NCBI GenBank assembly: GCA_031835245.1 | Contig: JAVKOQ010000120.1 | Location: 1 to 64,000 of the forward strand | Reading direction: 5' to 3' | From: Balamuthia mandrillaris | Lineage: Eukaryota > Discosea > Longamoebia > Balamuthiidae | Length of the DNA: 64,000 nucleotides | Part shown: positions 1 to 64,000 of the stretch, piece after piece | Layout of the letters: every line of letters starts with the position of its first letter | Position numbering within the stretch: the stretch's first letter is position 1 | The notes under the pieces: model-generated | What the model saw: only the letters and a program-made list of their open reading frames with translations | What the model was told of the DNA's origin: nothing | Databases searched by the model: none | Made by a program: the position numbers and the translations under genes

Positions 1-370
1 GCAGCAGTGGGTATTATCATTACAGAGTGTTATTCACATGAACAGGCAGTCTGCAATTGAAAAGGTTTGATCTAAAGTGATATTAGTGATCTTGATCCTA
101 CTATGCTCTTGGATATCCACTGTTTTTATTTGAAAAACTTTATGATACAAGTTTGAAAAATAATATGATGAGTTCTGGAGGCTATAGACATCATCAGATT
201 GTATTGATTATCAACACAGAGGTCTTGGACTAAGAAAGAGCAGGGAGAGGAAAAAATGATATGACACAAAAAATTGTTTCTGTAAGTAACAACAAAAATT
301 GTTTTTTGCCCTTTTTATTTTCTTTCCTCTTTTCCTTTTAACACATTCAAAGCACAAACTTTGGTCCATA

Positions 371-441
371 CTCCTTTACTTGTGAATAAAACCACCCAGA
401 GTTGCTTATGTGCCCTCCTTTACTTGTGAATAAAACCACCC
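371..441. repeat. 27-bp direct repeat pair
   Basis: Two identical 27-bp copies (ctcctttacttgtgaataaa followed by accaccc) lie at 371-397 and 415-441, 44 bp apart. The stretch from 1 to about 480 is AT-rich and shows no gene. The sequence just after the second copy (ccctttcttgatcc) recurs near 4987, so these may be worn pieces of a dispersed element. Confidence 0.7.
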
Positions 442-479
442 CTTTCTTGATCCGCAGAGTTATTTCGTATCAACATTTT

Positions 480-3400
480 TGATGATTAAGGAGGATAGGA
501 GCCGTGATGGGAGGTTTCACTTTGTTTTCACAGTTGTCTTCTCTTCACCCACCATTCAGACATTCAGCAGCTGAATGTAAACAGATTAAACAGATGAAAG
601 ACAGTACTCAGACACCTGCAAAGCCAACACCAGCCAACGCCCCAATGGCAACAACAATGGGTCCTCCTCATCTTCTTTCTCATTATCAAGCCATCCTCTG
701 TCCTCCAATAAACACACCTGCTGTAAGTGCTCAGCGCCCTGGCATCCTAGTCATCAGTGTAAACCCCACCAGCCTGCAGCGCTTAATGCTAGCCAAGCAC
801 TGACATTACCATCTCAGCAACTGGCTTCAGCATCATTGCCACCTTCATCATCATCTCCTTTACCAGCTCCGCCTCCTTCTGGCACCAACCAGCCGTCTAC
901 CATGGTAAGACACCTTCTTGTAGCTTGAACAGGAAGATTATTGTCAAGCTTGAAAGAATCTGAGCATCAAGTAGGTATTGAATTACAGGTTCCATCAAGT
1001 GGGGAATGGACAACTCATGCCACCAAGGCCAAGCAAGCCCTCTACAGCCTTAGGCAGCAGGGAGCCATTGCTTAAGGCCCATTGTAGAGCAGAATTGGGC
1101 TGGTTGACCATCAAGGCCTACTGTGAGTTGGAAAGACAAGCAGTAATTCATCATGCTGAGAGGCAAGATGGCCACTTTGAGCTACTTGAAGAGGTAAGCC
1201 AAGCAAGAGAAAAGGAAGATAAGAAGAATGAAGGTGAGGAAGGTGACAGGACGACTGTTGTTGAAAAGAAAGCCAAGAGGATGAGGACCTTAACTCGAGT
1301 AGCCAAGGTGGAGTATGCAGCTGAAGGAGAAAGAGGAACAAGAGCATGGCTATGGCATAACTTCTTGACAAATGAAAGATGTTTGGTTAGACAACAACGG
1401 AGCTTAGTGATTACCAACCCAAGGAAAGAACGTTTGATGAATGCTATTCGTTGTGGTGGACTGCCCATTGGAAAAAAGTGGGGAGCCATTCAGCAGTCTG
1501 AGGAGGATAGCAACTGCCCTGCATGACACCAAGCACGTACAGGTGAGCATCACTAGTGTGAAATTTCGATCACAATTATTTATTGTTGAGCAGGAATGCT
1601 TGGTGGTGTTGCCAGCAACATGGTTTTGTATGGGTTTCCCTGCTAAAGTTTAGATAGGCATTTTCACACTTTTTTTGTAGACAACCAAAAAAAAGAAAGA
1701 TGAACTGACAGGAGTATCAACGCTTTTATCAATGCAACTACTATGCACAAAAAAAACGAGAAAGGGAGGAGAAGGAACAAGAGGAACAGCAGTGACAAGA
1801 AGAAGCTCAAGAGAAACTTGAAAGAAGGCGAGCACAACAAGCCGCATCAAAACGGCATCGCTGAGCAGCTTCTTCTGCAAGTTTATGCTTGTCCTTGCCC
1901 TCTACTTCACCCTCGCCCTCGCCCTCGCCCTCGCCCTCGCCCTCGCCCTCACCCTTGCTGGAGGACCTGCAACAGCACTGTAGAGAGTTGGAAGGAAAGC
2001 TACAGAAAAGAAAAAATACAATTATTCAACAATAGGTATCACAAGCTAACTATAGAGTATGCCTTTGGTGATTCTTGTTGTTGAATAATTGTATTTTTCC
2101 TCTAGCAAACAATTGAGGAGCTCAGCCAACAACTGGAAAAGCAACGTGAGAGAGAAGGAAAGGAAGAAAAAGAAAGAGAACCACTACTTCAGCTCATCAA
2201 CCGGTTGATTGAGCTTTGTAAGTCAATGAACCAAAACAATCCTTTATGATGGCAGTTGGTGGCTGTGTTGACACAAGACTGGCAGAAAGAAGAAGTCTAT
2301 TCAAGATTGAGAATAAGTCGAGCAATGCTTTGGAGAGGAAGAAGAGACCTTGTACTGAAAAGACCCATTTGGCGGATTGTTCAAAGGGCACCAAACATTT
2401 TGCAACCCAGGCACCGGGCAGCAGCAAAGCAGCAATTCTGGGCAATAGTGAATGACATTGCCCCTTGTCCATCAGGTCGAAATTATCACGTCTATGTTGG
2501 AACTAGAAGAGGGTTCTATTTAGCTTATACAAGAGAACACAGACAACGAGGACTTATTAGTGAACCATTGTCATATGGAGAGGTGATGTACCATCTTTTG
2601 GCCCGATGAAGAGGAAGAAGTTGAGAAGAAGCTGCATGCCTTGTACGATTTCATTGGAAGAGAAAGGCAAAATGGTGTCACAAGTGCAGACGCTATGAAG
2701 AGCTTGCTGCAAAAAAAGAAGTGAAAGACCTGGAGGAAAATGCAAAAAAGGAATGGCCAAAGCTAGAAGATCATCATTGCTTGCAGTATGCTCAGCGTTC
2801 TTATTACCTAAAGGTACACACAACTTAGTTGCTTTGTATCTTAGAAAAAAAACCTTACTTTACCTGAAAAGACAAAACATCAGCTGGCACAAGGTGAGGC
2901 TCTTATTTTTCAAGACTTCACACAACTCAAGACTGAAGCAGGGGGCTTCTATCAAGACCTAATCATTGTGTGGTTTGAGAGAGAAGCAGATGGTCAACTG
3001 AAGAGCCATTATCAACACTTCTTAACAAATGAGAAAACAGAAAGAAGTGAAGAAGGAAAGAAGACAAAAAAACGGTACACAGCAGACCTTAACTTTGTGG
3101 CAGGCGTGTGGGAGACGCTCTTAGAGTCAACATGGAAGGACTTCAAAAAGCTCATCGTTTTTTCGGATGGGTGTGGCCAGCAGTTTAAGTGCACAAAACA
3201 CATAGCATGGATGCGGTCAGTTGCCTGTTACAGAAACCTTCCTGTGGATTACAACTTTTTTGCTTCAAACCATGGTTACAACCAAGTGTGTGATGTTATT
3301 GGTGCTCAGGTGCAACATACCTTAGTTTGTTGGGAACTGGACCGAGGCAGTGAGGACAAAGATGCAAGGCTTAAAGTTCCACAAGACATAGCAGCAGTCA

Positions 3401-3675
3401 TTTCTACCACAAAAGGTCATAAAGGCTCTGTTGCCCCTACACCAAAGAAGATAAACAAAGTTACCATGCAGCAAGGCCTCAAAGATTGGCACCAAATCAA
3501 ATACCAACCAGATGGCACACTTCATGTTTGGCATGCTTCCACAAATACAGTCCCACGAGCTACCTTGAAGTTCACCAACCACAAAAGCTTCGTTTTTACA
3601 ACAGGCACAGACAGCAGGAAGAGGCACAAGGAGGCCAAAAAGCAACCACCCCTTTCTCCTGCTATTTGGGAGTAA
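480..3675 (+). mobile_element. Transposon-derived gene: CCHC zinc knuckle plus DDE-like domain (decayed)
   Basis: The open pieces run left to right in one direction. At 719-760 one frame encodes a gag-type CX2CX4HX4C knuckle (CCKC, then H, then C). Coding-like blocks follow at 978-1526 and 2256-2609. The best preserved block ends at 3675 and opens near 2848 behind a plausible splice acceptor. It contains QDFTQL, then FSDGCGQQFK about 90 residues later, then NFFASNHGYNQVCDVIGA. This Asp...SDG...SHG...D order is like DDE-type transposase domains I know from eukaryotic transposons, with the first two Asp as likely metal ligands. Frames between blocks do not join cleanly, so it is probably inactive, though unrecognised introns could explain part of this. 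I cannot place it in a named superfamily. A run of CCCTCG units (1912-1950) interrupts it. Confidence 0.6.
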
Positions 3676-3700
3676 CTTTTTTTTCTTTTTTTTTTCCCCT

Positions 3701-4306
3701 TTGTCTACAATAATTGATGTCAGCACTCACGATCAATCGAAAACTCGCAGACAGAACACCTGCAATTGCTCCGTGTCATGTGATGCTGAGGAAGAAACAG
3801 CAGAACACTTCCTGTTAAGGTGTCCAAATCTTTGGGAAGATCGCTTTAGAATCTGGAGTGTGGACAATGGAAATGAAGAACAAGTCAGAAAGCTGATTAT
3901 AGAAGACTGTACAACAAAGCTCCTGTCAAGTGGAAAGAAATACAACAGAGCTCAAGAGATGGAACAATGTAAGCAAAGTTGTAAACGAGTCTGGAGATTG
4001 TGGGCAGCAAGAGCAAGTTGGAAGCATGGAAGTTCTTCTGCATTTTATCAATCTTTGGAAGTAATGTAATAGCAAGGAAAAGAGATGGAAAGGGAAAGAA
4101 AAGGGTAGCTAGATGATACAAAGTTAGTCTGAAATCTCATTCAACACCTTTCATTTGTGAATTTGAATAACAATTGGGAAGGCATTGAGGATGAGGGAGT
4201 AAGAGAAGTAAGAGTACACTATGTATGTACAATGCTTACTTTTTATGTATAGATTGGTGTTGTTCTTAGAGCAAATAAACTTCTTATTACTACTACTACT
4301 ACTACT
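3701..4306 (+). mobile_element. 3' end of a non-LTR (LINE-type) retrotransposon
   Basis: The reading frame ending at 4069 contains C-x-C...C followed by EEETAEHFLLRCPNLW, the Cys/His-rich motif typical of the C-terminal end of LINE-type reverse-transcriptase proteins. Upstream RT motifs are missing, as expected from 5' truncation during target-primed reverse transcription. The non-coding tail ends in a TAC microsatellite at 4286-4306, a common LINE 3' terminus. The fragment abuts the DDE-like gene that ends at 3675, so it probably inserted into or next to it. I could not identify a target-site duplication. Confidence 0.65.
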
Positions 4307-4639
4307 TTCCTTGAGTGAGCAGGAAGAAAATCTCCTTCAACAACATTGGTAGATTTCTGCTAATATCAACTTTTTCTAATTGTCAACCATCTTGTGCTTT
4401 CCAAGCTCTTTTCAACATGTGTTGATGTTTGAAGATCTTTGTTGTAATACTTGCCCTTCTTAACAACAATGTCCTTTCACCTCTCTTTTACTGGTTTTTT
4501 TTTTGTCATTTTATCTTGTAGTTTCTCAGCCATTGCTTTCACTTCATTGAGTGAAAGTATGCATTGGCTGTGCAAATGTCTTCCTCTTATTTGCTATCTC
4601 TGTTTCATTCTTTATTTTGAAAATCAAAGCTTTTTGTCC

Positions 4640-4750
4640 TGTAGCACCGCAGGGTAGACAAAACCAAGATTACACGTCACACTATTCCCCTTTGTCTGTG
4701 TGGGATAATACATGACTCCTCAACACATATGTCCACCCTGCGGGGCTACA
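4640..4750. mobile_element. 111-bp MITE with 20-bp inverted ends and 10-11-bp target duplication
   Basis: The left end is tgtagcaccgcagggtagac (4640-4659). The right end (4731-4750) is its reverse complement with two mismatches. The element is flanked by the exact direct repeat ctttttgtcc at 4630-4639 and 4751-4760 (11 bp if the following t is counted). A short non-coding element with terminal inverted repeats and a 9-11-bp duplication fits a Mutator-like (MULE) MITE, since that superfamily makes duplications of this size. The rest of 4307-5295 holds no gene that I can support. Confidence 0.85.
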
Positions 4751-5301
4751 CTTTTTGTCCTGCTAATGTAAGAAGAAAGATCATTTTTTTGATCAGTTGA
4801 GTGTAAAGGAAAGTCATGGGGAAAATCCACTGTGGTTGTGCCTTTGTGAACACTTGGCTTTCTTGGATATTCATAAGGAATATGTGTTGAAAAACCAATG
4901 ATTCATTCATTATAACTTCCTGTTAACAAAACTTGGATTCCCCATGTTTTCTCACCTCTTTTAAACACAGAGTCGTTTTCATGCTGTCCCTTTCTTGATC
5001 CACAGGGTTTATCCCCCATCAACATATATATGTATGACTAGTGTCATTCACATGAATAGCTTTCTAAGGATTTTTTGGTAAAAAGAGAAGCTAAGCAAAA
5101 AGGACTACCTCTAATTATAAAGAAATTCAGGGTGGCAACTCAAAAGTCAACAATAAAAGTGATTAAGTGCTTGTGTATAACTAAAGTGGTAAGATGGTTC
5201 TTTGTCAGTAAAAGAGATGTTTTGATAAGTCATCAGAAGCTTCTTGGTAAAGAGAGAACTATATACACAAAGTAGGTCTTTTTAATACATACAAGCCAGC
5301 C

Positions 5302-6123
5302 TCTCGACTTGGTGATACTGGAGGGAGACACAGCAAGCAAGTTGGTCAGGGATGTGAAGGAGTTCTTGGACAATCCCAAGTGGTACTTGGAGAGAGGCAT
5401 CCCTTACTGTCGTGGCTATCTGCTCTATGGCTCTCCTGGCTCTGGGTTTGTTGCGCTTTGCTCCTCCTTTTGCTTCCTTTGGCTCTAACAAAGGCAAACA
5501 AAAACAGCAAGAGCAGTTTCATCTACACACTGGCCGGGCATTTGGAATATGACATCTGCATGTTGAACCTCAGCGAGAAAGGGCTGACGGACAATCGACT
5601 GGCTCACCTCCTCAGCGTCGTCCCTCAACGCAGCATCACCCTCCTTGAAGACGTCGACGCTGCTTTCCTTCGTCGCGACCAGCTTCCTTCCTCCTCCTCC
5701 TCCTCTGCTCATCACTATCCCACCACAGTAACTTTCAGCGGCCTTTTGAACACGTTGGATGGCGTTTCGGCCACCGAAGAGCGCATTCTCTTCATGACCA
5801 CCAATCATATCGAGCAGCTGGATCCGGCGTTGATACGTCCCGGCCGTGTGAATGTGAAGCAAGAGTTGGGTCACGCCACTCCTGCGCAAATGAAGAAGAT
5901 GTTTGCCCGGTTCTATCGGATAGGTATTGTAGGAGAAGGAGAAGATGGAGAAGGCAAAGGCGAAGAAGGAAGGAGGATGGCGGAAGAGTTTGAGGCCAAG
6001 TTGAGGGATGAGATGGTAAAGAACGCGGCGGGAGATAAGCATGGCGCAGCTGCAAGGTTTGAACATCTGTATTCTATACAATGCAAGATTGAAAATGGGA
6101 ATGGACAATTAGAGCTCATCTGA
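5302..6123 (+). pseudogene. Truncated BCS1-type mitochondrial AAA ATPase
   Basis: Joining 5302-5445 to 5508 onward (62-bp GT-AG intron) gives the AAA core of BCS1. The order is [29 protein letters not shown], Walker A GSPGSGKSS, Walker B-like LLEDVDAAF and the second region of homology ending [12 protein letters not shown]1 translocates the Rieske protein across the mitochondrial inner membrane. The N-terminal transmembrane/BCS1-specific half is absent: an in-frame stop lies just upstream, unless an intron acceptor at 5300 connects to an exon I cannot find. At the C-terminus the frame runs from about 6060 into the dispersed coiled-coil family repeat, which replaces the normal BCS1 end. It is most likely a fragment left after transposition or rearrangement. 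The domain assignment is firm and the pseudogene status is an inference. Confidence 0.75.
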
Positions 6124-6910
6124 AGCAAAGTATGTTTTTCACATCAGTCCCAAAACAAAAGTAGAAAATACGTTCAAGGGAGCTTCTGGTAGAAGAGGCA
6201 GGCATAAAGAGAATACTTTCAGCTATTATACTTGCTTTTCCACTATGGGCAGCTTTGTTCCTCTCTTCTCGCACCCTTTCTTTGCCTTGAATTAGTTTCA
6301 AATCATCTTCCAAGAGGATTCCTGTGGGGTTTTTCTCCTTCACAGCAATGCATGCAAGGTTGAGGAAGTGGCGCCTTAGGGCCTTATGTTGAGCATTCTG
6401 TACAATGGCAAGCTTCTTCTGAATTGTGGCCAGGACCTCATCATGCTTCAAAATGGTGGCTTGTAAAGCTTCTCTGTCCTCGTCAGCTTTCTTTAATGCC
6501 ATTTTAAAGGTCTCTCTGTCCTCCTCGGCCTTCTTTAATGCCATTTTAAAGGTCTCTCTGTCCTCCTCGGCCTTCCTTCTGTCCTCCACCTCAGGCCCAG
6601 GTCTGGTGGTGGTGTGCTTTTCCTCACCCTTGATGAGGTGTTGGCCTCGCAGCTCTGCTAGTTCAGAAAGCTGGGGCTGCGTCTTATCCTTGGGGTGCAC
6701 GAGGATAACTGGCGTGTTGTTGCAATTGCGTTTGCCGAGGAGGACAGAGAGACCTTTAAAATGGCATTAAAGAAAGCTGACGAGGCCTCAGAAGCAGATT
6801 TGGCAATCCGCCGTTCATCGATTCTTTGTGTTATCGTCTTCTCCATGGTTGATGTTATCACTCCAATGCTGTTTACGCTAGGCCAAACCGTTGCATGGCT
6901 CCTGGACTGA
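6060..6910 (-). pseudogene. Dispersed coiled-coil gene family, copy 1 (rearranged)
   Basis: The minus-strand frame 6116-6700 encodes an EEDRETFKMALKKA-type charged repeat and then a C-terminal part with RRHFLNLACIAV. The same sequence recurs at about 26375-27590. In this copy the first exon (MEKTITQRIDERRIAK, start codon at 6846-6844) is separated from the rest by about 47 bp (6736-6783), which are an inverted copy of the coiled-coil repeat. The roughly 320 bp present in copy 2 are missing. Intact N- and C-terminal parts therefore no longer connect. The longest frame here keeps a C-terminal region that copy 2 has lost by frameshift, so the two copies are broken in different ways. The function is unknown. 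Confidence 0.7.
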
Positions 6911-7890
6911 AGCGCTGCAGAGCAGACAGCTATTGAGGAGTCTTGTGTTTCCAGGAATAGCGTGAGGTGTTATCTTGGTTTTTGTCTACTCCTGTGAGCA
7001 CATTGGCTCCTTGCCTCCGTTTAAATTTTAAGGCCAAGACTAAAATCCCAAATTTTCAAGGAGAGAAGAAAAGCAAAAAATGGTGAAACGGCACAACACC
7101 TAGGCCTTGGCAGTGAGAAGCCAGGGTCACCGCTGCATAAATTAAATCTTCCGAGGCCTTGGCCTTTCCTGTGTTGCCCGGTGTTCGCTTTCTTTTGACA
7201 CTTTGCATTGATGGCTAGCATTTCGTGGTTCTCCAAACTTCTGCCAGCCTTTCTGCCAAGAATTGTCGGCATTGGTTGCTTGTTTGAAAGGCTGGCAGCC
7301 CACGTTGTCCCATAAAGCAAAGAGCCTACCAGGCGTCTTCTTCTGGAGAGGAATGCACAGTGTGGCTGTCACTGCTTTGCCCCATAGGTGCTTGTTTTAA
7401 ACAGTGCACTAACATTATCAGAAGACCTGTTTCTGACATAAAGCTGTGCCTTCTTTTTTGCTACCGAAGGAAAGAGACCAGCCTCACTTGGTGCACAAGG
7501 TGAATTTCTACCAAAAAAAAAAAGATTAGTTGTCAAGATTACTATAACACTAAGCTGTCACATTTTACCTCACATGGATGGTGATGGATCACCCTGTTGG
7601 TAAAGCGAAGGAGGTCAGTTCTGCGTGATAGGCTGCTCCAAAAAACATTTTCAACTGGGCAATACGGCCTTCGTCATCATTTTCAATGCTTCACTTCCAT
7701 TCGCTCACCAATATTGGCCAAAAAGGTGTCAACAAATTCCAACGGGTGCTTTGTTGATGCCGTCCTTCACCGCGACAACTAAATATTCTCTGCAAACGAG
7801 GTCGAGAACAAAGTACTGCTCGCCTAAAAAAAATCCCATGTGCTGGTCGGTTGACGTTCCAGCAGCATTGAATCTACCCCGGCAGCTGTA
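6911..7890. other. No supported gene
   Basis: Only short open frames are present on both strands, with no recognisable motif and no convincing splice pattern. The region lies between decayed repeats and probably consists of old element debris. Confidence 0.5.
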
Positions 7891-8208
7891 ATGGAAGACG
7901 CTGTGGGACGGGGAAGGCGGCTAACCACGAAGCACCAAATGGATGACCCACTGCTATCGGGACTTTGGGTGTGGAAATTGAGGATGGATGAATTGGTGCC
8001 CATCATCACTCCAATCAATGTGACGTAACGGCAACAAGTTACATGCGAGCAGTGCAAGGAGAGTGGCATCCACACGGCGGTGCGGAGCGGTTTCGTCCGC
8101 GCATACCCAAGGATACAGTTCGAGCTACGAGCAAACAAGAGCCTGGCTACGTTGGCGTGGGAAGATCTACAGCGTTGCGAAAGTGCTAATGTCAATTTGC
8201 AGACATGA
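7891..8208 (+). pseudogene. Possible degenerate gene fragment, one in-frame stop
   Basis: From the ATG at 7891 one frame stays open to TAA at 8026-8028 and continues in the same frame to TGA at 8206-8208. Translation through the single stop gives about 105 residues that include a CEQC motif. I do not recognise the family. It could be a decayed exon or a chance open frame. The stretch 8209-8545 up to VID27 shows nothing further. Confidence 0.25.
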
Positions 8209-8545
8209 GGACTTGTGTCTGCACCGTAGATTGCACGTTAGGCAACTCCGTTACCAATCCAAAATACTTTCGAGATTAGTAGCAGGGAAGGGCACCAACA
8301 ACAACCACCCTTTTTTGTGCTTGTTTTGGACAAGTTCTAATGAAATCACTGCTACTCCGAGAGCGGGGCCATTGGTTGTTGTGGGGAAACTTAGCACCTT
8401 TTTTTGGGGGGGTTGCAACACAAACATATTAGGTTGAGTAAAAATCTTCCATATTGTCAGCAGTAATAGAACAAAGACAATAAACAGAGTAAAGTAAAAA
8501 TCCCACACCGCTCTTCCCCTCCACCAACCACCAGACAAAGACAAC

Positions 8546-11500
8546 ATGTTCCTGCTGAAGAGCTTGGGGAGCTTAGTTTGGCGTGAAGACACGTCTGCAT
8601 TTCTGCAAGCTTCCGGCACTTTTTATCGCCAGAGCAAGGAAGGAGCGCCATGGCACTGCCTGTACGTTGATCGTTCAACTCCTCCTCCTCCTCCTCCTCT
8701 GGTTGGTCTCTTTATGCTGTTGCAATACTAACAAGACGATGCTATGTGCATGCGCACTTGTTGCAGTTGGAACGACTGTACAGCAACTATCGTTCGTTCG
8801 GAAGTGCCACACCTCTACCACTTGGTGGTTGCTCGCGTCTTTGAAGAGGGAGAGGAGCCCGAACAGGAGGACACTACCAAAAGCTTTCCTTTGATGGAAG
8901 AGATGCAACTGCACAAGGAAAGAGGGCCATTGGAAGGCCAAGCGTTCAGTTGGTTGGACCCCGCTCTTCCCACTGCTCGTCTTCTTTTCGAATTTGATGA
9001 CTCGGCCGCAAAGATGGTCAACCTCTTTGAGGCCACTCTTTGTAAGTGCCTTTGGGAATGTACCTACCAAGAACCGGGCTCCAAAGTCTCCGAAGAAGAA
9101 CTGGAAGAATACAGCCAGTACTGTTGCCTTCCCCTCCTCTACTCCACTCGATGCTCTCTACTCTTAGACTGATGTTGTTCTCTCCTTCTGGTACTCCTGT
9201 GTTCTTTTTTTCTTTTTGGCCACGTGTAGGAGAATATGGTCTACCCCCACGGCGGCGGCTACTGCCTCTCCCTCCAAGTCTGTTACAGTCACAACACCAC
9301 CTGCTGTTGCTGATTCTCGTCCTATTGTGCCTCTTCCAGAGCAGCAAGAAGTTATAGGCACTGAGTTATTAAGGACCGGTGCCGATCTATTTCTCTTTGA
9401 CGACTCTCAACAAAAGTTCAACCTCATCGAATCTGAAGTGGAGGTCACTATTAACAACACACTAAGCACGAAGGAGACCATTACACGTAACTTGATTCTT
9501 CTTTCTGTTCTCTTCTCTCTTCTCTCTTCTCTCTTCTCTCTTCTCTCTTCTCTCTTCTCTCTTCTCTCTTCTCTCTTCTCTCTTCTCTCTTCTCTCATGA
9601 GACTAACTTTTTGTTCTTCATAGATGTGCTTTTTGTGTTAAAAGGAAGCCAAGTCATGATTTCTCAAACAATTACTACAGAGATGTACATGCACTTTGAT
9701 AAGGTACTCTTTTCTTCGTACTTGTCAACCACACCTTTACTGATGACACAAACAATATGATGAAGGAAAACCGCTCTGTTATTTGGGTAGCTGTACATAA
9801 AGATAAAGTTTTTACTTGGAGTTTGATGTTTGCAGACCCTGACACTGACGAAGAGTTCAAGAAGACCTTTTCTAAGTGTTTATGGGAAACTAATACATGT
9901 ACTCCCTTCAGCAAAGTCAAGGTATGTTTGCCTGTTACTTGGCTCTTTATCTCAATGCTAAACAGGGGAGTTGGTACTCTTGGGCGTTGTTTACTTCTTC
10001 AGAAAACAGATGTGGATTGGATATTGGGAGCCTGGCGTGATGATGCTTCTGCAGTTGAGGCAAATGACGGTGTTAATGGTGATAATTCTTGCTTTCTCTT
10101 CCAACTTTGCTACTAACTCTTTCCTGTAACAGAGTTTGATTTACTGGACTTTGTTGAAGATGGCGCAGATAAAGAAGAGGAGAAAAATGAGGATGATGAG
10201 GAAGAAGGAGAAGAGGAAGAGGAAGAGGAAGAGGAGGAGTACGAAGAAGACGGAACGAGCGAGGACGAGAGCCAAGAGGAAAGAGGGAAAAGCAAGGGAC
10301 CTCGTAATAGTGCGTTGGCTGTGGGGTAGGTTTATTTTGTTTCCTCAAGCAAATCTCTTAGCATATGATAACATATTGCTCTCAGATATAAATATGACAG
10401 ATCTTTTGTCGCTCGAGGCTCTCAAATTGGGGTGTTTAAGCACACTCCCAGGAAGCTTAAATTTGCTACAACCCTCAAGAACGTTAAGACACCGGGTGGC
10501 AAGTTCTTTTCTCCAAAGAAGGTATACATCCTTGTATTCTCATCCCCAACATTAAATTCTTACTTCAGTTTTGAAACATGGCAGATGATGCTTCACCAGG
10601 AAGATGACTCGTTGTTGCTGCTTGATCCAGCAGAGCGCAACAAGATTTTCAAAATGGACTTACACAGGGGAGACGTTGTGGAAGAATGGGTTTGTAGCAG
10701 CAAAGCAACCACCTTTTATTGTTTTATTGTTTTTTTTTTTGTTTTGTTTGAGTGCTTATGTTTTAACTCGTTTTTATTTCATTTTTTTTTTTTGTTGTTT
10801 GCAGGAAATGGCTCCTACCCACTCTTTGCATGACATTATTCCAGAAACAAAATATGCTCAGATGACTCCATCACAAACTCTGCTTGCCGTTAATCAGCAC
10901 GGGTTCTTTAAAGTCGATCCTCGTCTACCGAAATACAAACAGGTTGATACCAGAAGGTACTTGTGTTTAATGTGTAAGAGATATCTGATAGTCGGATAGC
11001 ACACTAACGTTTTGTCTCAGCTTGATGTATGGTGCTCGAGTTGGTAGAAATCAAGGGCCACAACTGAGTTGTGCAGCCTCTACAGAAGCAGGTAAGTAAT
11101 AAGGGTTAACTTGGCGACTGTCTTGGTAGAAATTTCATTGTTTATCTTGGGGTTCTCAAAACAAAGGACAACTGGCTATCGGTAGTGCTAAAGGCCAGAT
11201 ACGTCTTTTCAGTCAGAAAACATTGAACAGAGATATAGCGGACCCATTAGACAGAAAACCTAGAGCTAAGACAGAGTTGCCTGGATTCGGTGGTATGCTT
11301 TTGCCTGCTCTCCCTTGCTTTGTATTCCTTTTAACCGATATCCTGACACATTGATGAGAACAGATCCTATTATTGGTATCGATGTGACAGCCGACGGACA
11401 TTGGGTCTTGGCTACCTGCCCTACTTATTTGTTGGTGGTGCCTACGGTCTTGTCAGGTGGCACCACTGGCTTTGAGACAAGCATGGGCAAAGAAAAGGTG

Positions 11501-11952
11501 CTTTATTATCCTTCCAATTTGGTAAGAAAGGTGTCACATTCACTGACTAAGTGCAATACTCTACTTTTGCAGCCTGTGCCTCGCCGTCTGCAGCTGAAGC
11601 GAGAACATATAGAGCAAATGCAGGGCCATGTCCGCTTCACTCCTGCTCGCTTCAACATTGGACAGGACACGGAGCGCTCCATTGTAACCTCCACTGGTCC
11701 TTACATCATAACCTGGAACTTCCGTAAAGTTAAACAGGTGAGTGAAATATTTCCCTTCTATTTCCAAAACACCTTTACTGACTGGTGTGACTTTTCATCC
11801 ATCAGAACAAACTTGACGAATACCAAATTAAGCGATACCAAGACACCATCGTTGCTGATCAATTCAGGTATGGAGCCGACAACTCTGTGGTGGTGACAAT
11901 GCCCAACGATGTCACAATGGCGCACAAAGCTGTTGTCAAGAAACTATTTTGA
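8546..11952 (+). CDS. VID27: VID27 family protein
   Basis: Fifteen exons join into a 762-residue protein: 8546-8661, 8767-9117, 9230-9486, 9624-9703, 9766-9921, 10003-10078, 10133-10325, 10386-10521, 10585-10689, 10805-10956, 11021-11091, 11167-11292, 11364-11521, 11573-11737 and 11806-11952. Introns have GT-AG ends and several show TACTAAC or CTAAC branch sites. Yeast Vid27 (782 residues) is implicated in vacuole import and degradation of gluconeogenic enzymes. The features seen match that family: an N-terminal region with repeated LFEFDDS/LFLFDDS strands, a long Glu-rich acidic linker (about residues 350-405) and a C-terminal WD40-like propeller ending in KLDEYQIKRYQDTIVADQF and VVVTMPNDVTM. 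The exact biochemical role is unknown in any organism. Confidence 0.93.
9498..9596 (+). repeat. CTTCTCT heptamer tandem array in VID27 intron 3
   Basis: About fourteen 7-bp units form an uninterrupted pyrimidine tract between the donor at 9487 and the acceptor at 9623. A CTAAC branch site (9603-9607) remains just downstream, so the array lies outside the splice signals. Confidence 0.85.
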
Positions 11953-12101
11953 ACGCCGACCAATTGGGCGATGTTGACCTGCAAAAAATGTGAGAAGAGA
12001 GATTGCAAAATAAAGCTACGTTGTCGAGAATGAGTCTCAGAAAAGATGAACAAAAAACAAGCAGCATTTTTTTCGTTTTGCAAAAAGCCTCTCTTTCCCT
12101 C

Positions 12102-14808
12102 TTAGGGGCGCTGGGATGCATTTCGAGAAGAAGAAAAGTTAGAGGACGACAAAAGGTCAGCAAATGGATCACTTTGGCGTTTGGCCTGCTGTGGTTGCAT
12201 GGAGGGCGGAGAGAGGTGTCTTTGAGAACTGGAGGAGGAAGAAGGGGTAGCCCAGCTAGTTGTTGTAGGATGAGAGTGATGATCATAGCCGTTGAAAGAA
12301 GGATTTTGTGAGTGGTAAAGACCTTGCTGGTAAAGGTCTCCGCCGCTTCGTGAGCGATGCATAGGATCAGAGTGCCAAGCTGATCCTTGCAATGATGAGG
12401 GCGGTGTTAACGGTTGGTGATGATGGGAAGAGGACTCTAGGAGTGAAAAAGATACTGGATAAGCCGAAGCCTGGCCGTAAGAAAGTGGAGAGCTAGTAGT
12501 AGTGGTGGACTTAGCCAAGGAGGCATGTGCAGGAGTGTTGGTAGCAGAAGTTGGGCCTAAGAGGTCGAACAAATCATGGTTAATCGTATTAGAGGTTGGT
12601 GGAGCTGAAGAGGGACGGCTCAAGCTGGTGGCCACCTGAAGGGTGTCCAGAAAGAAACTATCGGCCGTTTGGTTGCTGCTTGGCGGGGTGGGGGAAGAGG
12701 AAAACGGGGACCATTCATTATCAACGAATTGGCTCTGTGAACTGTGTTGATTAGGTGAGTTCCTTGGGGAGGCAGTGACAGCGTGTACGCTACTGCCAAT
12801 TGTTGAAGATGAGTCCGTATTCGAGTGCCAATCCAACATGGAGAATAAGTCTCCACCAACGGCCATACCGCCGACAGTTGCCACATTGCTTTCTTTTTTT
12901 TCAGCTTGGCTGGATGGTGGTGGGCTTCCGCGAGAACGGCTACCCCTACTACCATGGCTACCTGATTTCTTTTGACCACTGCTTGATTGTCGCTTTGAGT
13001 CACTCCTACAGAAGAAATTGTTGGTGTTTTACAGGCGTTCTGGAAAGGAAAACAAACAAACCTGGAGCCATCTCTAGAAGATTTTAGATCGGGTTTTGAT
13101 CGTTTTTGAGCGTGCTTAGGACGTTGTACACTAACACCCAAACGCTTTAGCACTGAGTATATGTCAGGACGCTTATAGGGGTCCTCATCCAGCAAATAAG
13201 CTGTCAAGGATGATGGTCAGCAGGCAAACCACAATTAAGTGAAAACAAAGTGTGCAAATAAAGGTGACAAGAGCTGCGTAGTACTGACATAACTACAAAC
13301 TCGACGTATCCACCAGTATAGCAGCTACAATTGTGCAACATTTTTTCTGCCATACCTCCGACCATAAGTTTTAGGTAAGGCCGTGAAAACCACGAAATAA
13401 AACTTATGTAAAATTGGTATGGACTAATCGGAAAGAGGAGACGAATTGAAAGGAAAAAAAAAGCGATAGAAACGACGACAAAGAAGGAAAAGTTCGTCAC
13501 AAGTCGAAGAAAAAATAAATAGCGTACCGATGAATGCTGTGAGCTTGCTAGAATAAGGACATGGTTCAGGTACCCTATAACTACAGTTCAATATACCCAA
13601 TGCGCCATCAAAAGCGTCAACATAAAAAGCGAGTTTAAACAATAAACAGCCTAGTGCCTATGAAGAAATGGGTCAGATAAGAAATCCTCTTTTCTGGTTG
13701 TGGTGTGTATGTGGATAGGAAAGCTGCATACCCAGATGTCACATTTTTCGTTTATCAACTCTCCTTTGTACAAATCCACCATTTCAGGAGACCGATAGAA
13801 GAGGGTGGTATTTTTTTGAATGTCCTCATCAGCCTCTGCCCTATCCCTTTCGGCCTTGGGAAGGTACGTGCGGGTGGTGGCACTTCCGAAGTCGCCCAAC
13901 TTCAGCATGCCGTTCCGGTGCATCAACACGTTCTCCACCTTTTATCCGTGGCATGTTAGCGCCAACAAGCAGCCACAACAGTTGGAGAAAGGATAAAAAG
14001 AAAAAGGAAAGGAGGACAGAAGGAATGAGAGAAAAGGGAGAGAATCCTGCCTTGAGATCGCGGTGCGCAACGGGAGGGTCCTGGCTGTGAAGGTAATGCA
14101 CAGCCTCGCATACTTTGGTAAAGATGGCAAAAATTTCGTCCTCCCGAAGCTTGGTTTGTATGCGCCGCAGCATCAGATCCAAAAGGCTGCCGTTCTCGCA
14201 GTATTCCGTCACGAGCACGGTCTCCGTGCCAAACCTGTCTCTCTGGATGGTGGAGGAGCCAAACAGACCAATAACGGGCTTATCGGGACCGCCATACTTT
14301 CTCTGTGTTCATTTGTGTTGTTGGTAAGGAGGGATATTGGAATCGTAAGGACAAACACAAAACAAACACGTAAAAGGTAACACTTTTGAATAATACTTTA
14401 CCAGCAGGCTAATCTCGTTGTTCACAATTTTAAGGTGCTCTTGGTCTTGCACCATGATGCGTTTCAGCGCAAAGGGCTGTCCCGTAGATATCTCCTGCAC
14501 CAAAAACACAAAGGCGAACCCCCCTTTTTGTTTGTTTTCAAATAGGGTCAAGGTCGTTTTCCCACTTTCAAAAAATATAATCTTTCTAGTTTTGCAAACG
14601 TACCTTCGGCAAGCCTTTTCACAACCCGGTAGGAACGTCCTTCCACCGCAAAAATGGTGCCGGCCTCGATGTTGGAGCCACCGCCTCCTCCACCAAAAGA
14701 AGGACCACCGCCGCCTCCTCCCCCTGCGCCGCCGCCAGGGGAGCCCCCCAGGCTCAAGTTTTCCAGCCCGCCACGCAGGCTGTTCAGACCGGAAGCTAGT
14801 TTGTGCAT
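12102..14808 (-). CDS. Numb-associated (AAK1/GAK/Ark1-type) serine/threonine kinase
   Basis: Seven exons read on the minus strand: 14808-14604, 14523-14402, 14296-14051, 13938-13732, 13657-13528, 13200-13062 and 13005-12102. They give 650 residues. A Gly-rich N-terminus precedes the kinase domain (about 58-335). Its key motifs are the loop LAEGGFAFVFLV, the lysine in FALKRI, HRDLKVENVL, LGDFGSAT and RSPEMVDLY in place of APE. The loop and catalytic signature are those of the NAK family, which phosphorylates clathrin adaptor subunits and controls endocytosis and actin patches. The Ser/Gln/Pro-rich tail (350-650) ends near DPFADLL. DPF is the classic AP2-appendage binding motif, which supports a clathrin role. 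The intron within HRDLK|VENVL has a GC donor (gcagga...aaag). A second copy of this gene's 5' end lies near 58.9-59.0 kb. Confidence 0.93.
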
Positions 14809-15339
14809 TGCGGCGGAGAAGAAGCAGCAGGGGAAAAAAGGAAGATGGACAGGAAGAGAGCAGCCAGCCCAAAGGAAAGGAAAGGAAAGGCAAGGAAAGG
14901 CAAGGAAGGAAAGGAAGAGAGACCAAAAAAAAATATCCCCAGAAGAAATTTTTTCTTTTTCTTTTTCTACTTTTTTTTTGCGATGGATTAATAAGGAAAG
15001 CCTTTCTTTTTTGTCGACATATATGAGGGGCACTTCTTTAAAGAAATTCGGAAGGCAACCGAGGGAGAACTGGTAGAAACACGTCGCTTCAACAACGAAT
15101 GAGAACCTCTGCCCTTCATGCTGCGGGGGGGGGGGGCCCCCCCCCCCCCTTGACCAAGCTCCTACTCGCGTTGCCACTGCTCCTGTCATCCATCTTGGAG
15201 GACCGCTCCTATATAATTTTCTAAATAAAGAGGAACACGTTTTAATTAACGCCCTCTCCTCACCTTTCTCTTGCGGCAGCTCAAACGAAAGCCAAGTTCA
15301 TTTGCAAGTCAGCCATTTGTAAGCATTAATAAAGGAACC
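14809..15339. promoter_or_regulatory. Divergent promoter region between NAK kinase and HSP20
   Basis: The two genes start head to head 531 bp apart. The interval holds a TTTTTTGTCGACA motif (GTCGAC at 15013-15018) and a perfect G12C12 palindrome at 15125-15148. A TATA-like tatataat at 15210-15217 lies about 123 bp before the HSP20 ATG. I saw no array of properly phased GAA/TTC heat-shock boxes. Confidence 0.5.
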
Positions 15340-15954
15340 ATGTGGCCTCGCACTCTTCGCAACCGCCACCAACCAGCTGCAACTGCAGCTGTGCGCTCAT
15401 GGAAAACCGCAGGAGGGTCATGGAGGTCATTGGCCAGCACCTCATTCCAAGAGGAATGGAACGTGCCCGTGGAGCAAATCGAAGAGGCCACCAAGGCGGG
15501 GGAACCCTCTCACCACGCCGTCTTCAGCCGCTGGCTCATGCGGCAGCCCTTCGGCTACGGAAGCCTTTTCAGGCCCTCCCATCCTTACCTCCAGCAGCCC
15601 ATCACTGAGACTCATGAGTCCGAGCAAGAGCTCCTCTTCAGGACCTCCTTTCGTGGGCAGCGGATACCCTCCGAGGCAGTCCAAGTGAGCGTGCAAGGGC
15701 AAAACCTGACCATCAGCGTTCAACCGCCCCTGGAAAAGGTAGAAGAACAGGCGGCTGCTGCTTCAGCTGGTGTCGCTGAAGACGTCAAGCAACCCACCAA
15801 AGACACGAGGGGGTTTACTCACAAGTTCCAACTGCCGCCAGAGTGCGATCCCCAAAAGGCGAGAGCCATGCTGCACGAGGGGGGCCTCATTGTGAGCGTC
15901 CCCAAGGCCACCGAAGACCAGTTGCCCCCTGACAAGACGCATGGCGAGCCCTGA
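15340..15954 (+). CDS. Small heat-shock protein (alpha-crystallin/HSP20 family), probably mitochondrial
   Basis: This is a single exon of 204 residues. The C-terminal half is an alpha-crystallin domain: EQELLFRTSFRG, then VQVSVQGQNLTISVQ, a charged Ala-rich insert, GFTHKFQLPPECD and finally ARAMLHEGGLIVSVPK, the characteristic end of the fold. Small HSPs hold unfolding proteins in a refoldable state. The N-terminus (MWPRTLRNRHQP, then Arg/Ser/Ala-rich) looks like a mitochondrial presequence, which is an inference. The ATG at 15340 is the first in the frame; the open frame extends upstream but with no earlier ATG. Its 3' end and 3' flank are duplicated, in direct and inverted form, at 58.7-59.4 kb. 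Confidence 0.88.
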   Translation: MWPRTLRNRHQPAATAAVRSWKTAGGSWRSLASTSFQEEWNVPVEQIEEATKAGEPSHHAVFSRWLMRQPFGYGSLFRPSHPYLQQPITETHESEQELLFRTSFRGQRIPSEAVQVSVQGQNLTISVQPPLEKVEEQAAAASAGVAEDVKQPTKDTRGFTHKFQLPPECDPQKARAMLHEGGLIVSVPKATEDQLPPDKTHGEP

Positions 15955-16243
15955 ACCTCCTCACCCACTCTCACCATCAGTGTTTATAACTGCTCCAGCC
16001 CATCACAATTGTCACCTCCTTCAGGGCTAGACAAAACCAGCCCTTGCTTGTTGCCCGCTACCGCCCGCTACCGCCCCACCAGCGCCGCCCTTCAGAGGCA
16101 CTTTCGCCTTTTCCCTTTGATGTCTACGCACACAAAAAAGGCGCCAATTTTTTTTTTTGGTGGCGCCTCTTCCGGCACAATAAAACACATGCGCACACTC
16201 ATCACCGAAATCACAAAAAAAAAAAAAAAACGTAGCGAACCGG

Positions 16244-19200
16244 ATGGAGGAGGTGCCGCCGCAGCAGATGGAGCAGCAGGAGCAGCAGCAGGAGGGTGGT
16301 GGCACAAGCGAACACGCATCGTTGCAGCCAAGAACAAAGAAAAGGAGAGTAAGCTCCGCTACTGCTGCGGCTGGCCAACCGTCCCGCAACTGGAGCAGTT
16401 TGCCGATGCCCAGTTCCACGGACTGGCAGAAGCAATCGTTGCCTCAACTGTTAGACGTCCTTTTTCCGGGCGTACTTCCGCTTGCAAAGAACACCTATGG
16501 TGGGAAGCTGCAAAAAGAGCTGTTGGCTCGGCTGGTTGAAGCGGGTACGTCCACCAACAACACAGCCAACTGACAACGTATGCTGACCACTTGAGGGTGA
16601 ACATGCATGTTCCTTCTGCCGAAACTAACAGTTAGGCAAGAGCAAGCTGGGCCAAGTGAAGCACCAAACACAGCTGGGGCAGAGAAGCCGGGTCGGATGT
16701 TCGGCTTCAAATGTGAGGCAATGGTTTGGTTCAAACAAATGAAGACCTACGCAGTGTTCGGCAAGAGAGAGGTACCACTGTCACAACTGTTGTGCCGCCT
16801 CCATTGCCCTGACTTTGTTCCTGGAAAGACCATTGTGCGGCCCATGACAGAGGAGGAGAAGCAGGCTCACCATAAAATATTCCCTCGACCACAAACCTCT
16901 CAGTCACCACGAGGAAGAACGGCAGTTGCAGGGGGAGGAGGAGGAGGAGGAGAAAAAAAAGGGAAAGAAAAAGAAAGCGAACAAGGACAAGGTCAAGGGG
17001 AGGAACAAGGGCAATCACAAAGAGCGCATGGACGTCTTGGAAGCGACAAGAGCGGGGCAGATAGGGAGGCAATAGATCTGGCAGAAGCGGCCTACCGTCT
17101 GTTCAACTCCCAACCCCATGAAATGGCGGAGAAGGTGGATGTGATGACTTGTAATGAGGCGTTGGTGACCCTCAACACTTCTTCCAAACGCATCGCCTTC
17201 ATTGTGTTTCATGCCGATCAGTGGGGTGGGTCTGGGGACGAGCCGTATGAAGAACTGCCAGAAGGTATGTCATGCTCTCCCTTCGGGCGACTGTGTGATT
17301 GGTATTGCTAATGTCTTCTTGCCACAAGTTTTCTATCATAAAAAGCTGGAGGCATACATGCAAAAATTGAGGTACGCATCCTGTTGAGCTCATGCTTCTT
17401 TGTTCTTACTTGTTCTCTGCTCTCCCTTTGCTTGCTCGTTGCGTGCATTCCCCCTCACAATTGTGATGATACAGCAGCCAACCACTCTCCCCCCGACTCC
17501 ACAGACTGAAATGGCTTGCAACTCATGGGATAATGCAACGCAAAAACCAATTTGAGGCCACACTGCCACCTGTTGTTGAGAAGGAGCGTGTTCGTTATGT
17601 GGCCTCTTGGTTTCGGCGGAGTGGCATGGCAGAACGTTATGGAAACCAGCACGTTTTTATGGCAGTGAAGCAGCTGCTGGACTCGGGGAAGGTCATTGGT
17701 GCCATGGACAACGACCAAGCAATGTTGAAGAACGTTTGGGATTGGATGTTGTCAGATACCCTCATCGCTCTGTGTGGATGCACGTTTGACTATCGTTATG
17801 AAGCTGAGTGGGCAGCATACGTGTGGTACCGCGTGTTCGACTGGAGACACTGTGCAGCCTTTCGGTTCGCCCCAGACCTGCCCTTCCACCTCCATCCATC
17901 CATCTATGATGGACTACCCATGCAAAGTGAGGCATCGTCAGGGAAGAGTAGGAGAGACCGAAGGCCAGATGTGCTGCTCTCCATTACCCTCAACCAAGAC
18001 AGTGGTCATCGGTACGTCCTCCCAAGCTTCTCCCACCTCCCCCCACTAATCCAAGGCAGCAGTGGCCATACCTTTCCATTTCTCTTTGTGGAGATATCTG
18101 CGGAGGCCATTGCCGACGAGCAAACCGACCACAAAGATCACAAGAAGCTGCTGGTATGCATGCGGCTAGCCCTGGAGAAGCAAATCCTCGCGTTACTGCA
18201 GAGCCTACACGAGGAGGAACAATTCATCGAGGCGTTGCAGGAGCTGCGTGTCTTCGGGGCGCTTACTGCTGCATCAAAGCTGTTTCTCTTTGCCATGCGG
18301 CCATTGTTGGACCTCGATCACCGCTCCGTGGTGTATGAGTGGCATGAACGGGCAGGAGCTTTGGACATTCTCCACGTGAGGGATGTGATTGCTGCATTCG
18401 AATGCTTCGAAAGGATGAGTCGAGCAGCCCACCACATGGAAAACATTTGGAACAACGTTGGAACACGCCGGGGCGGACCTCCAGTTTTGCAGTTCTACCT
18501 GCCTGTTCTGTGTGACATACCAGCTGCCCGACCTAACCATGCAGCTGTCACTCCAACCAAGAATCCACCAAAAGACAGAAAGCGCTCGCACACATCCGAT
18601 AGTGAATCAACCGGACACGAACACCGGCAGAAGAAACAACATTCAGGCAAAGGCAAAGACGACAACAAAGGCAACGGCCCAGGGGATGCGGCAGAGAAGA
18701 ACGGGCGAGGAGGTGAAGGAGAGGTGCAAGATGCTGGCTTTTTTCCTTCATCGGATTCCGCAGAGCTGCAACCGGAAGTGTTAGCATCGTTGCAGACACA
18801 CAGCCTGCTGCCGACAGAGTTTTTGCCTGCAATCCGTGGCTGGATTGGGAAGGTGCGGGCAATTGTGGCCTTGTTGTGCAGCGAAGCTGCGAACACATGG
18901 ATTGGGCTGACTATCACACTCCAACCAAACCAACCAGGGAGGAAACACATGGCTGAGCAAAGGTCCAGAAGGCAAGGTGGTCATCCTCAAATGCAGGAAG
19001 AGGCCCAACCAGGAACTGGATCTGCTAGGCAGGGTCACACCCCATCCCAACCTGCCCACCCTTCACTTCTCCGCAGAACGCCAACTGCCAGATGGCAGAT
19101 ACGCCTCTGTCATGGTGCAGAACCGGCTGATGAGCATGCAGGAAGCAGCGACGGGGCCAGCCAGCGGGGCGGTGTGTGCCTTGGCATGTGCGGTGGACAT

Positions 19201-19702
19201 CATGCAAGCCATGCTGCACCTCCACAGCCATGGCATCTGCCACAGGGACATCAAACCAAGAAACATCATGTGGGACCCAACCACCCGCCATTGGGTCTTG
19301 TTGGACTTGGATTTGGCCTCCGTCTGGCTGATCCCCCGCAAGAAGGAAACGGAAGAGGAAGAACAGATGGAGGGAAGCAGGAAGAGCAAGCGGGCTTCCC
19401 CTCCACCAAGATTGCTGACCAGCAGATACGTGGGAACGCATGGCTTCATGGCTCCTGAAGTTTATGCCTGTGATGGCTTGGAGGAATATGACGCCTTCCT
19501 GGCGGACACGTGGAGTTTCGCAAGGAGCTTGCAGGCGGTGTTCATGGAGCGCACAGCAGTGTTGCCCCACAGCAGCATGCCAGCATTGAACAAGCTGCTG
19601 GAGGAGGCCACCCATCCCCAACCTCACCGCAGACCCTCCCTCCACACCGCCTTCCCCAATCTGCAAGAACTTCTCCGCAATTTTCAGGCTAGCTCGACAT
19701 GA
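16244..19702 (+). CDS. REase-fold nuclease domain fused to protein kinase (Crinkler-like effector architecture)
   Basis: Five exons (16244-16544, 16632-17264, 17329-17371, 17505-18852, 18938-19702) join in frame to 1029 residues. Residues 1-100 are Gln/Ser-rich, followed by a region with GKREVPLSQLLCRLHCPDF, a Gly/Lys/Gln-rich low-complexity linker and a domain of about 300 residues. That domain contains RRPDVLLSI, then FLFVEIS, then DHKKLLVCMRLALEKQI and later VVYEWHERAG. Asp followed by Glu-x-x after a hydrophobic strand and a helix with HKKL is the layout of restriction-endonuclease-fold domains in Crinkler-type proteins. After a charged linker comes a kinase (about 770-1029): IGKGGNTWLSKG, VVILK, CHRDIKPRN, DLDLAS in place of DFG, and GTHGFMAPEV. 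REase plus kinase fusions are known among CRN-like effectors. Whether this protein is secreted, nuclear or active is not visible. ExS replaces the usual ExK, so nuclease activity is uncertain. Confidence 0.75.
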
Positions 19703-19787
19703 AAGAGAGGGGAGAAAGAGGGGAGGTGAGAGAGAACTTCTCCGCAATTTTCAGGCTAGCTCGACATGAAAGAGAGGGGAGAGAGAA
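19667..19787 (+). repeat. 67-bp tandem duplication across the stop codon of the kinase fusion gene
   Basis: Sequence from 19667 (gaacttctccgcaattttca...) recurs from 19734 with a 67-bp period. It carries the last coding residues, the TGA and the adjoining purine-rich tract. The second copy lies entirely in the 3' flank. The rest of 19788-20116 shows no gene. Confidence 0.85.
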
Positions 19788-20116
19788 CAATTACTTGCGG
19801 TTTCAGCCCTCCACTTTGAGTTTTTTGACTCGGTAACCTGCTCCCTTTCACTTTTCCTGTGCTGCTCTGGGGGTTTTTGCAGGCCTCTATGACGCTACCG
19901 AATACAAGAGCGCAAGGGAGGAGAGAAACTGTAACTTTTTCCTTTTTTTGTGGACGCGTTACGCTTATTAATTTCAACGAAGGCAAGCTGCTCGACTGTG
20001 TTGCCAGGCGAAGTCTTTGCGTGCAGCCAAAAACTTCGCTGCAGGACTTTTTAAATTTTCTTGTCTTCTTTCACCTTCTGGGTTTACCTTCGTTTCCAAT
20101 ACAGCAATATAGTAGC

Positions 20117-23989
<3,873 letters not shown>

Positions 23990-24022
23990 CGCACTAAGGA
24001 ATGAAAGAAAGCTCTTCTCTTA

Positions 24023-24613
24023 CTACTCTTCTACACTTTGTACAACTGCGCCCTCCTCGATCAGAGCCTCCTCCAACCGAGCCAATAAAATTGCCTTTTT
24101 GCCCGACGTGGACAGACCTCTGTGTTTCAGCTCTTCTTTCAGTTCTGCGATGCTTAGCTTCTCTGTGTCCAGCGTCATTGTCTGGCTAAACTCCTGCCCT
24201 AGGTCATGTATGCTCCAAAAATTGCCCACTTGTTGATCATCCGAACTCCAGTCCAGTATCACCTCTTCTACCTCGTCAGAATAACGAGGAACGAAGTGAG
24301 GCACGTAGTTGTTCCTGTCCCCGTCAGCGTAGTCGCGACTGTGAATACCGTCCAACTGAAGTTTTGGAGGTTCATTCCGGGTGAACGTGATGATCTCGGT
24401 GGGTTGATCTGAGACGAAGCCAACCTTCCGTGTCTTTTTGGCTTTTGTGGCGTTGGCTTTAGGGAGTGAAGAAACAGCCTTAGGCCTCGAGGATGAGATG
24501 TTCACGGACGATGGTCGGTCATTCTCTTTGTTAAGGTCGTCGCTGTCCATAACAGCGGTTGCTTTCTTGGTGGGGGCCTTCCCTCTCCGTCTCTTTGCGT
24601 AGCGTGGCACCAT
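24023..24613 (-). CDS. SAP-domain protein
   Basis: This is a single exon of 196 residues. The C-terminus contains LSIAELKEELKHRGLSTSGK followed by KAILLARLEEAL, a full SAP helix-turn-helix, which binds AT-rich or scaffold DNA and occurs in chromatin and RNA-processing proteins. The N-terminal half is basic (MVPRYAKRRRGKAPTKKA), consistent with a nuclear location. The middle is acidic with many Asp/Trp. I chose the ATG at 24613 because the residues that follow are compositionally uniform; an upstream ATG at 24784 in the same frame is possible. It lies 38 bp (from 24784) or 208 bp (from 24613) downstream of the DTWD1 stop and runs in the same direction. Confidence 0.75.
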   Translation of the reverse strand: MVPRYAKRRRGKAPTKKATAVMDSDDLNKENDRPSSVNISSSRPKAVSSLPKANATKAKKTRKVGFVSDQPTEIITFTRNEPPKLQLDGIHSRDYADGDRNNYVPHFVPRYSDEVEEVILDWSSDDQQVGNFWSIHDLGQEFSQTMTLDTEKLSIAELKEELKHRGLSTSGKKAILLARLEEALIEEGAVVQSVEE

Positions 24614-24821
24614 GGTCTCCTTCCCGTGTTTCCTATCCCCTTGTGCGTGTCGTGCTGTGACTGTGGTGCTTTTGGGATAACTTTTTCCGCCTTTGTAACC
24701 GCCTTTCTTAAAAACCGTTTCTTGCGAAAAAAGGCGGCAACACACGAAATTTCCAATTTTTTGCGGACACCGATCAAAACACATGAGATCACCACATCGA
24801 CAAAAAAAATCTTGCTTTCTT

Positions 24822-25019
24822 TTATTGTTCTTGGATGTAGTTCTTGATCCTCTTGAAGCTCTTGTTCTCTTCTTTGTAGCTCTGTTGTATCATCTTGTAC
24901 ATGTACGTGTAGTAGAACAAAAGGTCGTCGTATTCGCCGTGGTATTCTCCCCGTTGCTTCTCATGCCACTCTCGATAGAAATAATAGATTGCTGCGTGTT
25001 CAACAAGTCAGCATGGAAA

Positions 25020-25062
<43 letters not shown>

Positions 25063-26196
25063 AAGACCTTCGATGGTGGCAAGGCAAGTATCGCCCACTT
25101 GTTGGAATCTCCAAAACAACGTCTTATGAGACTCGATTTGAATGCAAGGAAGGCGTTTCACGCGTTCGTCTCGAAGAATGACTTTGGCTTTCTGCCAAGT
25201 AGAATCAATAACGATTAACCTCTTCATTTGAGAGATGTCCAACTCTTGAATACTCTTTGCTTCCTACTCCATGCATAAGAGAAAAAAAGTGAGGGTTAGA
25301 ACAGCAAAAACAGGGCGAAGCAGAGAAGCAGAGCAGAGTAGAGAGAAGAGAAAACTCTGACAAACGGAGAAGCGAGAAAAGGCAAAGCATCGACACCACA
25401 TACGAAAGAGGTAACAAGAGATGAGAGCGACAGAGGAGAAGAAGGAGGATTGCTTACGGGCGAGGGAAACAACAAAAAGGTTCCTTCCTCGGAGAAATCA
25501 GGGAATTCGGGGTACTCGTACATTTTGACTTTGTCGGGAGCTAGCACGCACGCATGCACCGCCGTGCTCTTGCTTTTCTGTTCGGCTGGGTGGTGCAAAC
25601 TTACACACAAACATCAGCAGAGAGAGAGAGAGAGAGAGAGAGGAGAGCAGAGAGAGAACGAGAGAAGGATAACAGGGATGGGTTGCTTACATGTCGCAGG
25701 TAAAAGGGAGAGCAACGCGGGGAGTCCGTTCAGGATGGGCTAAAACGATGTGACAGTCGTAACAGAAGAAGCGGCGCTTCGAGTTACAGCGAGGACACTG
25801 GCCAACAAAAACGTTTATCACATCAGCTCAAATGGTTCATAAAACGGGAGGGTAAGCCTATCGTACATGATACCGTTGCTTCTCCGCCAAGAAGCTTTGG
25901 TCGGATAGCTTTAGATCGTGCAATGGATGAGCGGGTGCGCCTTCCTCGGCAGAGGAGCTGCTGGCCAGGACGGCCGACTCTCCTCCAATCCCGCTTTCTT
26001 CCGTCTCTTTGGCTTTCTCAGCTTCCTCCGAGAAGCTCTCTCTGTCTCTTTTCTTTCCCCTGTTTTTTTCATTGGTCTCCTTGTTGCTGCTGCTGCTGCC
26101 GCTGGGCGCTTCCATTTTCTGGTGGTGGTGGTTGTTGTTGTTTCTCTCTTCTGCAGCCCCTCTTCGTTTGAACATGGGTTTTTGTCGTCGAAACAT
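24822..26196 (-). CDS. DTWD1: DTW-domain tRNA-uridine aminocarboxypropyltransferase (DTWD1-like)
   Basis: Five exons on the minus strand (26196-25867, 25797-25691, 25599-25458, 25263-25068, 24991-24822) give 314 residues. A charged N-terminal extension is followed by a zinc-binding CPRCNSKRRFFCYDC, then KSTAVHACVLAPDKV, YEYPEFPDF, the signature IDSTWQKAK (the DxTW box), KTLFWRFQQ and TCLATIEAIYYFYREWH. The order and spacing match human DTWD1, which transfers the 3-amino-3-carboxypropyl group of SAM to uridine in tRNA (acp3U). The start is the first ATG of the frame; GTCGAC overlaps it at 26197-26202. An (AG)n tract (sense CT) occupies two introns. Confidence 0.92.
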
Positions 26197-26319
26197 GTCG
26201 ACGTAATTATATTTCGGTTTTGGAGAATGCCACCTCTGGCTAGCCCTTCTGGCAAAAATCAAGACTAGACCCCAATCCTATCTCTATTTTTGTAAGCATT
26301 GTAATAAGAAAGAGAGGGA

Positions 26320-26349
26320 TCGGCACAACCCAAGGCCGGGTTGTGCCGA
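26320..26349. repeat. 12-bp perfect hairpin
   Basis: TCGGCACAACCC (26320-26331) and GGGTTGTGCCGA (26338-26349) are exact complements around a 6-nt loop. The hairpin lies between the 5' end of DTWD1 and the left border of the second coiled-coil family copy. Confidence 0.8.
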
Positions 26350-26374
26350 CTACTACAAAAAGCTGAATAGAGCA

Positions 26375-27590
26375 AGAACATATGTGTTCTATACAGTGCA
26401 AGATTTGAGAAAGATAATAAATGGGAATAGAAACATAAATGGAGAATGAGAAAGGGAATGCAAAACTAGAGCTCATCTGTAGTAAAGTATGTGTTCACAT
26501 CAGTTTCAAAACAAAAGTAGAAAATACGTTCAAGGGAGCTTCTGGTAGAAGAGGTAGGCATAGAGAAGATACTTTCAGCTATTTTGCTTGCTTTTCCACT
26601 GTGGGCAGCTCTGTTCCCCTCTTCTCGCACCCTTCCTTTGTCAGATCATCTTCCGAGAGGATTCCTGCGGGGTTCTTGTCCTCCAACGCAATGCATGCAA
26701 GGTTGAGGAGGTGGCGCCTTAGAATTCTATGTGTGCATCCTGTGCAATTGAAAGCTTCTTCTGAATTGTGGCCAAGACCTCGTCATGCTTCAAAATGGTG
26801 GCTTTTAAAGCGTCTCTGTCCTCCTCAGCCTTCTTTAATGCCATTTTAAAGGTCTCTCTGTCCTCCTCAGCCTTCTTTCTGTCCTCCTCAGCCTTCTTTC
26901 TGTCCTCCTCAGCCTTCTTTCTGTCCTCCTCAGCCTTCTTTCTGTCCTCCTCAGCCTTCTTTAATGCCATTTTAAAGGTCTCTCTATCCTCCTCGGCCTT
27001 CTTTCTGTCCTCCACCTCAGGTTCGGTGGTAGTGTGCTTTTCCTCACCCTTGGTGAGGTGTTGGCCTCGCAGGTCTGCTAGTTCAGAAAGCTGGGGCTGG
27101 GTCTTATCCTTGGGGTGCACGAGGATAACTGGCGTGTTGTTGCAATTGCGTTTGAATAATTGGGGTGGCTTGTCCGTTGGGGAAGAAGGAAATACCTTCG
27201 CCTCCAGCTACACGGTGAAATAGCACCATTTAACAAGCGAGAAAAGAACAGGAGGGCAACAGAGAGAGAAAGAGAGGCTAACGCACTTCTAATGAGGCGG
27301 GCAGCCTCTGTTTCTCTTTGAATACCTCCACCAGACGCGGGAGAGCGGCCGAGACCATTGAGTTTTCACTCAAAGCGAAGGAACGGGCATTTCCTTCCTC
27401 GTAGTATATCATCCGAACGATGCAGTTTGGTTTTGTAGCGGCTACCGTCGCGGCCTGAGCAGAGGCCGCAGGAGCAGCTTTGGCAATCCGCCGTTCATCG
27501 ATTCTTTGTGTTATCGTCTTCTCCATGGGGGGTTGGCACTACTCCAATGCTGTTTGCGCTTGGTTACCTTTGAGTGGCTCCTTGACTCCG
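26375..27590 (-). pseudogene. Dispersed coiled-coil gene family, copy 2
   Basis: On the minus strand exon 1 runs from the ATG at 27526 to about 27290 and joins through a GT-AG intron to an exon that ends at the stop at 26719. The product starts MEKTITQRIDERRIAK and has a compact domain of about 80 residues containing CIVRMIYYEEGNARSF and NNTPVILVHPKDK. It continues into a charged coil of EEDRKKA and EEDRETFKMALKKA units. The expected C-terminal region (RRHLLNLACIALEDKNP) is present in another frame directly after the stop, so this copy has a frameshift near 26722. The N-terminal domain could be a ubiquitin-like header of the kind found on Crinkler proteins, but that is a weak structural guess. 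The homologous copy is at 6060-6910. Confidence 0.65.
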
Positions 27591-27599
27591 TCCCTTCTG

Positions 27600-28152
27600 T
27601 TTCTCGAATTTTTCTGGAACCCTGCGCCACACCAAAACGGGCAAAGCCTTCCTATTCCTTGTACGCCATCACTTCTCGCTTCTTTTCCAAGTGTTGGCTT
27701 AAAAAAGCGAAATCTGTGACGGTCAACCTTCCTTTTGTTGACACCAACCCCTTTTATACTTTTACAGTTACAGACTACAATACATACACTTTCTCCATAT
27801 ACCTATTTACTCTGCTAACAACACCACTGAAACTGTGAGGAGCTGGAGATGAGATTTGTCGGCAATTATAAGCACAAATTGGTTTGTGACTCGGAAAGAA
27901 ACAAATCGTTCCCTTGGGCTTGAGGTCCTTACCTGATATTTTTTGTTTCTCTCTTGATAGTCCTCCTCTCCGTCGCTCTCTGCTCTCTTTACCGCCTACG
28001 GCAAGCTTTTCAGTTTTCCTCCGTTTTATCTCGCTCTCTTTTCCAGGTTCCACAGGTATGTTCCTCTGCTCGCCCCCGCTTCCTGCTTACCCACTCTCTG
28101 CCCTTCTGGAAAAAGGAGCGATGAATAAACTAGGTACCATTTCCTTCTCTTC

Positions 28153-28205
<53 letters not shown>

Positions 28206-28230
28206 ACTCTCTCTAAAAAAAACTGCTCGC
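27600..28230. other. No supported gene; (CT)n tract
   Basis: The only structured feature is a CT dinucleotide run at about 28153-28205 followed by an acceptor-like cag at 28232. It may be an intron of the decayed gene that follows. Confidence 0.4.
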
Positions 28231-29523
28231 AGAGTGCCCATGAAGGTGAACCTCGTCTACAAGGTCGTGCTCGAGAAGTTCAACCAGCCCTCCGAGACCC
28301 GAATCTAGCATGGCTCAGTCTCTTCAAACGCGAGTGGCCTAACGCCTTCAAGGAGTGCGCTCTCTCTGACTCCCATGGGGCCACCGCCAAATATTCCACC
28401 CTCCTCTCACACGTGCTGACGTCTACTCTATCGCCCCTGCCCCCGACGCGGTGGATCCGAACAGCGGCTGTGAAGACAGCAGCAGCGACGATGACACCCT
28501 CGGGGACACCGTAGTCAGCTATGCCTAGTGTCACTAAGTGACGATGACGAAAGTGTACTTGAACCCCCCCCAGCACTTCCAGGAAGCACCGCCCCTCGTC
28601 TCTCTTGGCCGTTGATGCCAGCATTCGCGCGCTCCGTGACGTCGTTCAAGAGCTTGTCGCCAGCCAAACCAAGCTCTGCTTTGCGCTGTGCGCGGAGTAC
28701 CTCCTGGTGGAGCTCCGTGTGGAGTGATGCTGCCAATACACTCTTCACACCCAACGCGCACCCACACCTGCCTGCCGCTCTTGTACCCAACTCCCTTCTC
28801 TCTAGAGCGAAACGACTGGGCTCAACCAGTCAGCACGCTGGCACTGACCAAGACGCCCGTTTCTGGGACAACTAGGACCGCTACTTCGAAGACAACGTCG
28901 CTGGCGGCGTCGCCTTTGAAGGCCTCACCGTCTGCGTCCTGGGCAACATTACGCGTGCCAACATCCTGGCACACCTTGGTGATGAATGCAATAGCCTCTT
29001 CCACTGCTATGAACACAAGTGCCGCAAGGGTGACGCCTGGTAGGCCTTACCTTCCGCACCGACACAAATGCCAAGCAACTCCTCAGGCGTGGTAAGCTGT
29101 ACCTGCCCGGCGGCTCCATCATGGAGAAGGCCAAGGAACGTTCCAACCTTTGTCGTCCTGACCTTCACGATGGAGACCAGTGATGATGACGGAACCAGTG
29201 ACGACGATGATGCGCCCACGCCTACCGATAGTCTCAAGCAACCCTGCCTTGCCCTCCTCCTGGCCGTTGACGCCAGCAACTGCTCACCGCGATGTCATTC
29301 ATGGACTCGTAGCCAACCAAACACGGCTCCACCAGGAGGTGCTTCGGGCACAGCGTGAGACTGAATCCCAGCCACAGGACGGAGTGCGACCAGTCGGCAC
29401 GAACCTCCGCTCCAGTCTCCGTGTGGAGTGATGCCGCCAACAACACTCTTCACCCCCAATGTATTCCAGCGCCTCCTTGCCCCCCCCCCCCTCCTCCTGT
29501 CCAACTTGCTGATAGCCGCTCCT

Positions 29524-29556
<33 letters not shown>

Positions 29557-29585
29557 GTCTCTCTCTCTCTGTCTCTTTCTCTGTC

Positions 29586-29618
<33 letters not shown>

Positions 29619-30130
29619 GTCTCTGTCTCTGTCTCTTCTCTCTGTCTCTGTCTCTGTCTCTGTCTCTGTCTCTGTCTCTGTCTCTCTGTCTTCTCTGTCT
29701 CTGTCTCTGTCTCTGTCTCTGTCTCTGTCTCTGTCTCTGTCTCTGTCTCTGTCTCTGTCTCTGTCTCTCTGTCTCTGTCTCTCTCTCGCTAGCACCAAAG
29801 GCTCTGCAACCATAAACATGGGAGAGGAACATGGAATACTTGGCGTTTACTCTCGTGGCGTTCCTCTACAAGCAGTGACGATGATAAAGACACCACATCC
29901 ACACCTCAAACAGCTTGGCTATGTGTTCCGCATGGCCGTTGATGCCAGCATCTGGGCACTGCGTGATGTCACCCAAGGGCTCCACCAAGAGATGCTCCGG
30001 ACACAGCTTGAAACAGAAGCCTGTCACCTCCATAACGCCTAACACCAAGATTGATTCACTCCTGGGGGAGGTGGCAGCCCTCCGTTCCAACCTTTCGCTC
30101 ACCCTTACAGCACCACCCCCAATGTAGTCA
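28231..30130 (+). pseudogene. Decayed repetitive gene cluster, three diverged modules
   Basis: The first part (from 28231) can be read as WLSLFKREWPNAFKEC and the following part as RYFEDNVAGGVAFEGLTVCV, with stops and frame changes between them. A module carrying AVDAS, then LRDV, then LHQE(V/M)LRAQRE occurs three times: near 28610-28735, 29262-29440 and 29930-30035. In the first module the [10 protein letters not shown] part is inverted relative to the rest. Each module is followed by similar flanking sequence (gtggagtgatgc.gccaa). I do not recognise the family. The pattern is that of tandem or dispersed duplication followed by rearrangement and decay. Confidence 0.5.
29525..29790 (+). repeat. 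(TCTCTG)n-type simple-sequence block
   Basis: About 265 bp of near-perfect TCTGTC hexamers mixed with plain CT. It splits the second and third modules of the decayed cluster. The long Arg/Gln and Arg/Asp frames opposite it are artefacts. Confidence 0.95.
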
Positions 30131-30516
30131 AGCACCTCTCTGTTGTGCCTGTGCCCAACTCACCACTCTCCACTCACTCATTTTTCTCTCGTTACAGTGC
30201 CGTGAGGATGAGCTCTCATGCAGAAAACCAATGAGGAACTAGCAGCCGGTTAACAAGGCATTGAGATGGGAAGCGATTAGGACAAGAAGCAAGCTATTTA
30301 CAAACTCAGTGTACGATATTTTTTGCTTCTCTTTCCTCTCTTTTGATGTTATCTGTCTCTGTTGTCTTCGAATCTCTGTTTTTCTTTCTTTTTTTTCTCT
30401 CTATGTCAGAGGACCAGTCCAGTCCTCCATGATACAACACCATTAGTATCTTGTTCTTTTTCAACTGCTTCTCTCATTCTCCCTCATAGTGCCAGTCGGG
30501 TCCTCCACCATACATC

Positions 30517-31075
30517 TTGTTCTCTGCTCTCTGCTCTCTGCTCTCTGCTCTCTGCTCTCTGCTCTCTGCTCTCTGCTCTCTGCTCTCTGCTCTCTGCTCT
30601 CTGCTCTCCTCTCTGCTCTCTGCTCTCTGCTCTCTGCTCTCTGCTCTCTGCTCTCTGCTCTCTGCTCTCTCCTGCTCTCGCTCTCTGCTCTTCTCTGCTC
30701 TCTGCTCTCTCGCTCTCTGCTCTCTCTCTCTCTCTCTGCTCTCTGCTCTCTGCTTTCTCCTCTCTCCTTTCTCTTGTTCTCCCATATCCCCTCTCCTCCC
30801 GTCTCCCGTCTCCCGTCTCCCGTCTCCCGTCTCCTGTCTCCCGTCTCCCTCTCCTCCCGTCTCCCATCTCCTCCCGTCTCCTGTATTCTGTCTCCTGTCT
30901 TCTGTGTCCCTCTCGCCTCTCCCCTCTCCCTCCCTCTCCCCTCTCCCCTCTCCCTCTCCCCTCTCCCCTCTCTCCCCTCTCTCCTCTCCCTCCCCTCCCC
31001 CCCTCTCCCCTCTCCCCTCTCCCCTCTCTCCCTCTCCCCTCCCTCTCCCCTCTCTTCCCTTCCCCTCTCAGGTGC
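30517..31075 (+). repeat. CTCTCTG heptamer block passing into CTCCCGT and CTCTCCC blocks
   Basis: From 30517 to about 30770 the unit is CTCTCTG. From about 30795 it becomes CTCCCGT, and from about 30910 to 31070 a CTCTCCC-rich tract. All strong pyrimidine runs are on the plus strand, and no gene is supported. Confidence 0.9.
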
Positions 31076-31345
31076 CTGTCTCCTCCTGTCTCCCTCTAAG
31101 AGATCTCTCCATCTCTGAGTTGCTTTTCAGTCTATTCTCCTTTGTTTACTGTCTCACACAACTATCACTTTTTTTCCTTTCTTTCTTTCTTTCTTTTATC
31201 TGCCTCTGTTGTTTTTCCTTATCATCATCAACTGACTCTTTTCCCTTTAGATTATCGTCCAACACCAGCCATTTACAGCATTGTTGCCAGGTATTTCTTT
31301 TGCTCGTTATCTTTCAATTTCTCTTTCTCTCTGTCTCCCTCTTTA

Positions 31346-31515
31346 TCTCTCTCTCTCTCTCTCTTTCTCTTTCTCTTTCTCTTTCTCTTTCTCTTTCTCT
31401 TTCTCTTTCTCTTTCTCTTTCTCTTTCTCTTTCTCTTTCTCTTTCTCTTTCTCTTTCTCTTTCTCTTTCTCTTTCTCTTTCTCTTTCTCTTTCTCTTTCC
31501 CTTTCTCTTTCTCCC
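31346..31515 (+). repeat. (TTTCTC)n hexamer array
   Basis: About 25 nearly perfect TTTCTC units follow a short CT run. They are bounded by TACTAAA on the right. No coding function is supported. Confidence 0.95.
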
Positions 31516-31614
31516 TTTCTTGCTCCATCTTGCTTTCTCTTTTCATGTTGTTTAAATACTAAATGCGTCATCTTTGTTTTCCTGCCACTATAGGTAAGCC
31601 AGTGGCATAGCTGA

Positions 31615-31895
31615 GAACGAGAATGAGAACAAGCACAAGCACAAGAACGAGAATGAGAATGAGAATGAGAATGAGAACAAGAATGAGACCAAGAACAAGA
31701 ACAAGAACAAGAACGAGAATGAGAACACGAATGAGAACATGAACAAGAACGCGAACAAGAACAAGAACGAGAATGAGACCAAGAACAAGAATGAGAACGA
31801 GAATGAGAATGAGAATGAGAATGCGAACGAGAACAAGAACAAGAACAAAAATGAGAACAAGAATGAGAACAAGAACGAGAATGAGAACGTGGAGC
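31615..31895 (+). repeat. (GAGAAY/AAGAAC)n degenerate hexamer array
   Basis: About 46 purine-rich hexamers, mostly GAGAAT, GAGAAC and AAGAAC. The strand polarity is opposite to the pyrimidine arrays immediately to the left. Confidence 0.9.
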
Positions 31896-32024
31896 CAGGA
31901 TGAGACTGGGAACAAGGACAAGAAAAAGAACAGCAGAACAACAGCAGAGGATGTGAATAGGTCTTTTGATTTGGGATTGGTTCGGAAAATAAACAATTTG
32001 AACACTATTATGGTTCTTTGGTGT

Positions 32025-32216
32025 CTAAACAGCTATCTAAACACCTGTCTGAACACCTGTTTAAACATCTGTCTATACAGCTATCTATGCAGCTGTCTAA
32101 ACACCTGTTTAGATAGCTGTATAGACAGATGACCATACAAGAAAAAATCGTTCCCGTTTATGCTATATGTCCATTCACAGTGTATAGACAGGTGTTTAAA
32201 CAGGTGTTTATACAGC
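32025..32216. repeat. 12-mer repeats folding into a large palindrome
   Basis: Units close to ACACCTGTCTAA repeat from about 32028. CATCTGTCTATACAGCTATC continuing to TA (22 bp) and its exact reverse complement flank a 22-bp loop, with an inner CTAAAC/GTTTAG stem. A further inverted block of the same units lies at 32181-32216. Confidence 0.8.
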
Positions 32217-32402
32217 TCCGATCATCCAACGGAGTTCTTCATTATCAAGTTCAACTTGTGTGCTGCACAGTGAATGTGTAAACTGTTAAGAAAATGAGAA
32301 GAAGTGATAATGTTTTGTGTACCAATCTGCTACAATGAAGAGGTTGTTGAGGTTAATTAATGCTGAATGTTTTGCAAACGTCTCATACTCTTTTGTCAAT
32401 TT

Positions 32403-32654
32403 TCACCGCTGTGGTTTTTTGAGAACAGCATCAAAGACGTGTCCTGTTACAGCAAGATAGGCGTCTTGAGCAGATGATGTCCAAAGGTCAAACGTCAGTG
32501 CCTTCCATGTCCCACGTTGACGTTTAGCTGACAACAGTGCTACTGCAGAAACATATCGTTTGTTGATTGCCTTCTCTAAGTGGTAGCGAGAAGGTGGAGA
32601 AGTGCTTTTCTTTGCGAGTGCAGAGAGTAATGCTTTGAAAGAGGGCCTTTCCAA
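32403..32654 (-). mobile_element. hAT-superfamily transposase fragment
   Basis: The frame ending at 32403 reads PSRYHLEKAINKRY, then WKALTFDLWTSSAQDAYLAV and TGHVFD. The FDxWTS...YLAVTxH pattern holds the first catalytic Asp of hAT transposases. The rest of the transposase, including the insertion domain and dimerisation region, is not found. An (AG)n tract follows at about 32665-32716. 32720-33325 shows only simple repeats, including a 12-bp gcgctcatgaat duplication at 32908 and 32946. Confidence 0.65.
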
Positions 32655-32685
32655 ACAATGAGAAGAGAGAGAGAGAGAGAGAGAC

Positions 32686-32717
<32 letters not shown>

Positions 32718-33167
32718 CGCGAGGAAGATAAACTTTGAAAACCCTTGACTTAGTTCTTAACTTGGTGCTTGAAAACCTCTTTCCAACACAGAGCCACACT
32801 TGTGATTATGTTTTTCTTTCCGTTGGATTCGTTGGTAGCTCCATGGTGAAGAAGGACAGAACGGAGGCAAGAAAAAGAGAAGCAAACAACAAAACTAACG
32901 CAGAGATGAGCGCTCATGAATAAGCTGTGTCGCCTTATCATGTAAGCGCTCATGAATCGAGTGCTCCGTTTACAGCACCGCCTGCCTAGGCCGATTCCCA
33001 CCACCCCTGGGTGATCTCAGATGTGTCGACCGACTACGTAGGATGGGATGATGATGATTGATGACGATGCTAGTGATGGAGGCGCAAGGGGGGGGGGGGG
33101 GTGGTCCTGGCCATTGGGGCAGCAGAGAGAGGAGAGGTTGGCTCGTTGGCGTTGAAGAAAGCGAGTT

Positions 33168-33214
<47 letters not shown>

Positions 33215-33325
33215 AAGAGTGTGGAGCGGGGCCACCTACCAAACCCAACCCAAAGGCCAGCCTAGGTCGAGTTATCTTTTTTTTTTTGTTTTGTGAGGGT
33301 AGCATCGACGACGGTCCCCAGCCAA

Positions 33326-36178
33326 ATGAGTTCAAGCAACAAGGTTGAGGCTTCTTCTCCTTGCAGCGAGGTACTTAATGATAGCCCTGCTCGTTCAACC
33401 GGTGCTCCCGCTGCTACTTCCCCCAACAACCACGTTTCGACCGCGGCAAGCGCTCGACAACAACGCAGAGGAAGGAACCGTCATCCTCAGCGGCTGCTCG
33501 GCTTCTCCTACTACTTTGGGCAAGGCGCTCACCAAGAGTCGACTTACTTTTCACGTACGTTGGGAGCGACTACCTTTCGCACTGCTCACTTCTCCTCCGC
33601 CTCGCACGACAAGAGAGCAGGAGCTCCTTGCTTTACCTTTGTTAACTACGGTTTGCTCTTCCTGGCTGTGTTGGTGTTCTTTTGCTCTGACGCGAGTCTT
33701 TTACTTATTCTAGAGTTTTGTGTACCTGGGGCAACGTTTCATGACGCGGTGACCATCGATGTAGCAGAAACAAAAGAAGACCAAGCATCGCTCCAACAAC
33801 AGCGGCAGCAAGTTGTCTGTCCAAGTGAAGCAAACGAGGAGGAGAAGTCGGTTGGTGAAAGAAGCGAACGGGTAGAGGTGCAGATCTCTAGCAGGAACCC
33901 AACCTCGGAAAAAGGAGCTGCCGGACAAGAGAGGACGTTTCGAATAGGCCCTCCTGCTGCTACACGGAAGAATGCTTCCGATGAGGCAAACGCTGAGATG
34001 GAAAAGAAGTGGAGGAAAGCAACAAATACGAAGCATACAGAAACACAAGGCGAAAAGTTGGTGATGCAGCAACAGAATGAGCAGCCGTCAAACAAAGCTC
34101 GGAACGAATCCTTACTTCTACCTAATGAAAGCTACGAAAGAGATAATGCTTCTTTCTTCTGCTCCTTCGATAGCTTTTTTGCGGGCAAGAACACTCCCTC
34201 CAACGAAAGCACAAGCCATGCATTGGGAAAGAAATGGCAACGAAAACGACGAGCTTCTCTGGGGGAAGCTTCAACTCTATCGCCGCACCTCGGTCAGAAG
34301 GAACAGCGAAGAAGGGTGTACCCTCAGCGCTATTTTCGGTTTCAACGCGAGACACAACCAAATTCAAACCGGTTCCTCGAACACGTTACAAACGACTTTA
34401 CTTCTCGCTCTATCGGGCTCGCGCCAGCAGGTCTTTGGAACAACAACGCTCATCTTAACTTGGTCATATTTGCGTGCACCTATCGCGATGCTTTCCGGAC
34501 CCATCTTTGGCCTTATCATCCAATCCATCCAGCTGCTCTTCATGAAGGTACAATCCCATCCTTCAACTTAGGAAACACTCTACCAACACTGTTATTGTAA
34601 AAACAGACAACATCTATTATGTGCTATGTACCCCCGAAGGAGAGCGAGAAAAAAGTGTGCTGTCGCTAAGTGTGTTGGTAGTGCTTTCGTTGGGTGCGCT
34701 TCTGGAAGACGCCAAGCAAACGTCGCAACATTTCTTCGCAAGAGCGCGCGATCATTTGACACACATGTTCGACGAGACGAACTATTGTGTGGCTTTAGTG
34801 TTGCTCGCGATGTCTTACTACGCCACGTTTGTGGATTGCGACGAGAAACAGGCAGAATATTATCTGATTCTGGCCCAACAAATCTGCCAACAAATGCATG
34901 CTCCACTCTGATGTGTACTTGCGTTCCCTTCATTACTCGAGCTTACTTCCTTCCACAACTTTGGATGACATGCTTCGTTGTCAAAACCTGTTTACCCGAG
35001 CGAAGTCATGGCCGCACTTTCCTTCGCATGACCCTGACGACAGCAAGCTAATGGCATCACTTCCTACCTCTCTCGCCCATTTGAGCAGCATCAACGATGG
35101 GATGAGCGTGCTCCTCTCCGTTCGAACTGGAATGAGAATAGCCAGAACAGGAACCAAAGATGTCAACCTTAGAAACTTTGTAGCTGCATTAGATGAACTC
35201 TCCGTAACCCTAGACGTGGATCGCGAAGCACAGCAACACGTAAATCCTTTGCCGGATTCCATTCGCTTCTCGTTACGGGCATTTGTCCTTGCCCTCAAGG
35301 CGGAATGTTTATGGCTAACTAACACTACTCCCACTCGTTCCGTGGAGGCCCAAAGCTCTGCCATACTCTTTCTGGAAGAATCTCAGAAACCGCTCTTTGC
35401 AATGGCTCCTGGAGATGTGGCCACCGTTATTCCAGCAATGATCAACATCTTCTGCGAGTCAGAACGATTCGATTTGCTTGGACGTCTATTGGATTCTTGC
35501 AGAGTTCTTTCTGCCAAGTATCCAGCCGTGAAGGAAAGCATCTCGTTCTACGAAAAGAGTCTCTTTCCTGGTTCTTGCCCTTCTTCTTCAGTTACACCAC
35601 GGTACCCAGTTACGGAGAGCCGTAATGATGACCTCACGGATGAGAGCGCCGCATTACATTATCATCACCTACAACACCACCAACAACGTTGTCATCCATC
35701 CAAAGAGGATGATCATGCTTTCGTCACCCCACAACTCGCACGCTGTGGTAATTATTCTTTATTTTCACCTTGCGGGGATGAAAGTGGCCCGCAACTGGAT
35801 CTACTTTACACGACAATGGATAAAGAAAATGCTGTGGAAGATAGGAGTAACTCCTCCTTTTTCCAATCATTAATATCTCCGCTGTGTCATCATCAAAGTT
35901 GCGATCGCAGGATAGTTAGCGACGAAAAAGACAACAACGTGCAGGATTTTCCTCTCTCCAGAGGAGGAAGTAGTTGGCAAGAGGAGGGTTTGGAGTCTTT
36001 CGTCATCGGGAGTGGCTCCACTGACCTTCGGGACTTAGCTTGGTCTTGGGATCTTTCACCCAACCAACAACCTCAACTGCAGGGGCCATCACTTACCTAC
36101 AAACCAGCCGACGTTGTTTTATCTCCGCAATGGCCATTTCCACCAACGTCACCATCTCATGTTCATCCGCAACACTAG
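33326..36178 (+). CDS. Uncharacterised multi-exon protein; possible fungal-type transcription-factor-like middle region
   Basis: I do not recognise this gene with certainty. The ATG at 33326 is plausible, but the 5' exons are unresolved (donors near 33371 and an acceptor at 33713). A long Glu/Ser/Asn-rich exon ends at 34547 and joins at 34607 to read YYVLCTPEGEREKSVLSL, LVLLAMSYYATFVDC and EYYLILAQQICQQM. These paired hydrophobic helices resemble the middle homology region of fungal transcription factors, which is a weak similarity. A one-base shift near 34900 is needed to continue into HSDVYLRSL and the frame ending at 36178, which is otherwise open for 420 codons and ends His/Ser/Pro-rich. 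The shift could be a sequencing error, a real mutation or an intron I did not find. Confidence 0.45.
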
Positions 36179-36406
36179 TGCGCCACTTGTTTGTGATGGC
36201 GCCTATCCACAGAGAACATCCATCTTAGTCAGACGCCTTAATGAGTTCAATTTAGAATCGTAGGTACGAGACTTTTTTGTTTTTGTTTTTTGCTTTCTCC
36301 TCATAAAAAACATAGAAGTTTCAATGTATGTGCAAGAAGAAGAGGGAGGAGAAGGAGCTAACATATAAATAATACCAAGGGACAAAAGAAGGCGGGCGGC
36401 CCTCCT

Positions 36407-39400
36407 TCAAGAGGGAGGCAGTCCTGGGCCGTTATCTGGAGAGACAAAGGAAGCTGTGTCATGCACCTCCAAAGGCCGTGACAACAAGAACAACGCCCAC
36501 ACGTGCAGCAGTACCTGGCGGACAAGCAGGAAAGAGGTGGGTATGTGAGAGAAGGGGAGAGAGACGAAGAAAAGGGTTGCAAATGACGTACAAAATAGAA
36601 AATGAGAAACAAACGGGCAACTGGATTGCCTCGAAGAATTCTGCCAACTTTTGCACTAAGAGCATCGAGAGCATTGGCAGCGTTAACGCTGTGAGCATAG
36701 ACTTTGTGGGTGCTGGATTGGGGATCGGAGGTGGACCACGACTGAGGGACGAGAGATGAAGTGAGCCTCATTCGGAGCGTGTCGGCATCTTCTCTGGCGG
36801 AAGAATTGCCAGCGAGGCGAGAATAGGCTCCTCTCATTCCCTGCACTCCCGTCTCGATATCTTTGTTCTGCCGATGCAAGTAAAACCTCAATAAGAAAAG
36901 TGAAAACTGTAGAAACAGCGGAAGGGAGAAACATACGCTCTTTTGTAGTACGCTTTGTAAACGCATTTGAAGAGCGTTCCGTTCGCTATTCAGAGTCTCC
37001 ACCTGAGCTTGCAAGTGTATCATGCGGTCGGTCATGAGCCGGAGACTGTTTTCCAGTTCGCTTTGCTGCTGTTGTTGTGAAGAGTCACTGCTACTGCTAC
37101 TGCCACTGCTAGAGTTTGCAAGTTGTTGCTTTAGCTTGCTTATGACTTCATCTTTGAGGCGTAGAGCTTCTCCGTGCAGCTCCATAGCCTTTTGGTGCTC
37201 TTCCTTGGCGGCAGCTGCCTCGTGGCTTCGTTGCACGAGATCCATTTGAAGGCTTTTTACACGATTGCGCTCCTTGTTCAAGGAGCTCTCTATGTTTTGG
37301 ATGTGCTCTTCCACGATGCGCAGGTCAGCTTCGGCCTGTTGCTGTGCCTCTACGATCTCTGCCTGGAACCGTTTTCGCTCGTTCTCTAGCAGCTGCTTTG
37401 TGTCCATAAGCTGTAACCTGAGCACCTCGTTCTCAGTCTGAAGCTTCAACAGCTGCTCCGTTTCATCATCACCCAACCACGACGCTTCCGCGCCAACTGC
37501 AGCAGTTTCGTCCACGAGTTCTTCGCTTTGCTGTTGGCTCGAAGTGTCTACAATTTCTCCGCCCTCATTGAGTTCAGAGGAAGGAACGACCGTGCCATCA
37601 CCACTTTCAGAGGATCGTTGAGAGTTGGTGCCTCGTGTCTGAGAAGCCGCCACTCGTTTCAAGCGAAGAATGGTGGCCTCCCTTTGCCGCAACACCTTTT
37701 GTGCTCGCAGCTTGTACTCTGCTAGCTCCTGTCGAAGCGACTCCGAGAGAGCCTGTAGATGCGCCGTTTGACTAGTGGCAATCTGCAGCTTGTGCGTTTT
37801 CTCCTCCAGCAGCCGCTGGCTGTTGGCCAGAGACTTGCTGTACTCTGCAATGTCTGCCTGCAGTTGTTGCTCCCGGCTTTGCGCCTCAGTGCGATCCCTC
37901 AGAGAACTCTCTCTCTCCACAGCCAATTGCTCCTCTAACTGTTGGTTATGAGTGTTCAACGATTGTACCGTTTGTTTGTGGGAGTGCATCATTGCATCCT
38001 TTTGTTGTCGTTCTTGCTGCAGCTCCTCGTTCAGCAACCGGATGTTGTTTTCCAGCCGTTGGATAGTGGCGGACAGCTCTTGCTTTGCATCCTCTAAAGA
38101 CACCTGCAAGGCCGCGTTTTGGGCATCCTTTTTCTTGAGAATGGCATCAAACTCATCCTCGCTTTTCTTCAACTTGGTCAGCAATCGTTCTTTCTCGACT
38201 GCCTCCAACTGGAGCTTATGTGCCATATCTCGCGACTGATAAGAGAAAGCAAGAGTAATGTTTTCAATTTTCTTTGTAGTAAACAACAAAAACATAAAGC
38301 AAGCAAACCTTTTGAAACTGTTCTTGAAGCTGACGATAGCGCTCGGTAAGCCCTGACACTTCGTCATTCAAGGCACGAACTTCACTTCGCAGCAGCTTAT
38401 TCTCCATTGCCAGACGCGAGTTCTCCTCTAAAAGCGAGTCGTAATAGGATGCCTCCTCTGATTCATCTTCTTTGTCATCACTTGTTTCTTCTTTCTCTTC
38501 TTGTTCTTCGACTGCCTGTTCTTCCTCTTCGACCTCCTCTTCTCCTTCTCCTTCTTCAGGTTCTGGTTCCCTCGTAGTTTCATTGCCCTTTGCTTTAACT
38601 CTTTCGCTCTCTTCTGATCCCTTTTCTGTGCCTTCATGGTCTTCCTTCTCCGTTTCTGTTTTAGCATCGCTTGGCAGTCCTCCTCTTCCCTCCTGCTCCT
38701 TGTTTGTAGTCTCTTGCCGCTCAACTTCTTTATTCATCGTATTGCCAACTATGCTTGTTCCTTCGTCCTGTACTTCAGTTACATTTTGTGGTACCATTTC
38801 ACCTATCTGTCCTTCTTTATCCAACGCCTCTTGTTCCGTCTCAACGTTCGTCGCTTGTGCTTCTCTTCTCTCCACATCCACTTCTTTTGTATCATTCACC
38901 TGTTGCTGCAGCGGAGCAGCAACAGCGGAAGAAGATGCTGCCATCTGCTCTTCTTCATCGCCCTTCCTTTCCACCTTCACTTCATCTTGCTTTTGGTGCT
39001 GTTGCTTCTGTTTCTCTGCAAGTGATGATGGAGGCGGTGACGGCGTTCTCTTCGTTGGCGAGAGAGACCTCTCTGTTGGGGTTGTCGTTTTCTTTGTTGG
39101 CCGTTTTCCTCTTGGAGAAGGAGCCTGTAAGTTATTTCTTTGGTTGCTGTTGGACGTTCCTCCTCCTGCTCCTCCTCTTTTCGCTGGTCTTGCAGGACTG
39201 ATCGTCGTCGTAGCCGATGTTGTTGCTGTTCTGTCTCTCTTGTTGTTGGAGTCAATGGGGGTGGCAGCGTTGAGAAAGGCAAATATTTCTTCATCCGACT
39301 TGAGTTTGGCAGGAGGCAACCTGCTTGAGGAGGAGGATCCTTGTCTGTGTCTTGAAGAAGAAGAAGAGGAGGAGGAAATAGAGGAGGGTGAACCAAGAGG

Positions 39401-39644
39401 AGCAGAAGCTGAGCCGTTGTCTGAAGCGGCACTAGGCTGGCCTGTTTGACCATTTGCTTCTCCTATGTAACATTTGTCAAAATGGAAGCAAGGGGAAAAA
39501 AACAAGAAGAGAGGACCAAGAAGAAGCCCAAGATATAGAAAGAGCAGAAAGAGAGCAACCTTTGAGGGGAGACTGGCTGATCGTCTTGGCGGCAGCCTCA
39601 TCCACCTTCTCCAGAAGAGACTCCAACCGCCCAAGGAAATTCAT
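36407..39644 (-). CDS. GOLGA5: Golgin-84 (GOLGA5) homologue
   Basis: Five exons (39644-39560, 39462-38309, 38235-36937, 36867-36592, 36514-36407) give 973 residues. The N-terminus MNFLGRLESLLEKVDEAAA matches the short amphipathic start of golgin-84. A Ser/Pro/Glu-rich region follows, then about 550 residues of coiled coil. The C-terminus has DIETGVQGMRGAYSRLAG, ALSAKVGRILRGNPVARL and a single membrane anchor LFLIFYFVLLHVWALFLL, completed by splicing at 36592/36514. The Arg-rich segment before the anchor and the transmembrane tail are diagnostic. Golgin-84 tethers COPI vesicles and links Golgi cisternae. The GTCGAC motif lies about 150 bp upstream (39793-39798). Confidence 0.92.
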
Positions 39645-40187
39645 GCGTTCGTTTTTAACCAGGTGGTATCACCTTTTTTTTTTTTGATTCTTGTTCTTGG
39701 CCTAGCTATCGATGCTGATGCTTTCAACACGCCACAGAAGAGCAAACGAAACCTGTTTTCAAATCAGTCCGCGCAGACCTCTCTTCTTCTTTGTCGACAT
39801 AAATCACAAACCGAAAGGAAAAAAAAACAGCGTGTCCCAACCAATAGCAATCATTCGTTTCGGCTAATAAAAAATCAGAAATCGAGAAAAATAATTGCGT
39901 GCAGCGGGGTTTGAACGCCCGCCCTCTGCACCAAAAAAAATAAAGGCAAGGAGAAAGAGACAGGAGTGAAAGGAAGAAGACAAAGGGGGCTGTTTTAAAA
40001 AAAGGGGGTGGTGGAGGAAAGAAAAGCCTCTGTCTATTCTTCTTGGTTTGGGGGTTGTTATCGAAAAAAAAAAGTATTAGAGGCGGCTATTTATTTATTT
40101 ATTTTTTTTGGTTTTTTTTAACCAAAATTATTTATTTAATCAGAGCCTAAGGAGGGGAGAGGGAAACAAAAAAAACACTAGTAAAAG
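39645..40187. other. Intergenic, golgin-84 / profilin-like; tRNA T-arm-like hairpin
   Basis: The interval is AT-rich and separates divergent genes. It has TTTGTCGACA (GTCGAC at 39793-39798). At 39896-39932 a GTGCAG...CTGCAC hairpin contains, on the minus strand, GCGTTCAAACC, near a tRNA B box, followed by a T run. No complete tRNA can be folded around it. Confidence 0.4.
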
Positions 40188-40408
40188 ATGGAGGGTGCTG
40201 CAACCATCGACGCAAAGAGCCAGCAGGTGCTGCAGGAGAACTTGGAGAAGCACCTCAAGGAGTGGTCCCGAGGGGTTGTTTTTTCCCAGGACGGGAAAGT
40301 ACTGGCCACCACTTTTGATGTGGATCTGAATGAAATAGAGTTAGTGGTTTTCCCTCCTTTTCCTTTCTCTCCTCTCTTTCTCCTTCCCATTCCCTCTTCT
40401 GCTCTTGT

Positions 40409-40446
<38 letters not shown>

Positions 40447-40955
40447 TCCAAGCTTGTCACTGATCTTCCTTTCATTTTATTCTCCTGTTTGTGTAACACT
40501 GTCCATCTCAGAGACCTTACCCGCATCTTTGACGACAGCGAAAACGCTTTTCGTTTTGGTGCGGTCATAGACGGTGACCATTTCGATGTACATAGGTGTG
40601 TTGGTGCCTTCTCCTCTCTTCCTGTCTACTTCACTCTAACCTTTGGTTTTGCAGGTTTTATCCAACGCTTGTTTATGGGCGAAGAGGCGATTCTGAGACA
40701 GGAGAAGGGTTTTGCGTCTGCAAAACCGTGAAGGCGGTAGAACAAGAAGGCAAAGCCAAAACCAAGAAACAGGCAGGAAGCAGCGGTGATGGCTCTGGCT
40801 CTTCCGGCAAATGCATCTTCACTCTCATAACCTATGCTTTTCCTACCCTGTCAGCAAGGGCCATTCCTCAGCTGCAAAATTTTTCCAAAGAATTTGGTAA
40901 GCGGCATTCGGACGCTCTCGACGCTCTCTTGTTTTTTTTTGGTTTATGTTGATAC

Positions 40956-40997
<42 letters not shown>

Positions 40998-41017
40998 CAG
41001 TGGAGCCCCTTCTATAA
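40188..41017 (+). CDS. Profilin-like protein
   Basis: Four exons (40188-40339, 40512-40595, 40655-40896, 41001-41017) give 164 residues. The layout follows profilin: an N-terminal helix, GVVFSQDGKVLATTF, a helix with DLTRIFDDSENAFRFG, AVIDGDHFDVHRFYPTLVYGR, GEGFCVCKTV, a hydrophilic Lys/Gly/Ser insert, CIFTLITYAF and a C-terminal helix ARAIPQLQNFSKEFVEPLL. Profilins bind monomeric actin and poly-proline. Overall identity to classical profilins is low and the insert before the last strand is unusual, so actin binding is an inference. Introns 1 and 3 carry (CT)n. 41018-41326 holds another CT run and no gene. Confidence 0.7.
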
Positions 41018-41182
41018 GTTCTTGCTCTCCCTCCTTTTTGTTACCACCGCACGCCTTCCTTCCTTTATCCCCCGTTGCTGCTTTCTTTCCTTTCTATTCC
41101 CTCCGTGGACTTATTGTTTTCTGTTTTGTTGCAAACAAAAAAGTCTTCAATGAGCAATCGCTCTTTCGCCGGTGCCATTTTG

Positions 41183-41228
<46 letters not shown>

Positions 41229-41326
41229 AATACGCACAAAAAAAAAGACATGAGAAAAAAAAAAGGGCCTCTTTTGAGTGTAAAAGAAAGTGGAGAATTC
41301 AAGGGTATTACACCTTGCTTGGGTAT

Positions 41327-43330
41327 TCATGGAGAAAGAAGAGAACGAGATGCATCGCCAGCGCCTTGTCTGGCAGCAGCTCCTTCCTTCCTCAAACGCG
41401 CATCTCCTCTCTGTCTCTCTTCCAACAACACTTTCTGTCTGTTGTTAACCAGTAAATCAGTACACACCATAACAAAGAGAGAGAGAGAGCAGCGAAGGAG
41501 AAGAGGAGGGAGAAATTACTGTTGAGCAGTTGCAAAATCACCAGCAAGAAGTGCTTGAAGGTCGTCTCTGAACCTACAATCTGAGGGAAGTGGGTCGTCC
41601 ACCGGCTGTAAAGTGCTTGGCACCACCTCTTTCAAATCCCAATAACTTCGGTCGATACGATAACATGGTAAGTGTGCCATAGCGATAGAAGGACATGAAG
41701 AGAAACAAACCGTTTAGAATCAAAATCGAGGTGACTAAGCCAACAGCCTTCCACACGACTCAAGACTTCTTTCTTGTCATTAGCAGCGGCACCGCTGCTG
41801 CCACCAGCATTGCTGGCGGAGGTGGCGGTGTTGGCTGTACTCAAACGGAAAATGTCACCAACAAAATAGTCGGCAGGATATTTTGGCTTTGCGAACCAAC
41901 TCTTCAGCCAACTTGGTGCCTCTGGATTGAACTCCAAAACACATCTTTGCAGACAAGAAATAGGAGATGACAATTAATTCGATAAACAGGATGCTCATAG
42001 AATGTGAAGCATGAAAACAAACCCCAAGTCGTTCTTTTGGTCTACAAAGCTCATATTGCCGGCGAAGTTTTGAATGCGATCTCCCATGACTAGGCCCTTG
42101 AATTCCAGATACGGCAATTGGATGCTTATCCGTGTGCCTATTTGTATCATTAACATGACTTAACGAAAGAAAGAGCGAGAGAGAGAGAGAGAGAGAGAGA
42201 GAAGAGAAGAGAAATTTAAAAAAAAGGCAAAGAATGAACAATACCATCAGGAAAATCAACATAGTTGGGACCGGTCTGATAACCTTTAATCAAGTTGCCT
42301 CTATAGACAGCTGAGAAGACGCCGTGTCCCCAAAAATGATAAGAGCCATCCTGCGGTATGACCTGGAAGTTGGAGGCAGGAGGATGATGCGTAGTTTGCT
42401 CGGCAAAGACCTCCGTGCCGTCCTCCGAGAACGTGGCTTGGTAGGTCTCTCCTAGAATCGGGTTGAAGGGTTTCTTCTGAGTGGCCGTTAAGTGAGTGCC
42501 TGCTATGAAGAATGCTATCACGTTCTTTAGCCGCTCCAATGGATCAGTTGTTGCTGTTGTTGATTGTTGCAACACAATAATCCCAAAAGAAAAAATCACC
42601 AGAAGCATCAAACCATAAGTAAACAAATGAAAACAAAGAAACAAAGGAAGAGGAGAAGACACAAAAGACAAAAAAAAAGAAAGGAAGAGTAGAACAGAAA
42701 GCAAAGAAGAAACGACGAGAATGAAGTGACGGGAAGAAGCAAAAAAGAAAGCTGAAAGAAGACAAAAAAAAGAGGGGAGGGAGAGAGAGAAGCAAGCCAA
42801 AAAACATGCAAAAAACGAACCAGCTGCCTTTGTGAGATATGTTGGCGCAAAAGAAAAGCCGTCACAGAGACGCTCCAGGAAGGAGCGCGGCTCGAACAGG
42901 TACACAGGCAAACTGACAGAGACCAAGTCCTTGCCTTCAATGATGTTGCTTCCAATCTGTTTGACAACATCCCAAGCCACTCTATATATTTTTTTCCATG
43001 GTCATTGAAAGAGAGGCCAGTCAACCTTTGAAATCTCTGATTTGTTTTTGCGTATTTGTTTTTTTTGTTTTGGTCTTACCCTCTTTGTCTGCGCAGATCT
43101 TCCTCGTCCGTCCATTTGAGGCCTCCAGCGGGGTGACGCGCATTTTTCTGGAAGATCAAGTCCTGTAGCTCCTTTCCACGAGGCGCTCTGATGAACGTCC
43201 CGTTGCCGCAGCGCTTCGTCTCAGCAGAGGCGAAGGAGGGAGGGGTTTGTGCCTGTTCTTGGCCGTACAACGCCAATGCCTCCAAGCCAGCCTCCAGAGT
43301 GCCTTGCCCCTCTGTTGAATTTTTTTCCAT
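41327..43330 (-). CDS. Oxysterol-binding protein-related protein (OSBP/ORP)
   Basis: Seven exons (43330-43080, 42981-42821, 42553-42245, 42137-42023, 41944-41711, 41645-41520, 41438-41327) give 435 residues. This is a short ORP made of the lipid-transfer (ORD) barrel only. Motifs are SVSLPVYLFEPRSFLE, NPILGETYQATF, the family signature EQTTHHPPASNF (usually EQVSHHPP), DPLPSDCRFRDDLQALLAGD and the C-terminal LLEERQRGDARLRKE. ORPs exchange sterol or PI4P between membranes. No PH, ankyrin or FFAT segment is visible, as in the short yeast Osh proteins. An apparent stop after ATAQQ is removed by the last intron, which restores the conserved EERQR end. Confidence 0.93.
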
Positions 43331-43972
43331 GCTACGTGCTGCTACTTGCTACTCTTTTTTTTTTTCTACAAACAAAATGTTGTCTCTCCACTACTCTTTT
43401 CTTTCTTGTCTTCTCTTCTTTCTTGTCTTCTGAACTTTTCGTTTGTTTTTTTTATTCCCATTAAGGCGTCGACAAATAATAATGGCCAGCAAAAAAAAAA
43501 CAGCTCAAAACGTGCAACAAGTGTCCTCCACATTCTGGAATTTTCGTCAAAATTTCCTAAAAGCGAGCAGGAAAATTAGCCTGATTCGGAGAAATTAGCG
43601 CCTGAGGGTTTATCACCTCCTGTTTTTGTGCGTGTGTCCACACGAAAAAATAAACCCGCAATAAAAAAAAGGAGTCTGAGAGAAAGACGGAAAAGCCTTT
43701 TTGGGCGCTGGAAAGAAGACTCTCCTTCCGTCTCCTCGTTTCTTGTCAAGTTTGGTGAGTTACTACTTCTTTACTCTCTTTTTTTTTTGTTTCCCACCTC
43801 CTCTTGTTTGTTACCCCTTCTGACACGGTTTTTTTTTAAAAAATAAAGGCACCAGTGCAGGAGAGGATTGATTGAGTAATAGGGAAACATAGCTACCATT
43901 TTTTTGTTTGAAAGGCAAACAAAAAACAGACAGACAGAAGACTTCCTTGTGGAATTTTAAAGAAAAAAAAAC
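43331..43972. other. Divergent intergenic region OSBP / RING E3
   Basis: The region is AT- and pyrimidine-rich, with GTCGAC at 43468-43473. No gene, RNA or clear repeat is seen. Confidence 0.5.
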
Positions 43973-46200
43973 ATGGGAGGCAACTTGAGCACGGGCATGG
44001 GACCCTACGAAGTGGCTGGCAGGAGGACGGAGGCAGAAGAGGATGACAGCTCAGCAGCAGACACCTCCACGGAGGACTTTTCCTCTGGCGCAGAAGATGG
44101 TGAGGAACAAGCGGAGAGACGGCATGGGAGAGCGTTACAAGTGGTGGTAGAGAACAACCTTGCCAGCTCTTCTCCTTCTCCCACCTCCTCTTCCTCGTCT
44201 CCCACCACTTCATCTTCTTCCTCCCCATTTAGCCGTTTTAGCATGCCAAGTTTTTTCATGGGGGGCGGAAGAGCCGCAGACCCTTCATTCTTCCTCTACG
44301 GAGGAGAGGATGACGAAGACGACTCCGAAGAGGAGCAACGAACTAGACGGGGAGGCAGCCCTGCAGCGGCTGCCATCGCCAACACCACCGCTTCAACGGA
44401 CAACAACAGCTCTGCTGTTCTTGCATCAGTGGGGGGAGAAGGTGAAGGCTGGGGCAGAGCAACGAGTACCCCGTTTACTCGGCTTATTGCACGTCCGCCG
44501 ATGGTGCATCCTACCAACAGAGTGCGTTGCGGCTTTTGCGTGAAGCGAGAGAGCATACGCTTGATGCCTGTGGAACACTCTCCTCTTCCTTCTTCTTCCA
44601 TTTCTTCTACTTCTACTTCCACTTCTACTCCTGTTTCTCCTTCTTCTCGCAGCTCTTCTCCGTCACCCTCGCATACTCCTTCCCCTTCTTCTTCATCACC
44701 GTCATTATCTTCTGTTAGTGGAGCAGACACCACCAACAACAACACCAGCAGCATCAATAGAAAAGGAAAGCAAGTGGCAGACCTCAACAAACAAGGACCG
44801 TCTTCTTCTCCCGCACACAACCTCTATCAACTGCGGTTTCTGTTTGACAGTGAAGTGGAATGTAAAATAACGGTGTACTTTATGGCCAAGGAGAAACGAG
44901 ACGAGGAGAACAGCCTCGTTGGCTATCAAAGCCAAGTTGGAGCTCCGCCGCCTATCACCCTTCAGTTCTCCCCCGGACTTGGTCAGGAGTATCGACTTCC
45001 CTTGGAGTCTGCGTTTGATGTTTCTCTCTATAGTCCCTCTGAGCTGGAGCCGAAACCTGACTCGACCACATTCCCTTTCATTATCGTCGTTGAACCCTTT
45101 GGTATTTTCTTCTTTTCTTCCTTTCCTTTCTTTCTCTTCTCATATTAACCGTATATTTTCATCCTATTTCTGATTGTATCTCGATTTGACCTTGAAAGTT
45201 CGGAGAAAGAAAGTAAGTTCTACTTCCTCTGTGATGAAGAGAAGAGCGGGAAAGAAAGCAACCACCTCAAGTGACAAGGCACACGCTCTTCCGCCCAAGA
45301 TTACTTCACAGACAACCTTTGTCACCCTTCTTAAATGCGCCGATGACACCTACGCTGCCAAAGGAGTTCTTGTAAAGATGGAGGTTCGTAGTCCTTACTG
45401 TTTTTGCTGCTTCTTCTTTATTTATTAAATAAGCGAGAAAGAGAAAGAGAGAACAAGACGAAGAATTATAACTAATCAACGTTATTAATATAGTATGGAG
45501 GAGTGACGTATGTGGTGCATGATTTGTTTGGACTGGATCAGGCGGAGGGTCCGGGCCTGCAGCGCGAGTGTGTAGTCTGCATGTCAGAGCTCAGCAACAC
45601 CATTGTGCTACCCTGCAGGCATATGTGCTTGTGCCAGGGTTGTGCCGAAGTGCTCCGCAACCAGGCTAACAAGTGTCCCATTTGTCGAACTGGTATGAAG
45701 TCTCCTTCTTTCCTTGCTTTTGTTTTTCTCTCTTCTGGTTGCTTCTTTTCTGCATTCTCACATTCTTTTCTTTGTAAGTTTTCACCTCTTTGCTGAAGGT
45801 AAACGACCAAAAGCTGCAAGCAAACTCCCCGCTGCGCGACAGCGACAAGAAGAAGAAAAAGAAGAAGACCAAGACAAAGAAGAAGAAAGGCAGCAAAACC
45901 CTCAACGGCAAATCCTCATCCACATCCACACCTACCCCATCAAGCCCTTCTCACACTCCCTCCTCCTCCTCTTCTTCTATTTCTTCTTTACAACAACCAC
46001 AACCAGAACACACACCTACCGCTTCGCCTTCTCCCTCTCCACAACGATCGACACAACGTCTTGAACCGAAGGAAGAGGGAGGAGAAGAGGGTGGTGCAAC
46101 ACAAGACAGAAGAGAAGCGGAAGGGGCAGGAGACGGAGAAGAAATGGAGGAGATCGACCTGGAGGCTGGAGAAGCTGACAGCGATAAAACAAAAGAGTGA
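43973..46200 (+). CDS. MGRN1/LOG2-type RING E3 ubiquitin ligase
   Basis: Four exons (43973-45101, 45199-45383, 45494-45692, 45779-46200) give 644 residues. The N-terminus MGGNLS is a likely N-myristoylation signal. After a long Ser-rich region comes the MGRN1 domain (LYQLRFLFDSEVECKITVYF, ITLQFSPGLGQEYRLPLESAFD). The RING finger (about 464-503) reads ECVVCMSELSNTIVLPCRH, MCLCQGCAEVLR and CPICR, with the C3HC4 cysteine/histidine set complete. The fourth exon starts VFTSLLKVND, which fits the conserved hydrophobic strand after CPICR in this family and decided the acceptor. The tail is Lys-rich and then Ser/Glu-rich. Family members ubiquitinate endosomal cargo or receptors. Confidence 0.92.
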
Positions 46201-46405
46201 GACTCGCAATCTTTGTGGAAAAAAAAACCAATCGTAAAACTTTTTAGATATTGTTTTGTACCTGTGCAAAAAATATATTTTTGTGAACAATAACTTAAAA
46301 CAAAGGAGTAAAAGGTGAGTGAAAAAAAAAAAAGAAAGAGGGCAGTGAATGTGATATGAAAGTTGGCTTGAAGGAGGAGAAAAAAAAGTGTGGTCGTTTT
46401 TGTTT

Positions 46406-46714
46406 TTAGAGGTAAGGAATGGCGGGCTGTGCGGTTTGTTGTTTTCGCGCTTGCACTTGTATTTCGATGTCCTCTATGACCATCACCTCGGCTGTCATGC
46501 GGAGGAACAGCGGGAGGATGAGGACGGCCGCTCCGGTGGAGGCCACCCACAAGAACCTGCTGAGGTACTGAGCTCCCACCTGGCCGTACTGGGAGCCCTG
46601 TTTTGCCGCCCGTCCTAAAGCCTCCTGCACGCCTTGCGGCACCACGTCGAACCACGACCCGGTGGACGTGGTTTGATCCCGCAGCTCTGGAATATCCAAT
46701 CCTCTGGAGGTCAT
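46406..46714 (-). CDS. TOM22: TOM22-like mitochondrial import receptor subunit
   Basis: This is a single exon of 102 residues. It has a short hydrophilic N-terminus, then YLSRFLWVASTGAAVLILPL with FLRM, a single transmembrane segment with the Trp-x-x-(S/T)(S/T)-Gly and internal Pro typical of TOM22. A Gln-rich intermembrane-space tail (IQVQARKQQ) follows. TOM22 organises the outer-membrane translocase and passes presequences to Tom40. The acidic cytosolic receptor region is much shorter than in fungi and animals. A CATGACGACGTGG motif lies 100 bp upstream (46815-46827) and GTCGAC at 46790-46795. Confidence 0.8.
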   Translation of the reverse strand: MTSRGLDIPELRDQTTSTGSWFDVVPQGVQEALGRAAKQGSQYGQVGAQYLSRFLWVASTGAAVLILPLFLRMTAEVMVIEDIEIQVQARKQQTAQPAIPYL

Positions 46715-46834
46715 TCTTTGTTGTGCGGTGTGTTGTTGTTGTGTTCTTTTCTTTTTCTTCTTTTTCTTTTGTTATTTTTGGAGGTTTTTGTCGACCTATT
46801 CCAGGAAAATAATTCATGACGACGTGGTATTTAC

Positions 46835-46873
<39 letters not shown>

Positions 46874-47024
46874 ACAAGAGGAAGGAGCGTGGAAGAATGA
46901 ATGAAGGCATCGAAAAAGCGATGATGAATTTAAGGTTTCTTGATGATGGACCAATCCACCAACAAAAATGTTAAAACAAAAAATAACAGTAAAGAATAAT
47001 TGGAATGGGGTGAAGCAAACAAAA

Positions 47025-49003
47025 CTAATCGTTGGCAGGGGGCTTGATGTTTGTTCGCTTCCGTTTGGGTGCAATGGGTGTTGGCGGCTTCTGAACGACC
47101 GCTTTTACTGCTGGCACAACTGTTTTGTTTGGTTGTTACAAATACATGTGAGAAAATAACAGAAGAGAGAGAGAAGAGCGAGAGGAGCGAGAGAGAGAGA
47201 GAGAGAGAGAAAGAGAAACGATGAAAGAGAAAGCGAAACGATGAAAGAGAAAGAGAAGAAAAAAAAACGAACCTTCTGATTTTTCTCTCTCGTAGACTAC
47301 ACGTTCATTGCGCCAGTACTGCAACGGTTTTATCCGTTTGCGCGTGCTTCTGCGCACGTTGGAATTCCTTCCCTGCTCTTTATCCTTCTCCTCTAACATG
47401 TCATCCTCCGGAAGTTCCTCCAGCGGGATCATGAGATAGACATTAGAAGCGTCTTTTGGTGTTGTTGCAGCTTTGCGCTGTTGTTGCCGCCGCTTGCTTG
47501 GAGCAGAAGGCGGTGCTTTCTTTTTGGGAGATGTTTTTATTTCTGTTGCGCGTTTCGTTGTTGGTTTCCTCTTTTTTGGTGCCCGGAACACAGCTTCATC
47601 TTCCTCTTCTTCCTCTGCTTCTTCACCAAAATCAAAGGCCGACGGAGAAGGAGGAGGAGATGGTTCTTTCCGTTTTCTGCCTCTGGTCGTTTTGGTGGTT
47701 GCTGGTTTGTTCGTCGGTGAGGGTGGTGTCACTAATTTTTCTTTGCCTTTGCTTTGCTTTGGTGACAGTTGTTGTTGTGGTTTTTGAGGTTCTTTTGTCT
47801 TTGTTACAAGCTTTTCTGCTTGTGCTTTTTCTTCTGCTTTCTTTTGTTGTGCTTCCTTTTTGTTTAAGCGAGATCTAGTTGGGCGTGGCGCAACTTTTTC
47901 TTCCTCCTCTTCATCTTCTTTTTGTTCTTCCGGTTGGGCAACCTCTGGTCGCCATTCTTGCTCACTTGCTTCTTCCGTGCCCTCTTCCTCCTCTTCTTCA
48001 TGTTCTATTTCATCTTTCTGTGGTTTCTTCTTGCCTCGTTGTAGGCGTTTTGTTGTAGGTGCCTCCACTTGCATTTTCGTTTTGGTCGTTGCTGTTGTTC
48101 CTTTCGCTCCTCCTCTTCCTCTTGCTCCTCTTCCTCTGCCCCGTCCTCGGGTTGATGTTGCTTCCTCCGGTATTTTGCCTCCCTCCTCATCCTCCGCTTC
48201 TTCTTCTTCTTTAGGGTCCTCTGGTTCAGGCTTTTTCCCTTTCTTCCGTCCTTTTTTCTGTGGCTTTTGGGGTGATGCTGGTGGACTTATGCTCATCGAA
48301 GTATCACTCAGCAGACCTCCATGGTCTACATCCCAAAAGTCGTTGTGATCAATAAGGCTCTCTTCTTCTTTCTCTTTCTCTTTAGCTTGAGCTGTCTGTG
48401 TTTGCGTTGATGACACTGTTGTTGTAGTTGTCGTTCTTGTTGTTGTTGTGAAGGCAACAACGGGTTCGGGCAGAGTATTCATGACCGTCTCATCCTCTAC
48501 TTCTTCACCGATCAACGATTCGTCCAGCAAAGAGGTTTCGGCTGTGGAACAAGAAGCAGAAAAGCGGAGGAGCAGAAAACAAGCGAAGAGGAGAAAGAAC
48601 TCACTAAGAAGAAGAACTGGCGAGAGAAGAGAATGTAAACAGATACGTACGTGAAGAAAGGTTCATTTCTGCTTCTATTTCGGGTTCAAATTCTGGCTTC
48701 TCTTCAGCCTCATCTTAACAACAACCATTCCATCAGAATTGGGAACGAGGGGAGAGGCAGAGAACAAGAGAAGGGGAGCGAGAGAAAATCAAACCATCGC
48801 TCGCAAAGAAGTCGTCCAAGTTCTCCATTCCATCCACATCCCGAAACACATGAGCCTTGGCTTGACGGCCAGTCTTCCGCGAAAACTGCCTGCACGCACC
48901 AGAGCCTTTGCGATCAGTTTCATTCCTCCTCTCATCTCATCAAAAATAAATAAATAAATCAGGGAACGCACCTCATATTGGCCTGAACGGCCAACACCTC
49001 CAT
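47025..49003 (-). CDS. CENPC: Centromere protein C (CENP-C/Mif2) homologue
   Basis: Five exons (49003-48972, 48889-48795, 48713-48651, 48541-47273, 47119-47025) give 517 residues. The N-terminus reads FSRKTGRQAKAHVFRDVDG and MENLDDFF, matching the conserved Mif2/CENP-C N-terminal block (RKTG...DxxGMENxDxFF) that contacts the Mis12 complex in fungi. The middle is Glu/Lys/Pro-rich and of low complexity. At about 465-480 NVRRSTRKRIKPLQYWRNER is a full CENP-C motif, the arginine/tryptophan signature that binds the CENP-A nucleosome. The protein ends 40-50 residues later, so the C-terminal cupin dimerisation domain of yeast and animal proteins is absent. CENP-C is the platform of the inner kinetochore. 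46715-47024 contains (AG)n and no gene. Confidence 0.9.
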
Positions 49004-49182
49004 CTTTTTTCAGATGCTGCTTTCGAACGATCAAAAAAAAAAAGTGCACTCTTGCGCCCCGTCTTCTGCCGAAGAAGGGCAACGAACTCTGTTTTTTTTC
49101 TTTGTGGAGGAGCCGTTTGGCCTTCCTTGCTTTCTTTTTGTCCGTTAAAAAAAATTTTGTTGGCCTCTCCCCGCCAAAATGC

Positions 49183-49442
49183 GCCATCGCATTGCTTCCA
49201 TCTGGCTTAAATCCGCCAACTTGGCTCACATCATGACGTGTATGATGGCAGTGGCCAACATGTTGGCTCTTCTTGGAATGGAATGGGAAAAGGAGCCAAA
49301 ATAAGCCATCGCATTGCTTCCATCTGGCAACAGCGCGCCAACTTGACCCACGTCATGACGTGTACCATGGCAACTGCCAACATGTTGGCTCTTCTTGGAA
49401 AGGAATGGGAAATGAAGCCAAAAATTTCCATAATGTGACGTG
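49183..49442. promoter_or_regulatory. Tandem 122-bp repeat with TGACGTG sites, divergent CENP-C / SEL1L promoter
   Basis: Two copies of a unit begin at 49183 and 49305 (gccatcgcattgcttccatc). Each holds GCCAACATGTTGGC, a perfect 14-bp palindrome, and CATGACGTGT. TGACGTG occurs at 49234-49240, 49356-49362 and 49436-49442. TGACGTG is the core of the XBP1/ATF6 unfolded-protein-response element in animals, and SEL1L is a classical UPR target. The functional reading is inference. Confidence 0.6.
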
Positions 49443-49599
49443 TCAACAGCAAAAAAAAAAAAAAAGAAAAAGGGTGTTGCAAAGCGAGTAGTAGAGCGGG
49501 AAGCGGTGGTAGAGAGAGACGGCCGAGCCACTGCTGCTGAAAGTTGTGTGTTTGTTTTTTTTTTTTAACAGTTTTGTTTCAAAGAAAAACCTACACTGG

Positions 49600-52500
49600 A
49601 TGACGGCTTTGCGACGGACCTTGCGGCCCTTCACTTCCTTGAGCCTTTTGTTTCTTGTAGTTACTGCAGGTAGCCTTTGATTAGAACACACCACATCTCT
49701 CTTCATTCTTCATTCTTCTTGCTCCTTCTCTTCTTCCATTCTGTTTTCTGACTGAACGACCATCAATGATGATAGTGTTGTTGATAGTGCGGACAACGCC
49801 ATGTGAAGGCGCTACCTCCCCACTGGCTGATCCTACCTCCAAAACAGCACATGCAGAAGAGGAGGAGGAGGAAGGAGAAAATGACGAGGTCGAGGTTGTG
49901 TTGTATGAAGAAGTTGAAGCAGGGGTGAAGGGAGAACCAAAAGTGGCCTTTGAGGCACAGCTCATCTTTGATGGGGATATTATCGATCAGGAGCTGGCTG
50001 ACAAGATCTTTTCCGCGCTTGCTGCTGGTCTCTCTGGCGAGATAAAACGGGGTGGCGAGGGCGACGAGGAGGAGGATGAAGACGAGGAAAAATTCAACAT
50101 ACAAAGTATCGCTTCCTTTCCTCGTTTCTGCTCTCTTTAGTTCTACTCTCTTCTTTCTCTTGTTGCTCTGTTTTCGTTTCATTCTCTCTTCTCTCTACTG
50201 GCATCTCGTTCCCTTATTCTTCTCTCGATCACTGTTATCCCACGCTTTATCTTTGCTTCTCTGCTTTGTTCGTGCTCTCTTCTCTCATTCGCCTATATCT
50301 GAAACTAATAATGCAATGCTACCAGGCATAGACATGAAAGAAATGCTCCAAAAGCTGATGGCAACCAGAGAACGGCGCAAAGAAAGCCAAAAAACCAATG
50401 CCAAATCTCCTTTGGCCCAGAGAAGGCAACAACTGCAACAAGAAGACGCAGAACTACAACCACAGCAACAGCAGAAACAGCCGCAGCAGCAACAAAAACG
50501 GGTTCAAAATCCATTTGCACCAATTGAGCAGCCTTCCACTGCATCCACAACAGTTGCAAACAAGCCTCGCCTCAAAACATACTCTGCCATTTTGTCCTCC
50601 AAGTTTGATAAACACGAGGGTACAACAGTTGTTCAACCTGACGAACAGGACTACGAGGAGGCACTTGCTCTATTGGGTGGAGCTCATGTGAGCAGCGTGT
50701 TAGAGGGCACTAGAAGCATCGCTGTTGGCTCTTCACCTAGAGATCCCACTCGTGCTTTGGCGCTGTTGGAAAAGGCCGCCAATGCCGGCAATGACGAGGC
50801 AATGTTTGTCCTTGGTTTCATCTATGAAGTGCGTACACTCACTTTTTTTCCTCTCCTTTTTCCTTCCGTTTTATCAATGAAGTTAACGTCGTTGCTTCTT
50901 TTCTTCGTGCAATCACAGATGGGTACTCTTGGAGTTGTGGATGATGACCTGGCTCTGCACTACTACAATCAGTCGGCAATCAGAGGAAACCCCAAAGCAC
51001 AGTATGCCATGGGTTTTCGTTTCGAGACCGGCAAAGGTGTCCCCGTAAATCACCCTTTGGTATCACTTCTCTCTCTCTCTCTCTCTCTCTCTTTCACATT
51101 CATTGCATACTGTTAGATCGCTCATCATGAATTCCTGTTCTCTCTCATTCTCTCTCTCTAAGGCTGTCTTGCATTACGAGTTTGCTTCGCAGGCTGACAT
51201 TCCGGAAGCCCGCATAACATTGGGCTATAAGCACTTGCATGGTCATGGAGTACAACAAGATTGCGAGAAGGCCATGTTTCATTATAGGCGGGTGGCACAA
51301 CAAGGTTCTTTTGCGGATCTTTACTATTCGTTGCTTAAATTCTTAATATGTCTTTGATTGACCTTCTTTATTGCAGTGGCGCAAGAGATAACAGATACGG
51401 GACTGGCACAAGCCGTGGAATTAATTCGGCTGAGTAATGAGGATGACCTGGCCCACGAGGAAGAGGACGTTGTACAGTACTGGAAATATTCTGCCGACAG
51501 CGGCGACATTGCCGCCATGGTTCGTGGCCCGTCCATTCTCCTTTCAACTTCGTTTCGTTCATTTCATTGTTAACTGCTCTCTCTCTCAATTAAGGTGATG
51601 ATGGGCACACTTTACTTGCAAGGAGCTTACGGAGTACCACGAGACTATCAGAAAGCTCTTCACTACTTCCAAACGGCTGCCAGTCACGGTGACATCAACG
51701 CCGTGGCCAACCTCGGCTTCATGTACTTGAAGGGGTATGGCGTGACTCAGAACAACCAAACCGCTCGCTCGTTCCTCGTTCGCGCCGCTCGTAAGAACAA
51801 TCCTCAGGCACAAGCCCACTTGGGACAGCTCTACCTGCTTTCCTCTCCGGATGATCCCCTGCACAATGAGGAGGAGGCCATTCGGCTGTTCCGCTCCTCC
51901 GCAGAGCAAGGTCATCCCGAGGGCCTTTTGCACATGGGCAATTGCCACTTTTGTACGTCTTCTCTTTCCTCCTTCTTGCTTTCTTTCTTGTCGTTAAAGC
52001 TTTTCTGCTTTCTTCGTTCCCGCTTTTTATTTCTTCTTATCTCTCTGATACCTTTGTACATTTTTTTCGTGTTCGTTTTTCTTTTTCCTTTTCCCTAACT
52101 GCAAACACTTTCAGATGGCAAAGGAGTGAAGCAAGACTACGGTCTGGCCCTACAGTACTACTCAGCGGCAAGCCACGCCGGCAGCCTGGTTGCCCAGTTC
52201 AACCTTGCCCAAATGCATCGGCTAGGCTTATCCGTGTCACGCTCTTGCCACACTGCCGTGCTGCTCTACAAGCGCGTAGTGGAGCGCGGCCGAATGGGAC
52301 AGCTGGTGGACGAGGCGCACGACCGCTATGAGCAAGGGGACATCAGTGGTGCGCTGCTTCGCTACGAGAAGGCGGCGTGCATGGGACTTGAGCTGGCACA
52401 AAGCAACGCTGCCTGGCTCTACTACAACGGCTTGGCCTCTGCTGCTGGCGTCCTTCCTCCTCTCCCTGCTTCTTCTTCTACCCTTCCTTCTTCAACAGTG

Positions 52501-53310
52501 GAAGAAGAAGAAATAACTGAGAGGCCAAGCGAAGAACAAGACGAAGCAAAGGAACAAGAGGTGAACGATGGGGCAAAACAAATGGCGTTCGACTACTACA
52601 AGAAGGCAGCGGAGCAAAAGAGCCCGGGAGCCTACCTCAAAATGGGCGACTTTCATTACTACGGCAACGGGCGCTTCCTCCAAGCGGACCGCAGCAAAGC
52701 CGCTCAGTTCTATCAGGCGGCCAGCGACATGCGCAACCCGCAGGCGGCATTCAACCTGGGTTACATGCATCAGCACGGGCTGGGCCTCCCGCAGGACTTT
52801 CATCTGGCCAAGCGGTACTATGACCTGGCCCTGACCTACAACCCGACGGAGGCGTATGTGCCCTCCACGTTGGCCTTGTTGGCATTGAAGTGGCATCAGT
52901 GGTGGCAAACTGGCACCTGGGGATTTCCTGATCAAAACTTGGCAGCAGCTTCCGCCTCTTCTTCTTCCTCTTCCTCTTCCGCTTCTGCTACTGCCGCTGC
53001 GGGTGATGTTGATGGTGATTCTCAAGGACGTCATCATCATCAACAACATGGGGATAGTTTTGGAGGAGGAGGAGGAGGAGGAGGAGAGGATGAGGACTTG
53101 TTAGACCTGGAGTATGATTACCTGCATGATTACTTTGAGGACGAGGAGGAGGAGGACGACCTGATGGGCTATGCCTGGGACACCGTCCTGCTGGTGTTTT
53201 TGGCCTCATTGCTGGCCGCCCTTGTGATCGTTCGGCAGCAGGCGCAGATGCAAATAGCCGCTCAGATGCAGGTGCAGGCCCCACCACGACCAGCTGGTGC
53301 TGCTCAGTAG
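49600..53310 (+). CDS. SEL1L: SEL1L/HRD3 ER-associated degradation adaptor
   Basis: Eight exons (49600-49669, 49788-50105, 50326-50828, 50919-51059, 51163-51304, 51377-51519, 51595-51952, 52115-53310) give 956 residues. Exon 1 encodes a signal peptide (MTALRRTLRPF, LSLLFLVVTA). After acidic and Gln-rich segments come at least ten Sel1-type repeats (A..LG..Y..G.GV..D..KA..YY..A), including YLKGYGVTQNNQTARSFL and YYGNGRFLQADRSKAAQFYQ. Then come a Gly/Glu-rich segment and one transmembrane helix (DTVLLVFLASLLAALVIV) near the C-terminus. This is the HRD3/SEL1L design: a luminal substrate receptor that stabilises the HRD1 ligase. Acidic inserts split the repeats near residue 690. Confidence 0.93.
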
Positions 53311-53843
53311 CTTTTTAAACCTTCTCTTCTTCTTCTCTCGGTATCTTTTTTGTCGACAAAACAAAAAATCCGTTGTTTGTACACATGCTGTTCTCCATCT
53401 TTGGTCAAGTTGTCAACCAAACCAATTCTTGTAGACACTACAGCTCCATTCCTGCAGTTTTCGTCAAGAAGCGGTACGCACATCAAAAATCCGCCCAAAG
53501 AAAAAAAATTGTGTGCGTGCGGGAGGATAAATTTATATAAAGAGAGGTGTTCTTTCGCAGGGGGTGGTGTTGGTCTCTGTGTGTTTTTCTTTTTTTGCCT
53601 TTGGGCTGCTGCTACTTCCTCACCACACAAGTAGGTAAGTAAAACGTAGCAAGAAACCAAACAAACAAAAAAATAACTCTAACGTAGCTGCCTAATCTAT
53701 CACCCCCCCACGCCACTCCACCCCACCCGCGAACCAACAGAAGTGCGGTTGCGTGGCACACACAAAGGCAGAAGCATCAGCGGCAGCAGCAGCAGCAAAT
53801 CTATTTTTTTTCTTTTAAAGAAAACAGTAAATAGCCTAAAACC
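53311..53843. other. Intergenic region SEL1L / BLTP3-like
   Basis: TTTTTTGTCGACA (GTCGAC at 53352-53357) lies 42 bp after the SEL1L stop. Downstream are a TATA-like ttatataa at 53531-53538 and a C-rich patch near 53702. No gene is seen. Confidence 0.45.
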
Positions 53844-54234
53844 ATGGAAAGCCTCATCACCAAGCTGTTGGGCTCGTACCTGAAAAGGTTCATCAAGGGC
53901 TTCAACAAGGAGATGTTGAAAGTGCAGATGCTCAAAGGCAGCGCCACAATTACCAACTTTGGTGCGTCTTCATCTTGCAAGAAAGAGGGCTTTTTTTTCT
54001 TCTACTTGTAAGTCAAAAAATATGCTGAACTTAACAATCCACTGGGACAGAGTTGAACGGAGAGGTGCTGCAGGAAATCACCTTGATCCCTCCCAACTTG
54101 GAGATTGTAAGTGCCAAATGTACAGAACTCCAGCTTCAGGTAAAGCCTCTGATCTTCTCGTTGTCGTGTTGTCTTTCTCTTGTTATTTGTTCTTCTCTAT
54201 TCTCGTTCCTTCGTTCTTGCATTCTCTTGTTATC

Positions 54235-54279
<45 letters not shown>

Positions 54280-54730
54280 GTTGATCGAAACCAATGCTTC
54301 TGCCTTCTATCAAAGGTGCCCTACACAAACCTGAAACATGAGCCCATCACCATTACGCTCGATCGTCTGGATCTTCACCTGCGTGAGCCCGACGTAATCA
54401 AACCAATGCCCGACATTCTCTCCAAGTACGTTTCTGTTCATCTCTTTGTCGTTCTTGTTATTCTCTCGTTCTCTTCTTTTTAAGATGTAGCGCTCACATG
54501 AACGCACCAAACACCTTAAAGATTGAACCAAGGCAAGAAGGAGGCTGGTGACCTCGCCATCATTAAAGGCATCAAAATAGTGGTAAAAGAAATCCACGTG
54601 CACACCGAGACTCTTGGCACTAACACCTGGCACCCAAACTGGAAGCCCGGACTTAATGTCGTTGTTCGCAACGTGGTGATTCAATCCACCAACGACAAGT
54701 GGGAGGTAATTGGCTTCCTGCCTCCTCAAT

Positions 54731-54765
<35 letters not shown>

Positions 54766-57700
54766 CTTTCTTGCTCATAACTCCTTTCCTTTGGTTTCTC
54801 TAACGTTTTGTTTTTGGTCAACAACTAAAAGGTGGTAGATCTCGCACAGACCATCATCACTGATAAAGAGAAAGGCATAATAAGGACGTACAAGCAAGCT
54901 ACTGTGCACTCGATCTCCATAGAGTCGCAGATGGTCGCTGGTGAAGACCCAGTTCCTATTATCGACAACATGCCTGTTGAAATTCGGGTATTTGCTACTC
55001 TCTCTCTCTCTCTCGCTCTCCCTCTCTACAGCCTCTCTCTCTCTCTCATTTAAAATGTATCTCTGATCTTTGCCCTTTCCCACTTTAATATAGTTTGTGA
55101 ACGAAACAGAAGCCAAGTCTGGAGCATGGATTGGAAGTTCTGTGCATTGTATTTTTGAAGAGCTGAGCTTCTCTTGGACTCAAGGAATGTGGCAACGCAT
55201 GGTAGATCTTGTCATCAGCTTTAAGGCCTGCTTAACCAGGGAAGTGCCCGACAAGCCCGATGCCCATAAACGAGTGGAGGACGCAATTCAAGCGCACGAC
55301 ATCAAAACAAACAAGTATGAGTTTCTTCCTGGTTTTTTTTTTTTGGCTTTCTTCCGCAATCCTTTATCTAATTTACTTGTGTTATTTAAAAGATTGTGGT
55401 ACGGCATTACGCTACATCGATTTGTCATTGAGCTCTCGCAAGGCCAACAAGGAGGCGAAAACGGCTTCACCTTCTTTGGTTTCGGTTTGGAGCTCAACCT
55501 CTCTCCCGAGCGCTTGACCACCTACACCATCAAGGACTTGGGCGGACGTGGTCAGGATAAAGTTGTAGGTTGTTGGGAGTCGGTGTTTAAGCTGGGCATG
55601 ACAAACGTTACGTTCAGGGAGAAGCAACCTTCTTCCTCCAAAGAGCCGAGATACATGCGCCTTCTCACGCAGGCTGTCCATACTCCTCCTGAGAAGGCTT
55701 TTCGCCCTGCTCACCCTGGACTTTTGAACTTAAGCGTTAAGTACCGTACAAAGGTTCGAACAACTTTTCCTCTTTCCTTCCTCTTTCTTGTCATTTTTTT
55801 CTTACCTATTTTTTTTTAAAGGTTGAAGGAGACGAATCCGTGCAGCGTCGTGTACCCACTTTGGAATTTGGCGGAAGCCTGCATGGCGCTCAGCTCGTTT
55901 TTGACAAACAAGTATGGAAGGATCTGTATACCTTTATCATTGAAGGTCCCATAGAAGCCTACCTTGGTGATAGTGGTGATATTCTTCAAATGCTTTTGCA
56001 GCTGAAGCCCGAAGAGTACCTCTACCTAAATAGCAAGTTCAGCATGCAGGTATATTCTTTATTTCTTATCACGCTTTCAATGTGTCTCTATGTCTTATTG
56101 TTTTTTGTCATTTTTTTCTGGCATATCTTTTTCTCGCTCACTTCCTCCTTTTTCTTTTTAAACAAAGGCTACTGAGTTAATGGTGGTATTGCCAAACCTC
56201 CCAGACTCTACTGATCCGGTGCTGCGAGATCTGGCCTTGCATATGATGATTGGAAAGTTAGGAATCACCAACCAGCCTGACTGGCCCTTCCCGCCGTTTT
56301 TGAAGGATGCTCTCATCGCTTTGCCTGATTCTCCCCAGGAGCTTACCCCAGAGGAGGGCACTGTGCATAAATTCCAAGTTTGTCTTTCCTCCTTCCAATT
56401 CTCTTTTTAAACAAATGTACTCATTTACACTGTTTTGCACTCGTTTTTCTACTTAGGCTGAGTTGCAGCGGGTAACTTGTGAGTTGATCGTTGCAGCAAA
56501 CGAGGCAGTCGAGGTATCTCCTTTTATTGATTTTCAAGATTTCCTTTATCTCTTGCTTGCTTTATTTCTTCCGTTTCTTTGCCTAAACATGATGTTTATC
56601 AGGAGGCAATATTGGAACCAGCATCGTTCCGCCTTTATGGCCGATATTTCCCACCTAAGACCATGCAAGATAAATTGCACAGAATAGAAACTACGTTGCA
56701 TTCCTCCGACATAAAGGGTCGTTTGAGCAAACCTGGGTACTTTCGCTTTCATGTAAACTGTTTAAAATCAATTAGAAAACTATTCTAAGTTATGGTTTGA
56801 TATAGATTGCGCTACATTCGCCATATAGAGCGAGAGCACACGCAGTGGGGAGAGCGCATGGGTGTGGAAGAAACGGAGAGGAAGAACATGAACAAGATGT
56901 TGAAGCTCGCTTCGGCTGGTATCAGCCAGTTGACTTCCAGTCAAGTGGCACAGGAAAGTGCCGCTCAGGCCTCCCCTGCCACTACTACGGATGACGTTGA
57001 CATTACCAAGACCGTTGTTGACGGCATCAAGTACTCTCTTGCTAAGTACGTATATTCTAGTCTCCGTCTCACAAATTGAGTATTTTGTTTAATGATTTAT
57101 TCTTTCTCTTCTCTTCTCTTCTCTTCTCTTCTCTTCTCTTCTCTTCTCTTCTCTTCTCTTCTCTTCTCTTCTCTTCTCTTCTCTTCTCTTCTCTTCTCTT
57201 CTCTTCTCTTCTCTTCTCTTCTCTTCTCTTCTCTTCTCTTCTCTTCTCTTCTCTTCTCTTCTCTTCTCTTCTCTTCTCTTTCTCGCTTTCTCCTTTGACT
57301 GAATGCAGCATTCAAGTGACCTTTTATGCGCGCTTGGAGAAGGCTATATTAAGCTTGCTATCACCAGGCTCGCTTAGCCAGCTCGTAGAGGAGGAGAAAC
57401 TTATTGACGCCCAACAAAGCAACAACAAGGACAAAGAAAAGCAATCCCCCGAAGAAGAAGAATCAGAGAAACGGGTGATCCCTAATCCCGAAGAGGAGAA
57501 AGCTGAGTCCCTCTCCGAGGTCATGTTTGACCGCTTTGAAATGGCTCTCGACAACAACTGCCATTCCCAAAGCGCTGTGCTGAAGTTGCGCGCCGTCCGA
57601 GCCAGTGGCTTGGACCACCCTGACCTGCCTCTCGCCACCGAGCTTCGCCCCATCCTCGACAACAGCGGCGACAATCAGAACCTTCTCTGCCAGTTCCAAC

Positions 57701-58561
57701 GCAAGCGAGACGAGAAGGCCGGCGGACACATCACCCACTTTAACACTCGCGTGCAGGGCATGCAGATGTTGACAGTGGGCAAGCCAGCTCAGTTTGATCG
57801 TGGCCTGTCCTTGCTGGTGCCAAAAGTGCAGCAACTGTTTGCCAAGTTGACCTCGCTTTGGGAAAAGACCAGCGCGGAACAGCGTCAGCAGATGGTAGAG
57901 CAAGTCAAGGAAGGTTTATTCAAAGGTTTGTCTTCTTTTCTTGTTGTGAACATCTTTGTTGTTTCTTTGTGGTTCTGTAATTGTTTGCTTTAATGGTGTC
58001 ACATCCCGATCGTTTATTTACTAATTTAACTACCAAACAACAGCGAAACAAGCGGCAGAGGAGATCTTGGAAGGAGGCTGGGAGAAGCAAAACGTGCACT
58101 GGTCCGTGGAGCTAGGCGATTGCGAGGTGCAATATCTCAACTCCTTGGAAGAGCTCAAGGACAAGTCCAGCGAGAAGCAGCCCCGCGGTCGCATCCGCTT
58201 CAGCAACCTCAACAAGGACGTCATGAACAAGCGCTTCAGCGACGTGGAGGAGCAGCTCATCTCAAGCAAGCTCTCCCTGGCTCAAGCGGAGAGCGAGAAG
58301 TTTGACCTCAACAGCCAAATCGCGCAGGGCAGGGATCAGGTCGAGAGGCTGAGAAAGGAGCTTCAACGTTTGGAGCAGCAGCTCGTGGAGACCAAGTTCA
58401 CTTTAGCGGAGGCGCAGGCGGATAATGATCGAATGAAAACCGAGTTGACCAAGGCAGGCGGAGGACAAGGCGGAAGCAGCGGCGGTGGAGGCAGCGGCAA
58501 CATTGGTGGAGGCAGACCCCAAAAGTCTGGTGGTTTCTTCAGTCGAAAGAAGGGCAACTAA
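53844..58561 (+). CDS. Chorein-N bridge-like lipid-transfer protein (BLTP3/UHRF1BP1/SHIP164-like)
   Basis: Fourteen exons, starting 53844-53961, 54051-54139, 54316-54425, 54522-54705, 54832-54987 and 55094-55314 and ending 57309-57925 and 58044-58561, join in frame to about 1080 residues. The N-terminus (MESLITKLLGSYLKRFIKGF, LKGSATITNFELNGEVLQEI, VPYTNLKHEPITITLDRL) is a chorein domain closest in pattern to UHRF1BP1/BLTP3 rather than VPS13. IIKGIKIVVKEIHVHTETLG and the paired RFVNETEA... region follow the same layout. The C-terminus has a coiled coil (DVEEQLISSKLSLAQAESEK, LEQQLVETKFTLAEAQADN) before a Gly-rich end, as in SHIP164. Such proteins form a hydrophobic groove that bridges membranes. 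This one is shorter than the roughly 1450-residue animal proteins. Confidence 0.85.
57103..57285 (+). repeat. (TTCTC)n pentamer array in a BLTP3-like intron
   Basis: About 36 perfect TTCTC units lie between the donor at 57046 and the acceptor at 57308. Confidence 0.95.
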
Positions 58562-58735
58562 CTAAACAGACAACTTTTTTTTTTGCTTCAGTATGTTGAA
58601 CAGTACAAGTACTTTTATAACAGTATTACGGCACCTCTTTCTCCTATCCCTCCCTCTACGCTTCTCCCTCTCTTCTCTCTTCTCTGCTTCTCTCTCAACC
58701 ATTTGTTTGTTTTTCCAATGTAACTTGGAGAACAA

Positions 58736-59404
58736 GAAGACCAGTTGCCCCCTGACAAGACGCACGACGAGCCCTGAACCTCCTCGGTGGCCTTGGGGAC
58801 GCTCACAATGAGGCCCCCCCTCGTGCAGCATGGAGAGCCTTGGCGGCAGGTGAGGCTCCGAAAAAAAAAAAAGAAGAAAAATATTTCTTTTGTATTTTTT
58901 TTGGGGTCTCTTCCTTGCCTTTCCTTTCCTTTGGGCTAGCTGCTCTCTTCCTGTCCATCTTCCTTTTTCCCCTTGCTGCTTCATCTGCTCCGCCACAATG
59001 CACAAACTAGCTTCCGGTCTGAACACCCTCATCTCTCTTCTCTTCCCTCTTGCGGGTTTGAAAAACTGCCCATTACATTCCTTCCTTCACCTCGGACCAG
59101 CCAGGGGAGCATGTGCGTTCCACTTGGAGGCCGCTCCAGAAAGGGTTGGAGAAACCTGTTCATCAACAAGAGCTGCACCACAGGGCACACTGGAGAATCA
59201 TTGCTAGATGAGGTTGTTGCGAGTAAAAGCAGGTATCGTGAGTCCTTCTTCTCTTTATTTTGGGTCAGTCAGGACACTTTCAATGGTGAGCAGGTTTTGT
59301 CTGGCAGTGAAGGAGGTGACAATTGTGATGGGCTGGAGCAGTTATGAACACTGATGGTGAGAGGGGGTGAGGAGGTTCAGGGCTCGCCATGCATCTTGTC
59401 AGGG
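58736..59404. repeat. Mosaic of direct and inverted copies of the 14.8-16.0 kb locus
   Basis: 58736-58785 is a direct copy of the HSP20 3' end (15913-15962, two mismatches). 58786-58833 is an inverted copy of the neighbouring 15867-15912. About 58893-59025 copies the 5' flank and first codons of the NAK kinase (14783-14945, inverted relative to the window). About 59292-59404 is an inverted copy of HSP20 3' flank 15930-16040. The pieces between (59026-59290) match nothing I recognise. No intact gene lies in 58562-59451. Confidence 0.85.
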
Positions 59405-59451
59405 AAAGAAGATAGAAAGATAGAAAGAAACGACAAGAAAGAAAGAAAGAA

Positions 59452-59824
59452 TCAGAAAGCGGTGAATCCACCATCCACCATGAGATTGGTGGCCGTGACG
59501 AAGGAGGCCTCATCGGAGGCCAAGAAGAGGATGGCCTGGGCCACCTCCATCGGCTGCCCTATCCTGCCCAGCACGTGCAGAGGGCCCTCCTTTTGGTTGA
59601 GCTCCTCCACGGAGTAGCCCTTGGCAGCGCAGGCACGCCTGGTGGCTGGCGTGTCGATGGTGCCTGGCGCCACGCTGTTCACCCGGATGCCCAGGGTGCC
59701 CACATCGGCGGCGATGCACCGCGTCAGCCCCAGTATCGCAGCTGTGGGCGTTTTGTTGTTTGTTTTTTGTGTGGGTGTGTTGGCCTTCCAAATGGAAACA
59801 AAAGGAGAGGAGAGAAGCAGAGAA

Positions 59825-59859
<35 letters not shown>

Positions 59860-60435
59860 AGTGAAACCTTTGCTAGTGTTATAAGGGACAAAGCCTCGTT
59901 GGGCAATGTAGGAGGAGACGGAGGCCAGGTTCACGATGGAGCCTCGGCTGCCCTTCTCGTTGAGGTCCTGCTGCTTCATCTGGCGGATGACGTGCTTGCA
60001 GACCAGCGCCGTGCCTTTGACGTTGACGCCCAGCACCTTGTCCCAGTCCTCGGCGGAGGTCTCGTCCACGGTGCCGAACACAAAGGCGGCGGCGTTGTTG
60101 ACCAGCACGTCGATGCGGCCGGTCCGCTGCACCACTTGCTCCACCATGGCCACTATCTCCTCCTCCACCGCCACGTTGGCCTTGCAGAAGAACGCTCCTT
60201 GCTTGGGCTTGGTGGTGGCCGCCTCCTCCTCCGCTGAGAGCTGATGAAGACGGGCCTCGAGGAGGGAGAGGGTCTCCTGGCCGCCGGCCTCATCGAGGTC
60301 CACCGCCGCCACTGTGGCCCCTTGCTCCACGAACAGAATGGCAGTCTCTCTGCCTATGCCCGACCCTGCGCCAGTGATGATAGCGGTCTTTCCTGCCAGC
60401 CGTCCAGTTCCTCTCCCTCCTCCTCTTTCTTCCAT
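59452..60435 (-). CDS. Classical short-chain dehydrogenase/reductase (SDR)
   Basis: Two exons (60435-59868, 59741-59452) give 285 residues. The NAD(P)-binding TGAGSGIGRE motif lies near the N-terminus, AAVDLDE after strand 2, DVLVNNAAAF (NNAG variant), NLASVSSYIAQRG with the catalytic Ser, YNTSK with the Tyr-x3-Lys pair (the intron cuts just after this Lys codon), and RVNSVAPGTIDTP. The C-terminus ATNLMVDGGFTAF is typical of SDR 3-oxoacyl-reductase-like or glucose-dehydrogenase-like members. An acidic Asp after strand 2 predicts NAD(H) preference. The substrate is unknown. I chose the ATG at 60435; an upstream ATG at 60474 lies inside a promoter-like motif. The 3' flank is shared with HSP20. 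Confidence 0.93.
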
Positions 60436-60471
60436 ATTTTTATTTCTGTATTTGTTGTCCGCGTATATTAT

Positions 60472-60602
60472 CATGACGACATGAAATAGACCGGAACGAA
60501 AATTATATTACATCATAATTTCCAAATAAAGATGAATGATGCCATCCATGTTTCCACGACGACGTGAATAAAGCGCCAATAAAGATTTCCATGACGACGT
60601 GG
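60472..60602. promoter_or_regulatory. Three CCAYGACGACRTGR sites, divergent SDR / GCP5 promoter
   Basis: Sites are at 60472-60484 (catgacgacatga), 60554-60567 (ccacgacgacgtga) and 60589-60602 (ccatgacgacgtgg). A fourth copy lies before TOM22 at 46815-46827. CCAYG and CRTGG half-sites are inverted around ACGA. Confidence 0.55.
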
Positions 60603-60832
60603 ACATTACCTCCTCCGCAAGAAAGAAAGAGATGGAGAGCAGCGACTAAGGCGGCGCCAAGATCAAGCCGATCCATGGGACAACGAAAATAAAGCAAAAT
60701 TAGTAAAAGGAAAACAAAAAAACAGACACAAAAAATAACCCACCTCCGGCGTGCCTAATCACGGCTTGTCTTACGACTCGCTATAAGCAACGGTGCCGGC
60801 ACCAAAGCAACCTTACCGCCTACCGCCCAGAG

Positions 60833-62342
60833 ATGGAGAGCAGCGACTGCTGCTTGTTGGATGGTTGGGACGGAAGGGCGCTCTTGGACGACGAACCTCC
60901 TCTTCGAGCGCAGCGTGGGCATTATAAAAAGCACCAATGGTTCTACAAGCAGTCTCCCTATCAAACGATAACGGAACGGCAGGCCGTGGAGGAGGTGCTC
61001 TACCTGCTGATGGGCTGTCCTACCACTCGTCTCTTTCGGTTCGGACCTTCTTTTGAAGATCAAGATGAAGAAGAAGGAGTATATCAAGCCGAGAATGACT
61101 ACCACCAGGAACAAGGCTACCATGTAAGGACATCTTGATATGCTACAATCTCTACCTTACTTACGTCTCTCTTGAAACAGCTGGTTGAAGGCTACCGACT
61201 GGTCGATCGCTCCCCTCAGAGTCTTGCTCATCAGCTGCGTGGCTTCCTGCCCGTCGCCAATGCTGTTCACCAACTGGAATCCTTTGCGCAACGGTAATCG
61301 CGATTACCTCTCCTCTTGATCTTATCGCTTCTCTGCTCCGCCGTCTCCTTCGCTCCTCTGTCTCTCTACTGTTCTCATTGCTTTTTCTCGTCAACCGCTC
61401 TCCCTAGACACAACGGCTTGCTAGGGAACCAACGGAGCAGCAAAACCTTGCAAGCATTCTCCGCAGGGCTCGAAGAGCATTTGCACCAACACAAAGCCTT
61501 GTTGGCTGACCTGCTCCTCTTATTACGCACCGAAAACGCCCGTTCTTCCTCTCCACCTTCTCCTTCTCCTTCTGTTAGTCCGTGTTGTCATCGCTCTTCT
61601 CCTTGTTCTTCTTGTTCTGTTTCTTCTTCCGCTTCTTCTTCTTCTTGGGCACTTTCACTAGACCAACTTCTTCCGCCACGTTCACTCCCTTCCTTCAACA
61701 TCTTTCCAGGGGCATGCACCAGCCCTGTTGATCCTGTACCTGCCTTTCCTCTAAAGTTACCCAACCTTGGCTCTCTTTCTTCTCCTCCACCTTCATCGCG
61801 AGGTCGAGCATCCGCCTCAACAAATAGCATCACATTAGCATGGGTTGAAACAGCCCTTCGTCCTCATTTCGAAAAGCTGCAAATGCTCTCCCAACTTCTT
61901 CACTCGTTCGCTTGCCGATGTGATCGTCTCCCTGCTCCTACTTTAGCTGATGAAGATGATAGCGAAGACGGTTACGATGTTAAAGATGGCGAAACTACCA
62001 CTTCTTCTATTTTGACTCGATCTTCATTCGAGGCAGCCCAACTGTTATCATGCATGTTAGTTCTCTTCTGACTCACCGTGTTAAGTATTCTTTACTTACT
62101 TCTAGCTCTTTCACTACCAGTTATGAAATGCTGATAACAGAGAAATGCTACACATTTCGGCGTGGTAACACGCAAAGTTGCCAACGCTTGCTGGTACTGT
62201 TGCGGCTGTTGAGCATTACCATCAAGCCTTTCTTGGACATGCTTCATTTATGGCTAACCTATGGCCAGCTCCAAGATCCGCATTCAGAATTTATTATCGC
62301 TTTTTCGTACATCTCTCTTCTCTTTCTATGTATTTCTTCTTC

Positions 62343-62379
<37 letters not shown>

Positions 62380-62418
62380 TTCTTCTTCCTCATCTTCTTC
62401 TACTTCTTCTTGTTCTTC

Positions 62419-62450
<32 letters not shown>

Positions 62451-64000
62451 CTTCTTCTTCTTCTCTTCTTCTCTCTCTCTTGACTCACAACTCCATAGCA
62501 AAGCAAACATGAATGGAGCAGAAACTATGGACTGGGAAATGGATTTTGTGCTACGAACACAACAAGTAGGCGATGAAGCCCTCTTTTTGCCATCCTTCTT
62601 CAACAAAGAACAAGCCCAAAAAGCACTTCTTGCCGGAAAGAGCATGCGACTAGCGCGACAATGCAGCCCACATGCTTCCTTTGCAACTTTGATAGATAAT
62701 GCGAAGACAAATCTGTTCAGCGATTTCATCTCTGCTTTGCGACGGTTCGTTGCGGAAGAGGAGATCGCGAATATCCAGCTACAACACCTATACACACCAA
62801 ACAAGTTATCTTCTTGGAGCGATGAAGGGCCAGATTGCGTAGCTTGGATGTTGGCAAGTTCAGAGGAATCAGAGCGGCACGACGAACCCAAGCATAGCAA
62901 CACATTGGCTTTTTTTCATCCCTCTCTCTTGCTAGAGAGTTGTTTGTTGCCATCGTTAGTACTGCGCTATGACGCAGCTCATTCCGCTTTGCTGAAACTT
63001 CTTACCGAGAAGTACAAGTTATGGGACCATATGCTTCGGCTTCGTCTTGCTTTCTTCATGCAAGATGCTAGTTTTTACCGTGAGCTTGTTCCTCATTTGT
63101 TGCAGCAGGTTTCGCCCTCTACTTCTCTCTCTCTCTCTCTCTCTCTCATCCTCTTCTTCCTCTAGCTCTTCTATGCTCCTCTCATCTCTCAACTTCAAGA
63201 CTTACTTTGAGTTGTTTCGGTTCCAGTTGAACGACGGGGACACCATCACTTTTGGTGATCAATTCGAGCTTAACTTATTGTTGCAAGATATGCTTGCTCT
63301 CTACTCGACCTCTTTTAAGCTCTCTTCATCATTATCGGTCGGTGGAGTTGAAGCCTCCTTGTCCCTACAGCTAAGCAACACTCGTAGTCATGGACTGGAT
63401 GATTTGCGGCTGCGTTACAATGTAACTTCTCTCCCCTGCTTCTCCTCTCTTTCTCGATCAATCAACTGAATGTTTACCTTAGCCGCCTTGGCCAATCAGT
63501 TTACTTCTGGACAATGAAGTGCAAGAAAAGTACAACAAAGTGTGGTTGTTGCTGCTACAGATACAAAAGGCCAAATACGGATTGGACATCGTGCTCCGTC
63601 AGTTGTCTTTCTATGGATGCACAAAGGGAGCAGCCCACCACCTTCATCTCCTTCGGGCCAAAATGCTTCATTTTGTTAATAGCTTTCAGGATTATATCAT
63701 GAATAGGGTATCAAACTACTTGCTTCTTTCTTCCTTCGTTCTTCTCCTTATCGTTCCTCATTAACACTTTTTGCCAAAGGCAATAGAGGCAGTATGGGTC
63801 GAATATAAGCCGTTGTTCACAAAAGCAAGAACTCTGGATGAGATTCTTGCCCTGCACCAACGCTTTCTCGCCAAGATAACCGATCGTTGTCTTTTGACAG
63901 AGCGAGCTGCTTCCGTGATGGCTGCCATAAAGAAGGCACTCGATGTCACAGGGGCTTTCAAGCGTCTCTCTTCTGCTTCTTCCACTTCTGCTTCGGTAGA
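60833..64000 (+). CDS. Gamma-tubulin complex component 5-like (partial, runs off the window)
   Basis: Exons 60833-61123, 61181-61293, 61408-62055, 62178-62306, 62499-63108, 63227-63421, 63483-63707 and 63780 onward join in frame. The N-terminal GCP domain has ERQAVEEVLYLLMGCPTTRL, LRLLSITIKPFLDMLHLWLT, YGQLQDPHSEF and ALFLPSFFNKEQAQKALLAG followed by KSMRLAR. The C-terminal gamma-tubulin-binding domain begins WPISLLLDNEVQEKYNKVW, LLLLQIQKAKYGLDIVL and LRAKMLHFVNSFQDYI, followed by IEAVWVEYK. The LLLQIxxAKYxLDxxL string is closest to GCP5. GCPs form the gamma-tubulin ring that nucleates microtubules. A poly-C run (62344-62379) and a TTC array fill the intron before 62499. Confidence 0.88.
62344..62379 (+). 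repeat. 36-nt poly-C run in a GCP5 intron
   Basis: This is an uninterrupted run of C followed by TTC repeats up to about 62462, just inside the donor at 62307. The Pro- and Phe-rich frames here are not coding. Confidence 0.9.

What the first reader, a model, noticed from the sequence alone, without database searches (positions are those of the whole stretch)
16244..19702. REase-fold plus kinase fusion resembling Crinkler-type effectors
Hand-splicing gives one 1029-residue protein with a nuclease-like region (RPDVLL...FVEIS...DHKKLL) followed by a kinase whose DFG is DLD. REase-kinase fusions are described among CRN-like proteins of fungi, oomycetes and some protists and are thought to act on host or competitor nuclei. 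Here it sits between housekeeping genes, with intact splice sites and frames, so it looks functional. The ExS in place of ExK and DLD in place of DFG raise the question of which half is still catalytic.
Basis: partly seen in the sequence, partly recalled or inferred. Interest (0 to 1): 0.8.

Follow-up and report, generated by a model that had tools for sequence, protein, structure and literature searches.

The report
Multi-copy amoeba kinase with nuclease-like domain
This is a real, intact gene of the amoeba Balamuthia mandrillaris, one of about a dozen scattered and mostly damaged copies, that encodes a probably nuclear protein joining an orphan, possibly nuclease-derived domain to a protein kinase; it resembles Crinkler proteins in layout but was not shown to be one.

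Summary
The gene is real. The genome is Balamuthia mandrillaris. At least 12 loci plus one relic exist, in two unrelated contexts and a diverged clade; 9 of 12 are damaged or truncated. The C-terminal protein kinase is confirmed (Pfam Pkinase E 3.3e-14) with its catalytic residues present. The middle region has no significant match in Pfam, PHROGs, PADLOC, NCBIfam or PDB sequences and no relatives found outside Balamuthia; structure prediction failed (pLDDT 32). Its restriction-endonuclease (REase) fold is only suggested, by motif order and by conservation of FPFLFVEIS and QTDHKDHKKLL. No Crinkler header and no hydrophobic N-terminus were found; an NLS-like motif was. Best reading: an intracellular nuclear REase-like/kinase protein, kinase probably active, nuclease activity doubtful; not a demonstrated secreted effector.

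The parts
16244..16544 (+). exon 1: Gln/Glu-rich start, NLS-like basic motif TKKRRV (16334-16351), start of the N-terminal region
   Evidence: indels of the five close copies are multiples of 3
16545..16631 (+). intron 1 (other acceptors, such as 16640, also keep the frame)
16632..17264 (+). exon 2: N-terminal region of unknown fold; the window lacks 72 bp that the close copies have here
17265..17328 (+). intron 2
17329..17371 (+). exon 3
17372..17504 (+). intron 3
17505..18011 (+). exon 4: first half of the orphan, REase-like middle domain, with RPD at 17962-17970
18063..18852 (+). exon 5: second half of the middle domain, VEIS 18088-18099, DHKDHK 18127-18144, then a charged linker
18853..18937 (+). 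intron (fifth in order), its removal restores the kinase glycine-rich loop
18938..19702 (+). exon 6: protein kinase domain, HRD 19241-19249, DLD 19304-19312, stop 19700-19702

Best explanation
An intact six-exon Balamuthia gene for a protein of about 1012 residues. SHOWN: it splices on paper into one open frame whose exons, but not introns, keep their length modulo three in close copies; nonsynonymous change is lower than synonymous change in both halves; it belongs to a dispersed multi-copy family; and it ends in a protein kinase domain with the classical catalytic residues. INFERRED: the protein stays in the cell and enters the nucleus (TKKRRV-type motif, no hydrophobic N-terminus); the middle domain is a diverged PD-(D/E)xK-type domain (RPD, then E-x-S, then an invariant DHKDHK stretch) that binds, and perhaps no longer cuts, nucleic acid; the kinase is the working enzyme and controls this protein or its nuclear partners by phosphorylation, as has been proposed for REase-kinase Crinkler proteins.
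For: Splice model and open frame; exon/intron contrast of indels in the close copies; dN/dS 0.31 (middle) and 0.35 (kinase) against the C472 copy; Pkinase 53.4 bits against a cut-off of 31.7; alignment of the kinase through HRD-K-N-D with a solved kinase. In the middle domain the two longest identical stretches between the two clades are FPFLFVEISAEA (12) and QTDHKDHKKLL (11); a longest run of 12 or more is reached in 191 of 5000 column shuffles, a second run of 11 or more in 6 of 5000 (a test chosen after seeing the alignment). The basic motif is TKKRRV in the window and L029-L033 and KRRKV in L035. Removing the hidden intron shortens the distance from the Asp of RPD to the Glu of VEIS from 41 to 24 residues.
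Against: No REase-family match and no relatives of the middle domain found outside Balamuthia; the ExK lysine is Ser in 5 of 5 database proteins and in the window; the structure model is unusable. The five proteins amount to two clades only. Nuclear entry, expression and activity are untested; I saw no transcript data. N-terminal dN/dS is weaker, 0.36-0.67 against six copies.
Confidence: 0.45

Rival explanations
1. The middle domain is not an REase relative; it is a Balamuthia-specific regulatory or substrate-docking domain, and the motif order is coincidence. The protein is then a lineage-specific kinase with an orphan front half.
For: For window:17506-18543, 0 families in Pfam (E up to 5), PADLOC and NCBIfam (up to 10) and one 37-position PHROG of unknown function at E 0.2; weak non-REase matches in the paralogues P0003 and P0004, all below cut-off or at E 0.04 and worse; 0 PDB sequences up to E 10 with a 6-row profile; 5 of 5 database hits at E<=10 are Balamuthia; E-x-S instead of E-x-K.
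Against: The order RPD - VEIS - DHKDHK, with conservation concentrated in the last two, fits the superfamily layout as I recall it; pairing of an REase with a kinase is a described architecture (PMC5289972 section 11).
Confidence: 0.3
2. Fully active nuclease-kinase of the Crinkler (CR) type in which DHKDHK supplies the missing catalytic lysine; used inside the cell against invading DNA, or against prey or competitor nuclei.
For: REase-kinase pairs make about one sixth of CR C-termini in the account of Zhang 2016 given by PMC5289972; TDHKDHK follows the ExS in 5 of 5 proteins; NLS-like motif.
Against: ExS, no header found, no hydrophobic N-terminus, no nuclease homology by sequence.
Confidence: 0.12
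3. A selfish or formerly mobile gene: the unit spreads within the genome by its own cutting activity or by hitch-hiking, and copies then decay.
For: 12 loci, 9 of them damaged or truncated; by BLAST the second-context copies share with the window block only about 16200-19726 and a short fragment; in three of those four copies (L029, L032, L033) the gene's 3' end is followed directly by sequence homologous to window 14777-14887, a permuted order; trypanosome RHS proteins are grouped with Crinklers (PMC5289972).
Against: No terminal inverted repeats or target-site duplications noticed by eye at the junctions (no systematic search was run); within each context the copies share many kilobases of flanks, that is segmental duplication; the one second-context flank without the gene, C37, also lacks most of the next gene.
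Confidence: 0.1
4. A secreted Crinkler effector that acts on host or prey nuclei.
For: Layout similar to Crinklers with REase plus kinase; NLS-like motif; copy-number expansion.
Against: No header found and no LFLAK in the translation; no hydrophobic N-terminus (best mean hydropathy over 19 residues starting in the first 40: -0.29); no swapping of this N-terminus onto other proteins: its hits fall on family loci, on one short relic (C33) and on two weak hits, C285 (31%, E 0.007) and C81 (35%, E 0.04).
Confidence: 0.03

Closest known systems
CR (Crinkler-RHS-type) proteins with REase plus protein kinase C-termini, e.g. CRN8 of Phytophthora infestans
   Same: Putative nuclease-like region with an RD-type kinase; a nuclear localisation signal; an expanded gene family (PMC5289972 sections 5 and 11; PMC3426532 passages).
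   Different: No Ubl/LFLAK header found, no hydrophobic N-terminus, no detectable sequence relation of the middle domain to any family searched, E-x-S instead of E-x-K, DLD; a different lineage.
FunK1 / fungal protein kinases (Pfam PF17667)
   Same: Kinase part scores weakly: E 1.9e-4, 20.8 bits against a cut-off of 24.1; the diverged paralogue P0004 scores 24.0; four other family loci pass the cut-off in a genome search (C472, C26, C187, C648).
   Different: The window protein is below the cut-off, and an unrelated-looking Balamuthia kinase (C24, 33.7 bits) scores higher, so the match is not specific.
Canonical Ser/Thr protein kinases (Pfam PF00069)
   Same: Glycine loop, beta-3 Lys, HRD, catalytic Asn, Mg-binding Asp, APE.
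   Different: DLD instead of DFG; 46 residues between DLD and APE with a charged stretch; HQD in P0004.
Kinases of anti-phage systems (MAD6, MkoA, PD-T4-6 models of PADLOC)
   Same: Kinase half of P0001 matches MAD6 at E 3.5e-14 and MkoA at 9.2e-12.
   Different: Only the shared kinase fold; the middle domain gives no PADLOC match and MAD6 in NCBIfam is far below its cut-off, 26.9 against 460.
PD-(D/E)xK / REase superfamily
   Same: Motif order RPD ... VEIS ... DHKDHK, conserved between the two clades.
   Different: Third residue of the ExK motif is Ser; no profile match.

Membership tests
Eukaryotic-type protein kinase (PF00069) | Score over the curated cut-off | tested here: met
   53.4 bits against 31.7 for the window protein; also met by P0001, P0002, P0004, not by P0003 (13.1) or P0005 (no match). 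Kdo kinase PF06293 is also just over its cut-off, 22.9 against 21.3
Eukaryotic-type protein kinase (PF00069) | Catalytic Lys, HRD Asp, Asn and Mg-binding Asp present | tested here: met
   K776, D862, N867, D881 in the window protein. Among the database proteins P0003 lacks HRD in its gene model, P0004 has HQD, P0005 has no kinase
Eukaryotic-type protein kinase (PF00069) | Kinase activity | not testable with these tools
   needs a bench assay
FunK1 (PF17667) | Score over the curated cut-off | tested here: not met
   20.8 bits against 24.1 for the window protein; 23.3 for its kinase exon in the genome search
REase / PD-(D/E)xK superfamily | Profile match of the middle region to a superfamily model | tested here: not met
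   No REase model among the matches of window:17506-18543, P0001 or P0004 (for PADLOC 25 of 34 and 25 of 33 rows of the two full proteins were shown); 0 PDB chains
REase / PD-(D/E)xK superfamily | Asp, then Glu-x-Lys in adjacent strands | tested here: inconclusive
   RPD and VExS present, Lys replaced by Ser; five Lys/His in DHKDHKK follow within 16 residues of that Ser
REase / PD-(D/E)xK superfamily | alpha/beta/alpha core fold | tested here: inconclusive
   AlphaFold2 model of P0001 mean pLDDT 32, pTM 0.21; second job not accepted
Crinkler / CR effectors | N-terminal header (Ubl with LxLFLAK, or another shared header) | tested here: not met
   no PF20147 match in the protein; none in the genome, but the control did not ring; no LFLAK. 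Helical headers other than Ubl could not be tested
Crinkler / CR effectors | C-terminus with REase coupled to kinase | tested here: inconclusive
   kinase yes, REase unproven
Crinkler / CR effectors | Nuclear localisation | not testable with these tools
   NLS-like motif in window, L029-L033 and L035; localisation untested
Crinkler / CR effectors | Secretion or translocation | not testable with these tools
   no hydrophobic N-terminal stretch by hydropathy

The most novel reading that the evidence does not exclude
A Balamuthia-specific family of nuclear nuclease-kinase genes that spreads within its own genome: the unit moved between two unrelated neighbourhoods, its kinase exon looks homogenised between old and young copies (dS 0.42 against 1.12 in the middle domain of the same pair), and an REase domain with a relocated lysine, switched by the attached kinase, drives or once drove the copying. 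It would be an intermediate between a selfish nuclease gene and a CR-type toxin in Amoebozoa.
Probability: 0.07. Interest if true: 0.75.

Novelty: new variant of a known kind. Interest (0 to 1): 0.42.

Why it matters
If the middle domain is an REase relative, this would be a REase-kinase fusion in an amoebozoan that is free-living and can infect people, with a degenerate active site that makes it possible to ask whether such proteins work mainly as kinases with a nucleic-acid-binding front. Full-text searches of the held library for Balamuthia with Crinkler gave 0 papers and for Acanthamoeba with Crinkler 2, seen as listings only. If it is not, it is an orphan kinase family of Balamuthia, still useful as an example of a hidden in-frame intron that gene models of the same family treat inconsistently.

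Tried and rejected
Tried without result: homologues of the middle domain among 5.8 billion proteins (only 5 Balamuthia proteins among 3059 scored candidates at E<=10; 5 among 7991, where the candidates were capped; the search reaches only proteins sharing exact 5-residue words); kinase-only search (59 proteins at E<=1, four of them Balamuthia; the other 55 are generic kinases where a name or domain is given, best E 1.9e-5); viral contigs (34 pattern matches, 0 confirmed) and prokaryote contigs (56 pattern matches, 0 confirmed), each with two short peptide patterns only; phage records (0); profile libraries for the middle domain; PDB sequences. The piece window:17506-18543 used in those scans still contains the 17 residues of the hidden intron; the spliced P0001 and P0004 were scanned too, with no REase match. 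Structure: one AlphaFold2 job on 5 aligned proteins, pLDDT 32, so no fold search was made with it. Rejected: FunK1 membership; a secreted effector; a simple transposon. My recollection that E-x-S followed by a D-x-x-K-L helix occurs in Crinkler-like domains of mucoromycete fungi comes from no call and was not used as evidence. The SAP-like look of residues about 65-100 is an impression; Pfam gave nothing for residues 1-195.

Papers: PMC5289972 passages plus sections 5 and 11; PMC6131194, PMC10471605 and PMC3426532 passages only; Zhang et al. 2016 is not held and its content is taken from PMC5289972; all others seen as search listings only.

Full report
WHAT IS THERE. The window is contig C119:1-64000 of an unnamed 64.8-Mb genome. 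Its closest proteins in the database are all Balamuthia mandrillaris, and four of the five lie on contigs whose lengths match contigs of this genome (162700, 59996, 68735, 34378). PMC10471605 (passages) describes a hybrid assembly of about 65 Mb of strain ITSON01, annotated with Funannotate and RNA-seq reads; that this is the same assembly is my inference.

SPLICING. In an alignment with ten other copies, the removal of 18853-18937 is consistent between copies and rebuilds the kinase glycine loop. The alignment also shows a fifth intron: 18012-18062 begins with GTACGT, carries ACTAAT and ends in GCAG. Between these alignment columns the window and nine copies have 51, 51, 51, 45, 51, 52, 65, 68, 68 and 68 bp; L039 does not cover it. 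The exons on both sides have no indel in the five close copies. Three of five NCBI models remove it, two keep it. The corrected protein has 1012 residues, or 1013 with the acceptor at 18059.

CODING STATUS. In the five close copies L029-L033, exons 3, 4 and 5 carry no indel; exon 6 carries only multiples of three except +1 in L032 and -5 in L033; the introns vary. Reading ungapped codons in the window's frame, which ignores frameshifts, no stop is seen before codon 1011 in the window, L029, L030, L031, L032, L033, L035 or L039 (truncated); L034, L037 and L038 have earlier stops. Exon indels that are not multiples of three: L029 exon 2; L030 exon 2 (one base); L032 exons 2 and 6; L033 exons 2 and 6; L034; L035 exons 1, 2 and 4, in an uncertain alignment; L037; L038; L039. 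C313 (L031) has none against the window. Counting C472's second place as a kinase fragment, 9 of 12 loci are damaged or truncated, window and C313 are intact, and the main C472 copy is uncertain. Pairwise dN/dS of the window against six copies is 0.27-0.54 in the middle region, 0.29-0.56 in the kinase and 0.36-0.67 in exons 1-2; the pair L031-L032 gives 1.35 in the kinase at dS 0.03, too small to judge. No significance test was made.

THE FAMILY. Own-genome searches, whose counts are lower bounds, give 12 loci: the block of the window is shared by C648 and C313 over many kilobases; C119:93-96 kb, C274, C26 and C23 (truncated) lie in a second context; C187, C472 (two places), C289 and C84 form a diverged clade, about 48-55% identical over the main middle-domain matches of C187 and C472. 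A 102-bp relic of exon 1 lies on C33. By BLAST, the two contexts share only about 16200-19726 plus a fragment homologous to window 14777-14887 that follows the gene directly in three of the four second-context copies; some shorter similarity continues upstream by eye. The permuted order points to rearrangement more than to a classical transposon. C37 has the second-context upstream flank without the gene, but lacks most of the downstream gene too.

KINASE. PF00069 E 3.3e-14; Kdo PF06293 just over its cut-off; APH, FunK1 and PK_Tyr_Ser-Thr below theirs. The best solved relative by sequence is 9av6 (E 1.2e-8 for the kinase exon), aligned through HRDxKPxNIMW to the D of DLD. The kinase half of P0001 also matches models of anti-phage kinases such as MAD6 (E 3.5e-14). 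The classical catalytic residues are present, so activity is predicted, not shown. For comparison, CRN8 of Phytophthora infestans autophosphorylates; its D470N kinase-inactive form still causes cell death, the R469A;D470A double mutant does not (PMC3426532, passages).

MIDDLE DOMAIN. No significant match in any library, no relatives found beyond Balamuthia. Between P0001 and P0004 (51.7% identical here) the two longest identical runs are FPFLFVEISAEA and QTDHKDHKKLL; a longest run of 12 or more is reached in 191 of 5000 shuffles, a second run of 11 or more in 6 of 5000; the test was chosen after seeing the alignment. RPD, VEIS and TDHKDHK occur in 5 of 5 proteins, which represent two clades. 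These motifs are evidently constrained, and their order is that of a PD-(D/E)xK domain as I recall it, but this is not proof. AlphaFold2 on five sequences failed.

N-TERMINUS. Gln/Glu-rich start, basic motif TKKRRV (KRRKV in L035), no hydrophobic stretch at the start, no Pfam match, no Crinkler header (the control did not ring).

VERDICT. A real gene, a corrected splice model, a confirmed kinase domain, an unproven REase half and a failed Crinkler-header test. It works, most likely, as an intracellular nuclear kinase with an old nuclease-like, nucleic-acid-binding front.

Noticed in passing
L033 (G000:C26:208000-217900), 6005-6400, minus: IS607-like serine recombinase (Pfam Resolvase E 3.8e-7 plus MerR_1 E 4.4e-5; the IS607 label is recalled) just downstream of the C26 copy of the gene, in a stretch that L029 lacks.
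   Followed up: partly
window 58740-59400: Looks like a scrambled mosaic of pieces of the 14777-16000 region: 58851-59057 matches by search, the HSP20-like 3' pieces around it were seen by eye.
   Followed up: partly
window 18938-19702 against L035: Synonymous divergence of the kinase (0.42) is much lower than that of the middle exons (1.12) between the same two copies, suggesting gene conversion.
   Followed up: partly
window 20502-20685: Long TTG triplet-repeat tract in or beside the next gene.
   Followed up: no
L029, about 5980-6390 (exon 1 of the C119:93-96 kb copy): Large expansion (294 bp, a multiple of three) of a GAGCAG-type repeat in the Glu/Gln-rich N-terminus; the other close copies L030-L033 differ there by multiples of three.
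   Followed up: partly
G000:C24:66004-66282: An ordinary-looking Balamuthia kinase scores best with the FunK1 model PF17667 (33.7 bits), which shows how unspecific that model is here.
   Followed up: partly
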